A DNA stretch of 64,000 bases from Methylophilus sp. 14 (GTDB lineage: Bacteria; Pseudomonadota; Gammaproteobacteria; Burkholderiales; Methylophilaceae). Every line of letters starts with the position of its first letter. Position 1 is the first letter of the stretch. Both the position numbers and the translations under genes were made by a program. The DNA is taken from positions 1 through 64,000 of the forward strand of contig NZ_JADKYS010000008.1 in NCBI RefSeq assembly GCF_015354345.1. Direction: 5' to 3'. Positions 1 through 64,000 of this stretch are shown here, one piece after another. Under the pieces are notes generated by a model. It saw nothing but the letters and a program-made list of their open reading frames with translations. It had not been told where the DNA came from and did no database searches.

Positions 1-77
1 ATCAACTCGCTCCCGCAGAGTTTGAACGGCGGTATTTCGAGAGGCTCGAAAATATCTAGGCTAGCCGGGTCGATTCA
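1..77 (+). mobile_element. Right end of an IS3-family insertion sequence (partial)
   Basis: The first 59 bases encode, in frame 3, the last 18 residues of a protein (QLAPAEFERRYFERLENI, then TAG at 57-59). This resembles the C-terminus of IS3-family OrfB transposases, which commonly end in a short SPxEFE-type segment. The bases after the stop, up to about 77, end in CCGGGTCGATTCA. Its complement starts TGAATCGACCCGG, like the TGAA-CGCCCCGG ends of the IS51/IS407 group as I remember them, so 77 is the probable right boundary. The rest of the element, its left inverted repeat and any target duplication lie outside the window. The identification rests on a short peptide and a remembered terminus. 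Confidence 0.55.
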
Positions 78-301
78 AAGTTGTAGGGTCTTTTTATAAG
101 TTAATTTATGATTTGGCCGAAAACGAATTAAAACAAACTCAATTCATTATTATAGATAACGAGTATGTTCCACCAAAATCTACTTTGTCAGTACCAATGA
201 ATGTAAGGCATATGATGAACGGAAGTGATGAGAATCCTCCGTTAATACCATATTTGTTTAGTGCTGTAGCTGATAATACCGACTGGGCTGATTTCTCCTA
301 G
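78..301 (+). pseudogene. 3' remnant of an ATPase-like gene cut by the IS element
   Basis: An open frame runs without a stop from the IS boundary to TAG at 299-301. It gives about 74 residues that include YKLIYDLAENE followed by QTQFIIIDNEYVPP, and it has no convincing start of its own (the first usable codon is TTG at 113, without a ribosome binding site). An amphipathic helix followed by a hydrophobic strand ending in D-N-E is what is seen near the C-terminus of SMC/Rad50-like ATPases, between the D-loop and the end of the head domain. I infer a gene truncated by the insertion. The family is not certain, and defence or repair roles are possible but unproven. Confidence 0.5.
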
Positions 302-400
302 TTTTTTCACGTTTTGTTGCCTTGTAAAAGCACTATGGTTCGTTAGATATTATTTAGTTTATTACTGTAGTCTCAGCAGATTAATGTCTATTTCATATTC

Positions 401-1318
401 GTGAAACCCCAGTCGTCCTCCTCACATATGCATCCACGTAATCTGCACCAAACTGGTTATGACTTCTCTGTGCTGATGCAAACACATCCAACACTCTCGC
501 AATACGTCCGCCCAAATGCGTATGGCGATGCCTCAATAGACTTTGCTAATCCGCAAGCCGTCAAAGCCCTTAATCAGGCTTTGCTCAAGCAATACTACGG
601 CGTGGCGGTATGGGATATTCCAAAGAATTACTTATGCCCGCCTATCCCTGGGCGGGCGGATTATGTGCATTACCTGGCGGATTTATTGGCTGAGAGCGGC
701 ATCACTCAACAAGTGCGCCTGCTGGACATTGGCACGGGTGCGAATCTGGTTTATCCGCTGATTGCTTCGCATGCTTATGGCTGGCAATGCGTGGGTGTGG
801 ATATTGATGCAAAAGCCTTGCGCAATGCGCAGCAGATCATTGAGGCGAATGGGTTGCAGCAGCAGATTAGTGTGCGTCAGCAGCCTAACCCCAGCTTAAT
901 TTTTAAAGGCATGATTTTGCCGGCCGAGCAATTTACCGTCACTTTATGTAACCCACCTTTTCATGCATCCGCTGAAGAAGCGTTGGCGGGTACGCAGCGC
1001 AAATGGCGTGGCTTGGGTAAAAAGCCACCGCAAGCGCTGAATTTTGGCGGGCAGTCTAATGAATTGTTCTGCGAGGGCGGTGAGGCGGCATTTTTAACCA
1101 CGATGATTAACGAGAGTCGATTATTTGCCAAGCAGTGTGTGTGGTTTACCACGCTGGTTTCCAAGGCGAGTAATTTGCCGCTGGTCTATCGCCAGTTAAA
1201 GAAGGTGCAGGCGGTGACGGTGAAAACGGTGGAGATGGCGCAAGGGCAGAAGCAGAGCCGTTTTGTGGCGTGGACGTTTCAGGCGGCTTTGCCTGATTCT
1301 GCGCATAAAAGGGCCTGA
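401..1318 (+). CDS. rlmF: 23S rRNA (adenine1618-N6)-methyltransferase RlmF
   Basis: RlmF (YbiN) transfers a methyl group from S-adenosylmethionine to N6 of A1618 in 23S rRNA. The 305-residue product has the family signature HPRN near the N-terminus, the DFANPQAVKALNQALL segment, a SAM-binding loop around LDIGTGANLVYPL and the catalytic NPPF tetrapeptide at residues 184-187. The C-terminal EMAQGQKQSRFVAWTF block is also typical. The start is a GTG at 401; an ATG at 428 would remove nine residues and leave HPRN intact. Its length matches the E. coli enzyme (about 308). It stands alone, convergent with nadD, with only a few bases between the two stops. Confidence 0.93.
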   Translation: MKPQSSSSHMHPRNLHQTGYDFSVLMQTHPTLSQYVRPNAYGDASIDFANPQAVKALNQALLKQYYGVAVWDIPKNYLCPPIPGRADYVHYLADLLAESGITQQVRLLDIGTGANLVYPLIASHAYGWQCVGVDIDAKALRNAQQIIEANGLQQQISVRQQPNPSLIFKGMILPAEQFTVTLCNPPFHASAEEALAGTQRKWRGLGKKPPQALNFGGQSNELFCEGGEAAFLTTMINESRLFAKQCVWFTTLVSKASNLPLVYRQLKKVQAVTVKTVEMAQGQKQSRFVAWTFQAALPDSAHKRA

Positions 1319-1325
1319 TGCGCCG

Positions 1326-1973
1326 TTAATTGGATTGCTGATATAAGTGATGCTGCTGTATGTAGAGCAGCACCTGTGGCGGTATTTCAGCGATTGTGGC
1401 CTGGTGGTTGTGGGCGAGTTGCTCGCGGATGCGGGTGGACGAAATGTCTGGCGGCGTGACGGGTAAAAAGCTGATGAGGCCGTTGGCTTGCTGCGCAAAC
1501 GCAGTCGGTGCCGTGGAGATGTCGATTAACTTGCCTTCATGTTCTGCATGCAGCAATAAAGTTTTGTCACGGTCTGCCCGGTGTACAACCAGCAGGTGGC
1601 AATAGTCTAATAGCTCCAGCCAGCGGCGCCAGGTCGGCAGTTTCTGGTAGCTGTCTTGCCCCATCATTAAGCATAGCGCCTGGTCTGGGAAACGCTGGCG
1701 TAGCAGGTGCAGGGTTTCTATGCTGTATGAGGTGCCCTGGCGTTCTAACTCGCAGGTGTCTAGCACCAACTTCGGGTGATCTTGTATCGCCAGTTGTACC
1801 ATCGCAGCACGGTGTTGTTCAGTGACGGCGGGGGTTTCTTTATGCGGCGGCACAGCCGCGGGGATAACGCGGATTTGCGTGCAGTGCAGGGTGTTGAGCA
1901 CCGTTTGTGCGAGCACCAAATGCCCGTTGTGGATGGGGTTGAAGGTGCCGCCAAAGATACCTATGATTTCCAT
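1326..1973 (-). CDS. nadD: Nicotinate-nucleotide adenylyltransferase NadD
   Basis: NadD adenylates nicotinate mononucleotide to deamido-NAD in NAD synthesis. The 215-residue protein carries the nucleotidyltransferase signature GGTFNPIHNGH at residues 8-18 and the ISSTRIRE phosphate-binding motif near residue 180, in the usual positions and at the usual length. It is the last gene of the minus-strand leuS-lptE-holA-proA-nadD group. The 134 bases separating it from proA are largely filled by a palindromic repeat (1979-2102), so its expression may be partly uncoupled from the genes upstream. Confidence 0.95.
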   Translation of the reverse strand: MEIIGIFGGTFNPIHNGHLVLAQTVLNTLHCTQIRVIPAAVPPHKETPAVTEQHRAAMVQLAIQDHPKLVLDTCELERQGTSYSIETLHLLRQRFPDQALCLMMGQDSYQKLPTWRRWLELLDYCHLLVVHRADRDKTLLLHAEHEGKLIDISTAPTAFAQQANGLISFLPVTPPDISSTRIREQLAHNHQATIAEIPPQVLLYIQQHHLYQQSN

Positions 1974-1978
1974 TCTGG

Positions 1979-2102
1979 CTTTAATAATTTTTTCGGCGGA
2001 TCGCGGTGTTGCGCGGTGCTCGCAAACTCGCTGTACTAGCTAGTACTATCTCGTTTTCTGCGCTCCGTGCGCCTTGCGCTGCATCCGAAATGATCATTAA
2101 AG
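1979..2102. repeat. REP-like palindromic intergenic element, copy A
   Basis: The outer arms are imperfectly complementary: CTTTAATAATTTTTTCGG at the left pairs with CCGAAATGATCATTAAAG at the right. At the centre is a perfect 14-bp palindrome, GTACTAGCTAGTAC (2033-2046), followed by TCTGCGCTCC and TGCGCC. The same central block occurs in the edd-eda spacer (40470-40564), so I treat the two as members of one repeat family. This copy lies between proA and nadD and would be transcribed with them, with its central block reading on the strand opposite to transcription. Confidence 0.6.
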
Positions 2103-2107
2103 ATTTA

Positions 2108-3373
2108 TTAGGCGCGAACGTGGCCGTCGCCTAACACCACATATTTCAACGAAGTTAATCCCTCTAAACCGACCGGGCCGCGTGCATGCAATTTGTCGGT
2201 AGAAATACCGATTTCTGCGCCAAAGCCGTATTCAAAACCATCGGCGAAACGTGTAGAGGCGTTGACCATGACGCTGCTGGAATCGACCTCACGTAGAAAC
2301 TGGCGTGCTTTGGTGTAGTTTTCGGTGACAATTGCCTCGGTGTGCTGGCTGGAGTGCTGGTTGATGTGCTCAATCGCTTCATCGACGCCGCTCACCACTT
2401 TGCAGGAGATAATCGCTGCCAGGTATTCGGTGTAGTAATCTTCTTCTGTCGCGGCAATCGCTTGAGGTACCAAAGCACGTGTTTCGTCGCAACCGCGGAT
2501 TTCTATGCCTTTGCTGGTTAGCATTTCGGCCAGTTTAGGCAGGGCGGTGTTGGCGATGCTACGTGCAACCAGTAACGATTCGGCGGTGTTGCAGGTGCCC
2601 AGGCGTTGTGTTTTGGAATTTTCCAGGATACGCAGGGCTTTGTCCAAATCGGCTTCGTCATCCACATACACATGGCAGTTGCCATCCAGGTGTTTGATGA
2701 CTGGAATACGCGCGTCGTTGCTGATGCGCTCAATCAGGCCTTTGCCACCGCGTGGCACGATGACATCGACATATTGCTTCATAGTAATGAGTTCACCCAC
2801 GGCAGCGCGGTCTGTGGTCTCGACTACTAGCACGGCGGCTTGTGGCAAGCCCGCTTGTTGCAGGCCTTGATGCACGAGCTTGGCCAGCGCCTGGTTGCAA
2901 TGAATGGCCTCAGAGCCACCACGCAAAATACAGGCGTTGCCAGATTTAATGCACAAGCCAGCGGCATCGACGGTCACATTCGGCCGTGCTTCGTAAATAA
3001 TGCCGATGACACCCAGTGGCACACGCATCTGGCCAATCTGGATGCCGGAAGGGCGGTATTTGAAGTTGCTCATTTCGCCAATTGGGTCTGGCAGGCTGGC
3101 GATTTGCTCCAAGCCTTCTGCCATCGTCGCCACAGACTTTTCGCTCAAGGCGAGGCGGTCTAGCATGGCGGCTTCCATACCGTTGGCTTTGGCGGCATCC
3201 AGGTCTTGCTGGTTGGCGGCCAGCAGCGCTTTTTCGTGTTGACGAATCAAGGCGGCGATATTGCGCAGCGCCTGATTTTTGGTATTGGTGTCAGCTTTTG
3301 CCATCAAACGGGAGGCGGCGCGTGCCTGCTCACCAAGTTGTTTCATGTAGTGTTGAATGTCCATAACCATCAT
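2108..3373 (-). CDS. proA: Gamma-glutamyl phosphate reductase ProA
   Basis: ProA reduces gamma-glutamyl phosphate to glutamate semialdehyde with NADPH, the second step of proline synthesis. The 421-residue product matches the family length. It contains [17 protein letters not shown], the catalytic cysteine in [12 protein letters not shown] (Cys261), and the C-terminal [14 protein letters not shown] segment. The start is the first ATG of [10 protein letters not shown]; other methionines follow closely, so the exact first residue is uncertain by a few positions. It begins 14 bases after the holA stop, in the same operon. No proB is present in the window. Confidence 0.95.
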
Positions 3374-3387
3374 TCTATCTTAAAATC

Positions 3388-4428
3388 TTAACGAGACCTT
3401 GCGGCAGTTCTGTTGGATTTGTTGGCTGCCATGCGGGCAATGCCGCTGCATAAGCGCGAAAGCTCCAGCCAGGCATCACCATCGCCCACGCCTTTTGCCA
3501 TGCGGTCTATGTCAGACAATTTCTGCAAAGCAGCTTCGATATGTTTTTGCGGCAAAAATTCCAGTGCGCGTTTGACTAATTGCTGGCGGTCACCAAATAA
3601 CCTGGCCTGGCTCATGGCGGCCTGCACCGCCTGGCCGTTTTGCATGGCGAGCCGCACCTGCAATAAAGGGCGGAACAACCACACCAGCGGGTTCATCACC
3701 GCCACCGCCGTTTCGCCTTCTTCACGCAGGCCTTCAATAATACGCATAACACGGCTGGGGTCGCCTTGCAGCATGGCTTCGCCCAGTTGTGAGACATCAA
3801 AACGCGCCACATTGAGCACACATTGGCGGATGGCTTCTTCGGAAAGCTGGCCCGGCGGATACAGTAATCCTAGCTTCTGGATTTCCTGGTGCGCGGCGAG
3901 TAAGTTACCTTCTACCTGTTCGGCAATAAAACGGCGTGCGGCTTCATCGGCGGTTTGTTGCTGCATGCCGAGGCGTTGCGCAATCCACTCTGGTAGTTGC
4001 GCCAGCGGCACCTGGTTAAGCACCAACAGCACGCCATGTTGTAACAGCGCTTCATACCAGGCGCTGCTGGTCATGTCGCGGTCAGGCGTGGGCAGGGTAA
4101 TGATAATGGTGGTATCCGCAGCAGGCAGTTCGGCCAGTTGTTGCAAAGCCTTAGCGCCTTCTACGCCGGGTTTGCCGGTCGGGATGTTGATTTCGAGGAT
4201 ACGTTGCTCGGCAAACAGCGAGAAACTTTGCAGAAACTGGCTGACTTGCCCCCAATTAAAATAACGCTCTACGCTAAAGCTGGCACGCTCTTGTGCGCCA
4301 TGCTGACGGGCCGCGGCACGAATCTGGTCGATGGCTTCAGTGATGGACAGTGGCTCGTCACCCGCTAACACAAACAAGTGCTGTTTGGGCGGCAGGTGTT
4401 GAGCCAGTTGCGCAGCCTGGATGCGCAT
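3388..4428 (-). CDS. holA: DNA polymerase III delta subunit HolA
   Basis: HolA is the delta subunit of the clamp loader; it opens the beta sliding clamp during loading onto primed DNA. The 346-residue length equals that of E. coli HolA (343). The N-terminal MRIQAAQLAQHL, the LFVLAGDEPLSITEA segment (residues about 18-32) and the C-terminal three-helix collar region (QKHIEAALQKLSDIDRMAKG) are characteristic. Delta lacks a functional Walker A motif, and none is seen. It lies two bases downstream of lptE in the conserved leuS-lptE-holA arrangement, so the three are very probably co-transcribed. Confidence 0.93.
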   Translation of the reverse strand: MRIQAAQLAQHLPPKQHLFVLAGDEPLSITEAIDQIRAAARQHGAQERASFSVERYFNWGQVSQFLQSFSLFAEQRILEINIPTGKPGVEGAKALQQLAELPAADTTIIITLPTPDRDMTSSAWYEALLQHGVLLVLNQVPLAQLPEWIAQRLGMQQQTADEAARRFIAEQVEGNLLAAHQEIQKLGLLYPPGQLSEEAIRQCVLNVARFDVSQLGEAMLQGDPSRVMRIIEGLREEGETAVAVMNPLVWLFRPLLQVRLAMQNGQAVQAAMSQARLFGDRQQLVKRALEFLPQKHIEAALQKLSDIDRMAKGVGDGDAWLELSRLCSGIARMAANKSNRTAARSR

Positions 4429-4430
4429 GG

Positions 4431-4949
4431 TTATTGCGCTTTTTTCAAGGCTGACAGGCGGCGCAGGATGCCATTAAGCACATCGGTGCGCATGGTTTGG
4501 GTCAGGCGCTTTTCTTCTGCCAGTTTGGCCAGCAAGTTAGAGTCATTGTAAGTATAGTCGCGGCGGCTTTCCATGATCAGAGGTAGGCCCCATGTTGGCT
4601 CATCGCTGGCTTTGGTGCGGTATTGCACACGATAATAAAGCTCGTATTCCCGTACCACACCGGTGCCGCTCAAGGACAAAATGCGTTTTTCATTTTCTTC
4701 ATGGATCAGCTCCACTTGCAGCTCAGCTTCTTCTGCCGTTTCTACCAACTGAATATTTTGCTCTTTTAGGCTCTTTTTAAGCGCAGACGTAATCTGGGTA
4801 TTGCCTTGCAGTTGAATCGATTTAAATGACACAGGGTTAGGTTGCCTGAGCTGGAAGCCACAGGAGGATAACGCTGCGATCAGCAATAGCCAGCCACTAT
4901 TTTGCCAAAAGCGCTTTGGCAGAAATGGTGTCAGGTGTGAAAGCAGCAT
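4431..4949 (-). CDS. lptE: LPS-assembly lipoprotein LptE
   Basis: LptE plugs the LptD barrel and helps insert LPS into the outer leaflet. The product (about 172 residues) has a signal peptide ending in a lipobox, ALSSC, followed by GFQLR, the typical start of mature LptE. I choose the ATG at 4949 because AAAGG lies six bases upstream; in-frame starts at 4955 and 4976 exist, and the last would overlap leuS. Sequence conservation in this family is low, so the call rests on lipobox, length and the position between leuS and holA. Its partner lptD is encoded at 14018-16399. Confidence 0.9.
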   Translation of the reverse strand: MLLSHLTPFLPKRFWQNSGWLLLIAALSSCGFQLRQPNPVSFKSIQLQGNTQITSALKKSLKEQNIQLVETAEEAELQVELIHEENEKRILSLSGTGVVREYELYYRVQYRTKASDEPTWGLPLIMESRRDYTYNDSNLLAKLAEEKRLTQTMRTDVLNGILRRLSALKKAQ

Positions 4950-4962
4950 GGTCATCCTTTCT

Positions 4963-7578
4963 TTAAGCAACCACAATGTTAATCAGTTTGTTAGGCACTA
5001 CAATAATCTTTTTCACGCTGCCTTCGTTGAGGAATTTTTGCACAAAATCCTGATTAACGGCAGTGGCTTCAATTTGCTCTTTGGCCATGCTTTTAGGGAT
5101 GCTGATGCTGCCGCGCAGTTTGCCGTTTACTTGCACGACGTATTCCACTTCGTCTTGCACCAGGGCGGCATTGGCTGGCTCAGGCCATTTCGCCGTGAGG
5201 ATATCTGCACCCAGTTTCAGGCTTTGCCACATGACTTGTGTCACGTGTGGCGCAATCGGTGACAGCACGCGCAACAGGATGCTGTAGCCTTCAAACGCCA
5301 CGGCTTGCCAGTCCTTCTCGGCTTCTTTTTGCACTTTTTCCAATGTGTTGAGCATCTTCATACAGGCAGAGGCCACGGTATTGAATTGCAGTTTGGCCAA
5401 GTCTACATTGGCTTGTTTCAACACTGTGTGGATTTCGCGTCTGTGGTTGGCAAGTTCGCCGGTCAGCTTGTTTGGCAAATCGGTTGGCTGGATTTGAGAC
5501 AGTGCGTAACCAAAATTCCACACACGTTTCAAGAAACGGTGTGAACCTTCGACACCACTATCTGACCATTCCAGCGTTTGCTCCGGTGGTGCGGCAAACA
5601 TCATAAAGAAGCGCGCGGTATCAGCGCCGTATTGCTCGATCAGCGATTGCGGATCAACACCGTTGCGCTTGGACTTGGACATGGTGCCTATGCCTTGATA
5701 ATCAATGGCAGAGCCATCTTTAAGCAATTTGGCGCCAGTCACTTTACCGTTCGCGTCTTGTACCAGTTCGACTTCTTCTGGCGCGAAGTATTCAATGCCG
5801 CCTTTGGCCGTGCGACGCGAGAAGATATGGTTGAGCACCATGCCTTGCGTCAGCAAGTTGGCAAACGGCTCGTCATAGTTGACCAGGCCGAGGTCACGCA
5901 TGACCTTGCTCCAGAAGCGTGAATACAGCAGGTGCAAAATGGCGTGCTCAATGCCACCGATGTATTGATCGACAGGCATCCAGTGGTTAGTTTGTGCATC
6001 TACCATGGCGTCAGGGCTAAAGCCGGAAGCATAGCGCGCGTAATACCAACTGGAATCAACAAATGTATCCATGGTGTCGGTTTCGCGCTTGGCTGGCTGG
6101 CCACATTTCGGGCAGGCACAGTTCAGGAAGTCTTCGCGTTTGTTGAGCGGATTGCCTGAGCCATCGGGTACGCAGTCTTCCGGCAATTTGACCGGTAACT
6201 GGTCGTCCGGCACTGGCACATCGCCACAGCTGTCGCAGTGGACGATGGGAATCGGGCAGCCCCAGTAGCGTTGGCGAGAAACACCCCAGTCACGCAGGCG
6301 CCAGTTGGTTTGCTTGCCACCAAGCTCTTTGTCGGCCAAATCAGCGGCTACGGCATCTACAGCCTGTGTATAGGTCAGGTCATTATATTTGCCTGAATGG
6401 ATACATACGCCTTTGGCTTTGTCGCCATACCATTCTTGCCATGCACCCAGGTCAAAGCTTTGATCGACGACGCTAATCACTTGCTTGATCGGCAAGCTAT
6501 ATTTTTTAGCAAAGCCAAAGTCACGTTCGTCATGCGCGGGCACGGCCATCACGGCACCTTCTCCGTAGGTCATGAGCACGTAGTTACCCACCCACACTGG
6601 TACTTGTTCACCGGTGATTGGGTGCGCTACTGTCAGGCCAGTGTCCATGCCTTCTTTTTCCATGGTTGCCATATCGGCTTCCATGACTGAGCCTTGCTTG
6701 CATTTCTCAATAAATGCTTGCAGCGCAGGATTGTGTTGTGCGGCATGCGTAGCTAATGGATGCTCGGCAGCCACGGCACAGAAGGTGACGCCCATGATGG
6801 TGTCAGCACGTGTAGTGAACACCCACAGTTTGCCGTCATCAATCAGGTTGCCATCGTTATTTTTGATCTCATGCGTAAAGGCAAAACGTACGCCTACGCT
6901 CTTGCCTATCCAGTTGGCTTGCATGGTTTTCACACGCTCAGGCCAACCTGGTAATTTGTCCAGGTCATCCAGCAATTGCTGGGCGTAGCCGGTGATGTGC
7001 AGGTAGTAGCCAGGAATCTCACGCTTTTCAACCACTGCGCCAGTACGCCAGCCGCGGCCATCAATCACCTGTTCGTTAGCCAACACAGTTTGGTCGACCG
7101 GATCCCAGTTCACCACTTGGGTTTTTTTGTAGGCAATGCCTTTTTCCAGCATACGCAAAAACAGCCACTGGTTCCATTTATAGTAATCTGGTTGGCAGGT
7201 GGCCAGTTCGCGTTGCCAGTCAATGGCAAAGCCTAGTGATTTCAACTGCTTGCGCATGTAGGCAATGTTGTCATACGTCCATTGCGCAGGCGGCACATTA
7301 TTTTGAATCGCAGCATTTTCAGCAGGCAGGCCAAACGCATCCCAGCCCATCGGTTGCAAGACGTTAAAGCCTTTCATATGGTGATAACGGCTTAATACGT
7401 CACCAATAGTGTAGTTACGTACATGCCCCATATGCAATTTTCCACTGGGGTAGGGGAACATGGACAAGCAGTAGTATTTGGGCTTGTCGCTCTCGGCCTT
7501 GGCCTGAAAGCTCAGGTTGGATTCCCAATGTTGTTGTGCCTGTTGTTCGACTTCTTTGAATGGATACTGCTGTTGCAT
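4963..7578 (-). CDS. leuS: Leucyl-tRNA synthetase LeuS
   Basis: LeuS charges tRNA-Leu with leucine and edits misactivated amino acids in its CP1 domain. From the ATG at 7578 the protein has 871 residues. It shows the HIGH-type motif as HMGH (residues 49-52) in [16 protein letters not shown], the editing-domain threonine-rich segment [11 protein letters not shown], and the second signature MSKSKRNG near residue 633. A longer frame back to 7668 adds 30 residues that do not resemble the family, so I prefer [18 protein letters not shown] as the start. It is the first gene of the leuS-lptE-holA-proA-nadD group. Confidence 0.97.
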
Positions 7579-7891
7579 GTGCGTGGCTTGAAAGTAACTA
7601 AATGAAGCGACAATTATACCCGAGAACTGATAGGCATGTTTTGCGTTGCGATGTGTTGCCAACGGCATTCAGGCGTCATCTTGGTTTATATCAGCCAATA
7701 TCATTCAAAGTGGGTTGATATGAACCGATTGCCGTCTTCTCAAATACACTGGAAATGGCATTATTATTTATATAAATATAATTTATGTAGTTAAAACAGC
7801 GAGATAACTGTTATCGTCATCTTTCTGGTATCAATATTGCAGCACCACTCTCTGTTTTTTATAACAACAGAAACAGAAGAGGGTGTGACAC
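7579..7891. other. Divergent leuS / TonB receptor intergenic region
   Basis: No gene is supported in these 313 bases. The part nearer the receptor is very AT-rich and contains a TATAAT hexamer at 7777-7782, with no convincing -35 upstream, and a perfect dyad at 7803-7815. A GAGGGTG ribosome binding site at about 7879 serves the receptor gene. The leuS promoter must lie in the left half, but I cannot place it. Confidence 0.5.
7803..7815. promoter_or_regulatory. Candidate Fur-like operator of the TonB receptor gene
   Basis: GATAAC-T-GTTATC is a perfect 6-1-6 inverted repeat. Extended by one base at each end it matches 10 of 14 positions of the 7-1-7 Fur consensus TGATAAT-N-ATTATCA. It lies about 20 bases downstream of a TATAAT hexamer and 76 bases upstream of the receptor start, a sensible place for repression. 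A fur gene is present at 59779-60198. Binding by another repressor is possible. Confidence 0.4.
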
Positions 7892-10093
7892 ATGAAGAGA
7901 AAGAGTTTATTGATGGCTACCGTGCTGGCGTTTAACCCAGCCATGGAGGTGTTTGCTGAAGAAGACAAAGAGCGGCAGGATGCGACACTGAATATTGCGC
8001 CCGTGGTGGTCAAAGGCATTTTGCCTGACCGTTTGGAGTCAGTGCCTGGTTCTTATTACCTGGTGGATGAAAAAGCGCTGGAGGAAAGGCGCCCGTTCTC
8101 CATTCAGGAAGCATTGAATAATGTGCCTGGCGTGCATGTGGTGGGTGAAAACAGTTTTGGCCTGGGGGTGAATATTGGCGTGCGTGGCTTAAACCCGCGT
8201 AGAACGGCGCGCACTTTGCTCATGGAGGATGGCATGCCCTTGTTTTTGGCACCCTATGGTGACCCGGCGGCGCATTACACAACGCCTTTGGAGCGTGTGC
8301 AGCGCATTGAGGTCGTCAAGGGCTCTGGCCAGATTTTATATGGCCCACAAACCGTGGGCGGCATGATTAATTTTGTCACACGTCCGGTGCCGACGGATGG
8401 CCAGGTGCATGGTAATGTCACGGCCACGCTGGGTAACAATGACTTTACCAGCCTCTATGGCAATATTGGCGCCGGTGACGAGCGTGGCGGCTTGATGATT
8501 GATGCCTTGCATAAAAAAGGCGACGGCATTCGTGATAACCATGATTTCGAGATTCAGGAATACACTGCCAAAGGGCAATTAAATCTGTCTGACCGCCACA
8601 CCCTGATTGCCAAGGCCAGTTATTTCCGTGAGAGCTCTCATGTGTCTGAAACCGGCTTGGGCCTGGTCGAATACCATGAAGACAAATACCAGGCGCCGAC
8701 TGGTAAAAATGATGTATTCGAGCATGAGCGCACGACGTTTCAATTACAGCATCTGTTTCAGATTAATGCACAGGCAAAGCTGAGTACGCAAGCTTATTAT
8801 GCCAAGTCTGAGCGGGCTTCATTCCGGCAAATTAACGACCCGGGTGGTTTGGGTGGGCGCTCGGTGATGGACCGCTGTACCGGCTTGGGCGTCGCCACCG
8901 AAGCCAATGCCGAGTTGTGCGGCGGCCGCTGGCGTCCACGTGAGTACGAATATTGGGGCATAGAGCCGCGCCTGGATTTGCAACACAGTTTGTTTGGCGT
9001 AGAAAGCAATGCCGTGCTTGGATTCCGCTATCACCGTGAAGATATTCAGCGTAACCAGTTCCGTGGTGGGGATCCTCGTATCCAAAACCAGGGCTATGCA
9101 GAAGCTTTTGGCGATCACCGCGAGCAGATTCATACGGATGTAGAGGCCAAGTCCTACTATGCACAAAACACCTTTTATGTAGGCGACTGGACATTCACGC
9201 CCGGTTTGCGCATAGAGGACTTGCGTATCAGGACCGATATTTTGCGCGCAGAAGGTGCGGTGCAGAATAACCCGCAATCCAAAGATACCAACCATCAGAG
9301 CAAAGTATTGCCTGGCTTTGGCCTCACCTGGAACGGCATAGCAAGAACCACTTTGTTTGCCGGTGTCCACAAAGGCTTTGCGCCACCGCGTCCAGACCGT
9401 GATATTCATGCACCCGGTGGCGCCAATACTGCCGTGGTGGTCAATACCAAGCCCGAAGAAAGCACCAATTGGGAGTTGGGCGCGCGTTCCAACTACATCA
9501 AGGGCGTGACATTTGAAACCACTTTGTTCCATACGATTTTTGACGATATTGTGGTGGCTGGCCCGACTTCCGGCTCGTTTATCAATGGCGGGCAATCGCA
9601 GCAAAGCGGGGTGGAGTTGGCTGGTCGCATTAACTTTGGCCAGATCTATGACTCTTCGCACAATATTTATCTCGCCGGGTCTTATACCAACCTGTTTACG
9701 GCCAAGTTCAAAAAAACCAATGCAGCAGCAGATGTATTCAGTGGCGACCGCTTGCCGTATGCGCCTAAGCATCTGGCATCACTGAGCTTGGGGTATGAGC
9801 ATCCTGTCGGCTTTGATGCACGCATAGGTGTCGATTATGTCAGTGAGCAGCAGGAAGACGTCTCTTACCGCGTTGGCCGCTCAGAGGAAGATGTACTATC
9901 TGGGCGCACTGGTCGTATTCCGTCTTATGCACTGCTCAATGCCAGCTTGAATTACCGACCTGTCGGCAGCCAAGTGTCGTATTTTGTGAGCGCTTACAAT
10001 CTGGCCGATAAAGAGTACCTGACTAGCCGCGTGGATGGCATGGTGGTAGGTCGTCAGCGCCAGGTATTTGGCGGCATCCGTTACAACTTCTAA
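7892..10093 (+). CDS. FecA-like TonB-dependent outer-membrane receptor
   Basis: The 733-residue product has a short signal peptide (cleavage near FAEEDK), then a plug domain beginning at NIAPVVVKG with the conserved blocks GVNIGVRGLNPRRTART, IEVVKGSGQILYGPQTVGG and NFVTRP, and then a beta-barrel ending in the aromatic C-terminus GGIRYNF. The plug resembles FecA and related siderophore or citrate receptors. There is no N-terminal signalling (STN) domain and no fecI/fecR pair nearby, so it is probably a transporter only. An extracellular loop near residues 328-343 carries two cysteines that may pair. The substrate cannot be told from sequence; iron complexes are likeliest given the operator upstream. 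Confidence 0.88.
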   Translation: MKRKSLLMATVLAFNPAMEVFAEEDKERQDATLNIAPVVVKGILPDRLESVPGSYYLVDEKALEERRPFSIQEALNNVPGVHVVGENSFGLGVNIGVRGLNPRRTARTLLMEDGMPLFLAPYGDPAAHYTTPLERVQRIEVVKGSGQILYGPQTVGGMINFVTRPVPTDGQVHGNVTATLGNNDFTSLYGNIGAGDERGGLMIDALHKKGDGIRDNHDFEIQEYTAKGQLNLSDRHTLIAKASYFRESSHVSETGLGLVEYHEDKYQAPTGKNDVFEHERTTFQLQHLFQINAQAKLSTQAYYAKSERASFRQINDPGGLGGRSVMDRCTGLGVATEANAELCGGRWRPREYEYWGIEPRLDLQHSLFGVESNAVLGFRYHREDIQRNQFRGGDPRIQNQGYAEAFGDHREQIHTDVEAKSYYAQNTFYVGDWTFTPGLRIEDLRIRTDILRAEGAVQNNPQSKDTNHQSKVLPGFGLTWNGIARTTLFAGVHKGFAPPRPDRDIHAPGGANTAVVVNTKPEESTNWELGARSNYIKGVTFETTLFHTIFDDIVVAGPTSGSFINGGQSQQSGVELAGRINFGQIYDSSHNIYLAGSYTNLFTAKFKKTNAAADVFSGDRLPYAPKHLASLSLGYEHPVGFDARIGVDYVSEQQEDVSYRVGRSEEDVLSGRTGRIPSYALLNASLNYRPVGSQVSYFVSAYNLADKEYLTSRVDGMVVGRQRQVFGGIRYNF

Positions 10094-10110
10094 CCGTCAT
10101 TAGCACCCAT

Positions 10111-10139
10111 AAAAAAGCCCGCATGATGCGGGCTTTTTT
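10111..10139. terminator. Bidirectional terminator between the TonB receptor and adk
   Basis: AAAAAAGCCCGCA and TGCGGGCTTTTTT form a perfect stem around a two- to four-base loop, with A and T runs on the two sides. It can therefore end transcription of the receptor (plus) and of adk (minus), whose stops lie 18 and 13 bases away. Confidence 0.9.
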
Positions 10140-10151
10140 GCTTGAGCGCGG

Positions 10152-10853
<702 letters not shown>

Positions 10854-10901
10854 CTAAACTTTAAATCAGGTTAAGCCCGCGCGGCTTTGCGCAAGTTCGG
10901 C

Positions 10902-11690
10902 TTAAGCCTCATTGACTTGTGACTGGTCCGCCAGGTAGTTGCTGATGGCGACAAACTCGGCCACGCTCAGGTTTTCGGCACGTAGCTGTGAGTCGATATT
11001 CAATGCAGTAAAACCGTCATCATCCAGCAGGCCTTTAAGCGTATTACGCAAGGTTTTGCGGCGCTGGCCAAAGGCCGCCGTGACCACTTTGGCAAACAAG
11101 GCTTCATCGGTGGCCGGGTAAGGCAGGGTGGCATAAGGCACGCAGCGTACAAAAGCAGATTCGATTTTAGGCGCCGGGTCAAACGCCTCAGGCGGCACAG
11201 TGACCATATATTCCATCTGCAAGCGGTATTGCAGCATGACAGACAAGCGGCCATATTCTGAGTTTGAAGGGTCGGCGACCATGCGCTCAACCACTTCTTT
11301 TTGCAGCATAAAGTGCATGTCTATGATCTGCGCGGTGTTTTCCAGCAGCTTGAATAGGATAGGGCTGGAAATGTTATATGGCAGGTTGCCCACCACGCGG
11401 ATGCGTTCGCCTATGGTCGCGAAATCAAACTTCAACACATCTGAATTGTGGATGGTGATTTTCTTGGGCGGATAAAACCCCTGCATCCACTGGATAATGT
11501 CGCGGTCGATTTCGACTACGTGCAAATGATTTAGGTGTTTGATCAAAGGCTGCGTCATCGCGCCCAGTCCTGGTCCGATTTCAACCATCAGGTCATCCGC
11601 TTGCGGATGGATGGCATTGATCAGGCTTTGGATAATCGCTTGGTCAATTAAAAAGTTTTGACCGAATTTTTTCTTGGCAATGTGTTTCAT
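10902..11690 (-). CDS. rsmA: 16S rRNA dimethyladenosine transferase RsmA (KsgA)
   Basis: RsmA dimethylates two adjacent adenosines (A1518, A1519) near the 3' end of 16S rRNA late in 30S maturation. The 262-residue protein begins MKHIAKKKFGQNFL, a family signature, followed by the SAM-binding motif VEIGPGLGAMT and the catalytic NLPYNISSP motif (residues about 110-118). Its ATG overlaps the pdxA stop by four bases, showing translational coupling in the lptD-surA-pdxA-rsmA operon, an arrangement shared with E. coli. Confidence 0.96.
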   Translation of the reverse strand: MKHIAKKKFGQNFLIDQAIIQSLINAIHPQADDLMVEIGPGLGAMTQPLIKHLNHLHVVEIDRDIIQWMQGFYPPKKITIHNSDVLKFDFATIGERIRVVGNLPYNISSPILFKLLENTAQIIDMHFMLQKEVVERMVADPSNSEYGRLSVMLQYRLQMEYMVTVPPEAFDPAPKIESAFVRCVPYATLPYPATDEALFAKVVTAAFGQRRKTLRNTLKGLLDDDGFTALNIDSQLRAENLSVAEFVAISNYLADQSQVNEA

Positions 11691-12697
11691 GTATTTGAAT
11701 GGTTGCGTGTTTTGGACAGCGTAATGGCCAGTTGTATGGCACTGAGCATGCTGCCGAGATCGGCTTTGCCGCTACCGGCGATATCCAGCGCCGTGCCATG
11801 ATCGACTGAGGTACGGATAATCGGCAAGCCCAAGGTGACATTGACGCCTTCGCCAAAACTGGCGTGCTTGAGCACGGCCAGGCCCTGGTCATGATACATG
11901 GCCAGAAACGCATCAGCCTGCGACAGGTTTTTTTGCGAAAACATGGTGTCGGCAGGCAAGGCACCGATGAGTTGCATGCCTTCGGCGCGTAAATTTTCCA
12001 GCACCGGGTTGATGGTGTTGATTTCTTCCATACCAAGATAGCCGTTCTCACCTGCATGCGGGTTGAGCCCGGCGACAAAGATACGTGGTTGCGGAATACC
12101 AAACTTGTGCACCAGGTCATGATGCAGAATACGGATGGTAGTGGTGAGACTGTCAGCCGTAATGGCCGCACTGACCTGCGTGAGCGGTAAGTGGGTAGTG
12201 GCCAGCGCAACGCGCATGCCGCCACCGACCAGCATCATGACAACCTGTTCAGTATTGGTTTTTTCTGCCAGATATTCGGTATGACCGGTAAATGCAATGC
12301 CCGCATCATTAATCACCCCTTTATGTACCGGCGCGGTGACCATGGCATCAAACTCGCCGGATTGGCAACCAGCCAACGCACGGTCCAGCATAGATAATAC
12401 GGCTGCGCTGTTGGCTGCGTTGAGAGTACCAGCGACAACGGGAGCAGCGGTTGGCACGGGCAGCACATACAGGCTGCCGTCACCTGCATGCGGTGCGAGT
12501 CTATCTGTAAGTCGGTCTGTATAGGTGTGCAGTACTAATGGCGTGCCTAACTGAGCGGCTCGGGCTTGTAACGCTGCTGGGTCTGCTAATACCACTAGCG
12601 CTGCAGGCATGGCGGTGTGGGCCAGTTTGACGCAGATGTCCAGCCCGATCCCGGCGGGTTCGCCAGCGGTAATGGCAATGCGTGGCAAGTGGCTCAT
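11687..12697 (-). CDS. pdxA: 4-hydroxythreonine-4-phosphate dehydrogenase PdxA
   Basis: PdxA oxidises 4-phosphohydroxy-threonine, whose decarboxylated product feeds pyridoxine 5'-phosphate synthesis (DXP-dependent vitamin B6 route). The 336-residue protein opens with IAITAGEPAGIGLD. It contains the metal-binding histidines in TGHTEYLAEKT, LNPHAGENGYLG and MYHDQGLAVLKH, and ends with the TALDIAGSGKAD region. It sits four bases after surA and overlaps rsmA by four bases, the standard enterobacterial-type gene order. Confidence 0.96.
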   Translation of the reverse strand: MSHLPRIAITAGEPAGIGLDICVKLAHTAMPAALVVLADPAALQARAAQLGTPLVLHTYTDRLTDRLAPHAGDGSLYVLPVPTAAPVVAGTLNAANSAAVLSMLDRALAGCQSGEFDAMVTAPVHKGVINDAGIAFTGHTEYLAEKTNTEQVVMMLVGGGMRVALATTHLPLTQVSAAITADSLTTTIRILHHDLVHKFGIPQPRIFVAGLNPHAGENGYLGMEEINTINPVLENLRAEGMQLIGALPADTMFSQKNLSQADAFLAMYHDQGLAVLKHASFGEGVNVTLGLPIIRTSVDHGTALDIAGSGKADLGSMLSAIQLAITLSKTRNHSNT

Positions 12698-12701
12698 GCG
12701 G

Positions 12702-14021
12702 TTAGAATTTGTCTTCTAAGCGCATTTCAACAAAGGCTTTGTCACGCAGCTCGTGGATCCAGTCGTTATAAGATTCTTCCGCTTTGCGGGCGCGGATTTC
12801 CTGGCGTGCTTTTAAACGTTTGGATTCTTTAGACATATCCTGTTTGCGGCGTTCCAGGACCTGGATAATATGCCAGCCAAACTGGCTGCGGATAGGCGCA
12901 CTGACCTCGTTGACAGCCAGTTCGGCCATAGTTTTTTCAAACACCGGTACGGTGTCGCCGGGGCTGATCCAGCCCAGGTCGCCGCCGCTGGAGGCGCTGC
13001 CATCGTCTGAGTATTGACGTGCCATGTCCTGAAATGGCGTGCCGTGGTCTATGCGCTCCTTGATGCCATCAATTTTTTGCTTGGCTTCTTTGTCTGACAG
13101 TACTTCATTCGGTTTTAACAGGATATGGCGCACATGCGTTTGATCCACAATCAAGGTGCTGGCGCCTGCGCGTCTGTCGTTCAGTTTGAGAATATGCACC
13201 CCGGTGCCACTGCGGATAGGACGTGACACGCCGCCTGCTTGTAGGGGTTTAACCAGTTCCAGAAACTGCGCGGGCATTTGCTGGCCACTGCGCCAGCCCA
13301 AGCCGCCACCGTCCAGCGCATTCGGCGCGTCAGAAAAGTTGGCAGAGGCTTTTTCAAAGCTCATGCCTTCAGCCAGCGCTTTGGTCACTTGTTCAGTACG
13401 GGCTCTGGCCTTTTGAATATCTTCGGGTGAACTGTCTTCTGGCAAGCGAATCAGAATTTGCGAGATATTAAACTCATCCAGGTCGCCTTCTTTTTCTTGC
13501 GTCGCTAAATAGTTGTCAATTTCGGCTTCGGAAATATTCACCTTGTTGTCGACATCGCGTTCGCGCAAGCGGGCAATAATAATGTCATTGCGGATATCTT
13601 CACGAAATTTATAAAACTGAGTACCGTCTTCTTCGAGGGCTTTTTTGAAGGCAGGTAAAGTCAGGTTATTTTGTTCGGCAATCCGTTCTATGGTTTTATC
13701 CAGTTGCGCATCTTCTACCTTGATGCCGGTTTGAGCGGCCAGTTGCAGTTGCAGGCTATCGACAATCAAGCGTTCCAAAATCTGCTTTTGCAGGACCTCG
13801 TCAGGTGGGACTTCGACGCCTTTTTTAATCATTTGCGCCTTGACCGACTCCATGCGGTTAAGCATTTCCCGTTCTGTAATCACGGATTGGTCGACCACGG
13901 CGATGATACGGTCCATTTTTTCGATGGGGCGTTTGTCTGCGGCGAATAATACGGTGGAAGGTGATGCGCAAAACGCAAACACCATCGTGGATAACAACAG
14001 GTTGGATAAACGGTTCATCAT
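12702..14021 (-). CDS. surA: Periplasmic chaperone / peptidyl-prolyl isomerase SurA
   Basis: SurA escorts unfolded outer-membrane proteins, including LptD, through the periplasm to the BAM complex. The 439-residue product has a signal peptide (cleavage near LFAADKR), a SurA N-terminal domain starting at MDRIIAVVDQSVITERE, and two parvulin domains at about residues 175-280 and 290-390. Both repeat the GGDLGW/GGGLGWRS and FGWHII/GVHILKL type blocks. The start overlaps the lptD stop by four bases (AATGATG), so the chaperone is translationally coupled to its client. Confidence 0.96.
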   Translation of the reverse strand: MMNRLSNLLLSTMVFAFCASPSTVLFAADKRPIEKMDRIIAVVDQSVITEREMLNRMESVKAQMIKKGVEVPPDEVLQKQILERLIVDSLQLQLAAQTGIKVEDAQLDKTIERIAEQNNLTLPAFKKALEEDGTQFYKFREDIRNDIIIARLRERDVDNKVNISEAEIDNYLATQEKEGDLDEFNISQILIRLPEDSSPEDIQKARARTEQVTKALAEGMSFEKASANFSDAPNALDGGGLGWRSGQQMPAQFLELVKPLQAGGVSRPIRSGTGVHILKLNDRRAGASTLIVDQTHVRHILLKPNEVLSDKEAKQKIDGIKERIDHGTPFQDMARQYSDDGSASSGGDLGWISPGDTVPVFEKTMAELAVNEVSAPIRSQFGWHIIQVLERRKQDMSKESKRLKARQEIRARKAEESYNDWIHELRDKAFVEMRLEDKF

Positions 14022-16399
14022 TGCGAGTTCTGGTCTCTGTAAATTGCCGGGATGTCGTAGGTGCGCATATAGCTTGGAATATTACGCTTGATCACATTTA
14101 ACGGGTTGGCACCAATGGAGGTCAACCCACCGAGTTCGAGTTGGAAAAACATGGCATAGTTCGCGTCCGCAGTCGCTGTTTGCACGCGTTGCATGACTGC
14201 GCGCGCCTGCCAGCATCCGGCATCGTATTCCAGCCCGCCCAAAAACTGCACAGCGTTGCCATCGCGGATGGAGTAGTTGAGGCGGCTGATACCATACCAG
14301 CCAGCGCCCAGTGGCCATTGGGCAGAAGTGTCGAATTGCTCAAGCGTGTTGGCGGTGTAACGGTAGCCAAAGCTGAACGACTTGCCTGGTTCCGGGTTGT
14401 AACGCAGCAAATAGTTGTTGCGTTCCATATTGCCGCGGTCTGGGTCATATTGCCAGAATGTGTCTAGGTTCAAGCGGCTGGAAAGACGGGCGGTAAACCC
14501 GGCCAAAATGTCAGAGGATTTGCGCGTGCTGGCTGACGTGTTTGGCAAAGATACTTTTTGGTCTTCGAAATAAAAACGTTGTCCTAATGTGGCACTTAAA
14601 CGTTCAATGCCTGTTTCAGCGTCAATCAGGCGACTGGTAATTGCTACTGTGGTCTGATTGGCATTGTTGATGCGGTCGCCGCCAATAAATTGGTTCTCGG
14701 TAAAAATAGAGTCCTGGTTTAAGGTTGCCAGTGCAGTGTCAAAAATCGGTATTTTGCTTTGATCCCGGTAAGGGATGTAAACGTAATAAGCTCTGGGTTC
14801 CAAGGTATGGGTGTAGTTTGTCCCGAAAAAGTTAGATTCGCGATCAAAATACAGGCCTGAGTCCAGACTGAAAATGGGTAGCGTCCGGCTCAACTGGTTG
14901 TACTCCTCAGAATAGCCAGAGGGCACATTGTTACTCAGACTGTATTGGGTAGTATTGACGCCGAACTTGGGCGTGACAAAGCCGTAAGAGCTTTTCATCG
15001 GGTAAGACAAGGATGGATAAAAGTTTAGCCTGGAGCCCGTTGCGACCTTGCCCATCTCCTGCATGCTGTCAAAAAATACATATTGCGCCGCCGTTTGCGT
15101 TGTAAAGCCGTTCCAGCTGTTGTCATAATTAACGGTCAGTTGGGGCAGCCGCTGGTACACATAAGACTTGTTGTCCAAGTTTTGGTAGCGTTGCACTGAG
15201 CCATTGAACGTCCAATTGTCATCCTGGTAGTCGACAAAAGCAGTCTGTTGCAAGTTAACGCGGGAGGTGACCTGAATCCTGGTAGCCATTTCCGAGAAAT
15301 ACTTGTCATCAGATACTTTTTCGAGATTGTATCCGCCAGACCAGTGCTCACTAAACCGTTGAGCGTGCGACAGCTTTGCATAAAACCGTGTTTCACCGGT
15401 CAGGCTGTCTTTATCCAGATATTCAAAGTTGTTAATCCCTGAATAGTCTTCGCCCAGGTAGCGGAATTCACCTTGCAGTTGCGTACCGCGTTTACTCAGG
15501 AAGCGGGTGGCAATGGTAGCGTCCATATCCGGGCGGATATTAATGTAGTATGGCGTGAGTAACTCAAAGCCGCTTCTGGAGGTAGTTCCCCACAACGGTG
15601 CCAGCAAGCCACTTTTGCGCTGGTTGTTATAAGAAAAACTCATCCACGGCGTGTAAAGAATAGGCACGCCTTTAAACTCAACAAAGGCATTGGTTGCTTC
15701 ACCCGTGCGCGTGTAATCATTGAGCTCAAGGTTGTTAGTTTTGATATACCAGTCGTCCACATCGGCAGCACAGGAGGTGTAACTGGCCTTTTTCAAACGC
15801 TTGATATTTTGGCCTTCAAACAGCACTTGCTTGGCCGTGGCGCGGATATTTTCAAACGAAGTATTGTTGCTTTGAGCGCTGTATGACTGGTCATCTTCCA
15901 GATAGCGTTTAGGGTCGCTGAGCAAAATCGCCTGGTCGCTTAATAGCGGGCTGCTGTCCTGGTTGCTGGGCGGCGGCGGGCTGCTTTTAAACTCAATGGT
16001 GACATCACGCATTTCACCAATATTTTCGCTCATGCGCATACGCAGCATGGGGCCGGTGATTTTGGTTTGTCCGGCGGTGATGACGGCATTGCCGTCTACT
16101 TGCAATTCGTCATTCTGGATGTCATAGCGGATATCATCGCCTGTGACCTGTTGGCCTTCTTTGCGAATGACTGCGTTGCCTATGGCGCGCATTTGTCTAT
16201 CCATGCGCAGTTGCAGGGTATCCCCCTCGATTTCAATGGCGCCTGGCAAGGCGGCGTTTTCTGCGACGATCACCGCGGCCTCAGCTTGATCATCCGCGCG
16301 TGCATGCACAGGCGATAGCGTGCTGATGGCTATGATTGCCAGAATCAGACGGATGCCGCGGTCCTGAAAGGTGGATGAGTGAGCTTGCAAATTATTCAA
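14018..16399 (-). CDS. lptD: LPS-assembly outer-membrane protein LptD
   Basis: LptD forms the outer-membrane translocon that delivers LPS to the cell surface together with LptE. The 793-residue product has a signal peptide (to about residue 36, VHARADD), a periplasmic OstA/beta-jellyroll domain (about 45-140) and the LptD barrel. E. coli LptD has four cysteines making two disulfides; here only Cys210 (YTSCAAD) and Cys729 (YDAGCW) exist, equivalent to one interdomain bond. It heads the lptD-surA-pdxA-rsmA operon and is divergent from amgK. The first ATG at 16399 gives an N-terminus slightly longer than a typical signal peptide. Confidence 0.95.
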   Translation of the reverse strand: MNNLQAHSSTFQDRGIRLILAIIAISTLSPVHARADDQAEAAVIVAENAALPGAIEIEGDTLQLRMDRQMRAIGNAVIRKEGQQVTGDDIRYDIQNDELQVDGNAVITAGQTKITGPMLRMRMSENIGEMRDVTIEFKSSPPPPSNQDSSPLLSDQAILLSDPKRYLEDDQSYSAQSNNTSFENIRATAKQVLFEGQNIKRLKKASYTSCAADVDDWYIKTNNLELNDYTRTGEATNAFVEFKGVPILYTPWMSFSYNNQRKSGLLAPLWGTTSRSGFELLTPYYINIRPDMDATIATRFLSKRGTQLQGEFRYLGEDYSGINNFEYLDKDSLTGETRFYAKLSHAQRFSEHWSGGYNLEKVSDDKYFSEMATRIQVTSRVNLQQTAFVDYQDDNWTFNGSVQRYQNLDNKSYVYQRLPQLTVNYDNSWNGFTTQTAAQYVFFDSMQEMGKVATGSRLNFYPSLSYPMKSSYGFVTPKFGVNTTQYSLSNNVPSGYSEEYNQLSRTLPIFSLDSGLYFDRESNFFGTNYTHTLEPRAYYVYIPYRDQSKIPIFDTALATLNQDSIFTENQFIGGDRINNANQTTVAITSRLIDAETGIERLSATLGQRFYFEDQKVSLPNTSASTRKSSDILAGFTARLSSRLNLDTFWQYDPDRGNMERNNYLLRYNPEPGKSFSFGYRYTANTLEQFDTSAQWPLGAGWYGISRLNYSIRDGNAVQFLGGLEYDAGCWQARAVMQRVQTATADANYAMFFQLELGGLTSIGANPLNVIKRNIPSYMRTYDIPAIYRDQNSQ

Positions 16400-16598
16400 A
16401 GAGTGATCGTTTCGGTAAGGCCTGCGAATGGCCGGCAGTTGTATGCACGCATCCTGAACCCTGCGGCCAGATGTCCCATTTCAATTGGGCTATATTATTC
16501 ATGAAAATGCTTAAAAAGTCATTTTTCACTTAAAATGACAGCCGCATTTTAACAGTAATGCCCGTTAGTATGGGCTGATTCATTATTTGGGAACATTT

Positions 16599-17570
16599 GT
16601 GGATAGAACACAGCAACTAGACCTTTGGCTGCAGCAGGTGCTTGATCAGCCTTTCACACTCACGACGGCTTCGGCAGATGCTAGTTTCAGGCGTTATTTT
16701 CGCGTGCATTTGCCAACACACACCTTGATTGCCATGGATGCGCCGCCGCCACAGGAAGATTGTCGCCCGTTTGTGCGCGTGGCTGAGCAATTGCTGGCGG
16801 CCGGGCTGAATGTGCCAAAAATTATGGCGCAGGACATAGAACAAGGCTTTTTGCTGCTGAGTGACCTGGGCAATGATACCTATTTGTCACAGTTAAACCG
16901 CGATAATGCCAAAGCGTTGTATGGCGATGCTTGCCAGGCGCTGATCAACATGCAACTAGCCACGCAGCCAGATGCTTTGCCGCCTTATGATGCAGCGCTG
17001 CTGATGCGCGAGCTGCAACTGTTCCCTGAGTGGTATGTGGGCAAGCATCTGGGTAAAACATTGTCAGCCGAGCAGCAGGCTGTGGTGGATAAAACCTTTG
17101 CCTTGTTGATCAACAATATTTTACAGCAGCCACAAGTGTCGGTGCACAGAGATTATCACTCACGCAATTTGATGGTCACGCCTGACAATAATCCCGGCGT
17201 GCTGGATTTTCAGGATGCCGTGATTGGGGCGATTACTTACGACCTGGTGTCCTTATTCAAAGATGCTTACATCCGTTGGGATGAAGAGGATTTAATGGAC
17301 TGGGTGGTCCGCTACTGGCAAGCGGCAAAAAAAGCCGGTTTGCCTGTCACGGCCGATTTTGGCGAGTTTTATAAAGACTTTGAATGGATGGGCGTACAGC
17401 GCCACATTAAAGTATTGGGTATTTTTGCCCGCTTGTATCACCGTGATGGCAAAGATGGCTACCTCAAGGATATGCCTTTGGTGATGCAATATTTGCAGGC
17501 GGCGTGTGAACGTTATGTCGAGTTACGCCCGTTTCTTAAATTGCTGTTGACGCTGGAAAAGGCAGATTAA
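16599..17570 (+). CDS. amgK: N-acetylmuramate/N-acetylglucosamine kinase AmgK
   Basis: AmgK phosphorylates MurNAc (and GlcNAc) at the anomeric carbon in the direct peptidoglycan recycling route that bypasses MurA. The protein (323 residues from the GTG at 16599, preceded by GGGA) is an aminoglycoside-phosphotransferase-fold kinase. It has DASFRRYFRV at the N-terminus, the catalytic loop VHRDYHSRNLM and the metal-binding DFQDAVIGAITYDL. A TTG at 16587 is an alternative start. It is followed within four bases by murU, and divergent lptD lies upstream; the same neighbourhood is known in Pseudomonas. Confidence 0.92.
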   Translation: MDRTQQLDLWLQQVLDQPFTLTTASADASFRRYFRVHLPTHTLIAMDAPPPQEDCRPFVRVAEQLLAAGLNVPKIMAQDIEQGFLLLSDLGNDTYLSQLNRDNAKALYGDACQALINMQLATQPDALPPYDAALLMRELQLFPEWYVGKHLGKTLSAEQQAVVDKTFALLINNILQQPQVSVHRDYHSRNLMVTPDNNPGVLDFQDAVIGAITYDLVSLFKDAYIRWDEEDLMDWVVRYWQAAKKAGLPVTADFGEFYKDFEWMGVQRHIKVLGIFARLYHRDGKDGYLKDMPLVMQYLQAACERYVELRPFLKLLLTLEKAD

Positions 17571-17573
17571 GCC

Positions 17574-18242
17574 ATGCGTGCGATGATTCTGGCCGCAGGC
17601 CGAGGTGAGCGCATGCGGCCGCTGACTGACTATACTCCCAAGCCATTATTAATGGCAGGCGGCAAACCTTTGATTGTGTGGCATATCGAGCGCCTGGCAG
17701 CGGCAGGCATCACCGAACTGGTCATTAATCATGCGCATCTGGGGCAGCAGATTGAGGATGCGCTGGGCGACGGTCAGCAATGGCAGGTGACGATTCGTTA
17801 CAGTGCTGAAGGCACTGCGCTGGAAACGGCGGGCGGTATTGCCTATGCCTTGCCGTTATTGGGTGATGCGCCATTTTTGGTGGTGAATGGCGATGTATTT
17901 ACCGATATTGATTATGCCAGCCTGGCATTGCCAACCGGCAAACTGGCGCATTTGGTCATGGTCGATAATCCGCCGCAGCATGCCGCCGGTGACTTTGCCC
18001 TGCAACATGGGCTGGTGCTTGAGTCTGCTGCGGACCGGTTGACGTTTTCGGGCGTGGGTGTTTATCATCCATCGCTATTCGACAGTGTACAGCACGGGCA
18101 GTCGGCCAAATTAGCGCCATTGTTAAAAGCTGCAATGCAACAGCAGCGTGTGACTGGACAACATCACCATGGATTGTGGCATGATATCGGCACGCCAGAA
18201 CGTTTAGAACAGCTGGATCATTGGCTGAGTAAAAAGAACTAA
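17574..18242 (+). CDS. murU: MurNAc alpha-1-phosphate uridylyltransferase MurU
   Basis: MurU converts MurNAc-1-phosphate and UTP to UDP-MurNAc, the step after AmgK. The 222-residue protein is a nucleotidyltransferase with LAAGRGERMRPLT at residues 6-18, PKPLL, the LVVNGDVFTDID metal-binding region and WHDIGTPERL near the C-terminus. Its length fits MurU rather than the longer glucose-1-phosphate or mannose-1-phosphate transferases. It is separated from amgK by three bases, which supports the assignment over a generic sugar nucleotidyltransferase. Confidence 0.92.
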   Translation: MRAMILAAGRGERMRPLTDYTPKPLLMAGGKPLIVWHIERLAAAGITELVINHAHLGQQIEDALGDGQQWQVTIRYSAEGTALETAGGIAYALPLLGDAPFLVVNGDVFTDIDYASLALPTGKLAHLVMVDNPPQHAAGDFALQHGLVLESAADRLTFSGVGVYHPSLFDSVQHGQSAKLAPLLKAAMQQQRVTGQHHHGLWHDIGTPERLEQLDHWLSKKN

Positions 18243-18287
18243 AAGCTAAAAGAGTTAAAAGCAAAAAAGAATGAATCAGGGGGAAAC

Positions 18288-18716
18288 ATGAAGCCACCAT
18301 ATGAGCATCGCACCGATAAAATAGCGCACCAGGCATTGATGTGGATAGAGCGGTTGGGCTTGGGGCTGGTCACCATTGCGACCTTCTTTTCGCTAGCGCA
18401 CGAGCTGGCACGCATGTGGGATGCCGGCATGGTCGGGCTGGGTGATTTATTGCAGCTGTTTTTATACCTGGAAGTGTTTTCCATGATTAACAGCTACTTC
18501 GGCACCGGTAAACTGCCTATGCGTTATCCGATTTATATCGCGATGGTGGCGTTAGCGCGTTATTTATTGCTGGACATGAAGGAAATGACCGAGACACATA
18601 TGTTGGCAGTGTCTGCGGCAATCCTGATTTTAGCGATTTCAGTCCTGGTCATGCGTTTTGGTCATTCGCGTTATCCTTACGAGGATATCCCCGAGCAAAA
18701 ACGCGATTTGCTATAG
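18288..18716 (+). CDS. psiE: PsiE-family membrane protein
   Basis: This 142-residue protein has four predicted membrane helices: LGLVTIATFFSLAHELARM, a segment around LLQLFLYLEVFSMI, one at YIAMVALARYLLLDM and one at AAILILAISVLVMRFG. The central FGTGKLPMRYPIYIAMVALARYL region is typical of the phosphate-starvation-inducible PsiE family, whose biochemical function is unknown. It starts 45 bases after murU, with GGGG upstream of the ATG, and may be co-transcribed. No pho box is evident to me. Confidence 0.82.
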   Translation: MKPPYEHRTDKIAHQALMWIERLGLGLVTIATFFSLAHELARMWDAGMVGLGDLLQLFLYLEVFSMINSYFGTGKLPMRYPIYIAMVALARYLLLDMKEMTETHMLAVSAAILILAISVLVMRFGHSRYPYEDIPEQKRDLL

Positions 18717-18731
18717 CACGTTGACAGGCCA

Positions 18732-19760
18732 TCAGGCGGCGGCCAGTTCCCCGCTGAGCATGGTGACCTGGTTACGTCCTTGTGCTTTTGAGGTATACAA
18801 CGCCTGGTCAGCCCGTGTGATAAAGCTGTCAGCAGATTCGCCTGGATGGTAAGCCGTCACCCCCATGGAAATGGTGATGTTGGAAATTAGCCGCTGGGTG
18901 ACATTGTTTTTAATAGTGATGGCTGCCACCTGGCGACGAATGTTTTCCGCAATTTCGTGCGCAATATCCATGCTGGTGTGTGGCAGCAACAGTACAAACT
19001 CTTCACCGCCATAGCGCGCTGCGGTATATAAGTTGCCAGACACGGTTTTTAAGATTCTGGCCACGGCCTGAATCACTTTGTCACCAAACAAATGCCCGTA
19101 GCTGTCGTTCACTTTCTTAAAGAAATCAATATCGGCAATCATCAGGCAGGTTTCTTCTGCAGGCCCGGTGTCCAGGCATTGATGCAGGGCGCTATCAAAT
19201 CCCTTGCGGTTCATCAGTCCGGTCAGGCCATCAGAGATCGCCTCCTGCTTGGCCTTCATAATCTCGTTTTTCAGCTCGGCAATTTCTTCCAGGCTGGATG
19301 AGAGCTGATGCTGCAAACCATGCATGGACGCTTGCATTTGCGCTGTATCCGAGAGTAAAGATCCCAGTTGAGCGCCTAGTTGTGGATACAGCTGTTGAAT
19401 TTCATCGGACCAGGCGTCCAGTGACTTCCTGAACTGGGAGGTTTCATGCCCGGCCTTTTCGGTGGAGGAGGTGATACTGGTCACCACTTGGTTAAAACGT
19501 TCAACCAGTACCTTGGCGCTATCGACATCTGCGCCAGCGATGTGTTTGTTAAACAGGTGGGTCGTACTCTTCTCGTTGAGTCTTTTTTCTTTCTCAATCA
19601 AGTCATTGACTTCTTCAATCAGGCGCGCATGTTCGCCCGATGAGTATTCATACCAGACAGCGTAGCTGACAGGATGAAAAGCCGCATCCTGCATCGACAT
19701 GTGATGGATGGCTTGTCGAAGGTATTCTGCACTTTTTTCTTTAGTGATTTCGTATTGCAT
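18732..19760 (-). CDS. Diguanylate cyclase (GGDEF domain)
   Basis: The 342-residue soluble protein has an N-terminal helical region (about 1-160, with coiled-coil-like stretches around IEEVNDLIEKEKRLNEK and HQLSSSLEEIAELKNEI) followed by a GGDEF domain. The domain includes DGLTGLMNRKGFD, the metal-binding DIDFFKKVND and the active-site GGEEF near residue 252. It should make cyclic di-GMP. No RxxD inhibitory site lies five residues before GGEEF (the residues there are NLYTAARY), so product inhibition of the usual kind is not expected. The start at 19760 has AGAGG five bases upstream. It is convergent with psiE. The signal sensed is unknown. Confidence 0.88.
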   Translation of the reverse strand: MQYEITKEKSAEYLRQAIHHMSMQDAAFHPVSYAVWYEYSSGEHARLIEEVNDLIEKEKRLNEKSTTHLFNKHIAGADVDSAKVLVERFNQVVTSITSSTEKAGHETSQFRKSLDAWSDEIQQLYPQLGAQLGSLLSDTAQMQASMHGLQHQLSSSLEEIAELKNEIMKAKQEAISDGLTGLMNRKGFDSALHQCLDTGPAEETCLMIADIDFFKKVNDSYGHLFGDKVIQAVARILKTVSGNLYTAARYGGEEFVLLLPHTSMDIAHEIAENIRRQVAAITIKNNVTQRLISNITISMGVTAYHPGESADSFITRADQALYTSKAQGRNQVTMLSGELAAA

Positions 19761-19934
19761 CATGGCCTCTCGCGATGTTAAATTCAACGCAAAGAATCTT
19801 CTTATTGTTTAGTATTTGTACATACTCAAGGGGAATAACGGCAAGCCGGGGATTTTTTTAAGGGTAGACGCGAAAGAAAGTTAATAACCCATTATTTATA
19901 TTGATATTTTTAATTAAATTGAATCCCATGGCTT

Positions 19935-20165
19935 ATGAAAAGTGAAGATTTAATGCAACTGGTGACCCTGAAAATGCCTTATGGCAAATATCAGGGCAGG
20001 CTGATTGCTGACTTGCCCGGCCATTATCTGCACTGGTTTGCGCGTGAAGGCTTTCCACCGGGCGAGCTTGGCCGCTTGCTGCACCTGATGCGTGAAATTG
20101 ACCATAACGGACTGTCTTCGTTACTGACGCCCTTGCGCACCGAGGCAAGCAAATATCATGATTAA
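19935..20165 (+). CDS. DUF3820 family small protein
   Basis: The 76-residue protein contains MPYGKYQGRLIADLPGHYLHWF, the core of the DUF3820 family (small cytosolic proteins of unknown function, sometimes labelled putative quorum-sensing-regulated virulence factors). No catalytic motif is recognisable. Its 3' end overlaps the next gene by eight bases, so the two are probably translated together. Confidence 0.82.
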   Translation: MKSEDLMQLVTLKMPYGKYQGRLIADLPGHYLHWFAREGFPPGELGRLLHLMREIDHNGLSSLLTPLRTEASKYHD

Positions 20166-20925
20166 GCTGATGCTGTTTTCCTGCTTGCTGGCCACGCAGG
20201 CTGTGCATGCTGATGAGGCATGGCAATCGCCTGACTACTTGCAGCAGGCATTTAATGAGGTGGCGCTACATAGTGAATATGTGGCGGGCGAGCAGGTCGT
20301 ACGCAAATGGCAGCAGCCGGTCAAAGTGTGGTTGGTGCATCATGCCGATCGGGCAGATCAGCATATCTCGCTGACGACGGCGCATTTAAGACACCTGGCC
20401 CAGATCACTGGCCACCCGATCGGTTTGGCCGTCAGTGCGGCTGAAGCCAATATGACCGTGGTATTTAGCCAGTCTGCGCAATGGCGACAAGAAGTTGCAC
20501 GCATCAGTGACAATAAAAGTCTGCCGCCACCTGCCGATGCCATATGCATGTTCGGCGTGACCCTGGATACCCAAAAAGCCATCAAGCGTGCCTGGGTGGT
20601 GATTCCTGTCGATCATGCACAAGAACATGGTGCACTGGTGTCTTGCATCGTCGAAGAAATCACCCAAGCCATGGGCTTGCCGAATGATTCAGAAAAAGTC
20701 TATCCCTCGGTGTTTAACGATAAAACGCCAGAGTCATTATTAACCGGCCTCGATGCCTTATTGCTGAAAATGCTGTATCTACCGGCGATTAAGCCTGGCA
20801 TGCGCGCCGGGCAAGTGCAGCCTATCCTGGCGCGTCAATTGCAACAATGGCAAAGCGACGGCACCATACAATCTGCCGAAAAAAATGTCAGGCAATCCGA
20901 GTTATATGACATGATGGGCTTCTAA
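20158..20925 (+). CDS. Secreted DUF2927 protein
   Basis: The 255-residue product has a signal peptide (MIKLMLFSCLLATQAVHADE) and a single domain resembling DUF2927. It opens with LQQAFNEVAL, then VVRKWQQPVKVWLV, and has the segment CIVEEITQAMGLPNDSE followed by YPSVFNDKTPESLLTGLD and LLLKMLYLPAIKPGM. Homologous domains have been compared to metallopeptidase-like folds because of the E-E-x-x-Q helix, but the leading histidine of a zincin HExxH is missing here (V-E-E-I-T-Q), so activity is doubtful. It overlaps the DUF3820 gene by eight bases. The function is unknown. Confidence 0.75.
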   Translation: MIKLMLFSCLLATQAVHADEAWQSPDYLQQAFNEVALHSEYVAGEQVVRKWQQPVKVWLVHHADRADQHISLTTAHLRHLAQITGHPIGLAVSAAEANMTVVFSQSAQWRQEVARISDNKSLPPPADAICMFGVTLDTQKAIKRAWVVIPVDHAQEHGALVSCIVEEITQAMGLPNDSEKVYPSVFNDKTPESLLTGLDALLLKMLYLPAIKPGMRAGQVQPILARQLQQWQSDGTIQSAEKNVRQSELYDMMGF

Positions 20926-21012
20926 CCAGCCTTCTGGCTGGAACCATTCCTGCAATTGCCAACCAAATACGCTACAATTCCCACCTATTCAGAATGTGCC
21001 TTGAGTGTTCCC

Positions 21013-22314
21013 ATGCAAGAATTTTCCCGTCGTCGCCAGCAACTGATCAGCAGCATGCAAGCCGGTATCGCGGTGATTCCGACCGCGCCAGAAGTGACAC
21101 GCAATCGTGATAGTCATTATCCTTACCGCTTTGACAGTTATTTTTATTACCTGACCGGGTTTAAAGAACCTGAGGCTGTACTGGTGTTGATTGCCGGACC
21201 AGCGCCGAAAAGTATTCTGTTTTGCCGTGACAAAGATGTGGACCGCGAAATCTGGGATGGTTTCCGCTATGGGCCGGAGGCGGCTAAAACAGAATTCGGT
21301 TTTGATGACGCTTACTCCATCACGCAGTTGGATGAACAGTTGCCCAAGCTGATGGCGAATCAGCCGGAATTGTTTTTTAGCCTGGGCAGTGATGCGGGCT
21401 GGGATGCCAAAGTCAGCCACTGGCTGAATGCCGTCAAGGCACAAGCCCGCACTGGCGTGCAGGCGCCTGCCAAGCTGGTTGATGTGCGTCAAACGCTGGA
21501 TGCGATGCGTCTGCTTAAATCCCTCTACGAAATTGAAGTGATGCGCCGCTCAGCCAGTATTGCGGCCAGCGCGCATAACCGTGCCATGCAGGCGGTGATG
21601 CCGGGCAAGTGGGAATATGAAATCGAGGCCGAGTTCTTACATGCATTTTATAGCCAGGGCGCGCAGGCACCCGCTTATACCAGCATTGTGGCTGGCGGCG
21701 CGAATGCCTGCACCTTGCACTACAACGCGAATAATGCCCAGTTGCAAGTGGGCGATTTGTTGTTGATTGATGCCGGTTGCGAGCTGGATGGTTATGCCTC
21801 TGATATTACGCGTACTTTTCCGGTGAGCGGCCGTTTCAGCGGCCCGCAAAAAGATTTGTATGAATTGGTGCTGGCGTCACAGGCGGCAGCCATTGCCAGC
21901 GTGAGCCCGCAGCACCACTGGAATGCGCCGCATGAGGCTGCTTTAGACGTGCTGGTAGATGGCTTTATCCACTATGGTTTGTGCCAGGGTAGTCGTGAGG
22001 CCGTGCTGGAAACAGGCAGTTACCGCCAGTTTTACATGCACCGCACAGGTCACTGGCTGGGGCTGGATGTGCATGATGCAGGCGAATATAAAACCGCTGG
22101 TGGTGACTGGGTCATGCTGCAGCCAGGCAATGTGCTGACGGTAGAGCCAGGTTGCTATGTGCGCCCGGCAGGCAATGTGCCGGAACATTTCTGGAATATT
22201 GGCATTCGTATTGAAGATGATGTGCTGGTGACCGCCAATGGACATGAGGTGATCACCTCGGCAGCGGTGAAGACCGTGGATGATATTGAAGCGCTGATGC
22301 GTCAGCGTGCGTAA
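21013..22314 (+). CDS. pepP: Xaa-Pro aminopeptidase PepP
   Basis: PepP removes N-terminal residues preceding proline. The protein (433 residues from ATG 21013; E. coli 441) has the AMP_N domain at the N-terminus and the pita-bread catalytic domain. The five metal ligands sit in the blocks LLIDAGCELDGYASDITRTF (about residues 250-270), HRTGHWLGLDVHD (about 343), TVEPGCY (about 376) and GIRIEDDVLVT (about 400). A TTG at 21001 or 20956 would lengthen the N-terminus without family support. It is followed within 21 bases by ubiH, the pepP-ubiH-ubiF/I order known from gammaproteobacteria. Confidence 0.94.
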   Translation: MQEFSRRRQQLISSMQAGIAVIPTAPEVTRNRDSHYPYRFDSYFYYLTGFKEPEAVLVLIAGPAPKSILFCRDKDVDREIWDGFRYGPEAAKTEFGFDDAYSITQLDEQLPKLMANQPELFFSLGSDAGWDAKVSHWLNAVKAQARTGVQAPAKLVDVRQTLDAMRLLKSLYEIEVMRRSASIAASAHNRAMQAVMPGKWEYEIEAEFLHAFYSQGAQAPAYTSIVAGGANACTLHYNANNAQLQVGDLLLIDAGCELDGYASDITRTFPVSGRFSGPQKDLYELVLASQAAAIASVSPQHHWNAPHEAALDVLVDGFIHYGLCQGSREAVLETGSYRQFYMHRTGHWLGLDVHDAGEYKTAGGDWVMLQPGNVLTVEPGCYVRPAGNVPEHFWNIGIRIEDDVLVTANGHEVITSAAVKTVDDIEALMRQRA

Positions 22315-22335
22315 GCGATTTGAGTATAGATTGAG

Positions 22336-23529
22336 ATGGAATCAAAGGCAGTCAGTGTGATGCAAACCATAAACCATCCGGTAGTGATAGGCGGCGGCCC
22401 GGTCGGGCTGGTGCTGGCGCTATCGTTGCAACAATCCGGTGTGCCGGTGACGGTGCTGGAGGCGCAATCGCCCGGTGCCATGTATGGCGATGGCCGCGCG
22501 TTGGCCTTGTCTTATGGCACCCGCCAGGTATTAGAGCAATTGGGCGTGTGGGCGCAGTTAGAAGCGGCCGTGACGGCGATTGAAACCATTCATGTCTCAC
22601 AGCAAAAAGGCTTTGGCCGCACGCTGCTAAAAGCGCAGGAACATGATTTGCCTGCCTTGGGTTATGTGGTGTCTTATGGCGCCTTGATGCAGGCACTGGA
22701 TGCGCGGCTTGAACAATCGCCAGCGGGCATCACCATGCAATACCAGGTGCCGGTGACGGGGTTGAATGTACATGCCAGCGCCACTGAGGTGGAATATCAG
22801 CCAGTTGATGGCGTCGTACAAAAGTTATCGACGCCTTTGGCCGTGATTGCCGATGGCGGCCGCAGCCTGGAGGCGATTCCTGGCCTGGTGCGTGAAACCA
22901 AGCATTATGGGCATGATGCGCTAGTCGGCCTGGTGCAGACCGAGCAGCCCCACCACAATATTGCCTATGAGCGTTTTACGCCGCGTGGGCCGATGGCATT
23001 GCTACCCAACGGGCCGCAGTTTTCACTGGTATGGACGGGTGAGCAGGCGTATCTGGATGAGATCGCCGCGCTGGATGATGACGCTTTCCTGCAAGCCTTG
23101 CATGAGGCTTTTGGTGACCGCGTGGGCAAATTTTTGCATGCAGGCAAACGATTCAGGTTTCCGCTCAAACTCAGTAAATTGGGCCAGACCTTTGCCACGC
23201 ATTGCGTGGTCATCGGCAATGCCGCACAAACCATGCACCCGGTGGCCGGGCAAGGGTTTAATGTCGGCATCCGCGATGCTGTGGCCTTAGCCAAAAACGT
23301 GGCTGCGACACAAGCCAGCGAATGGGGCGCAGCATACCGCCTGGCGGAGTATCACCAGTCACGGCAGCGCGATACTGGCCGTGGCCTGCAATTTACCGAC
23401 TTTTTGGTGAATGTGTTTTCTAATGACCTGGTCGGCGTCGGCCTGTTGCGTGGCGCGGGACTGGGTGCGTTGAGCCTGTTGCCGATGGCGCGCCGTTTCC
23501 TGGTGAACAAGATGAGTTATGGCAGTTGA
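22336..23529 (+). CDS. ubiH: UbiH-type FAD-dependent ubiquinone hydroxylase
   Basis: UbiH-family flavoprotein monooxygenases hydroxylate the aromatic ring of ubiquinone precursors. The 397-residue protein has the FAD-binding GGGPVGLVLALSL at residues 18-30, the DG motif as AVIADGGRSLEAIP and the second FAD/ribose motif GNAAQTMHPVAGQGFNVGIRD. In that last motif the usual GDAAH is GNAAQ. The start at 22336 is chosen from the frame; an ATG at 22360 would drop eight residues. It overlaps the next gene, also a hydroxylase, by 11 bases. Which ring position it attacks cannot be told from sequence. Confidence 0.88.
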   Translation: MESKAVSVMQTINHPVVIGGGPVGLVLALSLQQSGVPVTVLEAQSPGAMYGDGRALALSYGTRQVLEQLGVWAQLEAAVTAIETIHVSQQKGFGRTLLKAQEHDLPALGYVVSYGALMQALDARLEQSPAGITMQYQVPVTGLNVHASATEVEYQPVDGVVQKLSTPLAVIADGGRSLEAIPGLVRETKHYGHDALVGLVQTEQPHHNIAYERFTPRGPMALLPNGPQFSLVWTGEQAYLDEIAALDDDAFLQALHEAFGDRVGKFLHAGKRFRFPLKLSKLGQTFATHCVVIGNAAQTMHPVAGQGFNVGIRDAVALAKNVAATQASEWGAAYRLAEYHQSRQRDTGRGLQFTDFLVNVFSNDLVGVGLLRGAGLGALSLLPMARRFLVNKMSYGS

Positions 23530-24727
23530 GCATTCTTTGATTAAAACCGATGTCGCGATTGTGGGCGCTGGCCTGGTGGGTCTGACGGCGGCCATTGCCT
23601 TGTCTCGCCTGGGCAAAAAGGTGGTGTTGAGCGATGCCAAGCCTGCACAGTCATTGCCAGCAGACTGGGTAAGTGACGTGGCGCATTGGGATGCCCGTAT
23701 TTATGCCTTGACCAATCAAACTGTCAATTGGCTGCGCGCGCTGGGCGTGTGGTCACGCCTGCCTGCCAGTCGTCTCAACCCGATTGCGGCCATGCATTTG
23801 TGGTCGCCCACACATCACCATGCCACGCCTAGCTTGAGCCTGAGTGCGGATGAGGCGCATCTGCCGGAAATGGGCTATATCGTTGAAAGCCAGGCATTGA
23901 TAGATGCCTGCTGGCAGGTGTTGGCTGAATCTGAGGTGACTGTAATCACCGACGCTCCGGCACAGTCGTTGCAACATTGCGCTCATATGGTGCGGTTATC
24001 CTTGCCGCAGCATGAAATTGAAGCCTCCTTATTGTTAGGCGCGGATGGTGCGCGATCATGGGTGCGGGCGCAATGCGCAGTGGGTGTGCAGCAAGTGGAT
24101 TTTGCCCAAACGGCGCTGGTGACGAATTTTAAAGCTGAACGTCCGCATGGCAATATTGCCAGGCAGTGGTTTGGCGAACATGAAACCCTGGCGTTGCTGC
24201 CCATGCCGCAACAACAGGTGTCACTGGTATGGGCATTGCCGCATGCGGTTGTCACGCAAAAACAGGCCTTGTCCGCCGAGGCTTTGGCTGTAGAGGTGGC
24301 TGAGCGTAGTGGTCAGCTACTTGGGCAGTTAACGCCGAGTGGCCCTGTGCTGGCTTTCCCGCTGATGCAGAACACAGCCGATACCATGGCGTTGCCGCAA
24401 GTGATGCTATTAGGTGACGCCGCGCATCAGGTGCATCCGATGGCCGGGCAGGGCGTTAACCTGGGCTTTCAGGATGTACAGGCGCTATGCGCGCAGATTG
24501 CCGAATTGCCTGCTGTCCGGCCGTTAGGCGATGCACGTTTTTTACGGCATGTGATGCGTACGCGGCAGCCGGATATTTTAAAGATGCATGCGCTGACACG
24601 CGGTCTGGATACCTTGTTTGCGCGTCCACAAGCCGTGTGGACACATGCTGCCCTGCTAGGCTTACGTGGGGTGGAAAACAGTGCTATGCTTAAACGTTTT
24701 TTAATTCGCGCAGCGACTCAAGGCTGA
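23519..24727 (+). CDS. UbiF/UbiI-like FAD-dependent ubiquinone hydroxylase
   Basis: This second flavoprotein monooxygenase of the UbiH/COQ6 family has 402 residues. It has GAGLVGLTAAIALSRLG at residues 16-32, the DG motif LLGADGARSWVRAQ and LLGDAAHQVHPMAGQGVNL. The conserved WDARIYALTNQTVNWL segment is characteristic of UbiF/UbiI-type members. Two different hydroxylases side by side suggest that successive ring hydroxylations are shared between them. I leave the symbol empty because UbiF and UbiI cannot be separated reliably here. It overlaps ubiH by 11 bases. Confidence 0.85.
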   Translation: MAVEHSLIKTDVAIVGAGLVGLTAAIALSRLGKKVVLSDAKPAQSLPADWVSDVAHWDARIYALTNQTVNWLRALGVWSRLPASRLNPIAAMHLWSPTHHHATPSLSLSADEAHLPEMGYIVESQALIDACWQVLAESEVTVITDAPAQSLQHCAHMVRLSLPQHEIEASLLLGADGARSWVRAQCAVGVQQVDFAQTALVTNFKAERPHGNIARQWFGEHETLALLPMPQQQVSLVWALPHAVVTQKQALSAEALAVEVAERSGQLLGQLTPSGPVLAFPLMQNTADTMALPQVMLLGDAAHQVHPMAGQGVNLGFQDVQALCAQIAELPAVRPLGDARFLRHVMRTRQPDILKMHALTRGLDTLFARPQAVWTHAALLGLRGVENSAMLKRFLIRAATQG

Positions 24728-24769
24728 TGTGGCAGAGAGCGATGGCGCATGTTTGAGAAAGAGTATGTC

Positions 24770-25504
24770 ATGAAAAAATCTATCGGCCAGTGTGTGATGG
24801 GCAGCTTGATGGCCTTGGCCGCGCTATGGTCTTTTAGCAGTATTGCCGACGAAGCCACTCTGAAAAAACTGGTGGAAAGCGCTTATCCAAAATTCAAGGT
24901 CGACAGCGTGACCAAAACACCATACCCAGGCTTGTATGAAGTGTATATGGGCGGGCAAATTATTTACACCGACGACAAGTTCAGCTTCCTGATTGCCGAA
25001 GGCCGCCTGGTGGATCCCAAAAGCAAAAAAGATATTACCGGCGAACGCATGGATGAGTTGACCAAGATCGACTTTAATACCTTACCCCTGGATCAGGCGA
25101 TTAAAGTGGTCAAAGGCAATGGCAGCCGTAAACTGGTGGTATTTTCTGATGTCGATTGCCCATTCTGCAAACGCCTGGAGCAGAAAGAGCTCAGCAATAT
25201 CAATGATGTGACGATTTATACCTTCTTGTATCCGATTGAGCAATTGCACCCGGATGCGGCTAATAAATCACGCAGCATCTGGTGTGCGACCAACCGTGTT
25301 AAAGCCTGGCAGGACTGGATTTTGAATAACAAATTGCCGACGACAACAGCCAAGTGTGAAGTGCCGCTGGAAAAAGTCGGTGAGTTGGCACATAAAGTCG
25401 GTGTGAACAGCACACCAACGCTGTTTTTTGAAAACGGCAAGCGCATGTTAGGTGCCCAGCCATACGACGAAATTGAAAAGTCGTTACAGGCAGCTAAAAA
25501 GTAA
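24770..25504 (+). CDS. dsbC: Periplasmic disulfide isomerase DsbC
   Basis: DsbC reshuffles wrong disulfides in the periplasm. The 244-residue precursor has a signal peptide (cleavage near SSIADE), an N-terminal dimerisation domain (about 25-90), a linker and a thioredoxin-fold domain with the active site CPFC at residues 130-133 (FSDVDCPFCKRLE) and the cis-proline loop GVNSTPTLFF. The second disulfide cysteines, WCATN and KCEVP, are also present. The start ATG at 24770 is preceded by AAAGAG; a frame from 24749 adds seven residues. It ends at a strong terminator and is convergent with pilC. Confidence 0.93.
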   Translation: MKKSIGQCVMGSLMALAALWSFSSIADEATLKKLVESAYPKFKVDSVTKTPYPGLYEVYMGGQIIYTDDKFSFLIAEGRLVDPKSKKDITGERMDELTKIDFNTLPLDQAIKVVKGNGSRKLVVFSDVDCPFCKRLEQKELSNINDVTIYTFLYPIEQLHPDAANKSRSIWCATNRVKAWQDWILNNKLPTTTAKCEVPLEKVGELAHKVGVNSTPTLFFENGKRMLGAQPYDEIEKSLQAAKK

Positions 25505-25519
25505 TTCCGATACCGAAAT

Positions 25520-25549
25520 AAAAAAGGGGTTATGAATAGCCCCTTTTTT
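25520..25549. terminator. Bidirectional terminator between dsbC and pilC
   Basis: AAAAAAGGGG and CCCCTTTTTT form a 10-bp stem around a ten-base loop, with A and T tails suitable for both strands. It lies 15 bases after the dsbC stop and 15 bases beyond the pilC stop. Confidence 0.88.
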
Positions 25550-25564
25550 ATTGTGCGCGCTGGA

Positions 25565-26788
25565 TTAACCGCCGCCACTGACCACCTTGCCCATTTTGAA
25601 GATAGGCATATACATGGCGACGACCAAGCCGCCGATGAGCACGCCTAGCACCACCATAATCACGGGCTCCATCAGGCTGGAAATCGCGGCCACGGCGTCA
25701 TCTACCTCGCCTTCGTAGAAGTCAGCCACCTTGGTCAGCATGCCGTCTAATGAGCCGGATTCTTCACCAATGGCAGTCATCTGGATCACCATGCTAGGAA
25801 ATACATTGGCATTTTGCATGGCGACGGTGAGGCTGGTACCCGTACTGACTTCGCTTTGAATCTTTTTGGTCGCATCAAAATAAACCTTGTTGCCAGATGC
25901 TCCTGCGACAGAGTCCAAGGCTTCCACCAGCGGTACCCCGGCTGCAAACATAGTCGACAGTGTACGGGCAAAGCGGGCAATGGTCGCCTTGCGGATCAGC
26001 TCACCAAAAATAGGCAGGCGCAGCATTAAACGATCCATGGTCGCCTGCATTTTTTCTGAGCGTTTCCAGGTGTAGAAAAAGAACCAGAAACCAAAACCAA
26101 TGGTGCCAAAAATAGCCCACCACCAGGCGACAAAGAAATTGGACAGGTTAATGACGATGACTGTAGGTGCAGGCAGATCGGCCCCAAAACTGCTAAACAA
26201 ATCTTTAAAGGCGGGCACCACAAAAATCATAATCACTGCGGTAATAATAAAAGCGACGACAATGATGGAAACGGGATAGACCAGCGCAGACTTGATCTTG
26301 CTTTTAATGGCAAGAATCTTTTCCTTATACGTGGCCAGACGCTCTAGCAAGCTATCCAGAATACCGGCCTGCTCGCCAGCACCGACCAGGTTGCAGAACA
26401 GTTGGTCAAAATATAAAGGATATTTGCGGAATGCCGCACTTAGACTGCTACCGGTTTCCACGTCGGCTTTGATATCGCCCAGTAACTTGGATACCGCAGG
26501 GTTGTGATGGCCCTTGCCGACAATATCAAACGCCTGTAACAACGGCACGCCAGCTTTCATCATGGTGGCGAGTTGGCGTGTAAATAAGGTGATGTCTTTT
26601 TCAGTGACTTTGCCTTTGGCAGCCAGCGCGCTTTGTTTTTTGACCTTGAGTATCGTAATGCCCTGGCGGCGTAAGGTGGCATTCACCACGGCCTCGCCAT
26701 TGGCGCGCATTTCGCCTTTGACCAGCTTGCCTTTGCGGTCTTTGCCTTCCCACTGATACACCGATTGTTTGATATTGCCAGTCGCCAT
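25565..26788 (-). CDS. pilC: Type IV pilus inner-membrane platform protein PilC
   Basis: PilC (GspF family) is the inner-membrane platform on which the PilB ATPase drives pilin assembly. The 407-residue protein has the two repeated GspF domains (about 70-195 and 275-400). Each contains an R-x-L-x-T/A-M-x-x-A-G-V-P-L segment (RQLATMMKAGVPLLQAF; ARTLSTMFAAGVPLVEAL). There are three membrane helices: near 175-200 (YPVSIIVVAFIITAVIMIF), near 220-245, and near the C-terminus (IMVVLGVLIGGLVVAMYMP). It begins 39 bases after the pilB stop in the same orientation. No pilD follows. Confidence 0.94.
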   Translation of the reverse strand: MATGNIKQSVYQWEGKDRKGKLVKGEMRANGEAVVNATLRRQGITILKVKKQSALAAKGKVTEKDITLFTRQLATMMKAGVPLLQAFDIVGKGHHNPAVSKLLGDIKADVETGSSLSAAFRKYPLYFDQLFCNLVGAGEQAGILDSLLERLATYKEKILAIKSKIKSALVYPVSIIVVAFIITAVIMIFVVPAFKDLFSSFGADLPAPTVIVINLSNFFVAWWWAIFGTIGFGFWFFFYTWKRSEKMQATMDRLMLRLPIFGELIRKATIARFARTLSTMFAAGVPLVEALDSVAGASGNKVYFDATKKIQSEVSTGTSLTVAMQNANVFPSMVIQMTAIGEESGSLDGMLTKVADFYEGEVDDAVAAISSLMEPVIMVVLGVLIGGLVVAMYMPIFKMGKVVSGGG

Positions 26789-26827
26789 AGTGTTTTCTTA
26801 AAAATGAGGTTGATTGAGTCACCAAGA

Positions 26828-28550
26828 CTATTCGTTGGTGACGGCTTCGACTTCTTCAATCGAGGTTAAGCCCTGTTTCACCTTGAGCAAGCCGGATTCC
26901 CGCAGGTCTTTCACGCCTTCTTTTTTTGCTTGTGCCGCAATATCCAGCGCGTTGCCGTTAGACATAATAATCTGCGCCATGGCTTCACTGATAGGCATGA
27001 CCTGGTAAATGCCGACGCGGCCTTTATATCCATTATTGCAGTGCTCACAGCCGCCTTCTTTCGCCCCATAGAGTTGCCAGTCGCCGTGCAGCATGGCTTC
27101 TGTGAAGCCCACTTTGAGCAGCGCTTCCTGCGGGACATCTAGCGGCACTTTGCAGTGCTTGCACAAGCGTCTGGCCAGACGTTGTGCAGTAATTAACGTC
27201 ACGGCTGAGGCAATATTAAAGGGGGCGACGCCCATATTCAATAGCCGCGACAAGGTGGTTGGTGCATCATTAGTGTGCAGTGTGGACAACACCATGTGGC
27301 CGGTAGAGGCGGCTTTAATGGCCATGTCCGCGGTTTCCAGGTCACGAATCTCACCAATCATGATAATGTCTGGATCCTGGCGTAAAAAGGATTTTAGCGC
27401 GGCGGCAAAAGTCAGGCCTTGCTTGTCATTCACGTTGACCTGGTTAATGCCAGGCAACGGAATTTCTGCCGGGTCTTCAGCGGTGGAGATATTCACGCCT
27501 GGGTCGTTGAGCAGGTTCAGGCAAGTATACAGCGATACTGTTTTACCCGAGCCAGTTGGCCCGGTGACCAATACCAGACCATACGGACGGTGAATTGCCT
27601 TAAGTAAAGCCTCTTGTTGCTCAGACTCATAGCCCAGGGCTTCAATGCCTAGTGTGGCGCTGGTTGGGTCAAGAATCCGCATCACAATTTTTTCGCCGTG
27701 AATCAGCGGCAAGGTACTGACGCGGAAATCAATGGCACGCGTTTTACTCAGAATCAGCTTCATACGGCCATCTTGTGGAATTCTTTTTTTCAGCAATATC
27801 CAGGTTGGAAATCACTTTAATCCGCGAGGCCAGTTTTTCTTTAATGGCCAAGGGCGGTTGTGACATATCCCTCAACACGCCATCTATCCTGAAGCGGATA
27901 CGATAAAACTTTTCATAGGGCTCAAAGTGTAGGTCAGAAGCGCCCATATTGATGGCATCCATCAGCACTTTTTGCAGGAACTTGACGACTGGCGCGTCAT
28001 CTACCTCCTGCATCACTTCGACTTCCTGCGCTTCGCTGGTTTCCTCCAGCCCCAGGTCAAAGTCATCGCTGCCTGTATTCAGGCTAGACATGCTGGTGTC
28101 TTTGGATTCGACGACTCTATCTATCCATTTGCCCAGCTTGTCATCTTCCACCACCACCGGGAACAGGGTGGCGCCCATCTGGAACTGTATGGTGTCGAGT
28201 GAGTGCAGGTTGGTGGGGTCGGAAATCGCAATGTAAGCCACATTGCTTTTTTGTTGCAGCAGCAATACGCGGTGCGACTGCATGAGTTTGAGATCTATGG
28301 TTTTGTCAGGCAGGGAGTCCTGATCCAGCGCGTCCAGGTCTAGAAACGGAAAGCCGAAGGCATCTGAAGCGGTTTGTGCGATATCTTTAGCGGAAATCCT
28401 TTTTTGTGCCAGCGTCGCGGATAGAAAGCTGACCTTTTGTGCCAGGGATTTTTCCTGTAAAGCGGCGGCATCCTCTTCGCTCATGAGCGAAGATTGCACC
28501 AGCATGCGCGCCATGCCTCCCAGTTTCCGTGAACTTTCCAGTGTTGCCAT
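26828..28550 (-). pseudogene. pilB: Type IV pilus assembly ATPase PilB, reading frame broken at an A7 run
   Basis: PilB powers pilus extension. Two overlapping frames together give a normal PilB of about 573 residues. The 5' part (28550 to 27744) holds the MshEN N-terminal domain and the start of the ATPase domain up to [10 protein letters not shown], then runs into unrelated residues. The 3' part (27796 to 26828) resumes with [10 protein letters not shown] and includes Walker [14 protein letters not shown], the Walker B/Asp box [10 protein letters not shown] and the tetracysteine motif CKHC...CEHC. The break coincides with seven A residues (sense strand; plus-strand T7 at 27784-27790). Six would restore [10 protein letters not shown], the family sequence. 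This is either a sequencing indel, a real mutation or a site of transcriptional slippage. Confidence 0.85.
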
Positions 28551-28738
28551 AGATGTCTTTATGCGTGTCTTCTAAACAGTGAAATAGGTCAGTTAATGTA
28601 CTGATACAACTATACTTTTTACTTCAGTATACGTGGACAATTCCTGATTCAAATCGTTGAAAAGACGGGCTCTCATGCAGCATTTATACAAATTTTAACT
28701 GGATTTTTTAGCTTTCATTGAAAGATACAAAAATACGC

Positions 28739-28767
28739 TTGACATTTAAATAATGCTAACTTATAAA
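28739..28767 (+). promoter_or_regulatory. Sigma-70 promoter of the cold shock gene
   Basis: TTGACA at 28739-28744 and TATAAA at 28762-28767 are separated by exactly 17 bases. Transcription should start near 28774, giving a 5' untranslated leader of about 125 bases before the cold shock gene. Long leaders of this kind are typical of cspA mRNAs and act in temperature-dependent translation. The rest of the 348-base gap between pilB and the cold shock gene (28551-28898) shows no gene. Confidence 0.75.
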
Positions 28768-28898
28768 TCCTTAAGGCGTTTGGGTTCAGGTTTTTTGTAG
28801 CCGTCTTTAAGTAAAGCAAAGCTTGTTAATTGCGACTGGAGTACTTGAGACAAACTTTTGGGGCGCCTCCCTGTTAAGTAAAAAAGTAAGGAAGTAAA

Positions 28899-29102
28899 AT
28901 GGCAACAGGTACCGTAAAGTGGTTTAACGACTCTAAGGGCTTTGGATTCATTACTCCCGATGACGGTGGTGACGATTTGTTCGCACACTTCTCCGCAATC
29001 GTTGAATCTGGTTATAAAAGCTTGAAAGAAGGTCAACGTGTATCCTTTGATGTGACTGAAGGTCCAAAAGGGAAACAGGCCTCCAACATACAAAAAGCAT
29101 AA
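28899..29102 (+). CDS. CspA-family cold shock protein
   Basis: This is a 67-residue single cold shock domain that binds single-stranded RNA or DNA and melts RNA structure. The RNP1 motif KGFGFITP (residues 13-20) and RNP2-type DLFAHFSAI (26-34) are present, and the N-terminus [14 protein letters not shown] is typical. A strong AAGGAAG ribosome binding site lies upstream of the ATG. It is monocistronic, between a strong promoter with a long leader and a perfect terminator. Several csp paralogues usually exist, so I give no exact symbol. Confidence 0.95.
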
Positions 29103-29127
29103 TTTTTGTTTTAGGGGTAAAAAATAC

Positions 29128-29159
29128 AAAACGGCTCGCAATTGCGAGCCGTTTTTTTT
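29128..29159. terminator. Bidirectional terminator between the cold shock gene and icd
   Basis: A perfect palindrome (AAAACGGCTCGCA against TGCGAGCCGTTTT) is followed by a run of eight T on the plus strand. It lies 25 bases after the cold shock gene and 30 bases beyond the icd stop, so it can serve both converging units. Confidence 0.92.
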
Positions 29160-29188
29160 ATGCCTGATGCTGGTGAGCCGGCAATCTA

Positions 29189-30427
29189 TTAAGACATTTG
29201 CTTGATGATCTCGTCACCAAATTCAGCCGTACCAACTTGGGTAGCGCCTTCCATCTGGCTGCTAAAGTCACCGGTCACGCGTTTGCTCGCAATGGCTTTG
29301 GCTACGCCGTTGATGACCAGGTCTGCCGCTTCTACCCAGCCCATATGGCGCAGCATCATTTCCGCTGACAGAATCAGTGAGCTTGGGTTGGCCAGGTTTT
29401 TACCCGCAATTTTAGGTGCCGTGCCGTGCGTGGCTTCAAACATGGCCACGGTGTCGCTTAAGTTGGCACCAGGGGCAATGCCGATACCGCCAACTTGTGC
29501 CGCCAGCGCGTCACTCATGTAATCGCCATTGAGGTTCAAGGCAGCCACGACATCGTAATCTTCCGGATGCAACAGGATTTCTTGCAGGAAGGCATCGGCG
29601 ATACAGTCTTTGATCACAATGCCATTTGGCAGTTTGCACCATGGGCCGCCATCAATCAGCTCGGCACCAAACTCCTCTTTGGCCAGTTGATAGCCCCAGT
29701 CACGGAAGCCCCCCTCGGTGAATTTCATGATGTTGCCTTTGTGGGTGATGGTCACCGATTTGCGGTTGTTATCAATCGCGTATTGAATCGCTTTACGGAT
29801 CAGACGCTTGCTGCCGTCAATCGACACAGGTTTGATGCCAATCGCTGAGGCTTCCGGGAAGCGGATTTTCTTGCGGACGCCCATGTCGCTCAAGAAGTTA
29901 ATCACTTTCTTCACTTCTTCAGTCCCGGCCGCCCATTCAATACCGGCGTAAATGTCTTCGGTGTTTTCCCTGAAAATCACCATGTCGGTTTTTTCTGGGT
30001 GTTTGACCGGGCTAGGCACGCCAGTGAAGTACTGGATAGGGCGCAGGCAAACGTATAAATCCAGTTCCTGGCGCAAGGTCACGTTCAATGAACGGATGCC
30101 GCCGCCCACAGGCGTGGTTAATGGGCCTTTGATCGAAATGACATAGTCTTTCAGCACCGCCATGGTTTCATCAGATAACCAGGTGTCTTTGTCATAGACC
30201 GTTGTAGATTTTTCACCGGCGTAGACTTCCATCCAGGAGATTTTGCGTTTGCCGCCATAGGCTTTTTCAACCGCAGTATCCACCACTTTGATCATGGGTG
30301 GCGTAATGTCGATACCAATGCCATCGCCCTCGATAAACGGGATAATAGGTTGGTCGGGAACATTTAGGGTATTATCAGCATTGACGGTGATTTTGCTGCC
30401 GGTCGCAGGCACCTTGATTTTAGACAT
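29189..30427 (-). CDS. icd: Isocitrate dehydrogenase
   Basis: Icd oxidatively decarboxylates isocitrate to 2-oxoglutarate. The 412-residue protein starts at the ATG of [10 protein letters not shown], with GGAAA six bases upstream, and aligns along its length with E. coli Icd (416). It has the substrate loop [18 protein letters not shown] and the metal-binding [12 protein letters not shown]. In the coenzyme pocket, E. coli Lys344 is kept but Tyr345, Val351, Tyr391 and Arg395 are replaced by Ile (APKIAG), Ala (LANP), Gly and Ser (VTGDFSS). Three of these are NAD-type residues, so NAD preference is possible. It is divergent from rluE with only ten bases between the starts. Confidence 0.95.
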
Positions 30428-30437
30428 AGCACTTTCC

Positions 30438-30980
30438 ATGTTATTACTGTTTAACAAACCCTTTAACGTCGTTTGCCAGTTTACTGCTCATGAGAAGCAC
30501 GCGACGCTCAAGGACTATATTCCGATTCCCAACGTATATGCCGCCGGGCGGTTAGATACCGATTCTGAGGGATTGCTTATTCTAACCGATGACGGCGGAT
30601 TGCAACATCGTTTAAGTCATCCCAAGCATAAACAGGTCAAAACCTATTGGGCACAAGTCGAAGGTGCTCCTACACAAGCAGATTTGATGCCATTGCAACA
30701 GGGCGTAGACCTGGGTGACTTTGTAACGCAGCCTGCACAGGTCAAAATCATCGCTGAACCTGACCAATTGTGGCAACGGGAACCGCCGATTCGCGAGCGT
30801 AAGCATATTCCCACTACCTGGCTGGAGATTAAGATCAGTGAAGGCAAGAACCGCCAGGTGCGGCGAATGACCGCCCACGTGGGGTTTCCAACCTTGCGTT
30901 TGATCCGTTATGCGATTGGCCCGTACACGTTGGACGGAATCTTGCTTGGGCAATATGAGAAAGTCAGTTTAGTAAGGTAA
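30438..30980 (+). CDS. rluE: Ribosomal large-subunit pseudouridine synthase RluE-like
   Basis: RluE isomerises U2457 in 23S rRNA. From the ATG at 30438 the protein has 180 residues. It has [14 protein letters not shown] at the start (RluE family members begin here), the catalytic-aspartate motif [16 protein letters not shown] and [22 protein letters not shown] near the end. A longer frame from 30288 would add 50 residues antisense to icd and unlike the family. Because its start lies ten bases from the icd start, its promoter must sit inside the 5' part of icd. No clear ribosome binding site is seen. Confidence 0.9.
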
Positions 30981-30983
30981 ATC

Positions 30984-31688
30984 ATGAAACAAGTGGTGGT
31001 ATTCAGACACGCTTGCTGCGAGGGTGCTGGTTATTTGGGCACTTTTTTAGCGCGGCATGCTATTCCGTGGTGCGAAGTGCGCATTGATAAAGGCGAAGCG
31101 GTACCGACTTCGGTCGACGATTACAGCGGAATCGTGCTCATGGGCGGCCCCATGAGTGTGAACGATGACTTGCCGTGGATTCCGCCGTTGCTGCAATTAA
31201 TCCGGCAGGCGGTAGACAAAGATGTGCCCTTGCTTGGGCATTGCCTGGGTGGGCAGTTGATCAGTAAAGCACTGGGCGGTGTCGTCAGCAAGAATCCGGT
31301 CAAGGAGATCGGCTGGGGCCAAGTGCAGGTGGCTGATCATGCTGCCGCGCGCGACTGGTTTGGCGATCTGCAAGGGTTTAACAGCTTTCACTGGCACGGC
31401 GAGACATTTACGGTGCCAGCAGGGGCGACGCACGTGTTATCCAGCCCCTATTGCGCTAATCAGGCTTATGTCATGGGCAAGCATATAGGCTTGCAGTGCC
31501 ATATTGAAATGACACCCGAGATGGTCAAAGTGTGGACCGAACAATGGAAGAATGACATCGCCAGTGCGGCGGCCAGCCCGGCGGTACAATCGGCGGATAC
31601 CATGCTGGCAGAGGTGGCAGAAGATTGTGACGTGCTGCACCAGGTGGCGGATAAAGTGTACAGCCGCTGGATTCAGGGCCTGGCTTAA
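30984..31688 (+). CDS. Class I glutamine amidotransferase (GMP synthase-like)
   Basis: The 234-residue protein is a free-standing GATase1 domain. The nucleophile elbow is GHCLGGQL (Cys near residue 86) and the catalytic His-Glu pair is in LQCHIEMTPE. Preceding blocks include VLMGGPMSVND and WGQVQV. Free-standing members of this family hydrolyse glutamine or gamma-glutamyl compounds, but their acceptors are often unknown. It follows rluE after three bases, probably in one transcript. I do not assign guaA, since the synthetase domain is missing. Confidence 0.85.
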   Translation: MKQVVVFRHACCEGAGYLGTFLARHAIPWCEVRIDKGEAVPTSVDDYSGIVLMGGPMSVNDDLPWIPPLLQLIRQAVDKDVPLLGHCLGGQLISKALGGVVSKNPVKEIGWGQVQVADHAAARDWFGDLQGFNSFHWHGETFTVPAGATHVLSSPYCANQAYVMGKHIGLQCHIEMTPEMVKVWTEQWKNDIASAAASPAVQSADTMLAEVAEDCDVLHQVADKVYSRWIQGLA

Positions 31689-31703
31689 TTTTTTACGTTC
31701 GGT

Positions 31704-32579
31704 CTACTCGCGCTCAGCCAGGTCTGGCTGGGCTTTTTCCAACTTGTGCATAGCATAGCGTCGTTGCTTGTGACGGTTATATTGCCATAAGTATTGCGCC
31801 GGACATTGTGCCACCTGACGTTCAATCGCCTGATTGAGCAGGGTGGGCGTGCTGATATCATCAACCCGTGTCAGATGGATATTGAATCCTTTGCCTGCGG
31901 GTAGCCGTTCACCAAAGGCCATGATCACCACCGCATCGGCCTTGCTGGCCAGCTTGCTGGCCAGCCCCATGGTGTAGGCAGGCTTGCCAAAAAAATCCGC
32001 CCATTCGCCTTCACCCTGTCTGGGGATCTGGTCTGGCAAGATGCCGATAGCCAGGCCAGACTTCAACGACTGCAGTAGCTTTTTCACACCGCTGGCATTG
32101 GCTGGCGCCATCTCTACCTTGCCTTTTTCCCTGCCTTTGACCACCAGTTCGCTCAACCACTCTAGTTTTGGCGGCCGGTACAAGACCGTAATCGGTGCGC
32201 GTTCGCCATAGTAAATTGAGGTGATTTCAAAGCAGCCCAGGTGCGGCGTGAGGAATATCAGTCCTCTCTTTTGTGCTTGCGCTGCGGTCACATGTTCCCA
32301 GCCATGCACTTGCTGTATCAGCGGCAGCAGCTTGGCAGCAGGGCTTCCCCAAATGAAAAATGTTTCCATCAGGGCCTTGCCCGCCTCGATGCGGCTGGTT
32401 TTGACCAGTTGCCGGGCTTGGGCATCATCAGCCGCCAGGCCACTTTGTTGGATATTGGCCAGGGCGATGCCATTGCTTTTTTTGTCCGTCAGGTAAGATA
32501 GCCAGCCGAAAAAAGCGCCCAGTTGATGTACCCAGGAGAGTGGCAGGCAGGCCACGGTTTTACAGAAAAACAGCAACAT
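31704..32579 (-). CDS. LpxL/HtrB-family lipid A acyltransferase
   Basis: These enzymes add secondary acyl chains to Kdo2-lipid A at the inner membrane. The 291-residue protein has an N-terminal hydrophobic anchor, the catalytic HX4(D/E) motif as HLGCFE (about residue 113), YRPPK, and the ILPDQIPRQGEGEWADFFG block typical of the family. It could be LpxL- or LpxM-like; sequence alone does not tell which chain is added. It is divergent from the InaA-like gene at 32688 and opens the long LPS-related stretch of the window. Confidence 0.87.
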   Translation of the reverse strand: MLLFFCKTVACLPLSWVHQLGAFFGWLSYLTDKKSNGIALANIQQSGLAADDAQARQLVKTSRIEAGKALMETFFIWGSPAAKLLPLIQQVHGWEHVTAAQAQKRGLIFLTPHLGCFEITSIYYGERAPITVLYRPPKLEWLSELVVKGREKGKVEMAPANASGVKKLLQSLKSGLAIGILPDQIPRQGEGEWADFFGKPAYTMGLASKLASKADAVVIMAFGERLPAGKGFNIHLTRVDDISTPTLLNQAIERQVAQCPAQYLWQYNRHKQRRYAMHKLEKAQPDLAERE

Positions 32580-32687
32580 GAGACTAATTTATAAACGCAT
32601 TCTGTTAAAATTCGGGATTAGCCCGTATGTTAACAAAATGTGGTTTAAAAACCCGCATCTGCACAATTTATTTCAACACTGCTTATT

Positions 32688-33470
32688 TTGAAACTCGTCC
32701 AGCCACATTACCAAGAGCCCACCTGCCAGGCGGCATTGCAACAGCATGGGCTGGATGCGTTTGATGACTGGTGGGTACGCGAGATTGACTGGTTTGAAGC
32801 GCCTAACCAACGCCGTGGTGGCTGGAGTGGTGTTGGTAAACTGGTATTGCCGTTGGCAGGACAGTCTGCACTCACCGTGTTTGTTAAAAAGCAGCAGAAT
32901 CATGGTCGCCGTACCTGGCAGCATCCATTGACGGGTGAGCCTACTTTCAGGCGTGAGTTCCATCGTTTGCAGGCCTTGGCTGCCGCGGGTATCCCGTCGC
33001 CTAAGGTGCTGATGTATGCCGAGTCGCTACAGCCAGGCAACCAGCGCGCCATTTTAGTCACGGAAAATCTGCATGGATTTGTTGACCTGGAGCAGTGGCT
33101 ACCAACGCTGCTGAAGCAATCCCAGGCCGTGCGCAGGCAATACTTGCGTGCGATTGCAAGGCAGATCCGCCGCTTTCATGATTTGGGCTGGGTGCACCGC
33201 GCTTTGTATCCCAAACATATTTTTGTACAAGCGGATGACATCACTGCGCAAGTGGCGTTGATTGACCTGGAAAAAGCCAGGAAAAGCCTGGGTGCCTGGC
33301 GTCGCGCACGATTCGATTTGGCCGCGCTGCACCGTCATACCGAGGGCTTGGCAGACCGCGATCGCCTGTATTTTTTTAAACAGTATTTGCACGGTGAGGC
33401 ATTTGCGCGCCCTTTAAGCTGGTGCGATAAGCAGTTACTCAAACGCATTACCCAGCGTAGCAAGCGTTAA
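32688..33470 (+). CDS. InaA-like member of the LPS kinase superfamily, lacking the catalytic Asp
   Basis: The 260-residue protein resembles InaA and other members of the Kdo/WaaP kinase superfamily: WFEAPNQRRGGWSGV near residue 35, a beta-strand lysine in TVFVKKQ, GEPTFRREFHRLQAL, and VALIDLEKAR as the metal-binding segment. The catalytic loop reads WVHRALYPKHIFV where active WaaP has HRDxYxxHF, so the general-base aspartate is alanine. InaA proteins, as I recall them, also lack it. Kinase activity is therefore doubtful. The start is TTG at 32688; no in-frame ATG lies nearby. It begins a run of five same-strand genes ending with the carbamoyltransferase. Confidence 0.8.
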   Translation: MKLVQPHYQEPTCQAALQQHGLDAFDDWWVREIDWFEAPNQRRGGWSGVGKLVLPLAGQSALTVFVKKQQNHGRRTWQHPLTGEPTFRREFHRLQALAAAGIPSPKVLMYAESLQPGNQRAILVTENLHGFVDLEQWLPTLLKQSQAVRRQYLRAIARQIRRFHDLGWVHRALYPKHIFVQADDITAQVALIDLEKARKSLGAWRRARFDLAALHRHTEGLADRDRLYFFKQYLHGEAFARPLSWCDKQLLKRITQRSKR

Positions 33471-33479
33471 TACACAAGT

Positions 33480-34295
33480 ATGCCTATGGAACACACTTTA
33501 CCAAGATTCAGTATCGGGCTGGTCAATTACAAAACCCTGGATTTGACCCGCACTTGTTTGAATTTCCTCAAAAGCCATTTTGACAGTGGCGCGCTGGATG
33601 CCAATCGGGTGGACGTGTGGGTGGTAGATAACGACTCCGCCGACGAAAGCACTGCCTATTTGCGCAGTCTGGACTGGATACACCTGATTGAGCGCCCGTC
33701 GCCTGGTAAGGAGCAGGGGTTTGCCGCGCATGGCGAAGGCCTGGACCTGATTTTGGGTGCCATCCAGTCGGACTATCTGTTTTTGATGCATACCGATACG
33801 TTTATTTATGAGCCGCAAATTTTTATTGAGTGTTTGCAGCGCATGCAACGTCAGCCTGCTATTGCCGCCATTGGTTGCTTGCATCAATTGAACCGCGGGC
33901 ATCTACGTTTGTTCTGGCGCGCGTTTACCGGTTTTTTCAAATACCATAGCCGCCGCCTGAAACAACGTATGGGTTTGCCTGCACGCCAGGCCAGGCCTTA
34001 TATCGAACCTTACATTAAAAGCTTTTTCGCTTTGTGGAACGTGGGTTTGATGAAGCAGCTGGGTTACCGTTTTTATATGGAACAGCAAATTCCAGGCTAT
34101 GTGCTGCAAGACAAGCTGACAGCACAAGGCTATGTCATCGAGCGCATGTCGCCTGCCAGGTTGTTCCGCTATCTTGACCATGTCGAGGCCGGCACGGTGG
34201 GCCTTGTGAGCGGTTATACGGCGCAGAACCGCCGTTTGCAGCGCAAGCAGGCCATGCTTAAACAATTACAGTCACAGCAGGAACAGACAAAATGA
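33480..34295 (+). CDS. GT2-family glycosyltransferase
   Basis: The 271-residue cytosolic protein has a GT-A nucleotide-sugar-binding start (FSIGLVNYKTLDLTRTCL), the VVDNDSADES strand-loop at residues about 49-58, and FLMHTDTFIYEP as the metal-binding loop, followed by an acceptor region with several aromatic and basic residues (RLFWRAFTGFFKYHSRRL). No membrane segment is evident. Donor and acceptor are unknown; its neighbours suggest LPS core or another surface glycan. It starts nine bases after the InaA-like gene and overlaps the next gene by four. Confidence 0.82.
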   Translation: MPMEHTLPRFSIGLVNYKTLDLTRTCLNFLKSHFDSGALDANRVDVWVVDNDSADESTAYLRSLDWIHLIERPSPGKEQGFAAHGEGLDLILGAIQSDYLFLMHTDTFIYEPQIFIECLQRMQRQPAIAAIGCLHQLNRGHLRLFWRAFTGFFKYHSRRLKQRMGLPARQARPYIEPYIKSFFALWNVGLMKQLGYRFYMEQQIPGYVLQDKLTAQGYVIERMSPARLFRYLDHVEAGTVGLVSGYTAQNRRLQRKQAMLKQLQSQQEQTK

Positions 34296-35167
34296 CGATC
34301 TCAGACGGGGTATTGCCGATTGAAATGGCGCATGGTTTTACGCTAGATGCGCAACAGGCCAAGGACATAGGGAGTCTGTTGTCTGAGGATTATGCGCAGG
34401 CGCAGCCTTTTCCACATGCTGTCATTGACGATATTTTTCCCACGGCGTTTACGCAGTTGCTGCTGGACCACTTTCCGCAAGACCCCAAAGCGCATGACAA
34501 AGTCTATGAAAAGGGTTATGGCGGCACGCATAAGCGGCAGATCTCGCCGTATGACTGTGACGAAACGCTGCGTGCGGCGTTTGCCTTATTCAATTCTGCC
34601 CCGATGCTGCAGTTTATTGAGGCGTTAACGGGCATGAAAGGGCTGTTGCCTGACCCGTATTTTGCCGGTGGTGGCCTACATGAGACCTCGGCAGGCGGTT
34701 TGCTGGGTATTCATGCCGATTTTCAGGTGAATGAAGGCTTGCAGCTTTACCGCCGCGTGAATATGCTGGTGTACCTGAATCAGGACTGGTTGCCGGAGTA
34801 CGGCGGTAATTTAGAGCTATGGGACAGGCAAATGCAGGCCAAGCAGCAAACGGTGGCGCCTGTGTTTAACCGCTGTGTGATTTTTAATACCGATGCTGAC
34901 AGTTTTCATGGGCATCCAGATCCGTTAACGACGCCGGACGGCGTGACGCGCCGCTCGATTGCACTGTATTACTACCAGGCCTTGCCTATTCCTAATGAGG
35001 AAGGCGAATCACGCCATACCTTGTATGTGGCGCGCCCGCATGACGATGCAGCGACCAAGTCGCAAGTCAGAAAAATGATGAAAAAACGCGATAAACGCGC
35101 GAAAAAGTTATTCTCTGGCCAATCAGGCTGGCTACAACAACTCACGCAGTGGTGGAAATCCCGCTAA
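34292..35167 (+). CDS. 2-oxoglutarate/Fe(II)-dependent oxygenase
   Basis: The 291-residue protein has a 2OG-Fe(II) oxygenase core like that of prolyl-4-hydroxylase-type enzymes. The iron ligands are His-x-Asp in GIHADFQVNE (about residue 150) and the distal His in SFHGHPDP (about residue 207), with the 2-oxoglutarate arginine in TRRSIALYYYQ. The C-terminal 35 residues are basic. Small-molecule, sugar or protein hydroxylation are all possible. It overlaps the glycosyltransferase by four bases and the double kinase by one, so it is tightly coupled to a glycan-modifying set. It does not resemble the Kdo hydroxylase KdoO family as I recall it. Confidence 0.83.
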   Translation: MTISDGVLPIEMAHGFTLDAQQAKDIGSLLSEDYAQAQPFPHAVIDDIFPTAFTQLLLDHFPQDPKAHDKVYEKGYGGTHKRQISPYDCDETLRAAFALFNSAPMLQFIEALTGMKGLLPDPYFAGGGLHETSAGGLLGIHADFQVNEGLQLYRRVNMLVYLNQDWLPEYGGNLELWDRQMQAKQQTVAPVFNRCVIFNTDADSFHGHPDPLTTPDGVTRRSIALYYYQALPIPNEEGESRHTLYVARPHDDAATKSQVRKMMKKRDKRAKKLFSGQSGWLQQLTQWWKSR

Positions 35168-36633
35168 TGGGTGCAATGCCTGACGCGATCATCGCGCCTG
35201 ACCTATGTGAAGTGGTGGATGCTGCCAGCGGCGCTATCCGGCTGGCTGACCAGACTGCGCTGACACAGTTGACGGCTGTGCGCGTGTTGCCGCAGCGGCG
35301 CTGGGTATTCCGTGCGCAATGGTCTGGCAAGGCCGTCTTTGCCAAGGTGTTTGTGGGTGCGCAAGCCGCGAAATACGCTGCGCGTGACGCGCAAGGGGTA
35401 GGTTGGCTCACACAGGCAGGCCTGGCGACCCCCGCCTTGCTATGGCAAGGCGAGTCTGCTGACCAGCGCGCCCGTGTGTTGATCTATGCGGCGATTGCGC
35501 CAGCCGATAATGCGGATGTGTTGTACCAATCGCTGCCATCTGCGCAAGGTTTGGCATTGCTCAAGCAACTGGTGCAAACCTTGGCGGCACAACATGCTGC
35601 CGGGCTGATACAAACCGACTTGCATCTGAAGAATTTCCTGCTGGCCGATGGTCAAGTGTGGTCGCTGGATGGCGATGGTATTCAGCAAGCGCGCTTGAGC
35701 AAGCGTCGTGCGTATCGCCAACTGGCTGAGTTGCTCTCTAAAATTCAAGTGCTGGATCAACATGCCTGGGTGGCGCCATTGCTGGCCGCCTACGATGCCG
35801 CGCGCGGCTGGCAGGCTACATTAGTCCCTGCGACATTATTGGCCTGGGCCAAGCAAATGAAAGCACAAGAAGTCGAGCGCTATGTGACGCGCAAGATTTT
35901 CCGTACCTGCAGCGATGTGACCTGGCAGCAAACTAGCCAGAGTGCGCAAGCGGTGAGTACCACAGGCGGTTTGCATGTGACCGACTTGCCTGCACTGGAA
36001 GTGGCCATGCATGTTGGTCAGGTATTAAAACCAGGCAACACCTGCACCGTCGTGCATACGCATCTGCAAGACCAGTCTGTGGTCATCAAGCGTTATAACA
36101 TCAAGGATTGGCTGCATGGCCTGGGTCGCGCCTGGCGCCCTAGCCGTGCCGCGGCCTCGTGGCGCAATGCCCATCGTCTGCAGTATTACGGCATGCTGAC
36201 GCCACAACCTTTGTTGATGTACGAGCGCCGTTATTGCGGCATGCGAGGACGGGCTTACTTTGTGTCTGCTTATAGCCCCTGGCCGGATGCGCAGGCTTTT
36301 TTTCAGCAGTGCCACGATCAAGCGCTACGTCAGCATGTGGTCCAGCAACTGGTGACATTGTGTTACCAGTGGTTTTTACTTAAGGTGTCACATGGCGACA
36401 TGAAGGCCAGTAATCTGCAAGTGACGGATCGGGGCGATATTGTCGTCATTGACCTGGATAGCATGCAGCAGCATCGCCGCACGCAAATGGCCTTGCGCGC
36501 ACATGCCAAAGACATCCGCCGCCTGTTGCAAAATTGGCAAGCCGATACTTCCCTGTATAATGCGCTGGTAAAGTCGTTTAGCCTGATTTATCAGGATCAT
36601 ACGCCACTCAAACTGGCGGGCATTTCCATTTAA
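35167..36633 (+). CDS. Tandem double kinase-like protein of an LPS-type cluster
   Basis: The 488-residue protein contains two consecutive kinase-like domains. The first (about 15-240) has AKVFVG as the lysine strand, the catalytic loop IQTDLHLKNFLL with Asp151, and SLDGDGI. The second (about 265-480) has VVIKRYNIKDWLHG, PSRAAASWRNAHRLQYYGM, the loop SHGDMKASNLQV with Asp411, and VVIDLDSM. Both keep the Asp and Asn of the catalytic loop, so both may be active. It resembles the kinase-like proteins of the Pseudomonas LPS core locus (wapP/wapQ region). The ATG at 35167 overlaps the previous stop (TAATG). The substrate is unknown. Confidence 0.75.
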   Translation: MGAMPDAIIAPDLCEVVDAASGAIRLADQTALTQLTAVRVLPQRRWVFRAQWSGKAVFAKVFVGAQAAKYAARDAQGVGWLTQAGLATPALLWQGESADQRARVLIYAAIAPADNADVLYQSLPSAQGLALLKQLVQTLAAQHAAGLIQTDLHLKNFLLADGQVWSLDGDGIQQARLSKRRAYRQLAELLSKIQVLDQHAWVAPLLAAYDAARGWQATLVPATLLAWAKQMKAQEVERYVTRKIFRTCSDVTWQQTSQSAQAVSTTGGLHVTDLPALEVAMHVGQVLKPGNTCTVVHTHLQDQSVVIKRYNIKDWLHGLGRAWRPSRAAASWRNAHRLQYYGMLTPQPLLMYERRYCGMRGRAYFVSAYSPWPDAQAFFQQCHDQALRQHVVQQLVTLCYQWFLLKVSHGDMKASNLQVTDRGDIVVIDLDSMQQHRRTQMALRAHAKDIRRLLQNWQADTSLYNALVKSFSLIYQDHTPLKLAGISI

Positions 36634-36660
36634 TTATTTAGTCATTACGCGAGTTTCTGC

Positions 36661-38397
36661 ATGATTGTTTTAGGTTTATCCGGTGCCTTGGGGCATGACG
36701 CTTCTGCTGCCATTTTAGTGGACGGCAAGATTGTCGCTGCGGCGGAAGAAGAGCGTTTTATTCGCGACAAGCACGCCAAGAATCACTGGCCTTACGAAGC
36801 TGCCAAGTTCTGCCTGAAACAGGCAGGCATTACACCGGATCAGGTGGATGTCGTCGCTTTCCCGTATGGTGAAATCCCACTGACATCGGCTGCGCGCTGG
36901 CATTACGCCAAACGCTACTGGTATGCGCCGGACCGTGCACTGGATGCGATTTTTAACGGTAACCGCCGTTTCCGTCGCAACCGCGACAAGTCGCTCAAAC
37001 TCATGCAGGATATGGGCCTGAAAAATGCTAAATATGTGCCGGTCGAGCACCATCTGGCGCATGCCTCCAGTGCTTACCATTTGAGTGGCTTTAAAGAAAA
37101 AACAGCGATCGTCGGCATTGATGGCAAGGGCGAATACGCCACTACCTTTTTTGGTTATGGCGAAAATGGCAAGATCCACAAAATAAAAGAATTCTATGAC
37201 CCAGACTCGCTAGGCGGCTTGTATGGCGCGATCACGGAGTTTCTGGGCTTTGAAATGCTCGATGGCGAATTTAAAGTCATGGGCATGGCCCCGTACGGCG
37301 ACCCGAAAAAGTATGACTTGAGCCGTCTGGCCAAGTTTGAAAACGGCGAACTCATCATCAATACCGAATACGTCAATGTGGTTGGTTTGCGCCGCTACAA
37401 AGAAACCAGCCCAGATGGTAAATCTAAAGGCTTTTACTTCACGCCCAAACTCATTGAGTGGTTAGGCCCGAAACGGGAAGGCGATGAAATTGACGACCCG
37501 TACATTCATTATGCGGCCAGCGTACAGCAATTGCTGGAAGACCTGGCGCTACAGATGATTGAGTATTACCTGGGCGATATCATCCGTGAGACCGGCAAAA
37601 TTGTGATGGCGGGTGGCGTTGCGCTCAACGTAAAACTGAACCAGCGCATTATCTCCTTGCCGCACGTCAAAGAGTTATTTGTACAACCTGCTTCTGGTGA
37701 TAATGGCACCAGCCTGGGCGCCGCCACGTACGCTGCCCATCTGGCAGGCGAAACCATTCATAAAATGGAGCACGCTTACCTCGGCCCGGCTTATAGCAAC
37801 GATGAATGTATTGCCGCTTGTGAAGCACATCCGGCAAAACCGGTGTTTACCCGTGTGGAGGATGGTCCACGCAAGGCTGCCGAATTGCTGGCTGCCGGCA
37901 ATCCGCTGGCCTGGTTCCAGGGCCGTATGGAGTTTGGTCCGCGTGCTTTGGGCTGCCGCAGTATTTTGGGTGATCCTAGCTTTCCGGGTGTGGCTGACCG
38001 CATCAATGCGCAAATTAAATACCGTGAGCGCTGGCGGCCATTCTGCCCCAGCATGCTGGACCGTATTGCGGCGGATATCCTGCAAACCGAGCATCCGGCG
38101 CCTTACATGACATTCACCTTTGATGTGAACCCGGCCTGGAAAGCGCGGATTCCGGAAGTGGTACATGAAGATGGCACTGCACGTGCGCAGATTGTGACTA
38201 AAGCCACCAATCCGCGCTACTACGCGCTGATTGAGCATCTGGAGCAGTTGCGTGGCAATGGCGTGGTACTCAATACCTCGCTCAATCGCCGCGGCGAGCC
38301 GATGATTTGCAGTCCGACCGATGCCTTGAACATGTTCTATGGCTGCGATCTCGAGTATCTCATGCTGGAAGATATCCTAGTCACCAAATCTGCCTGA
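36661..38397 (+). CDS. NodU/CmcH-family carbamoyltransferase (WapO-like)
   Basis: These enzymes transfer a carbamoyl group from carbamoyl phosphate, via a carbamoyl-adenylate, to a sugar hydroxyl. The 578-residue protein has both domains: the Kae1-like N-terminal part with GHDASAAIL, VEHHLAHASSAYHLSGF and VMAGGVALNVKLN, and the C-terminal part with GRMEFGPRALGCRSILGDP and RERWRPFCPSML. In Pseudomonas aeruginosa a comparable enzyme, WapO, carbamoylates an inner-core heptose, and the kinase-like neighbours here make an LPS acceptor likely. It follows the double kinase by 27 bases and ends at a strong hairpin. Confidence 0.9.
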   Translation: MIVLGLSGALGHDASAAILVDGKIVAAAEEERFIRDKHAKNHWPYEAAKFCLKQAGITPDQVDVVAFPYGEIPLTSAARWHYAKRYWYAPDRALDAIFNGNRRFRRNRDKSLKLMQDMGLKNAKYVPVEHHLAHASSAYHLSGFKEKTAIVGIDGKGEYATTFFGYGENGKIHKIKEFYDPDSLGGLYGAITEFLGFEMLDGEFKVMGMAPYGDPKKYDLSRLAKFENGELIINTEYVNVVGLRRYKETSPDGKSKGFYFTPKLIEWLGPKREGDEIDDPYIHYAASVQQLLEDLALQMIEYYLGDIIRETGKIVMAGGVALNVKLNQRIISLPHVKELFVQPASGDNGTSLGAATYAAHLAGETIHKMEHAYLGPAYSNDECIAACEAHPAKPVFTRVEDGPRKAAELLAAGNPLAWFQGRMEFGPRALGCRSILGDPSFPGVADRINAQIKYRERWRPFCPSMLDRIAADILQTEHPAPYMTFTFDVNPAWKARIPEVVHEDGTARAQIVTKATNPRYYALIEHLEQLRGNGVVLNTSLNRRGEPMICSPTDALNMFYGCDLEYLMLEDILVTKSA

Positions 38398-38403
38398 AGA
38401 CTG

Positions 38404-38432
38404 GCTTGAAGCGTGTCGCTTCAAGCTGGTTT
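38404..38432 (+). terminator. Terminator after the carbamoyltransferase gene
   Basis: GCTTGAAGCG-TGT-CGCTTCAAGC is a perfect 10-bp stem with a three-base loop, followed by TGGTTTTG. It lies seven bases beyond the stop codon and separates this cluster from edd. Confidence 0.78.
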
Positions 38433-38501
38433 TGCCAAACGGTGTATATTGTTTTAAGTCATTGAATCCTCTAAAAAAACCATCAAATTTGGTAATTCAG
38501 T

Positions 38502-38530
38502 TTGACGTCTTGCACCAGTTTGGCGATAAT
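38502..38530 (+). promoter_or_regulatory. Candidate sigma-70 promoter of edd-eda
   Basis: TTGACG at 38502-38507 and GATAAT at 38525-38530 are 17 bases apart. Transcription would start near 38537 and leave a leader of about 118 bases, which contains a small AGGT/ACCT hairpin. No HexR-like palindrome was found. The rest of the 257-base gap after the carbamoyltransferase holds only its terminator. Confidence 0.55.
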
Positions 38531-38654
38531 CGCAGGTAGGGAACCTGTTTGGATTCATATATATTACGACCCTAAACTGTGACTAAATAGCAAGTTCAAA
38601 GCAGTTCATCAGGATAGTTCATCAGGTAGTTAAAACACAGTTGAGCGATAGTCA

Positions 38655-40469
38655 ATGAAACAATCTCACATTGAAGTAACAGAACGCATCATCGAGCGTA
38701 GCCGTCCGACCCGTAAGGCGTATTTGCAGCGTATTGATGATTACCTGAACCGTGAAAAAGGCCCGGATCGTCTGGGCTGTGCCAACGTGGCGCACGCGTT
38801 TGCGGCGATGCCACAAAACGACAAGTTCAAGATTTATGCCGAGAAACCAACCCATATTGGGATCGTCACGGCTTACAACGAAATGCTGTCTGCACACCAG
38901 CCTTACGTGAATTATCCGGATATTATCCGTGATGAAGCCCGTAAGCATGGTGCAACCGTGCAGGTGGCAGGGGGCGTGCCAGCCATGTGTGATGGCATTA
39001 CCCAGGGCGAACCAGGCATGGAGCTGAGCCTGTTTAGTCGCGACACCATTGCTATGAGTACTGCGGTTGCTTTGTCACATGATGTATTTGATGCCTCTTT
39101 GTTGCTTGGCGTCTGTGACAAGATCGTGCCAGGCCTGTTGATCGGCGCACTGCATTTTGGTCATTTGCCATGCGTGTTTGTACCTGCGGGCCCGATGAGC
39201 ACCGGGATTGATAACACCTCCAAATCCAAAGTGCGTGAAAAATACGCGCAAGGGCTGTGTGACCGCGAAGAGTTGCTGGCGAGTGAGTCTGCGGCTTATC
39301 ACGGTGCGGGTACCTGTACCTTCTACGGCACGGCCAACAGTAACCAGATGTTGCTGGAAGCCATGGGTCTGCATGTGCCAGGCGCAGCTTTTATCCATCC
39401 CCATGATGGCATGCGTGAAGATTTGACGCGTGAAGCCGTGCGCATGGTGATTCAGAACACCAAGAAGGATAGATTTGTGCCAATTGGCCGTTTGGTCGAC
39501 GAGCATGTCATTGTCAATGCCATGGTGGCTTTGCTGGCCACTGGTGGTTCTACCAACCACTTGATCCACTGGGTAGCAGTGGCGCGTGCGGCCGGTATTA
39601 TTATTGACTGGACCGATTTCCACTACCTGGCCAAGGCGACGCCTTTGCTGGCAAGTGTTTACCCTAATGGTAAGGCTGACGTTAATGAATTCCAGACCGC
39701 TGGCGGCCCTGGTTTCGTGATCCGTGAGCTGATCGAAGGTGGTTATATGTATCCGGATGTCTACACCGTGAGCGGTGGTGGCATGCGTGATTACGGTAAA
39801 AAGCCTGAGAAAACAGCGGATAAACTGGTGTGGACCGATTACCCGGCAGAAAGCGGCGATGAAACCATCGTACGTACGGCCGCGCATCCATTTAACGAAT
39901 CTGGTGGCTTGCGTTTGCTCAAAGGTAATTTAGGTCGCAGCGTGATCAAGATTTCTGCCGTACCTGAAGACCGTCACATCATTGAAGCCCCAGCCATTGT
40001 GTTTGATGCACAAGAAGAGTTGCTGGCAGCCTTTGACCGTGGCGAGCTGGAAAGAGATTTTATTGCTGTCGTGCGCTTCCAGGGCCCTAAAGCCAACGGT
40101 ATGCCTGAGTTACATAAACTGACACCGCCATTGGCAGTGTTGCAGAATAAAGGCTTCCGCGTAGCGATTGTGACCGATGGCCGTATGAGTGGCGCGTCTG
40201 GCAAGATTCCAGCCGCGATTCACCTGAGTCCAGAAGCCAGTGCCGGTGGTGCGATTGCCAAAATCCGCAATGGCGACATTATCCGTTTGAACGGTACGGT
40301 CGGCCAGTTGAACGTGCTGGTAGACGAAGATACCTGGGCTGAACGTGAAGCTGAAGAGCTTAGCGATGCCAAGCGTCATTACAATGCGCATGGCCTGGGC
40401 CGTGAGTTGTTTGGTGGTATGCGCCGCAATGTGCTGTCTGCCGAAGAAGGTGCGGTTACCTGGTTGTAA
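38655..40469 (+). CDS. edd: 6-phosphogluconate dehydratase Edd
   Basis: Edd dehydrates 6-phosphogluconate to 2-keto-3-deoxy-6-phosphogluconate (KDPG). The 604-residue protein aligns over its whole length with E. coli Edd (603). It has [22 protein letters not shown] cut by the first iron-sulfur cysteine, [33 protein letters not shown] and [13 protein letters not shown]; Cys residues in the first three blocks would hold the [4Fe-4S] cluster. With eda downstream it forms the KDPG cleavage branch, which in Methylophilaceae regenerates pyruvate and glyceraldehyde-3-phosphate in the ribulose monophosphate cycle. Confidence 0.96.
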
Positions 40470-40564
40470 ATTAAAAGTGCGTCGCAAGACGTCGTTGCAG
40501 ATCGCTTGCCGTACTATTCGTACTGTCTGCGCTCCTGCGCCTAGTCTTGCTTAGCACTTTTAAT
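40470..40564. repeat. REP-like palindromic intergenic element, copy B
   Basis: The element begins directly after the edd stop. ATTAAAAGTGC (40470-40480) and GCACTTTTAAT (40554-40564) are perfect 11-bp inverted arms, continued imperfectly inwards by GTCGCAAGAC against GTCTTGCTTA. The central GTACTATTCGTACTGTCT GCGCTCCTGCGCC block corresponds to that of copy A at 1979-2102. The whole 95 bases could fold into one long RNA hairpin in the edd-eda transcript. Confidence 0.7.
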
Positions 40565-40625
40565 TCACAGTGAAGCCCAGCGATTAGAAAACAATTTTTT
40601 TATTTTTTAGGTCAATATTCATAAC

Positions 40626-41255
40626 ATGAGCACATTAGAGTTAGCTAACCATGGCCCGGTAATCCCGGTTATTGTCATCAACAAAGTAGAAGATGCTGTG
40701 CCGATGGCAGAAGCATTGCTTGAAGGTGGCGTTAAAGTGCTGGAAGTGACTTTGCGTTCACCAGTTGCCCTGCAAGCCATGGAGCAAATTGCCAAGCACG
40801 TGCCTGACGCGATTTTGGGTTCAGGTACCGTACGTAACTTGAAAGATGCGCAAGCGTCTAAAGATGTTGGTTGCCAGTTTGCAGTGAGCCCAGGCTACAC
40901 CACTGAGTTGGGTCAATTTGCCCGTAAAATCGGCCTGCCATTGTTGCCAGGCGTGTCTACCGGCTCTGAAATCATGATGGCGAATGCCGATGATTACTAC
41001 TTCTTGAAACTGTTCCCAGCGGTGGCTGTGGGCGGTATCAACCTGCTCAAGGGCTTTGCTGGCCCGTTTGCTGACGTGAAATTCTGCCCAACCGGTGGTG
41101 TCAGCGTAGAGAGCGCGCCTAACTTCCTGGCATTGCCTAACGTGGTTGTGTGTGGCGGTACCTGGTTAACGCCTGCAGATGCAGTCGCAAACAAAGACTG
41201 GACGCACATCACTAAATTGGCGAAAGAAGCCTCAGCGATTGTGGCGGCTAAATAA
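40626..41255 (+). CDS. eda: KDPG aldolase Eda
   Basis: Eda cleaves KDPG into pyruvate and glyceraldehyde-3-phosphate. The 209-residue class I aldolase has the general-base glutamate in LEVTLR (Glu40), the phosphate/substrate arginine in the same strand, the Schiff-base lysine in YFLKLFPA (Lys128) and the phosphate-binding CPTGGVSVESAP. It follows edd after 156 bases that are mostly a palindromic repeat, and is ended by a strong terminator. Its length and motifs match the E. coli enzyme (213). Confidence 0.96.
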   Translation: MSTLELANHGPVIPVIVINKVEDAVPMAEALLEGGVKVLEVTLRSPVALQAMEQIAKHVPDAILGSGTVRNLKDAQASKDVGCQFAVSPGYTTELGQFARKIGLPLLPGVSTGSEIMMANADDYYFLKLFPAVAVGGINLLKGFAGPFADVKFCPTGGVSVESAPNFLALPNVVVCGGTWLTPADAVANKDWTHITKLAKEASAIVAAK

Positions 41256-41289
41256 GCAAGCAAATCACTGACGCAAATCGACTATAATG

Positions 41290-41317
41290 AAGGCTTGTAG
41301 CAATACAAGCCTTTTTT
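41290..41317 (+). terminator. Terminator after eda
   Basis: AAGGCTTGTA and TACAAGCCTT form a perfect 10-bp stem around GCAA, followed by a run of T. It lies 35 bases after the eda stop and just before the next gene. Confidence 0.9.
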
Positions 41318-41329
41318 ATTATCTAGCCT

Positions 41330-42010
41330 ATGTCACAGCGCCCAGACCTTACACGATACAAAACCATTGTGCTTGATTGCGACGGTGTCGTCCTCAACAG
41401 CAACCAGACCAAAATCGATGCCTACTACAATACGGCCAAACGTATGGGTGGCACTGATGCGCAAGCGCAAGCCTTTGTCGATTACCACATCAAGCTGGGC
41501 AGTATTCCGCGTAACGACAAAATCCGTTATTACATTACCGAGATCATCAAGCAACCTCTGACCCCTGAGCTATTTCAGGCGTTTATGGATACGTTTACCG
41601 TCATTCTTGATGAAACCCTGATGCAATGTGAAGTAGCGCCTGCCTTGCACGACCTGAAGCAGAAAACGGCACAAGCGCAATGGATGCTGATGTCAGGCGG
41701 TGATCAGGAAGAGCTCAGGAGTATTTTTCCACGCCGTGGCCTGGATACTTTGTTCGAGCTGGGCATCTATGGTGGCCCGACCAAAAAGAACGAGCATCTG
41801 GCGCAGCTGATTGCCGATGGCAGCATACAGTTCCCGGCCTTGTTTATTGGCGACAGCCGCTTTGATCATCAGGCATCCACAGGGGCAGGGCTGGATTTTA
41901 TTTTTGTGGCTGACTGGACGGATATGCCGGATTGGAAAGCTTACTGTAAGGAACATCAGGTTGTGGTGTGTCATCATCTCGAACTGCAGCCTTATGAGGC
42001 TTTTGTCTAA
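41330..42010 (+). CDS. HAD-superfamily hydrolase
   Basis: The 226-residue protein has HAD motif I as LDCDGVVLNSN (nucleophile near residue 16), motif II as LMSGGDQEEL, motif III lysine in YGGPTKKNEHL, and motif IV as FIGDSRFDHQAS. The helical cap between motifs I and II is of the beta-phosphoglucomutase/phosphatase type. These features point to a small-molecule phosphatase. The substrate is unknown, though a sugar phosphate would fit its place between central-metabolism and LPS genes. It starts 12 bases after the eda terminator and 18 bases before the membrane hydrolase gene. Confidence 0.83.
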   Translation: MSQRPDLTRYKTIVLDCDGVVLNSNQTKIDAYYNTAKRMGGTDAQAQAFVDYHIKLGSIPRNDKIRYYITEIIKQPLTPELFQAFMDTFTVILDETLMQCEVAPALHDLKQKTAQAQWMLMSGGDQEELRSIFPRRGLDTLFELGIYGGPTKKNEHLAQLIADGSIQFPALFIGDSRFDHQASTGAGLDFIFVADWTDMPDWKAYCKEHQVVVCHHLELQPYEAFV

Positions 42011-42028
42011 CTTCTCTGTGTTTGCCCG

Positions 42029-43909
42029 ATGAAACCATCTAATCATGCCGTGTTCCGGCTTTTTTTATTACTGACGACCTTACATATGCTGTGGGTGACT
42101 TGGGGATTTTTCTCTGAGGGTGTCGCTGCGGCTACTCATATTTCCTGGTTGTTTCATCTGACTGCCTGGGGATTTTATGCGTTTCTCTACAGCCTGATTG
42201 TGGTGTTACCAGCTTGGCTGAGCAGCATATTTCTTAAACGTCATTCACGATTATTGGCAGCATTGGCTGTTGGCCTGACAAGTGCGGGCTTGATGTTTAT
42301 CAAGTCAGACCTGATGATTTATGACTTGTACCGTTTTCACTTTAACGGTTTTGTCTGGAACTTGATGACGACCAAAGGCGGCATGGCCTCTCTCGGCACC
42401 AGTGGCGCGACTTATATTGCCATTGCCTGGTCTGTGCTGCTGGTGATTTCGCTGCAACTTTTGTTCTGGTTCATGAGCTTACGCCTTGAGCAAGTAACAC
42501 TAGCTAGACGTTCTGCAGTTGCGGTATGGCTGGTTGCACCACTCATGTTTGCAACCCAAGGCTTGATTTATGGCATTAGTGATGTCAAAAATATAGGCGC
42601 AGTATTGGATACGGCAGAGGTTTATCCATTTTATCAGCAGATATTAATGCGTAAGCTGGCTGCCAGGTTTGGCATGGAGATCGAGCGTAATCGTAGTCAT
42701 AACCATCGTTTATCAGTAGATACTGCGAGATTGCATTATCCTTTGCAGCCACTGAATTACCAGGCAGTTGATCATCCACCTAATATTATTATCTTCGCTG
42801 CCGAATCGTTGCGTTGGGACAGGTTGACGCCGGAAATCATGCCGAATGCATGGCAGCTTGGCCAAGAGGGCGCGTTGTTTACCCAGCATTATTCCAGTGG
42901 TAATGGTACGCGGGAAGGGCTGTTTGGCATGTTCTACGGCTTATATGGCTCATATTGGGCGAGTTTTCTACATGCCCAGCAATCGCCATTGCTGATGGAT
43001 AGATTGCTGTCACTGGACTATCAGTTTGATTTGCGTACCAGTGCTAAATTCTCTTATCCGGAGTTTAATAAAACCTTATTCGCCAAGTTTCCATTAACTG
43101 ATTTGCATGAGGCCGATGAGGGCATGAATCCCTGGCGTCGTGATGAGTGGAATGCCAGTCAGCAAATTGCTTTTCTAAAGCAGCGGGACCGTAGCAAACC
43201 ATTCATGAGTTTCTTCTTTTTTGAGTCTACACATGCCAGATATGACTTTCCGGATCAGGCAGTGGTGGCTTCGCCGTATTTGGGGGATGTGAATTACTGG
43301 GGGATGTCACGTGCCTCACTGCAACCACGCATTGGTGAATTTAAAAACCGTTACTCCAACGCCGCACATTGGATTGATATGCAAATTGGCCGTGTGCTGC
43401 AAGAGTTACGTGCGCAGGGCTTATTGGAAAATACCATCATTATCATTACTGGTGATCATGGAGAAGAGTTTCTGGAGAAGGGCAACTGGGGGCATAACTC
43501 TACGTTTGTTGAAGAGCAAACCCATGTGCCTATGGTGATGTGGATGCCTGGTCAGCCGCACGCTGAGGTTAAAAGTGTCACCAGCCACCTGGATATTTCA
43601 CCGACTCTGTTGCAAGCGTTAGGGGCGCCAGCGGATGCATCGACTTATTCGTTGGGACGCAATATTTTCTCGACGCAGCAACGGGACTTTATCGTTGTGA
43701 GTGATTGGAGAACGATAGGCGTCATGACGGATAATATGAAGTATCGGATTGCTTATCAGCAAAACGGTATGAAGCACTATGTGCCAACCGGGCGCGATGA
43801 TGCTGTGCTGAATGCTGAGCAGCAGACTGCTCGCACAGAAGAGCATCAGCCGCAATTATTGCAGGCGATCAAGAATTGTTCGCGTTTTCTGGCCAGCTTT
43901 AAAGACTGA
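42029..43909 (+). CDS. YejM/PbgA-like inner-membrane sulfatase-fold protein
   Basis: The 626-residue protein has five N-terminal membrane helices (residues about 8-185) and a large periplasmic alkaline-phosphatase/sulfatase-fold domain. In the domain FAAESLRWDRL is the first metal site, SSGNGTREGLFGMFYG takes the place of the nucleophile region, and IITGDHGEEF and WGHNSTFVEEQTHVPM carry further ligands. This matches DUF3413/YejM (PbgA, LapC), which in E. coli controls LPS amount through LapB and FtsH. Related phosphoethanolamine or glycerol transferases are the alternative. It is followed by waaP after three bases, in keeping with an LPS role. Confidence 0.8.
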   Translation: MKPSNHAVFRLFLLLTTLHMLWVTWGFFSEGVAAATHISWLFHLTAWGFYAFLYSLIVVLPAWLSSIFLKRHSRLLAALAVGLTSAGLMFIKSDLMIYDLYRFHFNGFVWNLMTTKGGMASLGTSGATYIAIAWSVLLVISLQLLFWFMSLRLEQVTLARRSAVAVWLVAPLMFATQGLIYGISDVKNIGAVLDTAEVYPFYQQILMRKLAARFGMEIERNRSHNHRLSVDTARLHYPLQPLNYQAVDHPPNIIIFAAESLRWDRLTPEIMPNAWQLGQEGALFTQHYSSGNGTREGLFGMFYGLYGSYWASFLHAQQSPLLMDRLLSLDYQFDLRTSAKFSYPEFNKTLFAKFPLTDLHEADEGMNPWRRDEWNASQQIAFLKQRDRSKPFMSFFFFESTHARYDFPDQAVVASPYLGDVNYWGMSRASLQPRIGEFKNRYSNAAHWIDMQIGRVLQELRAQGLLENTIIIITGDHGEEFLEKGNWGHNSTFVEEQTHVPMVMWMPGQPHAEVKSVTSHLDISPTLLQALGAPADASTYSLGRNIFSTQQRDFIVVSDWRTIGVMTDNMKYRIAYQQNGMKHYVPTGRDDAVLNAEQQTARTEEHQPQLLQAIKNCSRFLASFKD

Positions 43910-43912
43910 CAA

Positions 43913-44746
43913 ATGAAACAAGTTGTAGAATTTTGTGCTGAGAATGAGATGCCGCCAGAAATTCTGGCGCGCCCCGATCTATTTGAATACCTGATGCAAG
44001 TTGAAGGGCAGGTGTTCCGTGCAGTGGCGACCAGGCAGACGGTCAAAGTGAAGTTCGGACAGCGCTATTATTTTATCAAGCGCCACCATGGTGTGGGCTG
44101 GCTGGAGATTTTTAAAAACTGGATGACCTTCAAACGCCCAGTGGTCAGTGCCCGTAATGAAGTAGCGGCGATTCAAGCGCTGACTGACCTGAATATTCCA
44201 ACAACCCCATATGTCGCCCATGGAGTGCAAGGCTGTTTGCCAGCAAGCTTACGCTCTTTTGTCATGACCGAAGATCTGGGGGATATTGTCACGCTGGAGG
44301 ATGTTGCCATCAATTGGCAGACACAGCGGCCACGGTTGCAGTATAAACGGGCGCTGATTCGACAGGTGGCTGAAATTGCCGGTAAGCTACATGCACATGG
44401 CATTTATCACCGTGATTTTTACATTTGCCATTTTTGCTTCAAACGTCAAGACGATGGGCAATGGCCCCCTGCATTATATGTGCTCGATTTGCACCGGGTT
44501 GAAATACATCGTCCGCCTTCTGTGCCTATGCAAATCAAAGACTTGGCTGCTTTGTATTTCTCGGCTATGGATGCGCGGTTAAGTCGTGGCGACTGGCTGA
44601 CTTTTTTCAAGCATTACTATTCGGCATGGCCAGGTCAGGATTGGCGTGCCCAGATGGGGGCTTCAGTATGGCAAGCCGTGCGTGCCCGGGCACAAAAGCT
44701 GTATATCAAATATCAGAGGAAATTACGTAGTGGCGTAGCCATGTAA
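43913..44746 (+). CDS. waaP: LPS core heptose(I) kinase WaaP (RfaP)
   Basis: WaaP phosphorylates heptose I of the LPS inner core, strengthening cation bridging in the outer membrane. The 277-residue protein keeps the family blocks GQVFRAVATRQTVKVKFG, YYFIKRHHGVGWLEIFKNW, FVMTEDLGDIVTLED, the catalytic loop IYHRDFYICHFCF with Asp168, and YVLDLHRVEIH, with IKDLAALYFSAMD downstream. The length matches E. coli RfaP (265). It is the last gene of the HAD/YejM-like/waaP run and is convergent with the heptose operon that supplies its substrate. Confidence 0.93.
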   Translation: MKQVVEFCAENEMPPEILARPDLFEYLMQVEGQVFRAVATRQTVKVKFGQRYYFIKRHHGVGWLEIFKNWMTFKRPVVSARNEVAAIQALTDLNIPTTPYVAHGVQGCLPASLRSFVMTEDLGDIVTLEDVAINWQTQRPRLQYKRALIRQVAEIAGKLHAHGIYHRDFYICHFCFKRQDDGQWPPALYVLDLHRVEIHRPPSVPMQIKDLAALYFSAMDARLSRGDWLTFFKHYYSAWPGQDWRAQMGASVWQAVRARAQKLYIKYQRKLRSGVAM

Positions 44747-44760
44747 GCGCCGCCACTACG
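44726..44760. terminator. Hairpin between convergent waaP and the CMP-sugar synthetase-like gene
   Basis: CGTAGTGGCG and CGCCACTACG form a perfect 10-bp stem with a 15-base loop. It overlaps the waaP stop codon and ends ten bases before the other gene's stop. There is no T-run, so it may work as a transcript-end stabiliser rather than a true intrinsic terminator. Confidence 0.5.
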
Positions 44761-44769
44761 ATTTGGCTA

Positions 44770-45432
44770 TTAGATAGTACCGTGCAGCTTGGTATAAATC
44801 ATCCCGGCCAGTTCGAAGTCTTCATGGTAATCAATATCTACCACCATATGGTTAGTTTCAAACAGATATGGGTTCACGCCAATATGGTAGTGAAAACGGT
44901 TGACGGTTTCACGTTTGAGAATAAACAGACTCCACAGCACAGAATACAGCTTAGGTAAGTCTTGCGATACTTTGTGCCAGTAGCCAAAGCCATAGTTCAC
45001 AGGATTACCTTTGGCGTCCAGCAAATGACCTTTAAATGGCTTTACAGCCACTAGGGAGTCATAGTCATTACGCACGGTTTTCCAAGCCTCCAGCGCTTCT
45101 TTAAACTGATTAAATAGCGGGGAGGTGACCTGTATCCACATGATGTCATCATCACCTGGCAGCGGGTCGGTCAACGCTTTCACCAAATCGGGCTGATAGA
45201 TTTTGTTGCCTGTCAGTGAATCATCGCGCTGCATGAAATGAAAACCATATTTATCACACAAAGGTTTGACCAGCTCTGCACTTTCAGAAGACACATAGAC
45301 ATTCTCAGGTGACTCAAATGTCAATATTTGCTTGGCTTTGATATCAAACAGGGAGTCGTCTTTATAAAATGGACGAATGTTCTTATGTGGTATGCGGGTT
45401 GAGCAGGTTTGTAATGGAATAATAATTTTCAT
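44770..45432 (-). CDS. CMP-sugar synthetase-like cytidylyltransferase
   Basis: The 220-residue protein resembles acylneuraminate (and Kdo-type) cytidylyltransferases. The start IIPLQTCSTRIPHKNIRPF corresponds to the family motif IPARGGSKRIPxKN, but the glycine/arginine-rich part of the loop is altered (QTCST). VYVSSESAELVK, WIQVTSPLF and a C-terminal VDIDYHEDFELA metal-binding segment are recognisable. It may activate an ulosonic acid with CTP, or the loop changes may mean another function. It lies seven bases after the WaaZ-like gene, whose family uses CMP-Kdo. Confidence 0.72.
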   Translation of the reverse strand: MKIIIPLQTCSTRIPHKNIRPFYKDDSLFDIKAKQILTFESPENVYVSSESAELVKPLCDKYGFHFMQRDDSLTGNKIYQPDLVKALTDPLPGDDDIMWIQVTSPLFNQFKEALEAWKTVRNDYDSLVAVKPFKGHLLDAKGNPVNYGFGYWHKVSQDLPKLYSVLWSLFILKRETVNRFHYHIGVNPYLFETNHMVVDIDYHEDFELAGMIYTKLHGTI

Positions 45433-45439
45433 AATGTGT

Positions 45440-46414
45440 TCATTTCAAAGAGGATGTTTCCTCGTTTATCTGCTGCAAAGCCTCGGTAAAGGCAATTTTG
45501 GGAATGATAGCTGCTGGTAAGGCACTATTTAGGGACAGATTATATAACTTAACACCCGTTTTTTCACTGGCTTGACGTGCCAGTTCAAAGCAACCACGGA
45601 TATGTGGTTCGTAATAGCGTAAAAAGTCGGGAGCAGGATTGTTCTTGTCAGCGTAAAAATGCGCTTTGCCTGTGCCACCCAAGTCCATGCCTACGATGTA
45701 AATGGCGCGATAGCCCAAACCAAATGCCAGTTGTACCGCCCAGGTGGCGACTGTTTTGCCTGCAAACACCCCTTTTTGCAGGTTGTGGCTAAAACCAATC
45801 GCCCGGCAATATGGCAGCAGATCCTCGGCCAATGCGATGTCCGGGTCTTGTTGAAATTGTTGCAGGCATTGCTTAATACTCCATCGCGCAATGCCATATT
45901 TTCTGGTTGCGGATTCGATTAAGTAAATATTGCCTTGCTGCAATAGTTCCGGTGCGCGTTCGGCAATAATACTCAAGCCTTCAAAGCTGAAAAAACAGTT
46001 TGCACCAGAGTGAATAGCGGCAGTCACACACTCCCATTGCCGTTCAAATACGCGATGATCGACAATGATTGTATGCGTAGGTGTCAGTCCACTATCTACA
46101 AACTTCTTGATGGCGCAGTTGAGGCTGATCGTAGGGTAGGTCGCTATTTTGTGCAGATCAACCTCGGCCAGGGAAGGGCCAGATGCCACGATCCAACAAG
46201 GCCCCTGCATGGATTTACTCAAGATATGGCTAAACGGAATGCGGGCTAGCGGTTGCTGCTGCCACAAGAGTGTGCAGTGTGTGTCATCACGTATGAGGTC
46301 AAAGTCAGGGTGACAGTTATACTGGTGTTTGAACTGTTGACCCAAACGCAAGCGGCGCAACCCCGCACGCCACTTTTTAGAAAGTTTCCCGATCAGAGAC
46401 ATGAGTACCTGCAC
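45440..46414 (-). CDS. WaaZ-like Kdo transferase (GT42/DUF115-related)
   Basis: The 324-residue protein has a Rossmann-like start WIVASGPSLAEVD (about residue 73), SLNCAIKKF, and TIIVDHRVFERQW. The later blocks IGFSHNLQKGVFAGKTVATW, IYIVGMDLGGTGKAHFYAD and LYNLSLNSALPAAIIPKI follow the order seen, from memory, in E. coli WaaZ, which adds a third Kdo to the LPS inner core. The same glycine-proline-serine start occurs in GT42 sialyltransferases and DUF115 proteins, so those remain alternatives. It lies in the heptose operon, between a GT-C transferase and a CMP-sugar synthetase-like gene. Confidence 0.65.
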   Translation of the reverse strand: MQVLMSLIGKLSKKWRAGLRRLRLGQQFKHQYNCHPDFDLIRDDTHCTLLWQQQPLARIPFSHILSKSMQGPCWIVASGPSLAEVDLHKIATYPTISLNCAIKKFVDSGLTPTHTIIVDHRVFERQWECVTAAIHSGANCFFSFEGLSIIAERAPELLQQGNIYLIESATRKYGIARWSIKQCLQQFQQDPDIALAEDLLPYCRAIGFSHNLQKGVFAGKTVATWAVQLAFGLGYRAIYIVGMDLGGTGKAHFYADKNNPAPDFLRYYEPHIRGCFELARQASEKTGVKLYNLSLNSALPAAIIPKIAFTEALQQINEETSSLK

Positions 46415-46453
46415 CCCAAATAGATACGCTTAGTTTTTATCAGTGTTTTTATA

Positions 46454-48031
46454 TTATTTTTCAGTGGTGGCCGGAGCAACAGCACTGTCAGCATTTATCT
46501 TATCAGACTTGATAAAGATATACGCTTTGGATTTTTTGCGCCAGCCGTAGAGTGTTTGCGTTAACACAAAATGGTGGGTGTGCAGCAATTTTGTCGCATA
46601 CGACTCATAGGCAGGAATGTCATGATGAGGGCTGATGACATAAATGTCATAGGCATCAATTTGTCCGTTCGCTTCCGTTTGTTTAAGTAGTTTATAGCCA
46701 TCTATGCGATCGAGAAATGGCTGTTTGGCATAAAACCTGGCGTTTTCGGTGTCATAAAACACGCGCGAGTCAGCTGCATTGATTTTTTTAACCGCATTCA
46801 CCGCATCGCGGTCCAAATCAATCGCCTGATGGTCCCACACATTGTTAAGTGCCATCAGTGCCATGATCAGCATCCATAAACGGATCACCCAGCGTGGCCA
46901 GCACCGCTCAAAATGGCTGATGGCAAAGGCGGCCATGCATAGCATGACAATTCCGCTGGCGATCACGTAGCGGCTGGATAAGACAAAAGTGTTCAGAATA
47001 ATCACAGTGCTGACCACCAGGCCAGTAATGAGTGTGAGCGCAATCAGCCTTTGCATGTGGATGTTGATGCTGCCCCACCATGCGCGTTTGGGCCAGGCGA
47101 GTAATATCAACGTTGGGTAGCCCGCAACTTTGACTGTTTTGAGTAGGATGATGAGTAGCAGGGAACACCACAAACTGATACTTGCATAGTCATCCAGTAA
47201 GTTGCCTAATACTTGTTGGCCGAGTATTTCGGCTTTTTGATGAATGAAGTCTAAACGGTAAGTAAACAAATTAGTTAGTTGCAACAATACCTCTTGTAAT
47301 CTGCCTAATTGTTGAGACTTGATGGTGCCTGACAATATAGCAATGAACAGGGTTGTCACGATGGAAATCAGCAGCAAGTTAGTGATCAGCCATCGGCGGA
47401 TTTTCTGGCGCAAGTCTGTTGCCGGCGCAATAAAATTCAGCAGTGGAATCGCGACCAGATATGCAATGGCTTCAATTCTAAACAGCGTAGCAATTGCCAT
47501 GCATGCCTGAAATGCGAGCGCTTGTTTGAGTTGATGCGACTCTGCGTATCGACACCAATAGACCAATCCCCAGGTATAAGCTGCCCAGAATCCTTCATCC
47601 CGCAGCAGCATGCCTAAAATATCACCGACGAGATAGGTGGTAGAGAATAATAACCACACTCCCCAATGTAGGGTGCGGTGCTTGGCCCCGGCGACCATCA
47701 GCAACTGTTGAAAGCCAGCGACAAATAAAACAAAACAGGCAGCATTCAGACACTGGGCCGCTGTTTGGATTTCCAGCTCAGTGAGCGTATGAATGAGTGC
47801 CACCAGAGCTGCATATAATGGCCATTGGAATAATTTAAAAGCGGCTGCCCAGTCTTTGGCGGCCAACAGTCTTGCTTGTTCAAAATACAACAAGGAGTCA
47901 TTGTTCACCCAGCCGTGCTGGTTAGCCATCACTTTTATCGCGATCAGCAGTGCTAGCAACAAATAGAACCAGCGCCATACACGGAGGCTGATTGGCTTGC
48001 TATACGTGATTAAAGGGAGTCTGGCAAACAT
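46454..48031 (-). CDS. GT-C membrane glycosyltransferase-like protein
   Basis: The 525-residue protein has about ten membrane helices, beginning VWRWFYLLLALLIAIKVM. The first periplasmic loop carries NNDSLLYFEQARLLA, in the position where GT-C enzymes (GT39, ArnT, GT83) keep acidic residues, and a soluble C-terminal tail of about 120 residues follows. Such enzymes use polyprenyl-phosphate sugars in the periplasm. Donor and acceptor are unknown, but LPS core decoration fits. I start at ATG 48031, two bases after the waaF stop; an in-frame start at 48124 lies inside waaF. A 39-base gap precedes the WaaZ-like gene. Confidence 0.75.
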   Translation of the reverse strand: MFARLPLITYSKPISLRVWRWFYLLLALLIAIKVMANQHGWVNNDSLLYFEQARLLAAKDWAAAFKLFQWPLYAALVALIHTLTELEIQTAAQCLNAACFVLFVAGFQQLLMVAGAKHRTLHWGVWLLFSTTYLVGDILGMLLRDEGFWAAYTWGLVYWCRYAESHQLKQALAFQACMAIATLFRIEAIAYLVAIPLLNFIAPATDLRQKIRRWLITNLLLISIVTTLFIAILSGTIKSQQLGRLQEVLLQLTNLFTYRLDFIHQKAEILGQQVLGNLLDDYASISLWCSLLLIILLKTVKVAGYPTLILLAWPKRAWWGSINIHMQRLIALTLITGLVVSTVIILNTFVLSSRYVIASGIVMLCMAAFAISHFERCWPRWVIRLWMLIMALMALNNVWDHQAIDLDRDAVNAVKKINAADSRVFYDTENARFYAKQPFLDRIDGYKLLKQTEANGQIDAYDIYVISPHHDIPAYESYATKLLHTHHFVLTQTLYGWRKKSKAYIFIKSDKINADSAVAPATTEK

Positions 48032-48033
48032 CG

Positions 48034-49056
48034 CTAGTGACTTTCGCTGTGGGCAGGAAACAGCTGCATAATAATTTTTTCCGGGTGCATTTGTCGTAAG
48101 CAATTCAAATGCCCCAGTGGGCACACGCGCTCAAAACAGGGGCTGCACGATAGCCCCAGGTATTGCACCACCGCGGCAGGGTGCATGGGCGGTGTATGTT
48201 TGGGATCGGACGAGCCGTAAATGGCAATGAGTTTTTTATCGAGTGCCGCGGCTACGTGCATGAGGCCGGAATCGTTGCTGATCACAGTGTGGCAAAGCGA
48301 CATGAGGTCGATCGCTTCGCCCAGTTTTGTGCGGCCAGCCAGATCCACGCAACGTTGTTGAGTCTGTTGCTGGATGCTAGCTGTCACGGGTTTATCTTTG
48401 TCTGAGCCAAATAACCAGACTTGCCAGCCTTGCTGCAAGGCGTGATTGGCCACTTCTGCATAGTATTCCGCAGGCCAGCGTTTAGCTTCGCCGTATTCCG
48501 CCCCTGGACACAGGCCGAGTACTGGCTGTTGTGTATCGGGGATGTTGAGTTTGGCTAACAGGGTGTTTGCATGCTTGGGGTCTGCCAGCAAGGCTGGTTG
48601 CGGTAATGAACCAGGTAGCACAGCATTCTTGGGTAAGCCAAGGGCAACAAAGCGCTCTACCGTTTTTTTGAGCACGCTTTTGTCAAGCGCGCGCATATCA
48701 TTGACCAGGCCATAGCGCATTTCACCTTTAAAACCGGTACGCACCGGAATCTTGGCGGCCCACGGCAAAATGGCGGATTTCAGGCTATTGGTTAATAGAA
48801 TCGCCTGAGTGAATCCTTGCTTGGCGAGTTCTCGCCCCAGTTTAAAACGCTCACGCAATGCCAGGTCGCCATGTTTAAACGGCAGGGCAATCGCGTTTGA
48901 GACTTCTGGCATTCTTTCCAGCAAGGGCAGCGTCCAGGCGGGTGCGGCGACAGTGATCTGGCAATCTGGCTGCTCGATTTTCAGTTGCTTGAACAGGCTT
49001 TGTGCCAACACCATGTCGCCCACCCAGGACGGGCCCATCACCAAAATCTTGTTCAT
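48034..49056 (-). CDS. waaF: ADP-heptose:LPS heptosyltransferase II WaaF
   Basis: WaaF adds the second L-glycero-D-manno-heptose to the LPS inner core from ADP-heptose. The 340-residue GT9 protein has MGPSWVGDMVLAQSL at residues 7-21, LTNSLKSA, GLCPGAEYGEAKRWP and ISNDSGLMHVAAAL with the nucleotide-binding DSG motif, plus IYGSSDPKHTPP. Four cysteines near the C-terminus (CSPCFERVCPLGHLNC) are common in this family. It overlaps hldE by four bases. Confidence 0.94.
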   Translation of the reverse strand: MNKILVMGPSWVGDMVLAQSLFKQLKIEQPDCQITVAAPAWTLPLLERMPEVSNAIALPFKHGDLALRERFKLGRELAKQGFTQAILLTNSLKSAILPWAAKIPVRTGFKGEMRYGLVNDMRALDKSVLKKTVERFVALGLPKNAVLPGSLPQPALLADPKHANTLLAKLNIPDTQQPVLGLCPGAEYGEAKRWPAEYYAEVANHALQQGWQVWLFGSDKDKPVTASIQQQTQQRCVDLAGRTKLGEAIDLMSLCHTVISNDSGLMHVAAALDKKLIAIYGSSDPKHTPPMHPAAVVQYLGLSCSPCFERVCPLGHLNCLRQMHPEKIIMQLFPAHSESH

Positions 49057-50510
49057 GCGTGCATTTTTTTAATCAGGTTAGTGGTGCTGCGACCTTCGAC
49101 CAAGTCAATCAGGGCAATTTCGCCGCCCCATGACAAGACTTCTTTGCCGCCAACCACCTGGTCAGCCGTGTAGTCGCTGCCTTTGGCAATGACATTAGGT
49201 TGAATGGCATTGATCAGGGTAAGCGGTGTGTCTTCATCGAACAAAATCACCGCGTCGACGGATTCTAAGGCAGCCAATACGCGGGCACGGTCTTTTTCAT
49301 TGACCACCGGCCGGGTTGGGCCTTTGAGTGCTGAGACTGATCGGTCGGTATTCAAGCCTAAAATCAGCTTGTCACCGCGTTTTTTCGCGCCTTCGAGATA
49401 GGTCACATGCCCGGCATGCAGCAGGTCGAAGCAGCCATTGGTAAACACAATTTTTTGGCCTTGTTGTTTCCAGTTGGCGACTTTATGCAACAACTCCGGC
49501 AGCTCACTCACTTTATGCGCTTGCTCGCTGCCTTGGGCGGTGGCAATCGCATCGATCAGGTCAGCTTTGGTGATCGGCACCGTGCCCACTTTGCCGACGA
49601 CCACACCAGCAGCGATATTGGCCAGAGACAGGCTATCCAGTGCGCTTAAACCATGCATCAGACCTGCAGCCAGCGTGGCAATCACTGTGTCACCTGCGCC
49701 TGAAACATCGAATACCTGTTTGGCGGTGGCACTTAAGTGATCAGTCTGTTCTGTGATCAGCGTAATGCCTTCTTCGCCACGGGTGACGGCCAGAAAATCC
49801 AGTGCCAGGCTGACTTTAAGTGCGCGCGCCTTGGCTATCAATGCCGGATCATTAGTATGCGTGTCGCAAGCTTCTGCGGTCTCTTTTTTGTTAGGCGTCA
49901 GGGCCGTCGCACCACGGTATTTGTCGTAGTTGCGTCCTTTCGGGTCAACCAACACAGGAATATTGTGCGCGCGACCGTAGTGAATCACTTGCTGGCACAC
50001 TTGTTCTGTCAGCAGCCCTTTGGCATAGTCTGACAAAATAATCAGCGCAGGTTGTTGTTGCAACGCCGTCTGTATGGCTTGCGTGACTTGCTCAGCCTCT
50101 GCGTCAGATAAGGCACCAGTGACCTCCTGATCCAGCCGCATCATTTGCTGATGCCCGCCGAGAATGCGGGTTTTGGCGATGGTCGGGCGCGTGGGCGTCG
50201 TCAGCATGGCTTGCGTATCAATGCCATACTCTGACATCGCGGCCATTAAACGCTGGCCTTCATGGTCATTGCCAATCAAACCTATCATGCGCGTGTGTAT
50301 GCCCAGCAATGCCAGGTTGGCTGCCACGTTGGCTGCACCGCCGGCACGCTGTTGTTCAGACTTGATCAGCACCACAGGCACCGGCGCTTCAGGTGAAATG
50401 CGGTTCACTTCGCCCATCAGGTAGCGATCCAGCATCACATCGCCGATCACCAGCGCGTGTTGTGGATGCTCGCCAAAATGGGCAACCAGGTTTGCAATGC
50501 TAGGATTCAT
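49053..50510 (-). CDS. hldE: Bifunctional heptose 7-phosphate kinase / heptose 1-phosphate adenylyltransferase HldE
   Basis: HldE performs two steps of ADP-heptose synthesis. The 485-residue protein has a PfkB-type kinase domain (about 1-320) with GDVMLDRYLMGEVNRISPEAP, RAGGAANVAANL and the catalytic DVSGAGDTVIA. An adenylyltransferase domain (about 345-480) follows, with FTNGCFDLLHAGHVTYL and the ISTTK-type GRSTTNLI motif. In some betaproteobacteria the two are separate HldA and HldC proteins; here they are fused. The ATG shares one base with the gmhA stop and the 3' end overlaps waaF. Confidence 0.96.
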   Translation of the reverse strand: MNPSIANLVAHFGEHPQHALVIGDVMLDRYLMGEVNRISPEAPVPVVLIKSEQQRAGGAANVAANLALLGIHTRMIGLIGNDHEGQRLMAAMSEYGIDTQAMLTTPTRPTIAKTRILGGHQQMMRLDQEVTGALSDAEAEQVTQAIQTALQQQPALIILSDYAKGLLTEQVCQQVIHYGRAHNIPVLVDPKGRNYDKYRGATALTPNKKETAEACDTHTNDPALIAKARALKVSLALDFLAVTRGEEGITLITEQTDHLSATAKQVFDVSGAGDTVIATLAAGLMHGLSALDSLSLANIAAGVVVGKVGTVPITKADLIDAIATAQGSEQAHKVSELPELLHKVANWKQQGQKIVFTNGCFDLLHAGHVTYLEGAKKRGDKLILGLNTDRSVSALKGPTRPVVNEKDRARVLAALESVDAVILFDEDTPLTLINAIQPNVIAKGSDYTADQVVGGKEVLSWGGEIALIDLVEGRSTTNLIKKMHA

Positions 50511-51079
50511 CAGGATTCCAGAATTTCACACAGGCAATGGCCGATAAAGATATGCGCTTCCTGGATGCGCGCCGTGACGCTGGAAGGCACCACGATATTG
50601 TGTGTGCAAAGCGTATTCATTTTGCCGCCGCTACCGCCCGTTAAACCAATAGTCGTTGCGCCGATCTCGTTTGCCGTTTCAATCGCACGTACCACGTTGG
50701 CACTGTTGCCGCTGGTGGTGAGGCCAATCAAGACGTCTTCCGGGCGGCACAAGGCTTCTACCTGGCGCGCAAAAATATAGTCATAGCCATAATCGTTGCC
50801 GACCGAAGTCAGAATAGAGGTATCTGTAGTCAGCGCGATAGACGGCAAGCCTTTACGCTCTTTCTTAAAGCGGCCGACGATCTCGGCAGCAATATGCTGG
50901 CTATCTGCCGCGCTACCGCCGTTACCGCACAGCAGCACCTTGCCACCACGCTGAATGCAATCACGCAACAAGTTACCCACATCGCTAATGAGCGGGAACA
51001 GGGGTTCCAGCGCCTGGAACATGGCTACATGGGCGGCGTGCTCGCCTTTAAGGTATTCAATATGGTTCATATCGCTCAC
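50510..51079 (-). CDS. gmhA: Phosphoheptose isomerase GmhA
   Basis: GmhA isomerises sedoheptulose 7-phosphate to D-glycero-D-manno-heptose 7-phosphate, the first step toward ADP-heptose. The 189-residue SIS-domain protein has [19 protein letters not shown], the active-site region [31 protein letters not shown] and a C-terminal [15 protein letters not shown] with the metal/catalytic histidines of the family. It precedes hldE with a TGATG junction and follows hldD by 15 bases. Confidence 0.94.
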
Positions 51080-51094
51080 AGTGTTTGATGGCAG

Positions 51095-52084
51095 TTATGC
51101 GTAAGGGTCTTCTTGCATCAAATAGTTCTGTACATAATCTTTCACGCCTTCTTCCAGCGTGGTGAAAGGCTTTTTATAGCCTGCCTGGCGCAGCTTTTGC
51201 ATCTCGGCCTGGGTGAAGTACTGATACTTGCCTTGTAAATCTTGTGGCATGTCGATATACGTGATGTTAGGCTCGCGCGTCATGCTGGTCATCACATTCG
51301 TCGCCAGGTCTTTAAAACTGCGCGCCTGGCCAGTGCCAATATTGTAGATTGCGCTGGCAACCGGTTTGTTTTTGAGTGCAGCCTCTAAAAAGAAGCCCAT
51401 CACATCCGCCACGTCTTTCACATAAACAAAGTCACGCAATTGCATGCCGTCTTCCACGCCAGCTTTGGTGCCTTTAAACAGGCGCATGGTGCCAGTTTCT
51501 TTAAACTGGTTAAAAGTGTGGTAAGCCACGCTGGCCATGCGCTCTTTATGGTATTCGTTTGGCCCGTAGACATTAAAAAACTTGAATCCCGCCCAGGCCG
51601 GTGGCGTGACATGTTTCTGCGCGACTTGCTGTAACACCCACTGGTCAAAAAAGTGTTTGGAGTAACCATAGCCATTTAATGGGCGCAGGTTCTCAATGCT
51701 GGCATCGTCGTAGCCTTGCTCGCCGCCGCCATACGTCGCCGCAGAGCTGGCATAAAAGAAGGGGACTTCATACTCGGCACACCAGGACCATAAGTCCTGT
51801 GAATAATGCATGTTATCTGCCACCAGTTTGTTAAAGTCACGCTCAGTGGTTGCGCTGATGGCACCCATATGAATCACCGCAGTGATGTCATCGTTATCTT
51901 CGAGAAATTCAAACAATTGGTCTTTATCCAGGTATTCGGCATAGTGCCTGTGTACCAAGTTTTGCCACTGATTCTCGTGCGTGATGCGGTCAACAATCAC
52001 CAGGTCTTGCCGACCCAGTTTGTTGTTCAAATGCCAGGCCATGATAGAACCAATCATGCCGGCGCCACCGGTGATAACGATCAT
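51095..52084 (-). CDS. hldD: ADP-glycero-manno-heptose 6-epimerase HldD
   Basis: HldD epimerises ADP-D,D-heptose to ADP-L,D-heptose, the donor used by WaaC and WaaF. The 329-residue short-chain dehydrogenase-type protein has the NADP-binding GGAGMIGS at residues 6-13, the YASSAATYGGGEQGY block, the YxxxK pair in GYGYSKHFFDQW, and NVYGPNEYHKERMASV. It heads the seven-gene minus-strand heptose/core operon. A TATAAT hexamer (minus strand, 52113-52118) about 30 bases upstream may be its -10, but no good -35 or ribosome binding site is seen. Confidence 0.96.
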   Translation of the reverse strand: MIVITGGAGMIGSIMAWHLNNKLGRQDLVIVDRITHENQWQNLVHRHYAEYLDKDQLFEFLEDNDDITAVIHMGAISATTERDFNKLVADNMHYSQDLWSWCAEYEVPFFYASSAATYGGGEQGYDDASIENLRPLNGYGYSKHFFDQWVLQQVAQKHVTPPAWAGFKFFNVYGPNEYHKERMASVAYHTFNQFKETGTMRLFKGTKAGVEDGMQLRDFVYVKDVADVMGFFLEAALKNKPVASAIYNIGTGQARSFKDLATNVMTSMTREPNITYIDMPQDLQGKYQYFTQAEMQKLRQAGYKKPFTTLEEGVKDYVQNYLMQEDPYA

Positions 52085-52312
52085 AAGGAAACGATAAAAA
52101 CGTTAAAACGCGATTATAACGCGTAATCGGTGTGGGCTGGCAGTGGAATGAAGCGGTGGCTGCCTGCACGCCAGACATTACTCGTATGTGAAAGTCATTC
52201 TGCGGGCAGTCGTCAGGCGTGTGAGGTGCATTCGTTAGATCATGTGAGGCTTGCCTTGCAAGACTTTTTATGGATGTATTTGCTAAATAACTCGAGGTGC
52301 CGGACGATTTAG

Positions 52313-52639
52313 CTACTGATTAAAGAGTCTCTTCATCAAATGGCTGATGAAATCTCTTTTTGTGCTGATAAACATGTGAATCAGAATGAAATAGCCATCA
52401 ATCTCATAAATAATCCTTGTCTGTCTGACCAGCCTGTATTGGATGTGATTAATTCCGAGTTCTTTTAATTCTTCAATTGGGCTCCCAGATTGAGGGTTGC
52501 TTTTAATGAGAGTGAAGGCCGTTTTATATTCATGATTGACCTCATTCCATATCATGTCGCCAAATTCTCTTTTCACATACTGCTTGATCTCTTTAAATTC
52601 TTCCTTGGCGCTATCAAGAATCACAAAATGACGAGACAC
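52313..52639 (-). CDS. RelE/ParE-superfamily toxin
   Basis: The 108-residue basic protein has the RelE/ParE fold pattern: an N-terminal strand (RHFVILDSAKEEFKEIKQYV) with a helical hairpin, then GSPIEELKELGINHIQYRLVRQTRIIYEID, where the YRLV...TRIIYEI strands are characteristic, and HMFISTKRDF at the end. RelE members cleave mRNA on the ribosome; ParE members poison gyrase. Which type this is cannot be settled. It follows the antitoxin by two bases. Confidence 0.88.
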   Translation of the reverse strand: MSRHFVILDSAKEEFKEIKQYVKREFGDMIWNEVNHEYKTAFTLIKSNPQSGSPIEELKELGINHIQYRLVRQTRIIYEIDGYFILIHMFISTKRDFISHLMKRLFNQ

Positions 52640-52641
52640 GA

Positions 52642-52902
52642 TTAGTCATCCATTTCATTAAGGAACTGTTCTGCATCGCTGAATTTTCCTGCTTGAAACT
52701 CTTTTCTCCCTAGCGCAAGCAGCTTGAGCAGCGCCATCGTTTCCTTCTGCTTCTCATACTCATGAATGTCCATCACCACCATCTTGGCTTCACCATTCTG
52801 GGTGATGATGATGGGCTCAGGATTTTCAGCGAACTCTTTGACGATGTCTGCCGCACTGGTTTTCAGATAGGTGATGGGCCTAATGTGTTCAGCGAGTGGC
52901 AT
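52642..52902 (-). CDS. Phd/YefM-family antitoxin
   Basis: The 86-residue protein has the Phd/YefM N-terminal DNA-binding fold: IRPITYLKTSAADIVKEF, then EPIIITQNGEAKMVVMDIHEYE. An acidic C-terminal tail (SDAEQFLNEMDD) should wrap the toxin. A strong AAGGAG ribosome binding site lies five bases before the ATG and overlaps an inverted repeat, which fits autoregulation by the toxin-antitoxin complex. Confidence 0.9.
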   Translation of the reverse strand: MPLAEHIRPITYLKTSAADIVKEFAENPEPIIITQNGEAKMVVMDIHEYEKQKETMALLKLLALGRKEFQAGKFSDAEQFLNEMDD

Positions 52903-52909
52903 GGAAACT

Positions 52910-52957
52910 CCTTAACTATTTTAAGGGTAGAATAAGGACTAAATTTTGTCCTGTCAA
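52910..52957 (-). promoter_or_regulatory. Promoter and two dyad operators of the toxin-antitoxin operon
   Basis: On the minus strand TTGACA (52957-52952) and TATTCT (52934-52929) are 17 bases apart. The spacer is almost entirely an inverted repeat, GGACAAAATTTAGTCC (52951-52936). A second perfect dyad, CCTTAA-5-TTAAGG (52910-52926), covers the expected transcription start and the antitoxin ribosome binding site. Both are well placed for repression by the antitoxin or the complex. Confidence 0.72.
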
Positions 52958-53162
52958 CGGTGATGGCGTTTCTTGGGCTAGGTGTAATGCTTGTGCGGCC
53001 TCAGGGGGGTGTGCATTTTATGTTTTTATTTGGGTGGGTCTAGGCTTTAACGCGGATTCTTGTGCTTCAAGGACAAATCGTGAAGTAGGGCATAACCGCT
53101 TCTGTTGTACCCATTGGACTGATTATGTATCAATGATTGGAAGTGTTCGATAGTTTAAATAT

Positions 53163-53184
53163 GTCGGACTGTATCGAGTCCGAC
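53163..53184 (-). terminator. Hairpin downstream of the glycine-zipper gene
   Basis: GTCGGACT and AGTCCGAC form an 8-bp perfect stem with a six-base loop, 20 bases beyond the stop of the minus-strand gene at 53204. The following bases (ATATTT) make only a weak T tract, so termination efficiency is uncertain. Confidence 0.5.
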
Positions 53185-53203
53185 CTACGCGTAATTTAAT
53201 TAT

Positions 53204-53782
53204 TTAGTTGAACTTATTGCTTAAGTTCTTGGCTAGGCGACTAGCGCCCGCAGCAGCTCCTAATCCTCCAATAATACTCCCAATTAGAGTCCCGACTCCT
53301 GGAAGTATTGCGCTACCGATAGCCGCACCAGCTACAGCTCCGCCTAAGCCACCTGCATTCGTTGCAGCACTTTCTGCAGTTCGTCGCTTAACTTCACTTA
53401 AATCAATGTCTCCTTTCGAGTACTTGTATACAGTGTAACCTGTCTCAGCAATAAATATTGCTGCAGTAACAGGTGCGCCACCTCTAAGAATGCTAGTTGT
53501 TTGACTTACACTGGTGCGAGCAGCTAAAGCTGCTCCGGACGTTGTTGAAGCTGAATAGGTGGCAGCTTTTGCCGTTTCAATTCCCGCTTTAGCTGCAACT
53601 GCCTGAGGGACTTGAAGGTTATAACGCGTAAAATCAGAGACAATAATCTTTGCCCAAGTGTTGTTGCGATCTGTTGCGGCGATTTTGCCAGCTCTCACTA
53701 GTGCATCTGCAGTTCGACTAGCCTGTCGATAAACCTGCTTAGCCAATTCGTTGTTCATTTGTCCTGCAGATGTCATGATCAT
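53204..53782 (-). CDS. Glycine-zipper protein of unknown function
   Basis: I do not recognise this 192-residue protein. Residues about 1-75 are helical and charged (NNELAKQVYRQASRTADALV). The middle is rich in Ala, Ser and Thr. The C-terminal third is a long Gly/Ala helix-hairpin, AGGLGGAVAGAAIGSAILPG followed by VGTLIGSIIGGLGAAAGAS, a glycine-zipper pattern found in proteins that insert into membranes, including some secreted toxins and phage proteins. No signal peptide is seen. It lies next to a toxin-antitoxin pair in an otherwise gene-poor, AT-richer stretch, which suggests an acquired segment. Confidence 0.6.
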   Translation of the reverse strand: MIMTSAGQMNNELAKQVYRQASRTADALVRAGKIAATDRNNTWAKIIVSDFTRYNLQVPQAVAAKAGIETAKAATYSASTTSGAALAARTSVSQTTSILRGGAPVTAAIFIAETGYTVYKYSKGDIDLSEVKRRTAESAATNAGGLGGAVAGAAIGSAILPGVGTLIGSIIGGLGAAAGASRLAKNLSNKFN

Positions 53783-53879
53783 GTATTTCTCTTTCTTTAA
53801 CTGTGGAAGTTAAACATTTTTACAGCTATTATAAAACGGTTTAAGTCTTTGAAACGACTTTAATTTTTTAAGTTTAGAG

Positions 53880-54986
53880 TTATTGTTTAGCTCTCATTTC
53901 ATTCGCAAGTTGTTTACTCGCTTGTGCCTCAGCTTCAGCCTTTACATGGTCGAACTCATTACTCACCCAACCCTGTAAATGCTCTAGCGTAATATCGCGC
54001 ATGGCTTCAATCCAAACTGCCTCGCTATTGAGTGCAGGAATATAGTGGTAATCACCGCCACCCACAGATTGAAATAAATGTTTGCCTTCCATGGCGATTT
54101 CTTCCAGGGTTTCCAGGCAGTCGCTGCTAAAGCCAGGGCAGACGACGTCTATGCGTTTAAGTTGTTGTTTGCCCAGGGCATCCAACGTATTGGCGAGGTA
54201 AGGCTGTAGCCATTCTTGGCGGCCAAAGCGGGATTGGAAGGCGATTTGGTATTGCTCTTTGCTCAAGCCTAAGGCTTCGGCCAGCAAGCGGCCGGTTTTA
54301 TGGCATTCGCAGTGGTAGGGGTCGCCTTTGAGCAAGTGAAATTTAGGCACGCCGTGAAAGCTCATGACCAGTTTTTCGGGTTTGCCGTTTAATTTCCAGT
54401 AGGCCTGAATATGGCTCGCCAGCGCTTGAATATAGCGCGGATGGTCGTGGTAATGCTTGATGGTGCGAATAGCAGGCACATTGCGCATTTTAAGCAGTAC
54501 GCGCCACACGGCATCTAACGCGGCGGCGGTGCTACTGGCCGCATATTGCGGATACAGCGGGAACACCAGAATACGGTCACAGCCTTGTGCTTTAAGTGAC
54601 TCTATGGCGCTTTGCATGCTGGGGTTGCCGTAGGTCATGCCGAGTTCGACGGCAAAGGGCGAATTGATTTTTTGTGACAGGTAACCTTGCAGCAACTTCT
54701 TCTGTTGCTGGGCGTAGACCATGAGTGGCGAGCCTTGGTCTGTCCAGACACTGGCGTATTTTTCAGCTGATTTTTTCGGGCGAATCACCAGGATGATGCA
54801 GTGCAAAATCCAGCACCAGATGAAGCGTGGGATTTCGACCACGCGTCTATCCATTAAGAATTGCTGCAGATAAGGCCTGAGGGCCTTTGCCGTTGGGGCT
54901 TCAGGCGTCCCCAGGTTGGCTAAAAGTATCCCCACTTTTGCTTGGCTGCCGTGGGTGTAAGCAGGCTCTGGTTTGTAATAGCTCAT
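53880..54986 (-). CDS. hemH: Ferrochelatase HemH
   Basis: HemH inserts ferrous iron into protoporphyrin IX, the last step of heme synthesis. The 368-residue protein has VGILLANLGTPEAPT at residues 18-32, RRVVEIPRFIW, the catalytic His in MSFHGVPKFHLLKGDPY and CPGFSSDCLETLEEIAMEG. It is longer than the E. coli protein (320), partly through a charged C-terminal tail (FDHVKAEAEAQASKQLANEM). It follows the OsmB-like gene on the same strand, but a terminator lies between them. Confidence 0.94.
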   Translation of the reverse strand: MSYYKPEPAYTHGSQAKVGILLANLGTPEAPTAKALRPYLQQFLMDRRVVEIPRFIWCWILHCIILVIRPKKSAEKYASVWTDQGSPLMVYAQQQKKLLQGYLSQKINSPFAVELGMTYGNPSMQSAIESLKAQGCDRILVFPLYPQYAASSTAAALDAVWRVLLKMRNVPAIRTIKHYHDHPRYIQALASHIQAYWKLNGKPEKLVMSFHGVPKFHLLKGDPYHCECHKTGRLLAEALGLSKEQYQIAFQSRFGRQEWLQPYLANTLDALGKQQLKRIDVVCPGFSSDCLETLEEIAMEGKHLFQSVGGGDYHYIPALNSEAVWIEAMRDITLEHLQGWVSNEFDHVKAEAEAQASKQLANEMRAKQ

Positions 54987-55031
54987 ACGGGCATTTTAAG
55001 CGAATAAAAGCCCGTATGACGTTTGCCGGTT

Positions 55032-55065
55032 AAAAAAGTGCCGTGCGCCTGTGAGTAGGCGCACG
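55032..55065 (-). terminator. Terminator of the OsmB-like lipoprotein gene
   Basis: CGTGCGCCT and AGGCGCACG form a 9-bp stem with a six-base loop. On the minus strand the stem is followed closely by TTTTTT. It lies just after the lipoprotein stop at 55073 and before hemH. Confidence 0.8.
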
Positions 55066-55072
55066 CTAAGCA

Positions 55073-55306
55073 TTATTTTTTGTCGATCTGGTTACCGATC
55101 ACGCCACCGATGGCTGCACCGCCGACCGTACCAATCGCGCTACCACCCGTTAACACGGCACCACCAACCGCACCGATACCAGCACCTAAGGCGGTACTTT
55201 TGCCACGCGTACTCATGGAGCCACAGGCAGTCGTGCTCAGGCACAGCACTAACAAGGCTGTCCAGATCAGGGATTTATGCAAAGATTTTTGATGGGCGCT
55301 GTTCAT
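55073..55306 (-). CDS. OsmB-like glycine-zipper lipoprotein
   Basis: The 77-residue precursor has a signal peptide ending in the lipobox LSTTAC, then GSMSTRGKSTALGAGIGAVG and a glycine zipper (GGAVLTGGSAIGTVGGAAIGG) ending GNQIDKK, closely resembling OsmB, an osmotically induced outer-membrane lipoprotein of E. coli. The ATG at 55306 has GGAGA six bases upstream; a longer frame from 55408 is not supported. The function is not known beyond envelope association. It has its own terminator. Confidence 0.82.
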   Translation of the reverse strand: MNSAHQKSLHKSLIWTALLVLCLSTTACGSMSTRGKSTALGAGIGAVGGAVLTGGSAIGTVGGAAIGGVIGNQIDKK

Positions 55307-55423
55307 TTGATCTCTCCACAGTGAATAAATAGTGGGGTCAGTGTAAGCATGCGAACATTTCTGTTGTAGCAGGTTAAAGCTGATAGTATTGTCAGAACCC
55401 TCTGACAAATGTAAAGAAGCAGG

Positions 55424-56440
55424 CTACTGGTTGGATAGGGCGTTTGACAGCAGTTTGGCCGTCACGTCTACAATCGGGATAATGCGCTCGTAAGCCATGC
55501 GCGTTGGGCCAATGACGCCCAGTGTGCCAACGACCTGGCCATCGACTTCATAGGGGGAGGTCACCAGGCTGCATTCGTCCAGCGGCAGGTAGCCGCTCTC
55601 GCCGCCGATAAAAATCTGTACGCCATCCGCGCGCTGGCTATGGTCCAGCAATTGCATCAGGGCCGTGCGGCGTTCAAAAATCTCAAACAGTTTGCGCAGG
55701 CTGCCGACGTTGGTCGAGAGTTCATCGACTTGCAGCAGGTTGCGTTCGCCCGCAATCACCACGGTTTCCTGCTCAGAGGATTCTGGCTGGCTGGCGGCTT
55801 CAAGCGCGGCGGACATCAGGCGGTTAATGTCCACTTGCATTTGCTGTAGTTCTTGCTTGAGTTTGGCTTGTACTTCTTCCAGCGAAAGCCCGCGGCAATG
55901 GCTGTTAAAGTAATTGCTGGCAGCAGTCAGTTCGCTGGCGCTAAAGGCTTTGTCAGTGAGCAAAATACGGTTTTGTACCTGGCCATCTTCAGTGACCAGG
56001 ATGACCAGGATTTTTTTATCATTTAAATGCAGAAACTCCAGGTGTTTCAACACGTTACGTGTACGCTTGGGAATCATCACCAATCCGGCAAACTGCGTCA
56101 GTTGAGATAGCATGTCGGCTGCGCTGTTAATCAGTGCTTGCGGATTGGGTGAGGTCAGCCCGGTTTTGAGTTGCGCCACGGCGCGCTGGTCTATCGGCTG
56201 TACGGTCATGAGCGAGTCTACAAACAGGCGATACCCTTTTTTGGTCGGCACGCGGCCAGAAGAGGTGTGCGGACTGGTGATAAACCCTAATTGTTCGAGG
56301 TCGCTCATGACGTTGCGTATGGTCGCCGGACTGACATCCAGGCCTGAATGCTGGAGCAGGGTACGTGAGCCTATGGGTTGACCTTCGCTGATGTAATGTT
56401 CGACCAGCGTTTTTAGCAAAATTTGCGCGCGTTTATCCAC
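55424..56440 (-). CDS. hrcA: Heat-inducible transcription repressor HrcA
   Basis: HrcA represses groE and dnaK operons by binding CIRCE inverted repeats. The 338-residue protein has a winged-helix N-terminus (RAQILLKTLVEHYISEGQPI, then SRTLLQHSGLDVSPATIRNV), HTSSGRVPTKKGYRLFVD, a GAF-like core and the C-terminal VIGPTRMAYERIIPIVD. The GTG at 56440 has AAGGTGG six bases upstream; a frame from 56611 adds 57 unrelated residues and crosses the nadK start. No CIRCE element or heat shock genes lie in the window. It is divergent from nadK. Confidence 0.95.
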   Translation of the reverse strand: MDKRAQILLKTLVEHYISEGQPIGSRTLLQHSGLDVSPATIRNVMSDLEQLGFITSPHTSSGRVPTKKGYRLFVDSLMTVQPIDQRAVAQLKTGLTSPNPQALINSAADMLSQLTQFAGLVMIPKRTRNVLKHLEFLHLNDKKILVILVTEDGQVQNRILLTDKAFSASELTAASNYFNSHCRGLSLEEVQAKLKQELQQMQVDINRLMSAALEAASQPESSEQETVVIAGERNLLQVDELSTNVGSLRKLFEIFERRTALMQLLDHSQRADGVQIFIGGESGYLPLDECSLVTSPYEVDGQVVGTLGVIGPTRMAYERIIPIVDVTAKLLSNALSNQ

Positions 56441-56543
56441 TTTTAACCACCTTGTTGCCGTGTTTGAAATTTTGCACCATTTACGCTCAGGATAACAGCC
56501 CCTTGCGCTTTGCAGTTGTGGGCTTCTATGCTTTAATGCGGCC

Positions 56544-57413
56544 ATGCAATCTACATTCCGCTCAGTCGCCATTGTTGGAAAATACATGGACGCCACCGCC
56601 TTGCAGCACATGCAAAGTGATTTGACCCGTTTGGCGCATCATCTGCTGTCGCACGGCTTACATGTTTGCATTGAAGAGCGCACGGCACAGTTTGTAGATG
56701 ATGAAGGCTTTGAACTGGCGAGCCTGGAAGATATTGGCACCAAAGCTGACCTGGTGATTGTGATGGGTGGCGATGGCACCATGCTCAGTGTCGGACGTGC
56801 CTTGCGTGATACCGGCGTGCCGCTGGTCGGCATTAACCGTGGTCGCCTGGGCTTTTTGACCGATTTGCAAACAGACCATATGCTGGTTGAGATTGATAAA
56901 ATCCTGCAGGGTGAGCATCAGCTTGAGTCGCGCATGTTGCTGCAATCTGTGGTTACCCGTGCCGGAGTAGCCATAGAGCACACTGTTGCCTTGAATGATG
57001 TGGTGATTAAAAGCGCCTTTCGCCTGATTGAGCTGGAGGTGCATGTGGATGGGCAGTTCGTGTCGCGCCAGCGCTCAGATGGCCTGATTTTAACCACGCC
57101 AACGGGTACCACTGCTTATGGGTTGTCTGCCGGTGGCCCGATTATGCACCCTGACCTCGAAGCGATTTCGATTGTGCCAATTAGCCCACATACCCTGAGC
57201 TATCGGCCGATTACGGTGCCTGCTTGCAGCGTGATTGAGGTCATCGTGGTCAACGCAGCCGATGCCCAGATCAGTTATGACGGGCAAGGGCAATATCCAT
57301 TGATGGTGGGTGACCATGTGCGCATTGAACGTGCGCCACAGCAAATCCAACTGGTGCATCCACAAGATTATTGCTATTTTGATATGTTGCGTAACAAATT
57401 AAACTGGGGCTAA
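56544..57413 (+). CDS. nadK: NAD kinase
   Basis: NadK phosphorylates NAD to NADP. The 289-residue protein has the GGDGT motif in VIVMGGDGTMLSVGRAL (about residues 72-88), GINRGRLGFLTDL, the NDVVIKS segment and the glycine-rich TTPTGTTAYGLSAGGPI. The length matches E. coli NadK (292). It is followed by recN after 21 bases; the nadK-recN pair next to hrcA is a common arrangement. Confidence 0.96.
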   Translation: MQSTFRSVAIVGKYMDATALQHMQSDLTRLAHHLLSHGLHVCIEERTAQFVDDEGFELASLEDIGTKADLVIVMGGDGTMLSVGRALRDTGVPLVGINRGRLGFLTDLQTDHMLVEIDKILQGEHQLESRMLLQSVVTRAGVAIEHTVALNDVVIKSAFRLIELEVHVDGQFVSRQRSDGLILTTPTGTTAYGLSAGGPIMHPDLEAISIVPISPHTLSYRPITVPACSVIEVIVVNAADAQISYDGQGQYPLMVGDHVRIERAPQQIQLVHPQDYCYFDMLRNKLNWG

Positions 57414-57434
57414 CCAAGCCCGCGCTGATAACCC

Positions 57435-59096
57435 ATGCTACAAGCCCTTTCTATCCGAGATTTTGTCATTGTTGATACGCTGGAACTCGAGTTCTCAGCA
57501 GGATATACCGCCCTTACCGGTGAAACCGGTGCGGGTAAATCCATCTTGATTGATGCTTTGTCGTTAAGCCTGGGCGCGCGGAATGAGGGTGACGTGACGC
57601 GTAAAGATTGCGACAAGGCAGAGATTTCTACTACCTTTGATATTTCAAATAATTTAGCAGCGCGCGAATGGTTACAGGCGCAAGAAATTGACGTTGATGA
57701 TGCGCTTATTTTACGCCGGGTGATTTATGCCGATGGCCGTAGCCGCGCATTTATCAATGGCGCTTCAGCCACGGTCGGCCAACTGCGCGAAATCGGCGAA
57801 ACCCTGATTGATATCTATAGCCAGAATGCGCATCACTCTTTGCTTAAAATCGCCACTCAGCGCGAGATCCTGGACGCCTATGCGCAAGCTACACCATTGG
57901 CAAAACAAGTAGGCAAGCTATATAAAGACTGGTCGCAATTGCATCAACAGCAATTAGCTTACGAGAAAAATGCCAGCCAGTTTGCTGACGAACTGGCCGT
58001 GCTGCGTGATAGTACACGTGAGTTAAAGCAGTTGGGGTTTGTTGCTGAAGAATGGGCGACATTGCAGCAGGAGCATGTGCGGTTAAGCAATGGCGCCAGT
58101 TTGCTCAGCGGCATGGAAAGCAGTTTGCAGATGATGAGTGAAGGCGATGAAGTGAATGCGCTGGATTTGTTGTCACAAGCACAAGCCAAGCTGGCCGAGT
58201 TGCAAACGATGGATGCCGGCTTGCAACCGATGCTGGAAACACTGGATTCTGCTGTGGTGCAACTGGAGGAAGCCAGCCGTGCGCTGAATCGCTACCTGCA
58301 AAAAAGTGAGTTGGACCCGGCGCGTCTGGCAGAGGTCGAGGCGCGCATACAGGCGATTCATGGCGTTGCCCGCAAATTTAGAGTTAAGCCGGATGAGTTG
58401 CCAGATTTGTTGGCGGCACAATTGAGCCGCATGGCTGAGCTGGAAGGCTTTGCCGATGATGGTGCCTTGGCAAAACAAGTGCAAGCCGCCTGGCAAAGCT
58501 ATCAGGCGCAGGCTGCGGCGCTCTCCGCTGCGAGGCAGCAGGCCGCCAATCAATTGGCAAAAACCATTACCGAGCAAATGCAGGCCTTGTCATTAAAAGG
58601 TGGCCAGTTTGCGGTTGCTTTAACGCCAGGCGAGCCCGCAGCACATGGGCTGGAGCAGGTCGAATTTTTGGTTGCCGGTCATGCCGGGGTTGAGCCAAGG
58701 CCGCTGAATAAAGTCGCTTCTGGCGGCGAATTGTCCCGCATAAGCCTGGCTTTACAGGTGACAACGGCATCATTAGGCACTGTGCCATGCATGATTTTTG
58801 ATGAAGTGGATGTGGGTATCGGCGGTGGCGTCGCCGAGGTGGTTGGCAAATTATTGAGCCAGTTGGGTCAGCATCGGCAAGTACTGGTGATCACACATTT
58901 GGCGCAAGTAGCCGCGCAGGCGCAACAACATTGGCAAGTCAGCAAGTCTGAGCAACAGGGCACCACCTTGAGCCGTATTCGTACGCTGAGCGCAGGTGAA
59001 CGCATCGAAGAGGTGGCCCGCATGCTGGGTGGTTTGCAAATTACCGAGGCAACCCGCAACCACGCGCGGGAAATGTTGCAGGCTAGTCTGGCCTGA
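57435..59096 (+). CDS. recN: DNA repair protein RecN
   Basis: RecN is an SMC-like ATPase acting in double-strand-break repair. The 553-residue protein has Walker A in TALTGETGAGKSILIDALSL (residues about 26-45), coiled-coil arms in the middle (about 150-380), the ABC signature as NKVASGGELSRISLAL and Walker B as CMIFDEVDVGIGGG, followed by VLVITHLAQVAAQA. The length matches E. coli RecN (553). It is SOS-induced in other bacteria, but I do not see a convincing LexA box upstream of nadK-recN. Confidence 0.96.
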   Translation: MLQALSIRDFVIVDTLELEFSAGYTALTGETGAGKSILIDALSLSLGARNEGDVTRKDCDKAEISTTFDISNNLAAREWLQAQEIDVDDALILRRVIYADGRSRAFINGASATVGQLREIGETLIDIYSQNAHHSLLKIATQREILDAYAQATPLAKQVGKLYKDWSQLHQQQLAYEKNASQFADELAVLRDSTRELKQLGFVAEEWATLQQEHVRLSNGASLLSGMESSLQMMSEGDEVNALDLLSQAQAKLAELQTMDAGLQPMLETLDSAVVQLEEASRALNRYLQKSELDPARLAEVEARIQAIHGVARKFRVKPDELPDLLAAQLSRMAELEGFADDGALAKQVQAAWQSYQAQAAALSAARQQAANQLAKTITEQMQALSLKGGQFAVALTPGEPAAHGLEQVEFLVAGHAGVEPRPLNKVASGGELSRISLALQVTTASLGTVPCMIFDEVDVGIGGGVAEVVGKLLSQLGQHRQVLVITHLAQVAAQAQQHWQVSKSEQQGTTLSRIRTLSAGERIEEVARMLGGLQITEATRNHAREMLQASLA

Positions 59097-59158
59097 TGTA
59101 TTCAAACACGGTTGTGGCCGTGGTCTCTCATTTAGATGAGCCAGAGCAATCAGATAGC

Positions 59159-59187
59159 AAAACGGCCTGACATGTCAGGCCGTTTTT
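59159..59187. terminator. Bidirectional terminator between recN and the DNA glycosylase gene
   Basis: AAAACGGCCTGACA and TGTCAGGCCGTTTT form a perfect palindromic stem with T and A tails. It stands 62 bases after recN and 15 bases beyond the stop of the minus-strand glycosylase gene. Confidence 0.9.
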
Positions 59188-59201
59188 ATTGCAGTGAGTG
59201 A

Positions 59202-59723
59202 TTACCTCGCGTGTTGTTTCAACACATCCCATTGCGCCAGTTTTTGTTCAAACCGTAGTCTTGCATTGGCTGGGCTGGTTGAGGGCAAGGTCACGGTATT
59301 CACGGTGCGAGACAGGTGAATATATTTTTTAAAGAGTTGTGCGGCAGCTTGGCCGTTAAAGGCAATCAAGGCGATGTGTGGACATGCTTTCAATAACCCG
59401 TTGATATCGTTGGCAATAATGCTATGGCCTTGAATGCTGCTATCCAGGCTGCCTATGCGTTGCGCGGTATGACAGACGTCCCAGATGGCCAGTCCATGGT
59501 CGCGTGCAGACGCGCAGCGCACATGGTAAGGCATATGGGCGGGGATATTAAACAACTGTTCGATAATCCGCCAAAAGGCATTTTGCGGGTGTGCGTAGTA
59601 TTGTTGCTGTTTGAGTGACGCAATGCCGGGCAGTGTGCCTAGAATCAGGATGCGCGCATCAGCATTGGCGACAGGCGCAAATCCTGTGGCGTAGTGTTCT
59701 GCTATGGGGGTGATATCAGGCAA
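59202..59723 (-). CDS. Hypoxanthine-DNA glycosylase (UDG superfamily family 6)
   Basis: The 173-residue protein fits DNA-deoxyinosine glycosylases that remove deaminated adenine. It has LGTLPGIASLKQQQYYAHPQ followed by NAFWRIIEQL, the AIWDVCHTAQRIGSLDSSI segment, ANDINGLL and the LPSTSPANA motif near the C-terminus. The LGTLPG and SPANA blocks separate this family from Ung and Mug. It is monocistronic, convergent with recN, with 55 bases between its start and the fur stop upstream. Confidence 0.87.
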   Translation of the reverse strand: MPDITPIAEHYATGFAPVANADARILILGTLPGIASLKQQQYYAHPQNAFWRIIEQLFNIPAHMPYHVRCASARDHGLAIWDVCHTAQRIGSLDSSIQGHSIIANDINGLLKACPHIALIAFNGQAAAQLFKKYIHLSRTVNTVTLPSTSPANARLRFEQKLAQWDVLKQHAR

Positions 59724-59778
59724 GCAAGCGCAGATGGATCAATGTTCGCCAGGGAGCATTGATCCATGAGTGAGGTGG

Positions 59779-60198
59779 TTATTCAGTGCAAGGTTGTTTT
59801 TTGCACAAACCATAAATAGTCAGTGAATGGTCTTGCATGCTGAAACCATATTTTTCGGCGGCTGCTTTTTGTCTTTTTTCAATTTCTTCGTCGTAAAACT
59901 CTTCAACGCGACCACATTTGACGCACACAATATGGTCGTGATGGCTGCCTTCGTTCATCTCAAAAACGGCTTTGCCGCTTTCAAAGTGATGGCGCACCAG
60001 CAAGCCAGCCTGCTCAAACTGGGTCAATACGCGGTACACCGTCGCCAGGCCCACGTCTTCGCCGTTGGTGATCATGATTTTGTAAATGTCTTCTGCAGAC
60101 AGGTGGCGTTGTTCGCTATTTTCAAACAGCTCCAGAATTTTCAGACGCGGTAGCGTGGCTTTGAGGCCTGCATTTTTAAGTTCTTTAGGATCATGCAT
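59779..60198 (-). CDS. fur: Ferric uptake regulator Fur
   Basis: Fur represses iron-uptake genes when loaded with ferrous iron. From the ATG at 60198 (MHDPKELKNAGLKATLPRLK) the protein has 139 residues, the family norm. It has a winged helix with the recognition region VGLATVYRVLTQFEQAGL, the metal site SHHDHIVCVKCGRVEEF and a second cysteine pair LCKKQPC. Longer in-frame starts reach 60240. It is divergent from bamE, as in many proteobacteria, and a Fur box candidate lies between them at 60288-60302, consistent with autoregulation. Confidence 0.95.
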   Translation of the reverse strand: MHDPKELKNAGLKATLPRLKILELFENSEQRHLSAEDIYKIMITNGEDVGLATVYRVLTQFEQAGLLVRHHFESGKAVFEMNEGSHHDHIVCVKCGRVEEFYDEEIEKRQKAAAEKYGFSMQDHSLTIYGLCKKQPCTE

Positions 60199-60287
60199 AG
60201 GTTTTGTCCATTGGTGTTGTCTGTCGTTAAGTTTTGTCACGCCTTAAGTTGCCTGCCGTACTGGATTGGCGAAACTACGTGGTATAT

Positions 60288-60302
60288 TAATGATTATTCT
60301 CA
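60288..60302 (-). promoter_or_regulatory. Candidate Fur box between fur and bamE
   Basis: On the minus strand TGAGAAT-A-ATCATTA matches 11 of 14 positions of the 7-1-7 consensus TGATAAT-N-ATTATCA and looks like common TGAGAATNATTATCA-type Fur boxes. It lies 90 bases upstream of fur and 27 bases upstream of the bamE start, so it could control both. Confidence 0.5.
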
Positions 60303-60328
60303 ATAATACCGATTATAAAGTGAATCCA

Positions 60329-62458
60329 ATGCGTAATTCTATCTTATTTGTGTTGGCTGTCGCATCACTGGAGAGTGGGTGCGGTGCCAAACTTCCTTCA
60401 CTTAAGCCGTTCAAGATGGAAGTTCAGCAAGGCAACGTCGTGACCTCCAAAATGCTGTTGCAGTTGCGCCCGGGCATGACGCGATCACAAGTGCGCTACA
60501 TTATGGGGACCCCGCTCATTGTAGATAGTTTCCGTGATAATCGCTGGGATTATTTTTACGAGTTGCGCAAACAGGGTGCTATTGTTGAAAAGCGTCGCGT
60601 GATTCTTGACTTCGATAAGGACAGCCTGGTTTCCGTGCGTGGGGATGTTGTTCCGTCAGCAGAAAATCCTGATGTGAAAACCATTGCAGAGCTGCCACAG
60701 AAAAAAGTGGAAGCAGAAAAAGAGCAGGCTTGGACCGATAAGCTGAAGTTCTGGAAAGCCGAAGAAGGTGCTCCGGCTGAAAAAGCAACAGAAGCGACCG
60801 CGACCGAGGCGGCCAAAGTGCAAGCAGCTGCCAGCAGTGCGCCTGCGGTTCAAGCGACGGCAGAAAAAACTGTCACAGAAGAAGAAGTTGTACCGCATAT
60901 TCCTGAAGGGGAGTATCAAGCCAAGGCTGCTGCTGCAAATGATCAAGAAATGGCGGCGAAAATTGCGGATACTGTAGAGCCTCCACCCGTGTTTAAAGAG
61001 GCCCCTGTTGCCGCGCCAACGGCAGCTGCGGCGCCCGAACCTGTGTTGCCGCCGCCAGTGAAGGCAGGCGCTGTGGCCGCTAAGAGTGTGGTGGCGCCCG
61101 TGGCTGCCGCCGCTACCGTAGCCGCTGCTGCTGCTGTGAAACCTGCTGAGTCCAAACAAGCCCCGGTTGCCAAGTCGACTGCAGTGGCAGCCGTTGAAGA
61201 TGATGAAGTGATTCCGTATATTCCTGAAGGGGAGTATGTTGCGCCAGTCGTGCCGACCGAGCAGGAAATGGTCAAAGGCAATATGGCTGAAGCCAATGCG
61301 CCAGCGACAGACGCCGAAGCGCATCAAGTGACTGAGAAAGGCGTTGCGCCCAAGGCTGATCATGCGGCTGAACCAGCACCGACATTTGTCGCTGAGCAAT
61401 TGCCAGAGCCTGAACCTGAGCCGGAACTGCCACCACCGCCTCCAGCGAAATCTATCGTGAAGGAAGTGGCGCCTATTGTTCCGCCTGCAGCGACTCTGGC
61501 GGCTAAAGCACCGCAAGCAGCGGCCAAAGTTGTTGAGTCTGCACCCGTGGTTGCGCAGGAAGTGCCTGCTGGTGATGGCGAAATCAATCAGGCAGTAGCT
61601 GCGTGGGCGCAAGCCTGGCGTAGCAAGGATATTAAAAACTATCTGGCCGCCTACGCGCCTGACTTTGTGCCAGAAGGCTTACCATCCAAAAAAGCCTGGG
61701 AAGCGCAACGTAAGCAGCGTTTGTCGGCTGGTCAGGGGACGATCGCGCTGGTATTGAATAATATTCAAGTACAGCGTGAAGGCACGGCTGCGATTGCTAC
61801 TGTGCATTTTGAGCAGAAGTACGCGGCTAAATCTTACAAGGATGAGCTGACGAAAACCTTGGAAATGCGTTATGACTCCTCACTCAAGCGCTGGTTGATT
61901 ACGCGTGAGCGTGTCACGCCTTTGGTTGGTGCAGCCGCCGTGTCTGTGGCGGATCTGCCGAAAGTGAGCACCTCTGAGCCAGTGGTCGCAGCGGAAGCAT
62001 CCGTGGCGCCGACTGCGACAGTAGATAGCGGCATTGAATCAGCGGTGCAGGCATGGGCGCAAGCTTGGCGTAGCAAGAATACCAATGCTTATTTTGCAGC
62101 CTATTCTCCTGCTTTTGTGCCAGAGGGTTTGCCTAACCGTGCCGCTTGGGAAGCACAGCGTAAAAAACGCCTGTCCCCGCAGCAGGGTAAAATCAGCCTG
62201 GATATCAGCAACCTCAATGTTTCCCGTACAGGAGACGCGGCGGTGGTGACATTCACGCAAAAATACGCCGCAAAATCCTACCGTGACGAGATGTCTAAAC
62301 GATTGGAGTTGCAATTGGATGCGGCTACCCAGCGTTGGTTGATTGTGCGTGAAACGGCTGCTTCTGGTGCTGAAGCGGCCTCTGGCAGCCAGCAAGTGAC
62401 TGCACCTGAAGGTAGCGCTGAGCATCTGGACGGTGTATTGGAACAAATCGGGTTTTAA
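60329..62458 (+). CDS. bamE: Enlarged BamE lipoprotein with Ala/Pro linker and two NTF2-like domains
   Basis: BamE is a lipoprotein of the BAM complex that folds outer-membrane proteins. Residues about 1-110 are a normal BamE (SmpA/OmlA) domain: signal peptide with a Cys at LESGC, then GNVVTSKMLLQLRPGMTRSQ and YIMGTPLIVDSFRDNRWDYF. Unlike usual BamE (110-180 residues) this one has about 709. A 300-residue Ala/Pro/Glu-rich linker follows, with two VxPxIPEGEY motifs, then two similar domains (about 416-529 and 566-678) sharing AWAQAWRSK, FVPEGLP, WEAQRK and QKYAAKSY, which look like SnoaL/NTF2-type folds seen in cell-wall proteins. The lipobox has Glu at -3, which is unusual. It starts at ATG 60329, next to fur. 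Confidence 0.85.
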   Translation: MRNSILFVLAVASLESGCGAKLPSLKPFKMEVQQGNVVTSKMLLQLRPGMTRSQVRYIMGTPLIVDSFRDNRWDYFYELRKQGAIVEKRRVILDFDKDSLVSVRGDVVPSAENPDVKTIAELPQKKVEAEKEQAWTDKLKFWKAEEGAPAEKATEATATEAAKVQAAASSAPAVQATAEKTVTEEEVVPHIPEGEYQAKAAAANDQEMAAKIADTVEPPPVFKEAPVAAPTAAAAPEPVLPPPVKAGAVAAKSVVAPVAAAATVAAAAAVKPAESKQAPVAKSTAVAAVEDDEVIPYIPEGEYVAPVVPTEQEMVKGNMAEANAPATDAEAHQVTEKGVAPKADHAAEPAPTFVAEQLPEPEPEPELPPPPPAKSIVKEVAPIVPPAATLAAKAPQAAAKVVESAPVVAQEVPAGDGEINQAVAAWAQAWRSKDIKNYLAAYAPDFVPEGLPSKKAWEAQRKQRLSAGQGTIALVLNNIQVQREGTAAIATVHFEQKYAAKSYKDELTKTLEMRYDSSLKRWLITRERVTPLVGAAAVSVADLPKVSTSEPVVAAEASVAPTATVDSGIESAVQAWAQAWRSKNTNAYFAAYSPAFVPEGLPNRAAWEAQRKKRLSPQQGKISLDISNLNVSRTGDAAVVTFTQKYAAKSYRDEMSKRLELQLDAATQRWLIVRETAASGAEAASGSQQVTAPEGSAEHLDGVLEQIGF

Positions 62459-62490
62459 CCCATATTAAATAAAGAATGATTGAGCGAGTG

Positions 62491-63297
62491 ATGTTGAAAG
62501 TTGTGATTGCAGGTGTGTCTGGCCGGATGGGGCATGCTTTATTAGAGGGTGTTTTTTCTGACAGTGGTTTGCAACTGCATGCTGCATTGGATCGTGCTGA
62601 GAGCGCGATGATAGGGCGCGATGCGGGCGAGCAGTTTGGCAAGCAGACCGGTGTCAAAATTACCTCGGATATTGCTGCGGCCTTGCAGGGCGCAGATGTG
62701 CTGGTGGATTTCACCCGCCCGGAAGCTAGCATGCAATATTTGCAGGCCTGCCAGCAGGCCAATGTGAAGTTGGTGATTGGCACCACTGGGTTTAGTGAGG
62801 CAGAAAAAGCCAGTATTGAAGCAGCCGCCAACAAAGTGGGCGTGGTGTTCGCGCCGAATATGAGTGTGGGTGTGACCTTGTTAATCAACCTGGTTGAACA
62901 AGCGGCGCGCGTGCTCAATGAAGGTTACGATATTGAAGTGGTCGAGATGCACCATCGCCACAAAGTAGATGCGCCTTCTGGCACTGCGCTGCGTTTGGGC
63001 GAGGCCGCTGCCAAAGGTATTGATAAAGCATTAAAGGATTGCGCGGTGTATGCGCGTGAAGGCGTGACTGGCGAGCGCGAAGCAGGCACGATTGGTTTTG
63101 CGACCTTGCGCGGTGGCGATGTAGTTGGCGACCACACTGTGGTGCTGGCGGGAGTGGGTGAGCGCGTAGAGCTGACGCACAAGGCTTCGAGTCGTGCCAC
63201 GTTTGCCCAGGGTGCATTGCGTGCAGCCAAATTTTTGGCGGATAAGCCACAAGGTTTGTTTGATATGCGTGATGTGCTGGGGTTTGATAAAAGCTGA
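62491..63297 (+). CDS. dapB: 4-hydroxy-tetrahydrodipicolinate reductase DapB
   Basis: DapB reduces the dihydrodipicolinate precursor in lysine and diaminopimelate synthesis. From ATG 62491 the 268-residue protein has the nucleotide-binding VIAGVSGRMGHALLE at the N-terminus, VDFTRPEA, GTTGFSEAE, APNMSVGVTLL, the catalytic EMHHRHKVDAPSGTALRLGE and GERVELTHKASSRATFAQGA. An ATG at 62476 would add five residues. It follows bamE by about 30 bases and precedes carA; dapB-carA-carB is a common proteobacterial order. Confidence 0.95.
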   Translation: MLKVVIAGVSGRMGHALLEGVFSDSGLQLHAALDRAESAMIGRDAGEQFGKQTGVKITSDIAAALQGADVLVDFTRPEASMQYLQACQQANVKLVIGTTGFSEAEKASIEAAANKVGVVFAPNMSVGVTLLINLVEQAARVLNEGYDIEVVEMHHRHKVDAPSGTALRLGEAAAKGIDKALKDCAVYAREGVTGEREAGTIGFATLRGGDVVGDHTVVLAGVGERVELTHKASSRATFAQGALRAAKFLADKPQGLFDMRDVLGFDKS

Positions 63298-63364
63298 TTT
63301 TAAAGGGTTGCCCAGCAACTGCCTGGCTTGAGTCACAAAAGCAAGATTTGCCTGTGACTTGCCC

Positions 63365-63393
63365 TTGAGCGAGCAGTCGATTTGCGCTATAAT
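63365..63393 (+). promoter_or_regulatory. Sigma-70 promoter of carA
   Basis: TTGAGC (63365-63370) and a consensus TATAAT (63388-63393) are 17 bases apart. Transcription should begin near 63400, immediately before a leader hairpin, leaving about 130 bases before the carA start. Confidence 0.72.
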
Positions 63394-63405
63394 GCTTTAA
63401 TTCTG

Positions 63406-63438
63406 AACGGGAAGAGTCCAACAAGCTTTTCCCGTTTT
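63406..63438 (+). promoter_or_regulatory. Leader hairpin of carA, possible attenuator
   Basis: AACGGGAA (63406-63413) and TTCCCGTT (63429-63436) form a perfect 8-bp stem with a 15-base loop, and the second arm runs into TTTT. Placed within the first 40 bases of the predicted carA transcript, it could act as an attenuator or 5' stabiliser. The short T tract makes termination uncertain. Confidence 0.45.
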
Positions 63439-63530
63439 GCACATCTATTCACCGCAGCTTGAAACCTCTTTTTGGCGATGCGATGAACCCTCTAAACGAT
63501 GTGTTTCGTATCAAACTTAAGGAGCTAAAG

Positions 63531-64000
63531 GTGTCAAAAACAATTCCAGCGATTTTAGTGTTAGCAGATGGAACTGTTTTTAAGGGCATTAGCATTGGCG
63601 CTTCCGGTCATACGGTCGGTGAAGTGGTGTTCAATACATCTATCACCGGATATCAGGAAATTCTGACTGATCCATCCTACACCGAACAAATTGTGACACT
63701 GACTTATCCGCACATTGGTAACTACGGTACCAACAGTGAAGATGTCGAGTCAGGCAAAGTCTATGCTGCGGGTCTGATTATTCGTGACTTGCCCTTATTG
63801 GAAAGCAATTTCCGCAGTGAACAAAATCTCTCCGATTATCTCAATGCCAACAATGTGGTGGCCATTGCCGATATCGATACCCGCAAACTGACCCGTATTC
63901 TGCGCGAAAAAGGCGCTCAGGCTGGCTGTATCATGGCTGGCGAGTCTGTCGATGAAGCGCAAGCCCTGGCTTTGGCCAATGGTTTCCCAGGCCTGGCAGG
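63531..64000 (+). CDS. carA: Carbamoyl-phosphate synthase small subunit CarA (5' part)
   Basis: CarA hydrolyses glutamine and passes ammonia to CarB for carbamoyl phosphate, the precursor of arginine and pyrimidines and also the donor for the carbamoyltransferase at 36661. The 156 residues before the window edge include [55 protein letters not shown] and [19 protein letters not shown], all typical of the CarA N-terminal domain. The GTG at 63531 has AGGAG six bases upstream; an in-frame ATG at 63483 would add 16 residues without a good ribosome binding site. The catalytic amidotransferase domain lies beyond the window. Confidence 0.96.

Follow-up and report, generated by a model that had tools for sequence, protein, structure and literature searches.

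A BamE protein of Methylophilus with a long arm and two Cds6_C-type NTF2-like domains, a candidate peptidoglycan tether of the BAM complex

The coordination between outer-membrane assembly and growth of the cell wall is still under investigation. In E. coli, maturation of the peptidoglycan is reported to control outer-membrane protein assembly, and the BAM complex is reported to bind tetrapeptide-rich peptidoglycan better than pentapeptide-rich peptidoglycan, its activity being affected differently by each (PMC9242858). In the same report, peptidoglycan in cells is cross-linked to BamA and BamC, not to BamE (PMC9242858). The E. coli BamE is described as a protein of about 12 kDa (PMC13067283). 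Departures of the BamE fold include the BamE-like immunity proteins (PMC12419801) and TpgA, which is reported to bind peptidoglycan and to anchor the adhesin AtaA (PMC13082670).

A second group of described proteins, the LD-carboxypeptidases Pgp2, Csd6 and Bd1075, is relevant to the locus analyzed here. For Pgp2 of Campylobacter, NMR is reported to place digested peptidoglycan mainly in a pocket of the NTF2 domain, and proteins with substitutions of Y233, F242, K257, K307 or E324 failed to restore the helical cell shape, F242A and E324Q restoring it partly; K307A was weakly pulled down by sacculi (PMC8038945). Binding was shown on the two-domain enzyme, and since catalytic-site mutants of the other domain bound poorly too, while the pocket mutant Y233F still bound sacculi, the pull-down as reported leaves binding by a stand-alone NTF2 domain undemonstrated (PMC8038945). 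Localization of Bd1075 on one side of the cell is reported to be directed by its NTF2 domain (PMC8938487).

The bamE frame and its BamE part

The window, i.e. the whole stretch of 64,000 nt of the Methylophilus sp. 14 contig NZ_JADKYS010000008.1 which was analyzed, harbors one open frame on the plus strand at positions 60329-62458. It starts with the ATG at 60329, ends with the stop codon at 62456-62458 and encodes 709 residues without internal stop, as had been read from the sequence before. The encoded protein consists of a lipoprotein-like signal, a BamE domain, an Ala/Pro-rich arm, two NTF2-like domains and a short tail (Table 1); Pfam models and the predicted structure agree with the earlier note in this architecture. 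The gene order is fur, bamE, dapB, with the fur-like gene divergent and the dapB-like gene downstream (both named by eye from their translations). The nearest named relative (L166, Methylophilus sp.) is 96% identical in the best segment, and the match spans residues 1-709.

Table 1. Features of the 709-residue BamE protein and their coordinates in the window
Feature	Residues	Position	Strand	Basis
Lipoprotein-like signal ending at Cys18, MRNSILFVLAVASLESGC with Glu at -3		60329..60382	+	sequence
BamE domain	35-103	60431..60637	+	PF04355, E 4.1e-25
Ala/Pro/Glu-rich linker	109-410	60653..61558	+	composition
Motif A, WTDKLKFW	135-142	60731..60754	+	family-wide motif
IPEGEY motif 1	191-196	60899..60916	+	direct repeat D2
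IPEGEY motif 2	298-303	61220..61237	+	direct repeat D2
NTF2-like domain 1, Cds6_C type	419-526	61583..61906	+	Pfam, predicted cone, pocket residues
NTF2-like domain 2, Cds6_C type	569-675	62033..62353	+	Pfam, predicted cone, pocket residues
C-terminal tail, ends EHLDGVLEQIGF-COOH	690-709	62396..62455	+	IGF end

Cys18 is preceded by a hydrophobic stretch and is invariant in the eight rows of alignment A1. The atypical Glu at position -3 of the lipobox, which had been pointed out earlier, is real and is kept at 13 of the 15 Methylophilus loci of the two-domain type, the others having Gly or Gln (one of the 15 loci, L051, is a fragment which was assigned to this type by its N-terminus).

The Pfam model PF04355 detects the BamE domain in the 709-residue protein with 87.8 bits (cut-off 23.2). 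Sequence matches of the window's BamE part in the PDB are named BamE, among them 9pxg, 7jrk, 9cmw and 5wam. The model of a Methylobacillus relative (L183) matches the Neisseria BamE 5wam as well as BamE subunits in structures of the BAM complex; this fold match is that of the relative's model, the window's own BamE part being matched by sequence alone. Two NCBIfam models give scores below their cut-offs, the BamE equivalog NF008585 (PRK11548) with 42.6 versus 93 bits and the TpgA model NF047726, a weak match, with 15.3 versus 350 bits.

The latter match, together with the match of the BamE part to the N-terminal domain of TpgA (9vnj), suggests an alternative in which the protein no longer belongs to BAM and tethers the outer membrane to the wall in a general way, comparable to TpgA, the tether of a trimeric autotransporter. 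We consider this improbable, for two reasons. The BamE part is 91-99% identical in six species pairs despite saturated synonymous sites, and the search of the window's genome revealed a single PF04355 match, which is the 709-residue protein itself (92.5 bits). Because of this sole match, the protein is taken as the BamE of the organism.

Two NTF2-like domains of the Cds6_C type and their pocket

The C-terminal part belongs to the Cds6_C family (PF24125). The whole protein matches with an E-value of 1.5e-31 and 109.4 bits, the best stretch being residues 569-675, and each NTF2 half passes the cut-off of 27 on its own with 58.8 and 60.3 bits, respectively. SnoaL_3 (46.6 bits, cut-off 22) and DUF4440 (35 bits, cut-off 25.2) also pass; the enzyme-type reading which they suggest would be compatible with the fold alone but is outscored by Cds6_C, and the Pfam search of the 709-residue protein revealed no catalytic domain. 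The predicted structure of residues 405-709 contains two NTF2 cones (helix-helix-strand-helix-four strands) with a mean pLDDT of approximately 86-88, the tail being below 50. Thus, family search and structure prediction converge on two Cds6_C domains and two NTF2 cones, and contradict the possibility, considered in the earlier note, that the C-terminal repeats have no NTF2 fold.

By structure, Bd1075, Csd6 and Pgp2 are matched with Z scores of 14.4-14.8, which numerous other NTF2 proteins reach as well; among the Foldseek and VIA matches are NTF2 proteins of the hub, enzyme and designed ligand-binding kinds. Since unrelated NTF2 proteins score alike by structure, the fold alone assigns no function. 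The sequences are more informative: a profile of the BamE-borne domains, when compared to PDB sequences, matches Bd1075 (4.9e-12), Csd6 (3.6e-4) and Pgp2 (6e-4, second entry 0.0052), and also the uncharacterised NTF2-like protein 3f7s (0.0016).

The versatility of the fold, as seen in these hub, enzyme and designed ligand-binding matches, leaves room for the explanation that the NTF2 domains bind a target other than peptidoglycan, such as a partner protein, a periplasmic chaperone or, by dimerisation, each other, with the arm as a scaffold. Two copies would fit a dimer, and in E. coli BamE may contact SurA (PMC13067283). We regard this as possible though rather unlikely, because the sequence relatives of known structure are mainly cell-wall LD-carboxypeptidases and the residues of the pocket are kept.

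Our preferred reading, binding of peptidoglycan by the NTF2 pair, builds on these residues. In the HMMER alignment, Pgp2 Y233, F242, K257, K307 and E324 correspond to Y438, F446, R461, K509 and E527 of domain 1, and Pgp2 W225 and Y237 to W430 and Y442; the PDB chain offset for the Pgp2 numbering was set from residues named in PMC8038945. The pairing of E324 with E527, which lies one residue beyond the Pfam stretch, was placed via Bd1075, the Pgp2 alignment ending before E324. In domain 2 the corresponding residues are W580, Y588, Y592, F596, R611, K657 and E675. Judged from the alignment, the window's BamE retains the predicted pocket in both NTF2 copies. The seven pocket columns are kept in 47-48 of the 48 BamE-borne domains of the family, with Arg in place of K257 (median column 54%), and the sole gap corresponds to a truncated domain of 54 residues in G126. 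Two of the five BamE domains from another family, f24, have Tyr instead of Phe at the F242 position.

The signature W-Y-Y-F-[RK]-K-E is also present in the 6 LD-transpeptidase, 11 TPR and 3 TolC-like domains compared. Since it is common to all of them, the pocket marks a wider domain family. Conservation of its residues may also reflect requirements of the fold. Three frames which by eye resemble outer-membrane factors of the TolC type (L292, L294 and L295) end in a Cds6_C-like NTF2 domain that keeps these pocket residues; the domain may serve envelope machines more generally as an accessory for binding the wall. The window's own genome harbors, at L303 (C8:346200-349400), adjacent genes for a TPR-like (by eye) and an LD-transpeptidase-like protein, each ending in a Cds6_C NTF2 domain, and the PDB matches of the latter protein are Bd1075, Csd6 and Pgp2.

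Distribution, arm and tail

A BamE match was found in 178 of the 187 Methylophilaceae genomes searched. We examined 129 of these loci, a set that includes only a minor part of genera g2 and g15; bamE is present in all of them, and four are truncated at the 3' end (G079, G101, G132 of g18 and G184 of g24), G132 and G184 being counted with the loci without NTF2. Of the 21 bamE loci in the window's genus, 14 encode two NTF2 domains and five encode one; G077 encodes none and G079 is cut before the end. Elsewhere in the family, one NTF2 domain is encoded at 10/10 loci of g16, 1/1 of g6 and 4/48 of g18, and at none of the 49 loci from the other genera sampled. Since most genera sampled are without NTF2 domains, their function is dispensable in the family. 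The locus in G077 (L023) carries the same genus label, lacks NTF2 and has the canonical tail, which points either to a true loss or to a misplaced contig.

An assembly or annotation artefact, the former considered in the earlier note, was rejected: the fusion is present at 19 of the 21 genus loci and in several single-contig genomes (G061, G062, G065, G066, G067 and G068), and thus in many independent genomes. The view of a long BamE as exceptional is incorrect for this family. Known BamE proteins are indeed far shorter in the case of E. coli, but in Methylophilaceae the 92 loci with intact 3' end and without NTF2 encode BamE proteins of 239-432 residues. Long BamE arms without NTF2 are the rule among the Methylophilaceae loci fetched, and the NTF2 modules are the special part.

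The patchy distribution, with 4/48 in g18 and 0/49 in the remaining genera, and the fast-evolving linker could be taken to mean that the NTF2 domains are functionless passengers, retained since the arm tolerates inserts. Comparison with other species of the genus makes this very hard to believe. In six comparisons, identity is 91-99% in the BamE core, 62-83% in the NTF2 domains and 51-74% in the linker; dN of the NTF2 domains is 0.08-0.27 with dS above 1, values which are rough because synonymous sites are near or at saturation. In addition, the pocket is kept and the fusion recurs. Judged from these alignments, the frame is constrained as a protein, the linker being the least constrained part apart from the short stretch that separates NTF2 domain 1 from domain 2.

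Beyond the Methylophilaceae, frames which combine BamE with Cds6_C were found in families f24 (G413 and G473 with two domains each, G391 with one) and f42 (G375 with one). Altogether, fusions occur in at least 7 of 299 genomes of the order, three Methylophilus genomes included. In the phylum-wide search (397 genomes, 30 loci examined), a BamE match in an NTF2 frame was present, among the matches listed, only in the window's own locus and in L314. The latter (G189, same order) is a BamE-like paralogue, a 294-residue frame with a weak BamE-like match (8e-5) and one NTF2 domain; its genome has two BamE matches.

In a tree of 79 NTF2 domains (127 columns, with some long branches including the f42 row), the Methylophilaceae BamE-borne domains lie on one side of a branch with a support of 93/91, which is not strong. 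The two Methylophilus copies group on a 100/100 branch, and therefore the pair arose by duplication. A single origin of all BamE-borne NTF2 domains was rejected (p-AU 0.006), a result which is not final given the few columns and long branches. Because of this rejection and the fusions in two other families, the BamE-Cds6_C fusion probably arose at least twice.

The arm (26% Ala, 14% Pro and 13% Glu in residues 109-410) is probably disordered along its approximately 300 residues, and its total length varies greatly among relatives. The two VxPxIPEGEY motifs described earlier are real and lie within the 62-nt direct repeat D2, with an identity of 74%. Motif A, [KMQRL][FL]W after the BamE domain, is present at 121 of 129 family loci and mostly resembles KG[LW]xDKLKFW.

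At the other end of the arm, 122 of the 125 family BamEs with intact 3' end terminate with IGF-COOH, mostly as ...YFERMLEKIGF. A more stringent form, [FYI]F[DENKG]x[MLIAT]L[EK]xIGF, fits 101 of these 125 loci, namely 91/92 without NTF2 and 10/33 with NTF2, the ten being all nine intact g16 loci and the g6 locus; it fits none of the 19 NTF2-encoding loci of the window's genus and none of the four of g18. The Methylophilus tail is a worn version only, EHLDGVLEQIGF in the window protein. The difference in tails between loci with and without NTF2 may reflect a single evolutionary event. A docking of the tail on BamE in cis was considered but not adopted; in the 246-residue Methylobacillus relative, a short helix is predicted in the tail (residues 236-243, pLDDT approximately 80, pTM 0.35).

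We also considered the tail as a common sorting signal. This was rejected, since the LE[QK]IGF-stop ending occurs once in the window's genome, in this bamE; a search with a 23-residue tail query gave no match, which carries no weight here. Tails of the GFFGRMLEKIG[FL] type end BamEs of other Burkholderiales families as well: by pattern they were found at 11 of 69 distinct loci of the order (best-scoring, not random; G344 is duplicated among 70, and L261 is cut), L278 being added by eye, and similar tails were seen by eye at 8 of 25 more distant loci (L219-L243). Bearers of the GFFGRMLEKIG[FL]-COOH tail across families include L246, L251, L252, L259, L264, L273 and L277. In G413 and G473 the protein ends with an NTF2 domain, and nearly so in G375; the tail is absent from these three. 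Four other BamEs (L230, L235 from Nitrosomonas oligotropha, L236 and L242) have a different C-terminus in common, ...DELCNVPSTVSIKP.

Proposed function and comparison with known systems

On balance we favor, with some reservation, the view that BAM has here an integral tether to, or sensor of, peptidoglycan. The BamE domain would be seated on BamA/BamD at the outer membrane, as in other bacteria; from there, an arm of approximately 300 residues would hang into the periplasm and present the two Csd6/Pgp2-type NTF2 domains. The NTF2 pair would bind peptidoglycan in the conserved pocket, and BAM would thereby be held at, or be responsive to, particular states of the wall. Counted against this are the Arg in place of K257 in BamE, the E. 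coli BamE, which is not cross-linked, and the many purposes which NTF2 folds serve. The arm to peptidoglycan proposed in the earlier note is thus better founded, the domains being of the Csd6/Pgp2 type with the pocket, whereas binding of peptidoglycan, residence in BAM, a reach spanning the periplasm and an effect on outer-membrane protein insertion are what we infer from the sequence.

It is tempting to speculate that the tandem NTF2 domains read the state of the stem peptides and switch outer-membrane protein insertion via BamE, while the conserved ...FFxRMLEKIG[FL]-COOH would be a second, older dock for an envelope partner, whose role the NTF2 domains would have taken over in part in Methylophilus with its eroded tail. 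We hold this extended version to be unlikely.

The tether or sensor reading is important for several reasons. It bears on how BAM reads the state of the cell wall, and could couple outer-membrane assembly to the wall. Since genera that are related differ in the presence of wall-binding-type modules on BamE, they constitute a natural experiment, and the NTF2 module can be removed or mutated with the BamE core untouched. The parts are known, but their combination on BamE appears to be unreported: we found no description of a long BamE with NTF2 domains in the open-licence literature on BamE extensions, SmpA/OmlA and BAM-peptidoglycan fusions, and the accessible text of a 2012 survey of BAM lipoproteins (PMC3359395) and of a 2026 review (PMC13067283) contains no mention of it.

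Compared to BamE (SmpA/OmlA) of E. coli, Neisseria and Pseudomonas, the window protein has in common the BamE domain, the putative lipoprotein cysteine and, as far as the relative's model indicates, the predicted fold; unlike them, it has a long arm and NTF2 domains. With the LD-carboxypeptidases Csd6, Pgp2 and Bd1075 it has the NTF2 fold and the pocket residues in common, but there the NTF2 domain serves a peptidoglycan-trimming enzyme, while here it is attached to BamE. E. coli BAM is reported to contact the wall with a preference for tetrapeptide-rich peptidoglycan (PMC9242858), and a similar contact is proposed for the window protein. In E. coli several subunits are described as binding (BamA POTRA fragments, BamB, BamC, BamE and BamCD; PMC9242858), whereas in the window protein a separate module would bind.

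TpgA serves an adhesin, whereas the 709-residue protein, beside which its genome has no second BamE match, scores below the cut-off of the TpgA model. The wall-binding part of TpgA is of the OmpA type. Nevertheless, with a BamE-like N-terminal domain (9vnj) in a peptidoglycan-binding protein, the Acinetobacter TpgA is, as far as described, the nearest precedent for the window protein (PMC13082670).
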